From a virus, in the IMG/VR virus record IMGVR_UViG_3300025770_000105, positions 1 through 20,424 of that record: a stretch of DNA of 20,424 bases. The stretch is one strand, 5' to 3'. Position numbers and translations under genes: made by a program. The notes beneath the pieces were generated by a model. The model made no database searches. It was not told the DNA's origin and saw only the letters and a program-made list of their open reading frames with translations. Positions 1-20,424 of this stretch are shown here, in pieces; within the stretch, counting starts at the first letter, position 1, and each line of letters opens with the position of its first letter.

Positions 1-50
1 AACAAATTACAATACAAACTCACAGACAAACTGTGGAAGGAAAATATATT

Positions 51-251
51 ATGAACGAATCAACCCCAATAGTTGTAAGAGGAACATCTCTGCCAACACT
101 ACTCACGGTGTTATTTATTGCACTGAAACTATGTGACATTATAGACTGGTCTTGGTGGTGGGTGTTATCACCCATTCCTATTGTACTTGGTGTAGCACTA
201 GGCGTATTTGCAGTAGTCCTTAGTGTTCTAATGATTGGAAAGAAGAATTAA
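51..251 (+). CDS. Small two-helix membrane protein, 'transmembrane Fragile-X-F' type
   Basis: A 66-residue protein. I chose the ATG at 51 because GGAAGG lies just upstream; the GTG at 33 would put that site inside the gene. Two hydrophobic segments (about residues 14-29 and 38-63) flank a Trp-rich turn, DWSWWWVLSP, and the protein ends in a basic KK. The WSWWWV-SP motif between two helices is what I recall from small phage proteins annotated as transmembrane Fragile-X-F proteins; their function is unknown. It should sit in the host inner membrane. It leads a tight run of small genes (253, 546, 747, 958), which suggests co-transcription. The family call is from memory. Confidence 0.7.
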   Translation: MNESTPIVVRGTSLPTLLTVLFIALKLCDIIDWSWWWVLSPIPIVLGVALGVFAVVLSVLMIGKKN

Positions 252-252
252 T

Positions 253-549
253 ATGACACACCACGAACTAACACAAGAAAATAAGAAATTGAAGGAACAG
301 ACAATGACAGATATGCAAAAAGATTTAATGAAGAAACTTCTGGGTGTCCTGTTTATGGATTGGAAAGAAGAATGGAGTAAAGGAGATTGCGGTAGTATGT
401 CTGCAACCCCACCATTCACCGTAACAAATGGAAATCCATTATCTTGCACAAGACACGAAGGGTGTCCGTGTGATGGTGGTAATAAACTTCGTGCTATGTT
501 TGGTACGGACGAACTAGAAGAACTTTATGATGTATTGGAGAAACTATGA
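253..549 (+). CDS. Hypothetical protein with charged N-terminus and Cys cluster
   Basis: A 98-residue soluble protein that I do not recognise. The ATG at 253 follows the upstream stop (249-251) by one base, so translational coupling is likely; an internal ATG (MTDMQKDL) is an alternative start. The first 40 residues are charged and probably helical. The centre has several cysteines (DCGS, LSCTRHEGCPC), which could bind a metal, and the C-terminus is an acidic helix (DELEELYDVLEKL). Its last codons overlap the next start (ATGA at 546). Function cannot be inferred. Confidence 0.65.
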   Translation: MTHHELTQENKKLKEQTMTDMQKDLMKKLLGVLFMDWKEEWSKGDCGSMSATPPFTVTNGNPLSCTRHEGCPCDGGNKLRAMFGTDELEELYDVLEKL

Positions 550-743
550 ACGAAGTACTTATTATGAGTGTTGTTTTTATACTTGGGATATGGCTAGTCG
601 GTTCAGTTGTTTGGGACATATTCAGAACTTTATTGGATATAAAGTTTGAACTTGAAGATATGAATAGAGAACTGAAATCTAGAAACGATAAGCCGTGGAA
701 TTATACAATGAAAGAATTAGAATCGGCAATCAAGCACGAATAA
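546..743 (+). CDS. Small single-pass membrane protein
   Basis: A 65-residue protein whose ATG overlaps the stop of the preceding gene (ATGA), a usual sign of coupled translation. Residues about 4-26 are a continuous hydrophobic segment and the rest is a charged, probably helical tail (FELEDMNRELKSRND). This suggests an N-terminal membrane anchor with a cytoplasmic coiled tail. No family recognised. It lies in the same tight cluster as another membrane protein at 51-251. Confidence 0.65.
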   Translation: MNEVLIMSVVFILGIWLVGSVVWDIFRTLLDIKFELEDMNRELKSRNDKPWNYTMKELESAIKHE

Positions 744-746
744 AAT

Positions 747-947
747 ATGTTCTACCCACTTTCTGAATACATAGAGAATAAACTGGATGAGGCTTTTTGT
801 AAGGAATTTCGTGTGTACGGAACTTACGAAAATCCAGAGGGTTGGGAAGAATATAAAGAAGCATTTGCGAATTGGCTCATAGGAGAATTCAAAAATGACA
901 TCCATTCCCATCCACGACATCCAAAAAAGAAACCTTGGGACGAATAA
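747..947 (+). CDS. Hypothetical small protein
   Basis: A 66-residue acidic protein, rich in aromatic residues (YENPEGWEEY), with a basic His/Pro/Lys tail (HSHPRHPKKKPWDE). The ATG at 747 lies three bases after the previous stop and has no strong ribosome-binding site of its own, so it probably depends on coupling. No membrane segment and no recognised motif. It is predicted from position, intact frame and phage-like gene packing. Confidence 0.55.
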   Translation: MFYPLSEYIENKLDEAFCKEFRVYGTYENPEGWEEYKEAFANWLIGEFKNDIHSHPRHPKKKPWDE

Positions 948-957
948 AGGAGAACAT

Positions 958-1158
958 ATGGGGTTATTAGAAAACGAAAGTTGGGACGATTATATGAACA
1001 AAGAAGTTTATATCACTCACGACAGTGGCCAAACAGGATTTCGTGGAACAGTCAAAGACTATAACGAAGTCTTTGTCATGGTGGAAGATGATGATGGTGA
1101 ACAATTTGAAGTAGAACACCCATATGTGTTTGGCACATGGGTTCTTGAGGATTGGTAA
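958..1158 (+). CDS. Hypothetical small acidic protein, possible SH3-like barrel
   Basis: A 66-residue protein. AAAGGAGA immediately before the ATG at 958 fixes the start; the longer reading from 895 overlaps the previous gene and lacks such a site. The sequence alternates short beta-like strands (EVYITH, FRGTVKDY, VFVMVED, EQFEVEH), as in small SH3-like or KOW-like barrels, but no family is recognised. It is strongly acidic (VEDDDGEQ) and ends EDW. The barrel is an inference from the strand pattern only. Confidence 0.7.
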   Translation: MGLLENESWDDYMNKEVYITHDSGQTGFRGTVKDYNEVFVMVEDDDGEQFEVEHPYVFGTWVLEDW

Positions 1159-1173
1159 AAAATATATAATAAT

Positions 1174-1782
1174 ATGAAACGATTTAAACAACATTTAAAT
1201 GAATCATCTCTTTCCCGAATATGGAAACATAACGAGGAACATGATGCAGGTGCATTAACAGCATTCAGAAAAGGTCCAGAATGTGGTGGTGGTAAACTCT
1301 ATAGTAAAAAAGAGAATGCACAGAGAAACAAAAGTCTTCTTGCAAAATTAAAAAGCAAGGGATATGGCGTAACCAAACTTCACGGAAGTTATCCTGAAGG
1401 TGGAAAAACTACCAAAGAGATAAGTTACTTTGTAGTGGATTTAGGTGATACAGGAAAACTCGAAAAAGACCTTAAAGCATTTGGACAAGAATTTGAACAA
1501 GACAGCATTCTGTTTATTCCAAAGGGTGCAATTCAAGGGGATGCAAAGGCAGAACTAATTGGCACAAATCGGTGTGATAATAATTGGTTAGGTTTCGGAA
1601 AGAAAGAAGTATTCAATAGGGGTCGTTTGGGATACGATTCGCCAATTTATACTTCTAAGGTTAATGGTAGACCATTCATATTTGAATCTGTTGGAGAAAC
1701 GGTTGAATCACCACAAACTGGTTTTGGACATTGGGCGATGCATCTTGTTGCAGAACGAGATTGGCAAGAAATTGAGATTTGA
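1174..1782 (+). CDS. DUF3293-like protein with T4 capsid-targeting-like N-terminus
   Basis: A 202-residue protein. Residues 1-10 (MKRFKQHLNE) resemble the capsid-targeting peptide of T4 internal proteins (MKTYQEFIAE in IPIII), which the gp21 prohead protease cuts after an (L/I)xE site; LNE here fits. The body has NAQRNKSLLAKLKSKGYGV and later GQEFEQDSILF, a pattern I associate loosely with DUF3293-like proteins. Its function is unknown. There is no Shine-Dalgarno; TATAAT ends three bases before the ATG. The next gene (1794) carries the same type of N-terminus, so the two may be packaged together and delivered with the DNA. The packaging role is inference. Confidence 0.65.
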   Translation: MKRFKQHLNESSLSRIWKHNEEHDAGALTAFRKGPECGGGKLYSKKENAQRNKSLLAKLKSKGYGVTKLHGSYPEGGKTTKEISYFVVDLGDTGKLEKDLKAFGQEFEQDSILFIPKGAIQGDAKAELIGTNRCDNNWLGFGKKEVFNRGRLGYDSPIYTSKVNGRPFIFESVGETVESPQTGFGHWAMHLVAERDWQEIEI

Positions 1783-1793
1783 ATACATAGTAT

Positions 1794-2672
1794 ATGCACA
1801 CCTTTAAACAATACATTTCAGAACAAAGACAAGTCATAGAACTTATCGAGAAACAAATAATTATCGGTAAGGGTAAGAAGTATGGGCAAGTTGTGTTTAT
1901 GGCAGGTGGCGCAGGTTCGGGGAAGGGGTTCGCTGTCAAGAATTTCATCGAAGGTGAGAAGTTTAAAGTTCGTGACCCCGATGAAATGAAAAAAGCATTT
2001 CTTAGATTGGCAGAATTAAAAAATAAATACCCAGATATTCGTGGTCTTGATTTAAGAAATCCCAAAGATGCATTCAAACTACACGAGTGGATTAAAAAGA
2101 AACGAGTCAAAGAAAGAACTCTCAACCTATTGCTTCAAGATGCAAGACGAGGGATTTTACCAAATATATTAATAGACACAACAATGCAAAACAAATCAAA
2201 AATTCAAGAAGCACTTCCCGCATTAATAGAGGCTGGTTATGACCCAAAGAATGTTCACATAGTGTGGGTGCTTACAGATTATGCAGTTGCAATTAAACAA
2301 AATCGTGACCCAGAAAGAGGCAGAATTGTTCCTGACGATATTATGTTACAGACACACGAAGGTGCCGCGTCAACAATGTATAAGTTTATTAAAAGTGGCA
2401 CACCTCGTGGTATAAACGGTGGTGTTTATATTATTCTTGGCGGAAGAAAAAATACTGTATTTTATACAGACAGTAACGGTAAACCATTAAAGACTGGCAA
2501 GAATAAAGATACGATGGTGGTAAAAGACTTTTCATATATTACAATGAAAAAGCCTGGAAGTGGAATGACATCAAACAAAGGGTTGCAACAAAAAGCATAT
2601 AATTGGATGATGGATAATGCACCCAAAACACTTACAAACAAACTATTCGATAAAGAAGAAGAAACTTCTTGA
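1794..2672 (+). CDS. P-loop NTPase/kinase (zeta-toxin or polynucleotide-kinase-like) with capsid-targeting-like N-terminus
   Basis: A 292-residue protein. A Walker A motif (GGAGSGKG, residues 38-45) follows a beta strand (QVVFMA). Later segments fit the P-loop kinase fold of zeta toxins and polynucleotide kinases: KVRDPDEMKK (a possible lid or substrate region), NILIDTTMQ and the strand VHIVWVLTD. The substrate is unknown. Residues 1-10 (MHTFKQYISE) match the shape of T4 capsid-targeting peptides with an ISE cleavage-type end, as in the gene before it. No Shine-Dalgarno is seen. TTGGCA and TACATA with a 17-nt spacer lie just upstream as a weak promoter. A kinase carried in the capsid could act on the host at infection, but this is inference. 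Confidence 0.75.
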   Translation: MHTFKQYISEQRQVIELIEKQIIIGKGKKYGQVVFMAGGAGSGKGFAVKNFIEGEKFKVRDPDEMKKAFLRLAELKNKYPDIRGLDLRNPKDAFKLHEWIKKKRVKERTLNLLLQDARRGILPNILIDTTMQNKSKIQEALPALIEAGYDPKNVHIVWVLTDYAVAIKQNRDPERGRIVPDDIMLQTHEGAASTMYKFIKSGTPRGINGGVYIILGGRKNTVFYTDSNGKPLKTGKNKDTMVVKDFSYITMKKPGSGMTSNKGLQQKAYNWMMDNAPKTLTNKLFDKEEETS

Positions 2673-2696
2673 AATTATTATTTAATCTGATACAAT
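2669..2696 (+). promoter_or_regulatory. Sigma70-like promoter placing +1 at or next to the ATG
   Basis: TTGAAA (2669-2674), 16-nt spacer, TACAAT (2691-2696), then 7 nt to the ATG at 2704. Counting from the -10 box, transcription should start at or one base before the ATG, leaving no room for a Shine-Dalgarno. The -35 box overlaps the stop of the kinase gene. Confidence 0.55.
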
Positions 2697-2703
2697 AAAA
2701 GCA

Positions 2704-2865
2704 ATGAAACGAAAGACAACAAACCAAATATACACTTCTCGTGATAACGAACGAGATATGTTTGGCACTCCCAAGAATAGAACAAAAACTTGGAGTAGTG
2801 TTTTTAACTGTGTAAAGAAAGATAGAAGAGATTCAAAAAATGACTGTAATGCTTACAAGAGATGA
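2704..2865 (+). CDS. Small basic hypothetical protein, probably leaderless
   Basis: A 53-residue, strongly basic and polar protein (starts MKRKTTNQIY) that I do not recognise. Its ATG lies 7 nt after a good -10 box, so its mRNA may be leaderless; no ribosome-binding site is visible. Its end overlaps the start of the next gene (2840) by 26 nt in a different frame. The overlap and shortness leave some doubt, but without it the promoter would sit in front of nothing for 140 nt. Confidence 0.45.
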   Translation: MKRKTTNQIYTSRDNERDMFGTPKNRTKTWSSVFNCVKKDRRDSKNDCNAYKR

Positions 2866-3103
2866 AATGCTAGGACAACTTCAAGAGGGTGTAAGAGAAG
2901 TTATGTTCACAAAAAAAGATGGCAATATAAGACACATGAAATGTACACTCAATCCAGCCCTTGCACCAAAGATATTAGAAGTTAAAGAATCAAAAAACAA
3001 TCCTAATGTTATTCCTGTGTGGGATATAGAAAAGAGTCAATGGAGAAGTTTTAGAGTAGATTCTATTTTATATTTTAGTGATGAAGATAAGGCAGTTTTA
3101 TAG
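2840..3103 (+). CDS. WYL_2-like small beta-barrel protein
   Basis: An 87-residue protein. It has the pattern of the phage WYL_2 (Sm-like SH3 barrel) family as I recall it: N-terminal helix (DEMLGQLQEGV), strand VMFTKKDGNIRHMKCTL, then PVWDIEKSQWRSFRVDSI with the W-R-S-F-R core. Proteins of this type are common in T4-like phages; their role is not established, and a nucleic-acid or ligand-binding barrel is likely. The start could be the ATG at 2840 or at 2849; a weak AAGAGA favours 2840. The beginning overlaps the preceding small gene. Confidence 0.7.
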   Translation: MTVMLTRDEMLGQLQEGVREVMFTKKDGNIRHMKCTLNPALAPKILEVKESKNNPNVIPVWDIEKSQWRSFRVDSILYFSDEDKAVL

Positions 3104-3143
3104 AGGGTTGAAATGAATAAATATAAAGAAATAGGTTATATAC

Positions 3144-3326
3144 ATGAAAAAGAAAAAGAAAACATTACAGGAAGTTCAGAAAGAATTGGATGAACTTGCA
3201 AAAATTTCTCTTTCCGCAGTTGATGGTTATGAAAGATATTTATTAGACAAATTGAATTACTTAGAATTAGCAAAAATAATGAAAAACTTGAGAAAACATC
3301 TACCAGAGGGAACAACAGGTCCTTAA
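3144..3326 (+). CDS. Hypothetical small helical protein
   Basis: A 60-residue protein beginning with a lysine run (MKKKKKTLQEV) and continuing as one or two amphipathic helices (VQKELDELAKI, LDKLNYLELAKIMKNL). This suggests a small coiled-coil or helical-hairpin protein. No strong ribosome-binding site is visible, and TATATA lies directly before the ATG. No family recognised. Confidence 0.5.
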   Translation: MKKKKKTLQEVQKELDELAKISLSAVDGYERYLLDKLNYLELAKIMKNLRKHLPEGTTGP

Positions 3327-3334
3327 TATTAATT

Positions 3335-3598
3335 ATGGGTTCAGGTAAAACATATACAACGGAACGGTGGGTTCTTGTTCGTGGGGATGGTGCAGTTCAT
3401 ACATTTAGTGTTGATAAAAAATGTATAGAAAACGGTACAGTAAATATTGACGGTGATACTTATTTAAAAAAAGCAGGTCGTAATTTTTGGAATGAGTATA
3501 TTAGAATTGGATATGTTCTTGATGAAAAATTAAGTAATAAATGTAAGCATTGGGATATGGAAGATTTCCACGATATGTGCAGAGTGAAAGAGAGTTGA
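3335..3598 (+). CDS. Hypothetical protein
   Basis: An 87-residue protein of mixed beta and charged segments (RWVLVRGDGAVHTFSV, NIDGDTYLKK), with two cysteines and a His/Trp-rich end (CKHWDMEDFHDMC). I do not recognise it. The N-terminal MGSGKT looks like a P-loop, but the protein is far too short and lacks the fold around it. It ends two bases before the next gene (3601), so the two are likely co-translated. Confidence 0.55.
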   Translation: MGSGKTYTTERWVLVRGDGAVHTFSVDKKCIENGTVNIDGDTYLKKAGRNFWNEYIRIGYVLDEKLSNKCKHWDMEDFHDMCRVKES

Positions 3599-3600
3599 TT

Positions 3601-3981
3601 ATGGAACGAAGAAAACCTACAATTTATATTGCCGGTCCTATGAGGGGAATTGAAGATTTTAATTTTCCTGCATTTGACAGACAAGAAGAACTATTGAAAA
3701 GGCAGGGATGGGTAGTTATAAATCCTGCGGAACTGGATAGACAGAACGGAAGTCCAGAAACTGGTCCAATGGAATATGACCCCACAACAGATTACGAAGA
3801 CAGAGAGTTTATGCGAGATGCACTCAAACGAGATTTGAAAGTAATTGCAGAAGACTGTACAGCCATTTACTGTATGTCTGGATTTGAAAATAGTCGTGGT
3901 GCAAAAGCCGAATATCATTTGGCGAAAGCAATCGGTATTGATATTTACTATGAAGTACCATTACCTAAAATAAACTATTAA
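3601..3981 (+). CDS. Nucleoside 2-deoxyribosyltransferase-like protein (DUF4406 type)
   Basis: A 126-residue protein. The N-terminal YIAGPMRG is the hallmark first strand and loop of the nucleoside deoxyribosyltransferase/DUF4406 fold. It is followed by NFPAFDRQEELLKRQGWVVINPAELD, a typical helix-strand pair of that family. DLKVIAEDCTAIYCMSG, SRGAKAEYHLAKA then gives the late strand and the RGAxxEY helix, which includes the Glu expected in the active site. Known relatives cleave or transfer the deoxyribose of nucleotides or nucleosides; the exact substrate is unknown here. The ATG at 3601 is chosen because the longer reading from 3550 overlaps the previous gene. Confidence 0.8.
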   Translation: MERRKPTIYIAGPMRGIEDFNFPAFDRQEELLKRQGWVVINPAELDRQNGSPETGPMEYDPTTDYEDREFMRDALKRDLKVIAEDCTAIYCMSGFENSRGAKAEYHLAKAIGIDIYYEVPLPKINY

Positions 3982-3989
3982 CTTTATCC

Positions 3990-4017
3990 TTGACTTCGGT
4001 TAAATATATTATATAAT
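3990..4017 (+). promoter_or_regulatory. Sigma70-like promoter with 16-nt spacer
   Basis: TTGACT (3990-3995), 16 nt, TATAAT (4012-4017). Start expected near 4024. It gives a leader of about 65 nt before the gene at 4089, with a small hairpin GGACA-CAG-TGTCC at 4031-4043. Confidence 0.75.
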
Positions 4018-4088
4018 ATACAAGTAAGCAGGACACAGTGTCCTCAGAAGAAAAGCCAAACACACATACACACAAAGGAGATATGATT

Positions 4089-4331
4089 ATGGCAAACCCT
4101 TACGAACTACGGTACGACATCTACCAACAAGCACAAAACAGATTAATGGAAAAGTTTCACAACGACCACGATATGTGGCATCAGTTTGAGGATTGGAAAC
4201 GGGACAGAGAAGCCGATGGTGATAATATTACTGCCGTTTCCCCTGTTGCCAAACGGCCAACTTTTCCAACACATGAAGAAGTTTTAGTAGAAGCAGAAAA
4301 AATCTACAAATTCGTACAACAAAAGTGTTGA
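4089..4331 (+). CDS. Conserved-type hypothetical phage protein (NPYELR family)
   Basis: An 80-residue protein. AAGGAG at 4075-4080 lies 8 nt before the ATG at 4089 and only 2 nt before the ATG at 4083, so 4089 is the better start. The N-terminus NPYELRYDIYQQAQNRLME is a pattern I recall from small proteins widespread in marine T4-like phages with no known function. The rest is a charged helix, a Pro-rich linker and a final helix (EEVLVEAEKIYKFVQ). Unlike the following gene it has a proper leader and ribosome-binding site. Its stop overlaps the next promoter's -35 box. Confidence 0.75.
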   Translation: MANPYELRYDIYQQAQNRLMEKFHNDHDMWHQFEDWKRDREADGDNITAVSPVAKRPTFPTHEEVLVEAEKIYKFVQQKC

Positions 4332-4355
4332 CTTATGATGAATATAGTTTATAAT
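4328..4355 (+). promoter_or_regulatory. Sigma70-like promoter, leaderless geometry
   Basis: TTGACT (4328-4333), 16 nt, TATAAT (4350-4355), then 6 nt to the ATG at 4362. With a canonical -10 position (-12 to -7), +1 is the A of that ATG. The -35 box overlaps the stop codon of the gene at 4089. Confidence 0.7.
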
Positions 4356-4361
4356 AGTATT

Positions 4362-4700
4362 ATGACAATGAAGGAAAGAATGACTGCGGTTATCATTTCA
4401 ATCCTTAAATTTAGTGAAAGCCGCAACAACAGGAGTTATAGAACTATGGCAGTATACACAAAAAAAGCACGATTGATGAATCACCTCTCAAGAGGTCATG
4501 ATATCACACCAAAGCAGGCATTTAGCCGATTTGGTGTAAAGAATCTTCGTGCCACAATGAGCAACATTAAGGAACAAGTTGAAAAGTATAATAACTGGGA
4601 AGTTACTACTCGCACACTTGACAACGGAGTAACTTGTTATGGGATGGATTTCCACGGTTATACAGATAACCCGTTCGCCATCCGTGCAGGACTTGTGTAA
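4362..4700 (+). CDS. Winged-helix/HTH DNA-binding protein
   Basis: 112 residues from the ATG at 4362, which would be the first base of the transcript. An in-frame ATG at 4446, with AGGAG 10 nt upstream, gives an 84-residue form; both may be made. From the second start the sequence fits a small winged helix: helix TKKARLMNHLSRG, then the HTH (ITPKQAFSRFGVKNLRATMSNIKEQ), then a beta wing (WEVTTRTLDNGVTCYGM). The KQAFSRFG-x-x-NLRATMSNIK segment resembles helix-turn-helix domains common in phages. It may be a transcription regulator. Its stop codon lies in the loop of a hairpin (4689-4708) at the edge of the structured RNA region that follows. Confidence 0.7.
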   Translation: MTMKERMTAVIISILKFSESRNNRSYRTMAVYTKKARLMNHLSRGHDITPKQAFSRFGVKNLRATMSNIKEQVEKYNNWEVTTRTLDNGVTCYGMDFHGYTDNPFAIRAGLV

Positions 4701-5016
4701 ACGAGTCCTTTTGGAATCTTTGATTCCAATCATTTCCTCTTGGATGGGGGAGACCCCGTCCAAGAATTTAGTTAGGTTTGACAAGTGAATAAATTAAACA
4801 TGGGAATTTATAACCCATGTAACTCCGTGACTGAACAATTTTTTGTTATGCGGAATAAAGTATACGACTCCCTGTAGTGGGGTGGAAGACGGCCAAGAGG
4901 TATAGATTCCAGTTGGGTAACTCTAACAGTCGTAGTGCGAGTAGAGTAATTAACACTATATTAGTTAACCTCGAAAGTTGCAGGTATAATATAATCCTGT
5001 CGGAGTACAATAAAAC

Positions 5017-5088
5017 GAATTGGGGAAGTGGACGGAAGACACTTCTATTGCCACCACAATAGATGAAGGACACCTCCTTCCCCGATTC
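5017..5088 (+). other. Four-way junction (cloverleaf-like) inside the candidate RNA
   Basis: Outer stem GAATTGGG (5017-5024) with CCCGATTC (5081-5088; one U-G pair) encloses three adjacent hairpins: GAAGTG/CACTTC (5025-5030/5040-5045), TATTG/CAATA (5046-5050/5057-5061, loop CCACCA) and GAAGGA/TCCTTC (5065-5070/5075-5080, loop CACC). Every helix is fully paired and the arms are nearly contiguous. The CCACCA loop could also pair with GGTGG at 5100-5104, which competes with the long-range stem to 5185-5191. Confidence 0.75.
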
Positions 5089-5309
5089 TTTAATAATTTG
5101 GTGGTGCAGAAGCACGAACAGTTTCCTGATTGCATGCCTGAGGGATTAATCGGACGATGGTGAAAAACGCAAACCGTATCCGAACCACCAAGTAAACATC
5201 CGTTCTTGTGGAAAAGTAGAGGCATTTGTTGACACACCTAGTGTGTGAAGATGATGTAAGATTCATTACCACTTTAAACTGTGGGGCCTCGCAGTTGGGA
5301 CGATAAACT

Positions 5310-5336
5310 AGTCGGTTTAAACCGACTTTTTTATTT
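5310..5336 (+). terminator. Intrinsic terminator of the structured RNA
   Basis: AGTCGG (5310-5315) and CCGACT (5322-5327) form a perfect stem that can extend inward through TTTAAA, followed by a T-rich run (5327-5336). It marks the 3' end of the RNA region and separates it from the promoter of the next gene, whose -35 box starts at 5335. Confidence 0.85.
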
Positions 5337-5362
5337 GACTTCTTTTTGTATTGGGGTATAAT
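5335..5362 (+). promoter_or_regulatory. Sigma70-like promoter, leaderless geometry
   Basis: TTGACT (5335-5340), 16 nt, TATAAT (5357-5362), then exactly 6 nt to the ATG at 5369. The predicted +1 is the A of the start codon. Confidence 0.75.
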
Positions 5363-5368
5363 ATAAGC

Positions 5369-5896
5369 ATGAACATACAACTTAAAGAAAAATATATTTT
5401 TGATTCTAATTCGTTTTCTTCTGTAAATGAATTTTTTGAATATGTTATATTAGAAGAAACAGGCGGAACTGATTTACCACCAAAACATTTAGGAGATGTT
5501 GAGATAAATAGCACTACTCTGATAGATGTTAAATCTATCAATGTTGCCAAAAAGTTTCATATGCCAAATCTTGCATCACAAAATAAACTTTATAAGTGGT
5601 TACAGGACGAGCAAAATACTTTAATGTATTTGTTGATTTTTTACGAAAAAGATGGAAATAATTTACACATAAAGGATTGGTTGATTAAACACATAGAAGA
5701 ATTCGACCCAGAATGCCTAGTAGTGCAAGCACAAGGCCTTGGAGCATTACAGATAAAGAATGTTAAGAACCTTAAATTTGTAGATAAAATTAATAGAAAA
5801 AAGTGGTTGAATATATTGAAAAGTATGGTAGAATCGTTCTTATTGAAAGAAGAAAAGAAAATAAAGAAGATTAGAAAGATGTACAAACTAGTATAA
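5369..5896 (+). CDS. Putative PD-(D/E)XK nuclease, restriction-endonuclease-like
   Basis: 175 residues from the ATG at 5369; a TTG at 5351 in the same frame lies upstream of the -10 box and cannot be the start. GDVEINSTTLIDVKS (about residues 42-56) gives D43, D53 and K55, the spacing of a PD-(D/E)XK active site on two strands. NLASQNKLYKWL and LVVQAQGLGALQI resemble parts of type II restriction-like phage nucleases, and the C-terminus is a Lys-rich helix. It could be a DNA nuclease, a free-standing homing enzyme or a repair enzyme; the target is unknown. It is expressed from its own, apparently leaderless promoter right after the structured RNA terminator. Confidence 0.65.
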   Translation: MNIQLKEKYIFDSNSFSSVNEFFEYVILEETGGTDLPPKHLGDVEINSTTLIDVKSINVAKKFHMPNLASQNKLYKWLQDEQNTLMYLLIFYEKDGNNLHIKDWLIKHIEEFDPECLVVQAQGLGALQIKNVKNLKFVDKINRKKWLNILKSMVESFLLKEEKKIKKIRKMYKLV

Positions 5897-5899
5897 ATA
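5892..5899 (+). promoter_or_regulatory. T4-type late promoter (TATAAATA)
   Basis: An exact TATAAATA octamer overlaps the stop of the nuclease gene and lies 32 nt before the ATG at 5932, which has its own AAGGAG. T4 late promoters consist of this -10 element alone and need gp55, gp33 and the sliding clamp. It should drive the four-gene operon 5932-6716. Confidence 0.75.
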
Positions 5900-5931
5900 G
5901 TATAGAACATTTATATTATAAGGAGAATGTT

Positions 5932-6108
5932 ATGGAACTAAATGAACAAGTGATTCGTGGACTTAAAGCAAAACTTTTATACGAATCTTGTACATGTACA
6001 CCTGCGGATAGGTGTGAGTGTGATGCCGTCATGGAAGATATTAGTGTTGCTAACGATTGGATTTCTTCCCTTGAAGGTGAAGCACAGGATTGTTGCGAAG
6101 ATGGTTGA
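5932..6108 (+). CDS. Small Cys-rich acidic protein, late-expressed
   Basis: A 58-residue protein starting 5 nt after AAGGAGAA. It has a CxC-x5-CxC arrangement (residues 20-30: CTCTPADRCEC) and a CC pair near the C-terminus (QDCCEDG), so six cysteines in all that could bind zinc or another metal. It is acidic, with one helix (LNEQVIRGLKAKLLYE). I do not recognise it. It is the first gene after a late promoter, and its stop is overlapped by the next start (ATG at 6101), which indicates coupling. Confidence 0.75.
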   Translation: MELNEQVIRGLKAKLLYESCTCTPADRCECDAVMEDISVANDWISSLEGEAQDCCEDG

Positions 6109-6238
6109 TGGACAGGCCGGTAAGGGTAGTAAATATCGACCAGTAGACCAAGAAAAATATACCGAGAACTGGAAAAAGGCTTTCGGTAAAAAGAAAAAGA
6201 CAAAGAAAAAGACAAAGAAAAAAGGAAAGTCAAAATGA
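6101..6238 (+). CDS. Small lysine-rich protein (GKGSKxRP...NWxxxFG type)
   Basis: A 45-residue protein. The frame is open further upstream, but that part is the shadow of the Cys-rich gene; the ATG at 6101 overlaps that gene's end by 8 nt. The N-terminal half (GKGSKYRPV then YTENWKKAFG) matches a short motif I have seen in many phage small proteins of unknown role. The C-terminal half is almost pure Lys/Thr/Gly (KKKKTKKKTKKKGK). Such a tail should bind nucleic acid. It overlaps the next gene by 4 nt (ATGA). Confidence 0.75.
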   Translation: MVDGQAGKGSKYRPVDQEKYTENWKKAFGKKKKTKKKTKKKGKSK

Positions 6239-6573
6239 GTGAAGTAAAAATTGTACGATTAACATCGGGTGAAGAATTAATAGCAAAAGTAGAAGAAACA
6301 GATACACATGTAACCTTAAAAAAACCTGCTATTTTAATTCCAGCAGGGAAAGACCAACTTGCTTTTGGTCAGTGGTTGCCTTATGCAAACCTTAAAGAAG
6401 GAATTGAAATTTCAAAAGAATATGTTGTATTTTCTGTAGAACCCATTGATGAAATGGGCGCACAATATGAAGAAGCATTTGGTTCTGGTTTGGTTGTTCC
6501 TAAAAAGGGTGGAGTAATTAGTGGCGCACCTATGCCGGGAGCAGAGTCTTTAAAGATTGGTGACTATAACTAA
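6235..6573 (+). CDS. Sm-like (LSm) phage protein
   Basis: A 112-residue protein. VKIVRLTSGEELIAKVEE then VTLKKPAILIPAG, LAFGQWLPYA and EYVVFSVEP is the strand series of an Sm fold. It resembles the phage family represented by a structurally solved Sm-like protein of putative cyanophage origin. In bacteria and archaea, Sm-like proteins form rings that bind RNA; whether this one does so is not known. The C-terminus (GSGLVVPKKGG, AESLKIGDYN) is flexible. The start overlaps the basic gene before it and the stop overlaps the next start (TAATG), so the four-gene operon is tightly coupled. It lies 0.9 kb from the structured RNA candidate. Confidence 0.85.
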   Translation: MSEVKIVRLTSGEELIAKVEETDTHVTLKKPAILIPAGKDQLAFGQWLPYANLKEGIEISKEYVVFSVEPIDEMGAQYEEAFGSGLVVPKKGGVISGAPMPGAESLKIGDYN

Positions 6574-6716
6574 TGGCAAAGAAAGCACACGGACACGACC
6601 CATCAATTGCAAACAGAGTTAAAATAGGCAAACCAAGAACTTCTAAAATTTTTAGAAAGAAAGGTAATGCGGCTTCAAGTACTTCCAAAAGAGGAAATGG
6701 TGCAAGAGTTAGATAA
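6573..6716 (+). CDS. Small basic hypothetical protein
   Basis: A 47-residue basic protein (MAKKAHGHDPSIANRVKIGK, then KIFRKKG and TSKRGNGARVR) with no acidic stretch and no hydrophobic core, probably a nucleic-acid binder without a stable fold. Its ATG shares a base with the previous stop (TAATG), so it is translated by reinitiation in the late operon. It ends 5 nt before the tRNA gene. No family recognised. Confidence 0.75.
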   Translation: MAKKAHGHDPSIANRVKIGKPRTSKIFRKKGNAASSTSKRGNGARVR

Positions 6717-6721
6717 CCTTT

Positions 6722-6795
6722 GCACCTGTAACTCAGTTGGATAGAGTATCGGGTTTCTAACTCGACAGTCGCAGGTTCGAGTCCTGCCAGGTGTG
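6722..6795 (+). tRNA. tRNA-Arg (anticodon UCU)
   Basis: A complete 74-nt cloverleaf. The acceptor stem is GCACCTG/CAGGTGT (first pair G-U), the D arm ACTC...GAGT, the anticodon stem TCGGG/CTCGA with loop TTTCTAA (anticodon TCT at the centre), and the T arm GCAGG-TTCGAGT-CCTGC. The discriminator base is G and no CCA is encoded, so CCA must be added by the host enzyme. It reads AGA, a codon used often in these AT-rich genes. Confidence 0.95.
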
Positions 6796-6814
6796 TTATA
6801 GAAACAAACAAAAA

Positions 6815-6988
6815 ATGAAAAAGACAAACGACCCTTATCAATATACAATGTATAAGAAGCCACAAACACAGGAGTGGAGGCGGGAACAAGAAAGACAACA
6901 TAGAGTTAATCTAATTTCTATCGCCATTATCACATTAGTGTGTATGGTTGGAATTGGCACCATAATGTATTTCGCATATTCTTCTTGA
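6815..6988 (+). CDS. Small tail-anchored-type membrane protein
   Basis: A 57-residue protein. The frame is open from 6791, but that point is inside the tRNA, so the ATG at 6815 is the start. The first 38 residues are polar and basic (QEWRREQERQHRV), and residues about 40-55 form one hydrophobic helix (LISIAIITLVCMVGIGTIMYF), so the protein should be anchored by its C-terminus with the basic part in the cytoplasm. The family is unknown. Its stop overlaps the -35 box of the next promoter. Confidence 0.65.
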   Translation: MKKTNDPYQYTMYKKPQTQEWRREQERQHRVNLISIAIITLVCMVGIGTIMYFAYSS

Positions 6989-7012
6989 CATCCCCTTCAG
7001 TCATGGTATAAT
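6985..7012 (+). promoter_or_regulatory. Consensus sigma70-like promoter, leaderless geometry
   Basis: TTGACA (6985-6990), 16 nt, TATAAT (7007-7012), then 6 nt to the ATG at 7019. It is the closest to consensus in the window. The predicted +1 is the A of the start codon and no Shine-Dalgarno can exist. Confidence 0.8.
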
Positions 7013-7018
7013 ACACTT

Positions 7019-7597
7019 ATGACTAAAGAAAAATCAAGACTATGCGGTATGACTCAAGAGGAAGTAGATTCCTACTTGAAAGAAAAGAACATCAAAGTGG
7101 CAGTTATGATGGAACACGGTTATGACAAAGACGGTGATTGGGCAGAAATAATTACTGATGACAAAGGTTATCAAACTGGATTTGGCGATGACTGTGTTCG
7201 TATAGAGAAGATGTGGGGATTCTCAAGTCCAAACGGATTCCATACCTTTGATTACGAAGAACCAAAAATGACAGAAGCAAAGGCACAGTATATGACTGTG
7301 TTGTTTCATAAACTCTATGAAGAATATGATGTATCATGGGCAAGTTCAGAGGCACTTTCACTTGCATTTGTAATGAGTGAGTTTGAAGTTCCTTATGTAG
7401 AACGGGAATGGGATAAAAAACCAGATATGTCTACAGAAGAAGGACAAGAAGAAGTTCGTAATAAACTACTTGATTGTATTAAATCTGGCAATGTTGTTGT
7501 TCCTAAAGCAGTAGAAGAAACTGTAACCGTTCGTGGTGAAGAACGGAAAGCATCGGAGTTTGATAAATATTCTGATGGAAATGTAATAGAAGATTAA
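7019..7597 (+). CDS. Hypothetical acidic protein, probably leaderless
   Basis: A 192-residue soluble acidic protein that I do not recognise. Visible parts are an N-terminal helix (MTQEEVDSYLKEKNI), a beta region with a DKDGDWAEIITDDKGYQTGFGDD stretch, a central helix with Trp and Ser (YEEYDVSWASSEALSLAFV), and an acidic C-terminus. The ATG at 7019 is placed at +1 of a consensus promoter. Its strong promoter suggests early, high expression. It is followed by a gene with a normal ribosome-binding site (7610). Confidence 0.75.
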   Translation: MTKEKSRLCGMTQEEVDSYLKEKNIKVAVMMEHGYDKDGDWAEIITDDKGYQTGFGDDCVRIEKMWGFSSPNGFHTFDYEEPKMTEAKAQYMTVLFHKLYEEYDVSWASSEALSLAFVMSEFEVPYVEREWDKKPDMSTEEGQEEVRNKLLDCIKSGNVVVPKAVEETVTVRGEERKASEFDKYSDGNVIED

Positions 7598-7609
7598 AGG
7601 AGAACTCTA

Positions 7610-7828
7610 ATGTGTGAAACATATAATTTGGGCGAAAGTGTAGTACATCGTGGTAGTGGAAAGATGGGCGAAGTCGTTGATGCCGCAGATAGTTCAAAAG
7701 ACGGAACTACTGAATCTATAAAAATTAAATATGAAGATGGTTCAACAGATTGGCATTCTGTGAGTGAAGTTTCTAAAATGCTATACGAAACCGACCCGCC
7801 GATATCAAATAATACTTTATTGGATTAA
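7610..7828 (+). CDS. Small SH3/KOW-like barrel protein
   Basis: A 72-residue protein with AAAGGAGA just before the ATG. GESVVHRGSGKMGEVVDA then ESIKIKYEDGSTDWHSVSEVSKM is the usual two-half pattern of a small SH3-like barrel (a KOW-type loop GKMGEVV followed by a YEDGS hairpin). The function is unknown. Its stop (7826-7828) interlocks with the stop of the opposing gene (7825-7827), and no terminator lies between the two. Confidence 0.75.
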   Translation: MCETYNLGESVVHRGSGKMGEVVDAADSSKDGTTESIKIKYEDGSTDWHSVSEVSKMLYETDPPISNNTLLD

Positions 7829-9543
7829 TATCCACCAGAACTCATTCCACCATTAGATGGTGTACTTGTTCTTGGTGTAGAAGTTCTTATTGGTAATGTC
7901 TCTGAATCTGAATGGGTTTTACCTTTCATGCACCAAGGGGCATCATGGTCACCGTCTGCTGGCATCAAATGATATCCCTCTCGACAACTTCTTTGAGAAG
8001 TGGTAGAAGTTCTTATTGGTAATGTCTCTGAATCTGAATGGGTTTTACCTTTCATGCACCAAGGGGCATCATGGTCACCGTCTGCTGGCATCAAATGATA
8101 TCCCTCTCGACAAGGTTGTTTTTGTGTACTTTGTCTTGGCTGTTTTCTGGTATTGGCAACTTCTATACCACCACCCAATACAGTTCTTTCCTTACACAAA
8201 TATTTTAAAATGTTTTTATTTGTTGGTATTGTAATATAAACATATGCTCCTCTAGTTCCTATCTTTGCTGAAGAACGAACATGACTGCCGGGTTTAAGAC
8301 TTACTCCTTGTTCTCCCATAATAATAAATTCATGGTACATATTTGTAAACCCCTTTATACCGTTTGATATATGAGAAATATTGAACTTATAAGTTTTGCC
8401 TGCATCTAATTCTAATGTGGGTTTTGTTTTTCCGTCAATTACATATGACCAAGAACCTTTACTATCATTTTCTATAGAAACATGGAATGTCTTCTTTCCA
8501 GATTGTTGCCATTTTTCTGTTGCACCCTGAAGACTTGATGATATAGAACTATTAACAGGAGATGTTTTAACAGTAGATGTTTGTGTTGTTTTTCTGTTCT
8601 TTATCGAAGCAAGTGTATCCTTTGCAGACTTTACTAAATCTGATATTTCTTTTGGTTGAGCAGTTCCCGTATCTTTTTTTGGTGACATCAGTGGAGTACT
8701 TGGATTAAATCCACCACCTGCACCACCACCACCTGCACCACCAATTGCAATTGGCAAAGAAGGTCTTCTACTTTTTTCTTCTGTTTCTTCTTTTCTTCTT
8801 CTTAACATAATAAACACTTCACTGCCAAATAAAGTTGTATCTGTAGGGACATCTTCAATTAATTCTATATGTTCCATACCTTCTGCATCGACATAGTATG
8901 AAGAAACCGTATAAGAAGATATACTGCTTCCTACTTTAATGTCCAGTGTATCGTTTGGTTTGACCGTTTTAAATACTGAAGAAAAAGAGTTTGCAGAATG
9001 TTTACCAATACGATTAACTAACTCGTTGATTTGTTCTGTTTTGTTTTCTTGTGTGCTTGATGATGTGGTCCATTTTAAAGAGCCATTAATAAAAAAGTTT
9101 TTGTCGTATCTAGAGTATGTTGAACTTTCATTCTTTACAGAAACTTTAGTAAGCAATGCTATACCTGTGGTGGGATTCCATTTCTCAAATATGTAAGTAC
9201 CAGACAGATTCTTTATTTCTGCATCCCCAAGACCTTCGTTAATAAATTCACCATCGGTTAATGTAAGGGTATCTCCCTTGACTGCTGTTGCTTCAAAGAA
9301 GGTTGTGATTTCATCTTTAATTCTCTTTCTTCCTTTTAGTGCATCACCATAGTCCACTAAAACACTATCACCTTTAAAAAGAATATTAGGATTTACCGAA
9401 AAAGATTCTACGCTGTCAACGATGTCGGATATTCTGGTAACAAAATCGCAACCTATAAAGGATGCCTGACCAACCAATTCCTTTTGTTCGCTTGGTTTTT
9501 TACTTTTTCGTCTAGAATTTCTATTATGAATACTTAACGACAT
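7825..9543 (-). CDS. Multidomain virion structural protein with cupredoxin-like domain and duplicated C-terminal module
   Basis: A 572-residue protein. In order: a basic N-terminus; beta-rich domains to about residue 250; a Gly-rich hinge (268-279); a Ser/Thr linker; a domain at about 351-463 (SWSYVIDGKTKPTLELDAGKTYKFNIS ... ILKYLC ... VLGGGIEV) that follows the plastocyanin-like pattern seen in marine phage structural proteins; then two identical modules beginning CREGYHLMPADGD (478 and 520) with two cysteines each; and a GGMSSGGY end. The cupredoxin copper site is degenerate: the Cys is kept, but the usual following His is missing. It lies 7 nt after the other structural gene (9551-10981), so both probably form one late operon of tail, fibre or capsid-decoration proteins. 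Confidence 0.7.
   Translation of the reverse strand: MSLSIHNRNSRRKSKKPSEQKELVGQASFIGCDFVTRISDIVDSVESFSVNPNILFKGDSVLVDYGDALKGRKRIKDEITTFFEATAVKGDTLTLTDGEFINEGLGDAEIKNLSGTYIFEKWNPTTGIALLTKVSVKNESSTYSRYDKNFFINGSLKWTTSSSTQENKTEQINELVNRIGKHSANSFSSVFKTVKPNDTLDIKVGSSISSYTVSSYYVDAEGMEHIELIEDVPTDTTLFGSEVFIMLRRRKEETEEKSRRPSLPIAIGGAGGGGAGGGFNPSTPLMSPKKDTGTAQPKEISDLVKSAKDTLASIKNRKTTQTSTVKTSPVNSSISSSLQGATEKWQQSGKKTFHVSIENDSKGSWSYVIDGKTKPTLELDAGKTYKFNISHISNGIKGFTNMYHEFIIMGEQGVSLKPGSHVRSSAKIGTRGAYVYITIPTNKNILKYLCKERTVLGGGIEVANTRKQPRQSTQKQPCREGYHLMPADGDHDAPWCMKGKTHSDSETLPIRTSTTSQRSCREGYHLMPADGDHDAPWCMKGKTHSDSETLPIRTSTPRTSTPSNGGMSSGGY
7877..8113 (-). repeat. Perfect 111-bp tandem duplication, period 126 bp
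   Basis: 7877-7987 and 8003-8113 are identical by eye over 111 bases and are separated by 15 different bases. In the protein they give two copies of a 37-residue block with a 42-residue period. Complete identity, including third codon positions, points to a recent duplication or ongoing recombination. Confidence 0.95.
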
Positions 9544-9550
9544 ATTTTAA

Positions 9551-10981
9551 TCAAGTTCCAATATAGTGTAGGGTTGCCGATTGGTCGCCATCTTTTCTAC
9601 AATATATGTGTTTTAAGTTATTAATTTCTAGGTAGATACTTTCTCCTGGCTCTAACAAATATCCATTAGTTGGATTTGATTGTATTGTGTTTGAACCAAC
9701 CCAAACATCTGTGCCACTTGTTATTAAGTTTTTAATAGTAACACCAGTTAATAGTTCCATTCCGTTATGAAGGCTTGTTGCATCGTTTAATACTTTCTTA
9801 TTACCTGCTCGAAGATTTTCTGGTTTTGTTATAGAAGAAATTGTAGTTCTTACACTACCACTCTTTAAATCTGTACGGATTGCAGATATTTGGTCTGTTC
9901 CAGTTTTAATATTTTTTAGACCACCAATGAGTTCTCCAGTTGTTCCTTTGAGTTCTTGTAGAATATCATTATCGTCTATAGTAACAGTTCCAGATATTGT
10001 GGTTGACAATCCAGCGGTTGAAACAACATCAACAGCACCCGCTTGTTCACCACGAATGGTAACTGGGTCGCCCCATGTTCCTGTTGTTCCTTGGATTCTT
10101 AATGCACCACCCGATGCAGTTACCCCTACATCTATAGTTGCCCCCATAGTTACACTGAATGTAATTCCACCGTTTACAACTGCAACTTTAAGTGCATCTC
10201 CAGATGTTCCAATTATAGAGGAATCTAGCGTGCTTCCATAAAGATTGGCACGAACATATTTTGTTGCGTCTGCACCATATACCGCAATAGAATCTGTTGC
10301 TACAGAAGTTGTCCATTCTCTACTAGTTCCAACATCACCAGTTACGGTAATCATGTCGGTATCTTTTCCGAGTCTTCGTCCTGCGGTGACTGCAATAGGA
10401 ACACCGAATCCATAGCCTGGGAATACTTCCCCTGCAACTGTTGCTGTTGCACCTGCTGAAGTTCCTTGTACGAGGATACCTAGCGCAGTACCAAATGTAC
10501 CACCGAATGTTGGTCCATAACTTGCACCATCACTTGCCATTGCACCTCTTAAATGTATACCTGTTGAATAGTCACCGTTTGATGGTCCAGTTGTTGCAAT
10601 AATAACAGGAATTCCATTTGTTACACCTTGAATCCAACCAGATATACCAACTGCTTGTGTTCCAGTAGTATTTCCTGAAACTGCAATATATTCTAATCCA
10701 GCAGTTGCGCCAATATAACCATAGTTCCGTATTTTAATGTTGGTGAGTGCCCCAGTTGAACTGGTTATACTAACTTCTAACGGTCCAGTTTGACCTGATA
10801 TTTGTATTGGAAGTGGGTTTGTAAGTGAAGTCCTATATCCATTGTCTAAATCGCCCCATGCAATCTTTGAGATAGGAATGTGAGAGTTTGTAAAGCCAGT
10901 CCCTGCATTTCCATAGTCGGTTGCCATGGATGCGGTATCGCCACTAGTAGTGATTAAAATATTGTCTGTTATATCTGTCAT
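9551..10981 (-). CDS. Beta-rich virion structural protein (tail fibre/spike-like)
   Basis: A 476-residue protein with GGAGAAC 7 nt before its ATG. It is very rich in Gly, Thr, Ser, Ala, Ile and Val, almost without cysteine, with many short beta-type repeats (VTITSSTGALT-like and TISGTVTIDDND). This is typical of phage fibre or spike shafts. The C-terminal part (VWVGSNTIQSNPTNGYLLEPGESIYLEI ... SATLHYIGT) is a jelly-roll-like end I recall from many phage structural proteins. It probably forms an exposed trimeric or decoration structure. The exact position on the virion is unknown. It heads the minus-strand pair with 7825-9543. Confidence 0.7.
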   Translation of the reverse strand: MTDITDNILITTSGDTASMATDYGNAGTGFTNSHIPISKIAWGDLDNGYRTSLTNPLPIQISGQTGPLEVSITSSTGALTNIKIRNYGYIGATAGLEYIAVSGNTTGTQAVGISGWIQGVTNGIPVIIATTGPSNGDYSTGIHLRGAMASDGASYGPTFGGTFGTALGILVQGTSAGATATVAGEVFPGYGFGVPIAVTAGRRLGKDTDMITVTGDVGTSREWTTSVATDSIAVYGADATKYVRANLYGSTLDSSIIGTSGDALKVAVVNGGITFSVTMGATIDVGVTASGGALRIQGTTGTWGDPVTIRGEQAGAVDVVSTAGLSTTISGTVTIDDNDILQELKGTTGELIGGLKNIKTGTDQISAIRTDLKSGSVRTTISSITKPENLRAGNKKVLNDATSLHNGMELLTGVTIKNLITSGTDVWVGSNTIQSNPTNGYLLEPGESIYLEINNLKHIYCRKDGDQSATLHYIGT

Positions 10982-11014
10982 GTTTGAAAGTTCTCCAAAG
11001 TATCAAGTTTCTTC

Positions 11015-11042
11015 TTGATTTTTATAGTCTTCGTGTTATACT
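11015..11042 (+). promoter_or_regulatory. Sigma70-like promoter of the gp33-like gene
   Basis: TTGATT (11015-11020), 16 nt, TATACT (11037-11042). Start expected near 11049, giving a leader of about 46 nt that contains AAAGGA before the ATG at 11095. On the other strand TATAAAAA (11027-11020), one base off the T4 late octamer, could serve the structural gene at 10981. Confidence 0.6.
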
Positions 11043-11094
11043 ATATATAACAAATGTCCTACGGGGCGTGTGTATATTATGAAAGGAATCTTAC

Positions 11095-11322
11095 ATGTTA
11101 TTTAGCGAAGAAACACAAGGGGAATTTTTAAAAAGAATCGATACCATTGTTTTAAATGGTGGAGTTGGTTATATTGAGGCAGTTATAGTTGCTTGCGAAG
11201 AAAATGAGATAGAACCTAATGTGGCATCTAAGATACTTTCACAGCCAATTATTGAAAAGATAGAAGAAGAAGCCAGAGAATATAATATGTTCTCTAAAAA
11301 TACTGCAAAACTTCCAATTTAG
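11095..11322 (+). CDS. 33: gp33-like late-transcription coactivator
   Basis: A 75-residue helical acidic protein directly upstream of gp32. The layout VGYIEAVIVACEENEIEPNVASKIL followed by an acidic helix (IIEKIEEEAREYNM) and a short basic/hydrophobic end (TAKLPI) resembles the small gp33 proteins of marine T4-like phages as I recall them. In T4, gp33 bridges RNA polymerase and the gp45 sliding clamp to activate TATAAATA promoters, and gene 33 also lies near gene 32. The exact late promoters in this window agree with such a protein being present. AAAGGA fixes the start. Confidence 0.7.
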   Translation: MLFSEETQGEFLKRIDTIVLNGGVGYIEAVIVACEENEIEPNVASKILSQPIIEKIEEEAREYNMFSKNTAKLPI

Positions 11323-11325
11323 TGT

Positions 11326-11353
11326 TTGACTATTGGTGGTTTTGTAGTATTAT
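11326..11353 (+). promoter_or_regulatory. Sigma70-like promoter of gp32
   Basis: TTGACT (11326-11331), 16 nt, TATTAT (11348-11353). It starts just after the stop of the gp33-like gene. Start expected near 11360, giving a leader of about 80 nt, much longer than for most genes here. Confidence 0.7.
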
Positions 11354-11359
11354 ATACAT

Positions 11360-11439
11360 ATACAGTTGTGGTTGGGTAGTTCCTGACCGAGTATTAGAAC
11401 ATGGTAGTCCCATGAGTAGCAAAATAAGGAGCATTTTAT
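11360..11439 (+). promoter_or_regulatory. gp32 mRNA leader, candidate autoregulatory site
   Basis: The leader can form GTTC/GAAC (around 11379-11400) and a perfect CATGG-TAGTC-CCATG hairpin (11400-11414), with two similar GGTAGTyCC stretches, before an unstructured AT-rich segment and AAGGAG. In T4, gp32 represses its own translation by binding a pseudoknot and adjacent unstructured leader. The layout is similar, but a pseudoknot is not proven here. Confidence 0.45.
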
Positions 11440-12330
11440 ATGTCATTTGCAGATTTTAAGAAGCGTTCTCAGTCAAGTATTAATGAATTGACTAAGAAGA
11501 TTGAAGAAACAAACAAGAAAGAATCATACACCGATGACCGTTTCTGGCGTCCAGAGTTGGACAAATCCAGTAACGGTTTTGCTGTTATTAGATTCTTACC
11601 CGCACCAGACGGTGAAGACTTGCCATGGGCAAAGTATTATTCACACGGTTTCCAAGGTAAGGGTGGATGGTTTATTGAAAATTGTCCTACCACTCTTGGT
11701 CAAAAGTGTCCTGTGTGTGAAGCAAACAGTGAACTTTGGAATAGTGGAATCGAAAAGGATAAGGATATTGCACGAAATCGTAAACGAAGATTGCACTATA
11801 CTTCAAACATTATGATTATAAGTGACCCTGCTAATCCTCAAAACGAGGGTAAAGTATTCCTTTACAAATATGGTAAGAAGATTTTTGATAAAATCAACGA
11901 AGCAATGAATCCAGAATTTGCTGATGAAGAAGCAATCAACCCATTCGATTTCTGGAAGGGTGCAAACTTCAAACTGAAGGTTCGTAAGGTTGCAGGATTT
12001 ATCAACTACGATAAGAGTGAATTTGAATCAACTTCGGCACTCTTGGATGGTAATGATGCGAATTTAGAAGTACTTTGGAAAACCCAATATGCACTTACTG
12101 AGTTCACTGATGCCGCAAACTTTAAATCATATACTGAATTAAAGACAAAACGAGATGCTGTTCTTGGTGCTGACATTCGACAGACAACACAAGACACGCC
12201 AACTACTGCTGAAACTGTTAGTGAATCAGAAGATGGTGGAGTCGCAAGAGCAGAAAAAGCATTTGGAAATGAAGAAGGAACTGAAGAAACTGATGCTCTT
12301 TCTTACTTTGAAAAGTTGGCAAATGAATAG
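11440..12330 (+). CDS. 32: gp32 single-stranded DNA-binding protein
   Basis: A 296-residue protein (T4 gp32 has 301). The N-terminus has a basic LAST-like patch (FKKRSQSS, residues 6-13) used for cooperative binding. The core contains the zinc ligands H69, C82, C90 and C93 (HGFQGKGGW ... NCPTTLGQKCPVCEANSELW) and the typical stretch KDIARNRKRRLHYTSNIMIISD. The last 60 residues are acidic (EDGGV, NEEGTEET, ending DALSYFEKLANE), the tail that contacts polymerase, helicase loader and other replication proteins. It coats single-stranded DNA in replication, recombination and repair. It has its own promoter, a structured leader and an intrinsic terminator. The call is secure. Confidence 0.95.
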   Translation: MSFADFKKRSQSSINELTKKIEETNKKESYTDDRFWRPELDKSSNGFAVIRFLPAPDGEDLPWAKYYSHGFQGKGGWFIENCPTTLGQKCPVCEANSELWNSGIEKDKDIARNRKRRLHYTSNIMIISDPANPQNEGKVFLYKYGKKIFDKINEAMNPEFADEEAINPFDFWKGANFKLKVRKVAGFINYDKSEFESTSALLDGNDANLEVLWKTQYALTEFTDAANFKSYTELKTKRDAVLGADIRQTTQDTPTTAETVSESEDGGVARAEKAFGNEEGTEETDALSYFEKLANE

Positions 12331-12347
12331 TTCGTTCTAATTTTCAC

Positions 12348-12378
12348 TAAAAAGGAGTCGCAAGACTCCTTTTTTTTA
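12348..12378. terminator. Bidirectional intrinsic terminator between gp32 and the tail operon
   Basis: Stem GGAGTC (12354-12359), loop GCAA, GACTCC (12364-12369), flanked by an A run on the left and a T run on the right (12370-12377). It therefore works as a terminator on both strands for the convergent genes that end at 12330 and 12379. Confidence 0.9.
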
Positions 12379-13818
12379 TTAACCAAACCCTCTACGCCAT
12401 ATTGGATATTGAGTTTGTAATCCCATAGACTCGGTTGCTTTAGTGCCTCCACCAAAACCTTGAGAGGGACCGTCGCTGCTGTTGTTTCCATTATTAGTCG
12501 TATTATTATTGATAATGGATGGTGGGCCGGGTTGTGATTGTTCTTTATCCCCCGTGGAAGTATTAAGATGTTTTAATTCTGTATTTTCCATTATTGAATC
12601 GGCGTGCAACTGAGATAATGCTTTCTCTTGGTTCTTTACGCGCGAGAGTGCGTATGGCTTGAATGCAATGGCTGGGGATTGTTGGCGTTCACGGCCGACC
12701 AGTCCACGAGTCTGCTCGGCTGCTTTTATCTTTGACACTGGTGTCACTATTTCGTCTTCACCTTTGTCAGCCAGTAAAGCCAATTTCCCACCAAATGTTC
12801 TTGCAACTGGTGAACCTGCCGGTGTGCCTTCACCATATGCAGGTATAGTTTTAGGAACTTGTGCTTTACCAGATAATATTTTATTTACTGTTGACTTATC
12901 TATAGTAAAATATTTATTATTTGTTTTGTTGGTATTGGTATCTGTATTTCTTTCTAGTATATTTGATAATTCTTTATTTGATATATTAGTTTTGTTTATT
13001 GTATAAGATAAAGGGTTTTTATTATTTTTTGTGTTGTTTATTATTGTTGGTAATTCGATATTCTTGTTTTTGGTTATATTGTTATTTTTGGTTATATTGT
13101 TATTTTTATCTACATTCTTGTTTTTGGTTATATTGTTATTTTTGGTTACATTGTTGTTTTTGGTTATATCTCTAAAATTCTGAAATAACATTTTTTTAAT
13201 ATTGTTCTGTACATTTTTTATATTTTTGGTTTCTTTATTATTTGAACTTCTTTCTTTTATTGGTGCTGGAGTTATTACAGTAGGAATTTTAATTTCCTTT
13301 GGAATATTAATTATTCTTTGATTATTTTTAGTATCTGTATGATGCTTCTCTATTGTATTGTTGTTTTTGGTATCTGTTATAGTATCTGTGTGATGCTTCT
13401 CTATTGTCTTGTTATTATTAGTATCTGTGTGATGCTTCTCTATTGTCTTGTTATTATTAATATCTGTGTGATGCTTCTCTATTGTCTTGTTATTATTAAT
13501 ATCTGTGTGATGCTTCTCTATTGTCTTGTTATTATTAGTATCTGTATAATAATGCTTCTCTATTGTCTTTGTGTTGAGATAATCATTTGGTCGGTTGGTA
13601 ATAAATTCTATTTTTTTATTTAATTTTAATATTGCTTCATTAAATTCTGTTGGAATATAATTTTTATTCTTCGGTTGTTCCTGCTTTTCTTTTTCAATTG
13701 GCTTAATTATGTTGGGTATCGGATTTTTATCTTTTGGAACTATATTGACCACACTTCCATTCTTTCTTTTATTGAAATGGGAAATAATATTTTGTTTAAT
13801 TTTCTTTTTATTCTTCAT
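12379..13818 (-). CDS. Tape-measure-like tail protein with Asn/Lys/Thr repeat regions
   Basis: A 479-residue protein with GAGG before its ATG. It has a basic N-terminus, then five to six 13-residue repeats (unit TDxNNNKTIEKHH, residues about 85-165), a second low-complexity block built from NNITKN units (about 220-253), and a complex C-terminal part. In that part, FGGKLALLADKGEDEIVTPVSK (about 343-363) resembles the conserved ALVGEKGPE-type motif near the end of many tape-measure proteins. It follows tail tube and chaperone genes, the usual place of a tape measure (T4 gp29 role). A low-complexity rather than coiled-coil body is unusual, so it may be a different tail-tip protein. Confidence 0.55.
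   Translation of the reverse strand: MKNKKKIKQNIISHFNKRKNGSVVNIVPKDKNPIPNIIKPIEKEKQEQPKNKNYIPTEFNEAILKLNKKIEFITNRPNDYLNTKTIEKHYYTDTNNNKTIEKHHTDINNNKTIEKHHTDINNNKTIEKHHTDTNNNKTIEKHHTDTITDTKNNNTIEKHHTDTKNNQRIINIPKEIKIPTVITPAPIKERSSNNKETKNIKNVQNNIKKMLFQNFRDITKNNNVTKNNNITKNKNVDKNNNITKNNNITKNKNIELPTIINNTKNNKNPLSYTINKTNISNKELSNILERNTDTNTNKTNNKYFTIDKSTVNKILSGKAQVPKTIPAYGEGTPAGSPVARTFGGKLALLADKGEDEIVTPVSKIKAAEQTRGLVGRERQQSPAIAFKPYALSRVKNQEKALSQLHADSIMENTELKHLNTSTGDKEQSQPGPPSIINNNTTNNGNNSSDGPSQGFGGGTKATESMGLQTQYPIWRRGFG
13060..13161 (-). repeat. 18-bp in-frame repeats (NNITKN units)
   Basis: The short unit ttatttttggttatattg and variants repeat about six times, giving TKNNNI/TKNKNV-type hexapeptides. 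It is distinct in sequence and period from the 39-bp repeats further upstream in the same gene. Confidence 0.8.
13321..13566 (-). repeat. 39-bp in-frame tandem repeats in the tape-measure-like gene
   Basis: The unit gtatctgtgtgatgcttctc plus 19 more bases recurs from 13382, 13421, 13460 and 13499 nearly unchanged, with degenerate copies at 13331 and 13538. The period is 39 bp, that is 13 residues, and the copies keep the reading frame. An extra 12 bp separates the first copy. Confidence 0.9.
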
Positions 13819-13823
13819 TTAAT

Positions 13824-14048
13824 TTACCTCGTAATATTTGTTCTTGAACCAGCCCTTTCAGATTCTATGTGTGCTAATTTTATTCTCTCATTCTCTATTT
13901 CTATATATTCAATCAATTGAGCCAAATACACATCTCTTTCCCACGGAATGAGATTTTCTAATTCAGATAGGTTATATTTGTGGTGTTGTACCATCTGGAA
14001 TATTGTTTGGAAGTAATCTTTAAGACTCAGATGGCTGAGTCCTAACCG
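13824..14048 (-). CDS. gp51-like second chaperone domain, reached by -1 frameshift from gp26
   Basis: The frame is open from the gp26 slippery site to the TAA at 13826-13824 and gives 74 residues. Upstream of 13994 it has no ATG, and that ATG has no Shine-Dalgarno. The part YNLSELENLIPWERDVYLAQL is a compact helical motif of the kind found in short second ORFs between a first tail chaperone and the tape measure. In T4, gene 51 follows gene 26, so this is likely its positional counterpart. Made by frameshifting, the fused protein would be 238 residues of gp26 plus these 74, or 312 in all. An independent 56-residue start at 13994 is the alternative. Its end overlaps the ribosome-binding site of the tape-measure-like gene. 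Confidence 0.7.
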   Translation of the reverse strand, partial: RLGLSHLSLKDYFQTIFQMVQHHKYNLSELENLIPWERDVYLAQLIEYIEIENERIKLAHIESERAGSRTNITR

Positions 14049-14054
14049 AAAAAA
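14020..14054 (-). promoter_or_regulatory. Programmed -1 ribosomal frameshift signal
   Basis: On the minus strand, the gp26 frame reads GAT TTT TTC GGT TAG. The heptamer T_TTT_TTC (14054-14048) fits X_XXY_YYZ. Six bases later starts a perfect 7-bp stem, GACTCAG (14041-14035), loop CCAT, CTGAGTC (14030-14024), which extends to 11 pairs (one G-U) if TTAG/TTAA is included. A -1 shift enters exactly the gp51-like frame. Confidence 0.8.
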
Positions 14055-14761
14055 TCCGACAATCCAGATAGTACCACCTCCCTTTCAGCACCATCAGATG
14101 TAGTATATAAAACCTTATGTTCTATTCTGGGGGATGTTAAAAAGAAATCTAGTATTTTTTCAAATTGTTTCTTGGTCATATTATCAATAAACTCTGATAT
14201 TTCTTGTTTGGGTATAGTAGACGAATTGATTAATTCGGACTTTGTTTGTATGTGAACTATACAATCAGAAATTAAATCATAGAAAGAAGAAGGGTCTTCA
14301 TAATCAATAACACCATCTCTTTTATATAAATCGTCTAATGTTGGATATCTCATTTTTATTGTGATTTCTTTGCTTATTTCTATTTCTTTTGTGTGTCCTT
14401 CTGTCTTTGTTACTTTTATATCTGGTATCAATACCTTCACTGGTATTTCTTCTTCTGTAAATGGACATATAATTATAGGTTCGATTCCTTCACCCACAGA
14501 TTTTCCTCTTATTTGTAGGAATATGTATTCCACATCAAATAATGGCAATGAGCCTGCATCTTCTATATCATCCACACACGATTCTATTATGTTTTGTATT
14601 GCTCTAATCATAGAAGAATCTTCTTCAGACTGTTGAGCAAGAAGAAGAACTTTTTCTTCTTTTACCAAAAAAGGTCTAAATGATTTTTTATCACCAGAAG
14701 ATGGAAGAACTACTTCATATTTTGGAATATCGGACACTAATAAATTTGACAATCTGTTCAT
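14042..14761 (-). CDS. 26: gp26-like baseplate hub/tail assembly chaperone
   Basis: A 239-residue protein (T4 gp26 has 208) with GAGG before the ATG. The start (LLVSDIPKYEVVLPSSGDKKSFRPFLVKEEKVLLLAQ) has the FRPFLVKEEKxLLLA pattern of the T4 baseplate gp26 family. It also has IICPFTEEEIPVKVLIPDI and ITIKMRYPTLDDL in the middle. T4 gp26 is needed for assembly of the central hub. Its last codons form a -1 frameshift site leading into the gp51-like ORF, which suggests that it is the equivalent of lambda gpG. It has a T4 late promoter 22 nt upstream. Confidence 0.85.
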   Translation of the reverse strand: MNRLSNLLVSDIPKYEVVLPSSGDKKSFRPFLVKEEKVLLLAQQSEEDSSMIRAIQNIIESCVDDIEDAGSLPLFDVEYIFLQIRGKSVGEGIEPIIICPFTEEEIPVKVLIPDIKVTKTEGHTKEIEISKEITIKMRYPTLDDLYKRDGVIDYEDPSSFYDLISDCIVHIQTKSELINSSTIPKQEISEFIDNMTKKQFEKILDFFLTSPRIEHKVLYTTSDGAEREVVLSGLSDFFG

Positions 14762-14782
14762 ATTATTTACCTCACTTTATTA

Positions 14783-14790
14783 TATTTATA
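14783..14790 (-). promoter_or_regulatory. T4-type late promoter before gp26
   Basis: Exact TATAAATA on the minus strand (14790-14783), 21 nt before the gp26 ATG and upstream of GAGG. It should give late transcription of gp26, the gp51-like ORF and the tape-measure-like gene. Confidence 0.75.
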
Positions 14791-14800
14791 TCAATTAATA

Positions 14801-15364
14801 TTATACTTCACCCATATGAAAGGCATAATGTCTATATGTAAATGCAATCTGTAATCTTGTATAATCATTAAACATATTTGCACCAAGAGATAAAGGAAAT
14901 ATATTTGACGGATAAACTTCCTGAAAGGTGTATGTGGATGTCACTTTATCCGATTCGTCTAATGTTTTTATTGACATGTGTGTTGAACCAACATAATTTG
15001 AATAATTGTGTTGCTCTGCATTGTCCCCGGACTGCGGTTGATGGTCAGGAACTATTGAACTCATCCACCCCTCAAAAAATGCTCTTTCTCTTTGGTCTGC
15101 TGATACAGGAAAAACAACAACTACTTCTCCAGTATATGAATTACCAACAGGAACACTTCTTTTGGGCCCAAACCACTGTTCTTGTGTGGTTATAAAACTT
15201 CTAGACGGTAGGTTTAAAGATTCTGCTGGAAATATAGGGTCGTTCCGCATGGAAAAACGACCGTCTGGAACATTTGCAAATTCTATACGATATCTAGAAG
15301 GTTTTGCCAGTCCATTTCTGAGAAATGTTTCTTTGAAATAATCTATTGATGATGTTGATGCCAT
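14801..15364 (-). CDS. Tail-tube family protein (gp19/gp54-like)
   Basis: A 187-residue protein with AGAGGAAA before the ATG. YFKETFLRNGLAKPSRYRIEFANVPDG at the start and PLSLGANMFNDYTRLQIAFTYRHYAF at the end are the characteristic strands of T4-type tail tube proteins. GEVVVVFPVSADQRERAFFEGWMSSI in the middle fits the tube beta-sandwich with its helix. It is either the main tube subunit (gp19) or the tube initiator (gp54), which share this fold; size favours a tube subunit. It lies just before the chaperone pair, as tube genes do in other tailed phages, and has its own late promoter. Confidence 0.8.
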   Translation of the reverse strand: MASTSSIDYFKETFLRNGLAKPSRYRIEFANVPDGRFSMRNDPIFPAESLNLPSRSFITTQEQWFGPKRSVPVGNSYTGEVVVVFPVSADQRERAFFEGWMSSIVPDHQPQSGDNAEQHNYSNYVGSTHMSIKTLDESDKVTSTYTFQEVYPSNIFPLSLGANMFNDYTRLQIAFTYRHYAFHMGEV

Positions 15365-15383
15365 TTTTATAGTTTCCTCTTAC

Positions 15384-15391
15384 TATTTATA
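15384..15391 (-). promoter_or_regulatory. T4-type late promoter before the tail-tube gene
   Basis: Exact TATAAATA on the minus strand (15391-15384), 19 nt before the tube-gene ATG at 15364 and between it and the gp4 gene. Strong extra transcription of a tube gene would suit its high copy number in the virion. Confidence 0.75.
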
Positions 15392-15397
15392 ATAAAA

Positions 15398-15829
15398 TTA
15401 TGGTAATATCGTATCTTCTGTAAGAATAATAAAAGTCCAACCTTTTTGTTTACAGTATTTATTAGCGGATTTCCATTTCGCTTCATTTACACTATATGTC
15501 AAACATTCTCTGATATATGACTTGGTTTTTTTCTTTTTCTTTGGTGGGATAGTTTGTTTTTTTGGTTTTACCTCTATGATGTAGGTTTTGACCTCGCCGT
15601 TGTTGGTTTTTATTTCTGCTATAAAATCTGGAAAGTATCTATGATTCTTTTTGTCTACTGGAGAATAGTATGGAATTATCACTTCTTCACTTCCCCATCT
15701 TATAACATTCTTGTTATAGTCAAGGTATTTGCACACCCTTCTCTCCCATAAAGAACGACAAATGATGTTCGTTGGATTTCCTATATACTTTGATGTATTT
15801 ATTGTTTTATATTTTGTTTTATATGCCAT
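15398..15829 (-). CDS. 4: gp4 head completion protein, PD-(D/E)XK nuclease fold
   Basis: A 143-residue protein (T4 gp4 has 150). IGNPTNIICRSLWERRVCKYLD is the typical N-terminal helix region with E30. HRYFPDFIAEI gives D68 and YIIEVKPK gives E86 and K88, so a full PD-(D/E)XK site is present. In T4, gp4 (with gp50/gp65) completes the DNA-filled head before tail joining, and its nuclease fold is thought to trim DNA. A Lys-rich insertion (KPKKQ...PKKKKKTK) is seen at about 88-102. No strong ribosome-binding site. It diverges from gp48, from which it is separated by 52 nt. Confidence 0.9.
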   Translation of the reverse strand: MAYKTKYKTINTSKYIGNPTNIICRSLWERRVCKYLDYNKNVIRWGSEEVIIPYYSPVDKKNHRYFPDFIAEIKTNNGEVKTYIIEVKPKKQTIPPKKKKKTKSYIRECLTYSVNEAKWKSANKYCKQKGWTFIILTEDTILP

Positions 15830-15881
15830 AAATTATACCGTTTCTTTAGATATATATTATACAAGAAGGAGAATTAATAAT

Positions 15882-16760
15882 ATGGTAGCACCACTTATAA
15901 TCGCAGGAGTAGGATTTCTTGCAGGAAAGTTTGCATCGGATGTCATATCCACTGAAGACGATTCTCAAATCGGAACAAAGGGGACTGGCAAGCAGTGGTT
16001 TCCGAGGGAAACAGCATTCGGTGATGCAACAGGTCGTGGAATGGGAATTCCAGTTGCTATTAATTTCAAGGCAGATATGTATGAAAATAAGCAACAGTAC
16101 AGAGAGGATGTAATTGCAGGAGAACTTACTGATATAACCCTACCTTTACCATTGCAACTTTCTGATGATACATCAATAAATTATCAGCGAGGTCAAACAG
16201 AAACCACTGGTGGTATTTGGGATATGACTTCGGGTGGATGGAGAGAATCATGGAGAACTTGGTTTGGTCTTTCAACACTCGCGAGTGATTTTCTTGGCTT
16301 TAGTTCTTTATCAGGACAAAGACCTATGGATGAAAGTGATAATATATTTAAATCCGCAGAGATGAGGAAGCATTCATATTCATGGATTCTCATTCCAAAA
16401 AATGGAGGCGAAGGTAAGAGAGTTGATGAAATTGTTAAGACATTTCAGAGAATGGCATATCCTATGGCTTCTGGGGATGAAATTTATTCTAGGGTGATTC
16501 ATCCTCCTATTTGGCAGATTAGTACTATGGACTTCGTCAACAACTTGGACCACACTTGGGTTATCGACCCACTACCTTCTGTCCTAACAACGGTGAAGAT
16601 AAAAACCGCGGACGGTGCGTTGCACCAAACACAGGGTGGATATCCTGCGGCTACTGCGCTAACGATAGAGTTCGCTGAATTAGAACCTGCAATCAACACT
16701 GGAAGTTTCTTACAGTCCAGAAGTCAACTTCGTGGTGGTGCGGCACGAGGTGGAGATTAA
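15882..16760 (+). CDS. 48: gp48 baseplate tail-tube cap
   Basis: A 292-residue protein. The ATG at 15882 follows AAGGAG; the frame is open back to 15729, but that is the shadow of gp4. The N-terminus is hydrophobic (APLIIAGVGFLAGKF), which may insert in the tail core. FPRETAFGDATGRG, KSAEMRKHSYSWILIPKNGGEGKRVDEIVKTFQRMAYP and RVIHPPIWQIST are typical of gp48 proteins of T4-like marine phages. It is shorter than T4 gp48 (364). It caps the baseplate and starts tube polymerisation. It is followed two bases later by gp53, so the genes are coupled. Confidence 0.85.
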   Translation: MVAPLIIAGVGFLAGKFASDVISTEDDSQIGTKGTGKQWFPRETAFGDATGRGMGIPVAINFKADMYENKQQYREDVIAGELTDITLPLPLQLSDDTSINYQRGQTETTGGIWDMTSGGWRESWRTWFGLSTLASDFLGFSSLSGQRPMDESDNIFKSAEMRKHSYSWILIPKNGGEGKRVDEIVKTFQRMAYPMASGDEIYSRVIHPPIWQISTMDFVNNLDHTWVIDPLPSVLTTVKIKTADGALHQTQGGYPAATALTIEFAELEPAINTGSFLQSRSQLRGGAARGGD

Positions 16761-16762
16761 TA

Positions 16763-17767
16763 ATGTATTTTGAAAAAATGGAAAATATTAATTATAGTTT
16801 TCCTGGTTTGCCCGATTTAGAAATGGTGGATATTTTTCGTAGAGTAAAATTTACGGATAAGACACTTGAGGAAGCCCAAAACTTTGTAGAGGTATTAGTA
16901 CCAGAAGGTTCTAGACCAGACGATGTAGCAAGAAGTTATTATGGAAGTTCAAAATATTGGTGGTTGGTATTATTTTCAAATAGTATGTCTGATGTGAATT
17001 CAGAATGGCCTAAATCCCAATCTCAAATAAAATCATTGTTCAATAATTATTTAAATGGAGATAGTTATTTTGTGTTAGAAGACTTGGACATTTCTGAAGG
17101 TGATATAGTTGTTAAGAGAGATGTAGGTGCAACTGGTGGGATTGATGTAGACCATTTTGGAGTAGTAGATTCTTATGATAGACTTTTACATAGAATAAAT
17201 GTAAAAAGAAAAGTGGGTACTATTTCTGAAGGACATGAAATTTGTGCATTTGGTTTGGATGAGCAGGGACAGTGGACTAATCAAATTACATCTGGGTTTG
17301 GGCAAACTGGTTGCTTTAGACAAAATGTGGGTGCAACAAGTTGTACTGCATTTACTGCACCCGATTCAAATGCTGCCCCTTTATGTGCAACTGCTGGTGC
17401 AACATTTGCAAAGATACAAAAGAAAACTTCTATTAAAGAAGGTGTTTCTAGATTTTCATATAAGAGTGGTGATAGAATAGATGAACTAAATCCCTATACT
17501 ACTGACGGACTAACTCACGACTATTTTCAGTTTCGTAATATGTGTGGATTAACTGGAACTTTGTTATATAAATATATGACAGGTGTATCGTTACCAGAGG
17601 AAGTTTCTATAATTACTGTTGAGGAAGAACTAGTATATGATAATGATAGAAATAAAATTATTAAACTATTAAATAGAACTTTAGCAAATTTGGTTGCTAA
17701 TGAAGTAGAATACTTATTAAAAGGTAATGTTCCAAGAGGAACTACTAAATTAGTAACTTTCATATAA
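16763..17767 (+). CDS. 53: gp53 baseplate wedge subunit
   Basis: 334 residues, larger than T4 gp53 (196). The start has the family pattern: GLPDLEMVDIFRRVKFTDKT, then a LysM-like stretch SRPDDVARSYYGSSKYWWLVLFSN. The C-terminus returns to family-like sequence (VEEELVYDNDRNKIIKLLN ... VANEVEYLLKG). Between them lies an insert of about 100 residues containing a Cys/Ala-rich part (GCFRQNVGATSCTAF, APLCATAGATFAKI). In T4, gp53 joins wedges around the hub. GGAG lies 7 nt before the ATG and the previous stop is two bases away. Confidence 0.85.
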   Translation: MYFEKMENINYSFPGLPDLEMVDIFRRVKFTDKTLEEAQNFVEVLVPEGSRPDDVARSYYGSSKYWWLVLFSNSMSDVNSEWPKSQSQIKSLFNNYLNGDSYFVLEDLDISEGDIVVKRDVGATGGIDVDHFGVVDSYDRLLHRINVKRKVGTISEGHEICAFGLDEQGQWTNQITSGFGQTGCFRQNVGATSCTAFTAPDSNAAPLCATAGATFAKIQKKTSIKEGVSRFSYKSGDRIDELNPYTTDGLTHDYFQFRNMCGLTGTLLYKYMTGVSLPEEVSIITVEEELVYDNDRNKIIKLLNRTLANLVANEVEYLLKGNVPRGTTKLVTFI

Positions 17768-17792
17768 AAAATGATATCAAAGGTGAATAATA

Positions 17793-19982
17793 ATGGCAAA
17801 GCAAACTCCATCAGAAATTAATATTAAAAAAATAGTTATAGAAAATCAACGAAGTGGTAATAAACTTCAAATTATACCTGCACCTACAAGTGAAGGGGAC
17901 GATAAGGTGATGGATGAAATATTCGTTAGTATGCAAATCAATGAAAATATAATGCGTAATGGAATAGTTGGTTCTTTAAAATTCAAAGAACCAAATACAG
18001 TAGGTGATTACTTTAATATGACGGGTCATGAATTTGTAAAGATAGAAATGGAATCTCCAGAGATTGAAAATTCTGAACATACATTAACCTTTTGTGTGAA
18101 TGATGTAAGAGCAACAGGCAATGAAGCATTGGATGCAGTATCTGGACCAAGTGCAAGATTTGGAGCAGGATGGGATGTTGAATTTGTTTCCTGCGAAAGT
18201 TACATATTAGATTGGGACAATTTGGATTATATGGATAAAGATTTTATTGGACCAATTGCAGGTGAGGAGGGTGAGGAGGGTTTGGTGAATGAGTTAGCAG
18301 AAAAATATTTAAACCCCGGTGCTGTAGAAGGATTTTCTAACGCCAAAAACCCAATGGACATTGAAAAAACACACAACTGGATATGGTTGAAAAAAAATCA
18401 AAGCATGTATCCTTGGGGTAAAGATGTTCATCCACCAAACCTTATGCAACTAATGAATAACCTTTCTGAAAATGCTGTTACGGAAGACTTGAGTGGAGTA
18501 AATTATTTATTCTATGCAGACCTGGATGGATGGCATTTTAAATCAATTAGAAAGATGATTAAAGATGCAAACGAAAAGGGTGTTCTTTATGGTGGTGTGC
18601 ATGGTGGAAAAAACGAATATAAAGTTTCTATGAAAGATGATGAGGATGAAACAAAAGGTAATACGAAAATTGCAGCGATAATAAACTGTAGTGAGTACGA
18701 CCATTTGAATGCGTTTAAGTCTGGCGCATACACAGCATACTATGAAAGAATAAAACCATCATATGAAGACCCATATTTTGACTATATGGATTTTACTACT
18801 TCACACACGCATCCGCTGTCAACTGATTGGGGAGGCAGAGAAATTATTACATATGGTTATCATGAAGTTAATACAAGTGGAAAGGGAGAAGATGGAAAAT
18901 GGGGTGACCATACAGTCGGTGGAAGGGTAGAACAATTTAAACTTCTTCCAGACAGTATAGACACTTCTATCAAGGTTGAGAATCCAGTAAATATAGAAAG
19001 AAAGTCTATAAGGAAACATGATGTAACTGGACTGTATGGATATTTTGATTCTCCGTATAATTATCATGGAGAAAAGTCTTATGATTTTCTTGGCTCTGCG
19101 GCACTAGAAGGAAAGCAAGGGAAGCAAAATGATAAACTTTGGCAGAGCATGTTTGACCAAACAAATCTTGAAGGGGAAAAAATAAAAATCATTCAAGAAG
19201 AAATTAAAAAACCAACATCTGATAGTATTAAAGCACACCTTCAAGTAGTTAATCTTAAAGAAAAGTTTAATGTGTACAGACACTCGATTTGTTGTGATAA
19301 ACAATCTATTAAACCTTTTGTGTTTCTTGCAGTCATTGAAGATGCAAAAAAGGTTACAGGAGATGACAGGGGTGGAATCTACGAATATTCTTGGAGAGAA
19401 GTTGAGATATGGCCTAGTGACCATGTGGAAGACAATTTGGGTACAGTCATTAGTCCATTAGGTTCACCAGTGAAAATTGTTAAACCACCTGAAGGTCAAG
19501 GTCTAGCAGGAACATTCAGAGAAAATAATCCCACTTCAGAATCAGAGTGGACAAATCCTGCTTACAATTTAAATGAATTAATGAATGAAACAGTAGGTCC
19601 TAATGTTAATGTTGGTCCTGGTATTAATGTTGCTGATTTGGAGTTTAATGATTATCCTGAATCATATCAAATGATGCCAGTAGGTGGATATTTTCAAGTT
19701 CCCGATGGTGCTGATATGTTAGTAGACCCATGTGCATTAGAAGACTTAGATGAAAATGGTATAATGGATGGACCTTGGACCATGAAACATCACATCGTAC
19801 AGATGTATAGAATTCCTAACTACATGCTAGGAGAATTAAATGAAGACGGAGATGTTGTAAAGGGAACGATTGCTCCAAGCGAAGAAGACCCATTGGGTGA
19901 CCCAGACCCAACCATTCCAAAAGACATATACTTCTTCGATGTTCCGAATGCACACGATGGACTGTGTGGGTGTCTTTCTTAA
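17793..19982 (+). CDS. 27: gp27-like baseplate central hub protein, long form
   Basis: 729 residues, against 391 in T4. The N-terminal half fits hub proteins of the gp27/Mu gp44 type: paired domains with KVMDEIFVSMQINENIMRNGIVGSLKF, and NPMDIEKTHNWIWLKKNQ followed by the diagnostic strand pair VNYLFYADLDGWHFKSI. The C-terminal half is extra. It has acidic, Pro- and Gly-rich sequence (PNVNVGPGINVADLEF), a DLDENGIMDGPW loop that looks like a calcium-binding DxDxNG motif, and a Cys-containing end (GLCGCLS). It forms the trimeric hub under the tail tube. AAGGTG lies before the ATG. The hub call is good; the exact gp number is inferred from the motif and context. Confidence 0.7.
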   Translation: MAKQTPSEINIKKIVIENQRSGNKLQIIPAPTSEGDDKVMDEIFVSMQINENIMRNGIVGSLKFKEPNTVGDYFNMTGHEFVKIEMESPEIENSEHTLTFCVNDVRATGNEALDAVSGPSARFGAGWDVEFVSCESYILDWDNLDYMDKDFIGPIAGEEGEEGLVNELAEKYLNPGAVEGFSNAKNPMDIEKTHNWIWLKKNQSMYPWGKDVHPPNLMQLMNNLSENAVTEDLSGVNYLFYADLDGWHFKSIRKMIKDANEKGVLYGGVHGGKNEYKVSMKDDEDETKGNTKIAAIINCSEYDHLNAFKSGAYTAYYERIKPSYEDPYFDYMDFTTSHTHPLSTDWGGREIITYGYHEVNTSGKGEDGKWGDHTVGGRVEQFKLLPDSIDTSIKVENPVNIERKSIRKHDVTGLYGYFDSPYNYHGEKSYDFLGSAALEGKQGKQNDKLWQSMFDQTNLEGEKIKIIQEEIKKPTSDSIKAHLQVVNLKEKFNVYRHSICCDKQSIKPFVFLAVIEDAKKVTGDDRGGIYEYSWREVEIWPSDHVEDNLGTVISPLGSPVKIVKPPEGQGLAGTFRENNPTSESEWTNPAYNLNELMNETVGPNVNVGPGINVADLEFNDYPESYQMMPVGGYFQVPDGADMLVDPCALEDLDENGIMDGPWTMKHHIVQMYRIPNYMLGELNEDGDVVKGTIAPSEEDPLGDPDPTIPKDIYFFDVPNAHDGLCGCLS

Positions 19983-19998
19983 TTAGTATACTTATATT

Positions 19999-20424
19999 AT
20001 GAGAACATATAAAACATGTTGCTGTTGCGGGGATAAACCTTGTAAAGATTGGGATAACGAATATCGTTATAACGGTGGTGAAGCAAACTGTCCTATATGT
20101 GCATTGGGCACAACTACAACTAGTGCAAGGGACTTTGAAGAATTTGCTCCTACCGCACCCGAACCGAACCAGGGAGATTCCGATTGGGATTGGAGGGATA
20201 AAGCGAGTGATGGCCATCCAGATGGTTTACATTATGGAAATCTTTGTTGGCATCCGGGAGAAAAAGATTGGGAGTATTATCCTGAAGAATGTGAGTGGAA
20301 TAGTTGTTGGACAGAATACATCAATGACCCAACTTATTCTTTTCATGAAAAGATTATTCCAAAATCTACATTCTATCAATACGATTCTCCTATGGGACTT
20401 CTCCCATGGTCACCACAAGCATTT
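19999..20424 (+). CDS. Cys-rich hypothetical protein, 3' end beyond window
   Basis: Partial gene: 142 codons from the ATG at 19999 to the end of the window with no stop. It starts with a run of four cysteines (KTCCCCGDKPCKDW) and has NCPICALG further on, a zinc-ribbon-like pair of Cys knuckles. Then comes a Trp/Asp/Glu-rich region (DSDWDWRDKASDG, HPGEKDWEYYPEECEW, NSCWTEY) with more cysteines. I do not recognise it. It follows the hub gene by 16 nt, so it may be another baseplate or tail-tip component. TATACT lies 6 nt before the ATG but without a recognisable -35 box. Confidence 0.7.
   Translation, partial: MRTYKTCCCCGDKPCKDWDNEYRYNGGEANCPICALGTTTTSARDFEEFAPTAPEPNQGDSDWDWRDKASDGHPDGLHYGNLCWHPGEKDWEYYPEECEWNSCWTEYINDPTYSFHEKIIPKSTFYQYDSPMGLLPWSPQAF

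Follow-up and report, generated by a model that had tools for sequence, protein, structure and literature searches.

A probable −1 programmed ribosomal frameshift joining gp26 to a gp51-like extension in a marine T4-like phage

At the 3′ end of the gp26 gene of a marine T4-like phage, a gp51-like reading frame opens in the −1 phase. Is it a separate gene, or is it joined to gp26 by ribosomal frameshifting, as the first-pass annotation of this DNA had proposed? In 2004, Xu, Hendrix and Duda reportedly described the G/GT proteins of phage lambda and other −1 frameshifted tail assembly chaperones. The DNA analysed here, hereafter the window, is a 20,424-base IMG/VR virus fragment, and all features relevant to the question lie on its minus strand:

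15364-14801, minus strand: tube-type protein gene (gp54/gp19 kind), matching phrog_45, tail tube (E = 1.2e-21)
14761-14042, minus strand: gp26 homologue of 239 aa, the zero-frame product and likely short chaperone form (equivalent of lambda gpG)
14054-14048, minus strand: slippery heptamer T_TTT_TTC, by direct reading in the gp26 phase
14047-14042, minus strand: 6-nt spacer GGTTAG, including the gp26 stop TAG (14044-14042)
14045-14020, minus strand: putative frameshift stimulator, an 11-bp stem with a CCAT loop (from the fold, a synonymous-codon null and a consensus stem)
14048-13824, minus strand: −1 frame extension of 74 codons and a stop, a gp51-like C-terminal domain (probable equivalent of lambda T)
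13818-12379, minus strand: repetitive ORF of 479 aa directly 3′ of the extension, in the tape-measure position (unproven in the window)

Profile searches placed the gp26 homologue in PF12322 (E = 1.1e-58) and phrog_150 (E = 1.6e-62), and its ATG is preceded by GAGG, a Shine-Dalgarno-like motif. Its 3′ codons read TTG TCG GAT TTT TTC GGT TAG, with the heptamer one sense codon before the stop. The T_TTT_TTC that had been claimed for the end of gp26 was thus located in the zero-frame phase, where it fits X_XXY_YYZ, the phase required for tandem −1 slippage. Reading after a slip would give FF-RLGLSHLSLKDYFQTIFQMVQHHKY... over 74 codons (14048-13827) up to a stop at 13826-13824, which confirmed the length first given for the open −1 frame. 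This frame is closed 10 codons upstream of the heptamer. It holds no ATG, GTG or TTG before residue 21, which is an ATG without a Shine-Dalgarno-like motif, in agreement with the earlier statement that the −1 ORF has no ATG with a ribosome-binding site.

We surveyed the junction in 117 loci, belonging to 19 named phages (among them Kyanoviridae, Aeh1 of the Straboviridae, phiM12 and the Rhizobium phage AF3 of the Pootjesviridae) and to 98 IMG/VR contigs. Relatives were recruited not by the junction but by gp26 or by the −1 ORF; for the IMG/VR contigs the scans relied on gp26 motifs lying outside it, so that the heptamer was not selected for there. T_TTT_TTN was in phase in all 117 loci (TTC in 105, TTA in 7, TTG in 1 and TTT in 4), eight of them reading FL instead of FF at the slip site. 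The codon before TTT TTN always ends in T (AGT, TCT, GAT, GCT or AAT in the tallied loci), the zero-frame stop comes 0-2 codons after the heptamer, and the −1 frame is open for 57-74 codons in every relative whose contig reaches the end of the extension. The in-phase heptamer exceeds chance, as NNT-TTT-TTY fits only 31 of the 427 FF dipeptides that lie outside the junction in these loci. These loci share ancestry and hence do not amount to 117 independent events; the lineages are deep, the window gp26 being 34-56% identical to that of marine relatives outside its own clade and gp26 identity to the window going down to about 23%. Homology in the −1 frame begins exactly at the slip site across phages of distant hosts (Prochlorococcus, Synechococcus, Pelagibacter, Vibrio, Aeromonas, Sinorhizobium, Ochrobactrum, Rhizobium, Pseudomonas and Cronobacter). 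The alignment of junctions that the first-pass annotation had called for therefore bore out both the heptamer and the open frame in every surveyed relative, and S13, phi-pp2 and avDM12, read after this survey, carry the heptamer too. Relatives lacking it, which had been named beforehand as counter-evidence, were absent from the 117 loci but do occur elsewhere, as T4-type two-gene genomes and as Vibrio phage D509 (L159 1839-2579 onward), whose single PF12322 gene has a −1 extension yet lacks a canonical heptamer. In D509 the extension has an in-frame ATG that shares bases with the gp26 stop (TAATG), an arrangement that suggests termination-reinitiation instead of slipping.

The 6-nt spacer and the perfect 7-bp stem-loop, extendable to 11 pairs, were both recovered where they had been reported. 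The 7-bp core GACTCAG/CTGAGTC (14041-14035 / 14030-14024) lies 6 nt from the heptamer and the full hairpin TTAGGACTCAG-CCAT-CTGAGTCTTAA (14045-14020; stem arms 14045-14035 / 14030-14020) only 2 nt (GG) from it, the last four spacer bases forming the weak base of the 11-bp stem. Its minimum free energy is −20.9 kcal/mol vs −11.3 for dinucleotide shuffles (z −3.75), and none of the 200 shuffles reached so low a value. To assess selection on the RNA, the 51 nt that follow the slip were set against versions of the −1 frame recoded with synonymous codons, a null that preserves the protein. The junction had a mean z of −2.46, with p ≤ 0.05 in 65% of loci, whereas at six control stretches, located in gp26 or deeper in the extension, mean z ranged from −0.48 to +0.15, with 4-13% of loci at p ≤ 0.05. 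In the close relatives of the window, the hairpin reached z values of −4 to −5 against the same null. Hairpin sequences were clade-specific: GTATGGCTCA...TGAGTCATAC in P-SSM2 relatives, GGACTCTC...GAGAGTC in locus L099 and GACTCAG...CTGAGTC in the window. A consensus stem was obtained for six close relatives, in which G-U changes are tolerated; the two most distant of the six break some stem pairs, and the covariation term was slightly unfavourable. Some distant members (Aeh1, ORM_20, Milchi, HTVC008M and AF3) lack a strong hairpin, so the stimulator hairpin is not universal. The conservation of the stem, also part of the proposed alignment, thus held as a junction-specific excess but not in every distant member. 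In the window, the hairpin is a suitably spaced, putative stimulatory structure.

The −1 ORF matched phrog_634, “baseplate hub assembly catalyst” (E = 8.1e-23, profile positions 56-114 of 121), and weakly also the C-terminal end of phrog_150, indicating that the two profiles cover overlapping stretches of a single longer protein. A tblastn search with this ORF recovered 527 phage records, mostly of Synechococcus and Prochlorococcus phages, together with Vibrio, Sinorhizobium, Methylophilales, Pelagibacter and Pseudomonas phages. T4 gp51 (249 aa) aligned with phrog_150 over residues 3-248 and with phrog_634 over residues 147-246; judged by these matches, it is a full-length paralogue of gp26 that continues in frame into the extension. 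The label “gp51-like” was appropriate in that the −1 ORF matches phrog_634, but the ORF equals only the C-terminal fifth of T4 gp51. Profile matches of both the full short form and the extension place the locus in the T4 gp26/gp51 family (PF12322, phrog_150, phrog_634).

Could the −1 ORF nevertheless be a separate gene, with its own start or translated by termination-reinitiation after the gp26 stop? Current cyanophage records assume so and annotate a separate gp51, often starting at an ATG a few bases past the gp26 stop; an ATG does occur within −1 codons 3-14 in 91 of 118 loci (window included), and the TAATG overlap of D509 points the same way. However, a Shine-Dalgarno-like 4-mer precedes none of these 91 candidates, so that the clear separate start regarded from the outset as contrary evidence was not found, and 23 of the 118 loci, the window among them, have no ATG, GTG or TTG at all up to −1 codon 14. 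No start codon lies upstream of the heptamer in the −1 frame at any of the 118 loci, and the homology starts at the slip site, ahead of any possible start. A separate gene would moreover leave the invariant heptamer and the selected hairpin unexplained, and T4 gp51 is a continuous fusion. We rejected an independent start on these grounds, and consider it very unlikely. The extension is unannotated in the published records of S-WAM1, ACG-2014d, S-CAM1, Syn2, Aeh1 and ORM_20.

A fusion could also be produced by slippage of RNA polymerase, not the ribosome, on the T6 run, since every locus of the first survey has a run of at least six T's. A run of six is short for bacterial transcriptional slippage, and this process would require neither the codon phase nor a selected structure just downstream, both of which are seen at the junction; it was rejected on these grounds as extremely improbable. 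That gp26 and gp51C are the halves of a broken fusion, through sequencing error or gene decay, would account for a frame break where T4 gp51, of the same family, is continuous, but the break is identical, at the same base, in 117 contigs and genomes, including separately assembled contigs of the window phage and its close kin (L002-L005), and the extension is intact wherever its end is reached. The conservation of the break refutes this explanation, whose probability is close to nil. We consider −1 programmed ribosomal frameshifting in the window gp26 to be highly likely, the claimed joining to a gp51-like ORF being supported by phase, conservation, RNA structure and homology.

Taking sequence, phase, conservation, RNA structure, homology and copy number as observed, we infer the slip itself, its efficiency and the roles of the proteins as follows. 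One gene would give rise to two tail assembly chaperones. Most ribosomes would terminate at the gp26 stop and release the 239-aa short form; a minority would re-pair in tandem on T_TTT_TTC and move back one base, aided by the hairpin beginning 2-6 nt downstream, and would then translate 74 further codons, the product being a gp26-gp51C fusion of 312 aa. On the model of lambda G/GT, the N-terminal part common to both forms would coat the tape measure protein and the rare extension would bring in tube subunits; the proportion of the two forms fixed by the slip would therefore matter.

Homology and synteny make a chaperone role of gp26 and gp26-gp51C likely. T4 gp26 and gp51 appear as hub assembly chaperones in PMC3004832, according to which gp51 is essential but not present in the final particle. 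Two products are indicated by the conserved −1 extension and by the fused paralogue gp51 of T4. The proposed gene order of tube, chaperone pair and tape measure stood on its upstream side, where the tube-type gene is the expected client and neighbour, but the downstream ORF is tape-measure-like by position only: with hmmscan, the ORF downstream of the chaperone pair gave no match to a tape measure family in the window, in L006 or in P-SSM2. ORFs syntenic to 12379-13818 are tape-measure-like in HTVC008M (E = 8e-12) and phiM12 (E = 2e-5), in which the chaperone locus lies between the tube-type gene and the tape-measure gene. By position, the locus of the window has the same arrangement, with a downstream ORF lacking a family match. 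That ORF contains tandem repeats of 18, 39 and 51 nt at 13058-13569, with the peptide repeat KTIEKHHTDxNNN.

Confident AlphaFold2 models were obtained for gp26 (pLDDT 89.7) and for a T4-type gp51 (pLDDT 94.3). Foldseek found no significant match to gp26 among 350,542 chains; two tail assembly chaperones, HK97 gp13 (2ob9; rank 5, E = 0.99, probability 0.30) and 3fgx (rank 7, E = 1.3, probability 0.66), the latter named as such in PMC9603447, were among the non-significant ones. The predicted likeness of gp26 to solved tail assembly chaperones is thus weak and suggestive only. The best 50 matches listed for the gp51 model included no chaperone, and a sequence search of the PDB with the gp26 and gp51 profiles returned nothing relevant.

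How, then, does T4 itself express the two forms? We found two PF12322 genes in each of ten T4/RB49/pseudoT-even-type genomes (T4, JSE, CfP1 and seven T4-type IMG/VR genomes) and one in each of 21 other records, which include the Straboviridae Aeh1, avDM12, S13 and phi-pp2. One two-gene genome (G006) gave three matches, its gp51 being broken. The heptamer was absent from the T4-type gp26 tails read by codon (T4, JSE, CfP1 and those IMG/VR genomes read in this way) and is carried by the single-gene phages, Vibrio phage D509 excepted. T4 gp26 stops where its relatives slip, and its equivalent of FF is coded GAG TTC TTT, the gene ending GAG TTC TTT GAG. In the maximum-likelihood tree, which does not fix the root, one branch (99/96) divides duplicated from single genes and gp51 forms one group (100/95). 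The simplest account would start from a frameshift gene in the ancestor, duplicated once in the lineage of T4, a polarity that we infer. In the T4, RB49 and pseudoT-even lineages, gene 26 would have kept the short form and lost the slip site, and gene 51 would encode the long form as a continuous frame. T4 gp26 would then correspond to the short form of the window and T4 gp51 to the long form including the extension; in T4 the two genes lie on opposite strands, a slip site is absent and a frameshift is unnecessary, whereas the window has one gene with a slip site. In Citrobacter phage CfP1 (L155 2501-3794), unlike in T4, the same strand carries both gp51 and gp26, arranged in tandem and overlapping by 8 nt. 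In IMGVR_UViG_2974754850 (L145 2501-3246), the gp51 frame is broken at about residue 120 and not at the slip site, by sequencing error or mutation.

A joint reading, in which a single phage supergroup uses several modes of expression at this locus, seems to us unlikely. The modes would be a −1 frameshift with a fast-evolving hairpin in most phages, a slip site without an evident hairpin, possibly termination-reinitiation in D509 (TAATG) and, in T4, duplication into a short and a fused gene. Cyanophages with an ATG just past the stop may combine frameshifting and reinitiation, which would yield a third, free gp51C product.

As in lambda G/GT, the locus lies near the tube and tape measure genes and would specify a short and a rarer long form through a −1 slip near the 3′ end, with a short C-terminal extension. 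It differs from the lambda G/GT families in its poly-T heptamer and in its gp26 (PF12322) protein family, and we found no sequence similarity to those families. The −1 slip on a GTTTTT motif at the chaperone locus of Vandenendeviridae and Andersonviridae (PMC12846349) is also poly-T, at the end of the short-form gene and followed by an open −1 extension; motif and phage families differ, and the likeness drawn here is one of locus features. As relayed by PMC10885494 and PMC12846349, the chaperones for tail assembly in T4-like phages were identified in 2022 by Vladimirov, Gautam & Davidson (Virology 566:9-15), with a poly-T −1 signal inside the gene of the short form; some of these phages have one gene for the short form and a separate one for the fused long form. 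From what is relayed, their phages are of a different lineage from the window and share with it the short and long forms and the poly-T signal. The unification of T4 gp26/gp51 with the tail assembly chaperones, put forward for the window as a consequence, is therefore supported but not new: the central idea of a frameshifted chaperone in T4-like phages was published in 2022, and the window is a well-supported further example. Our analysis adds a new lineage, the breadth of conservation, a junction-specific RNA test, the association with copy number and the D509 exception; the 2022 study may or may not already contain the hairpin null test, the copy-number table and D509. The annotation would be corrected for hundreds of cyanophage and other T4-like genomes in which gp51 is called as separate or missed, and the long-puzzling hub chaperones gp26 and gp51 of T4 would be explained as a single chaperone whose short and long forms became separate genes by duplication. 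The family offers a natural comparison between frameshifting and gene duplication as means of setting a protein ratio.

Elsewhere in the window, a 126-bp unit is repeated 1.9 times without mismatch at 7877-8113, within a 572-aa ORF (7825-9543, minus strand), reflecting a recent duplication or an assembly effect, and a tRNA-Arg (TCT) gene lies on the plus strand at 6721-6796.
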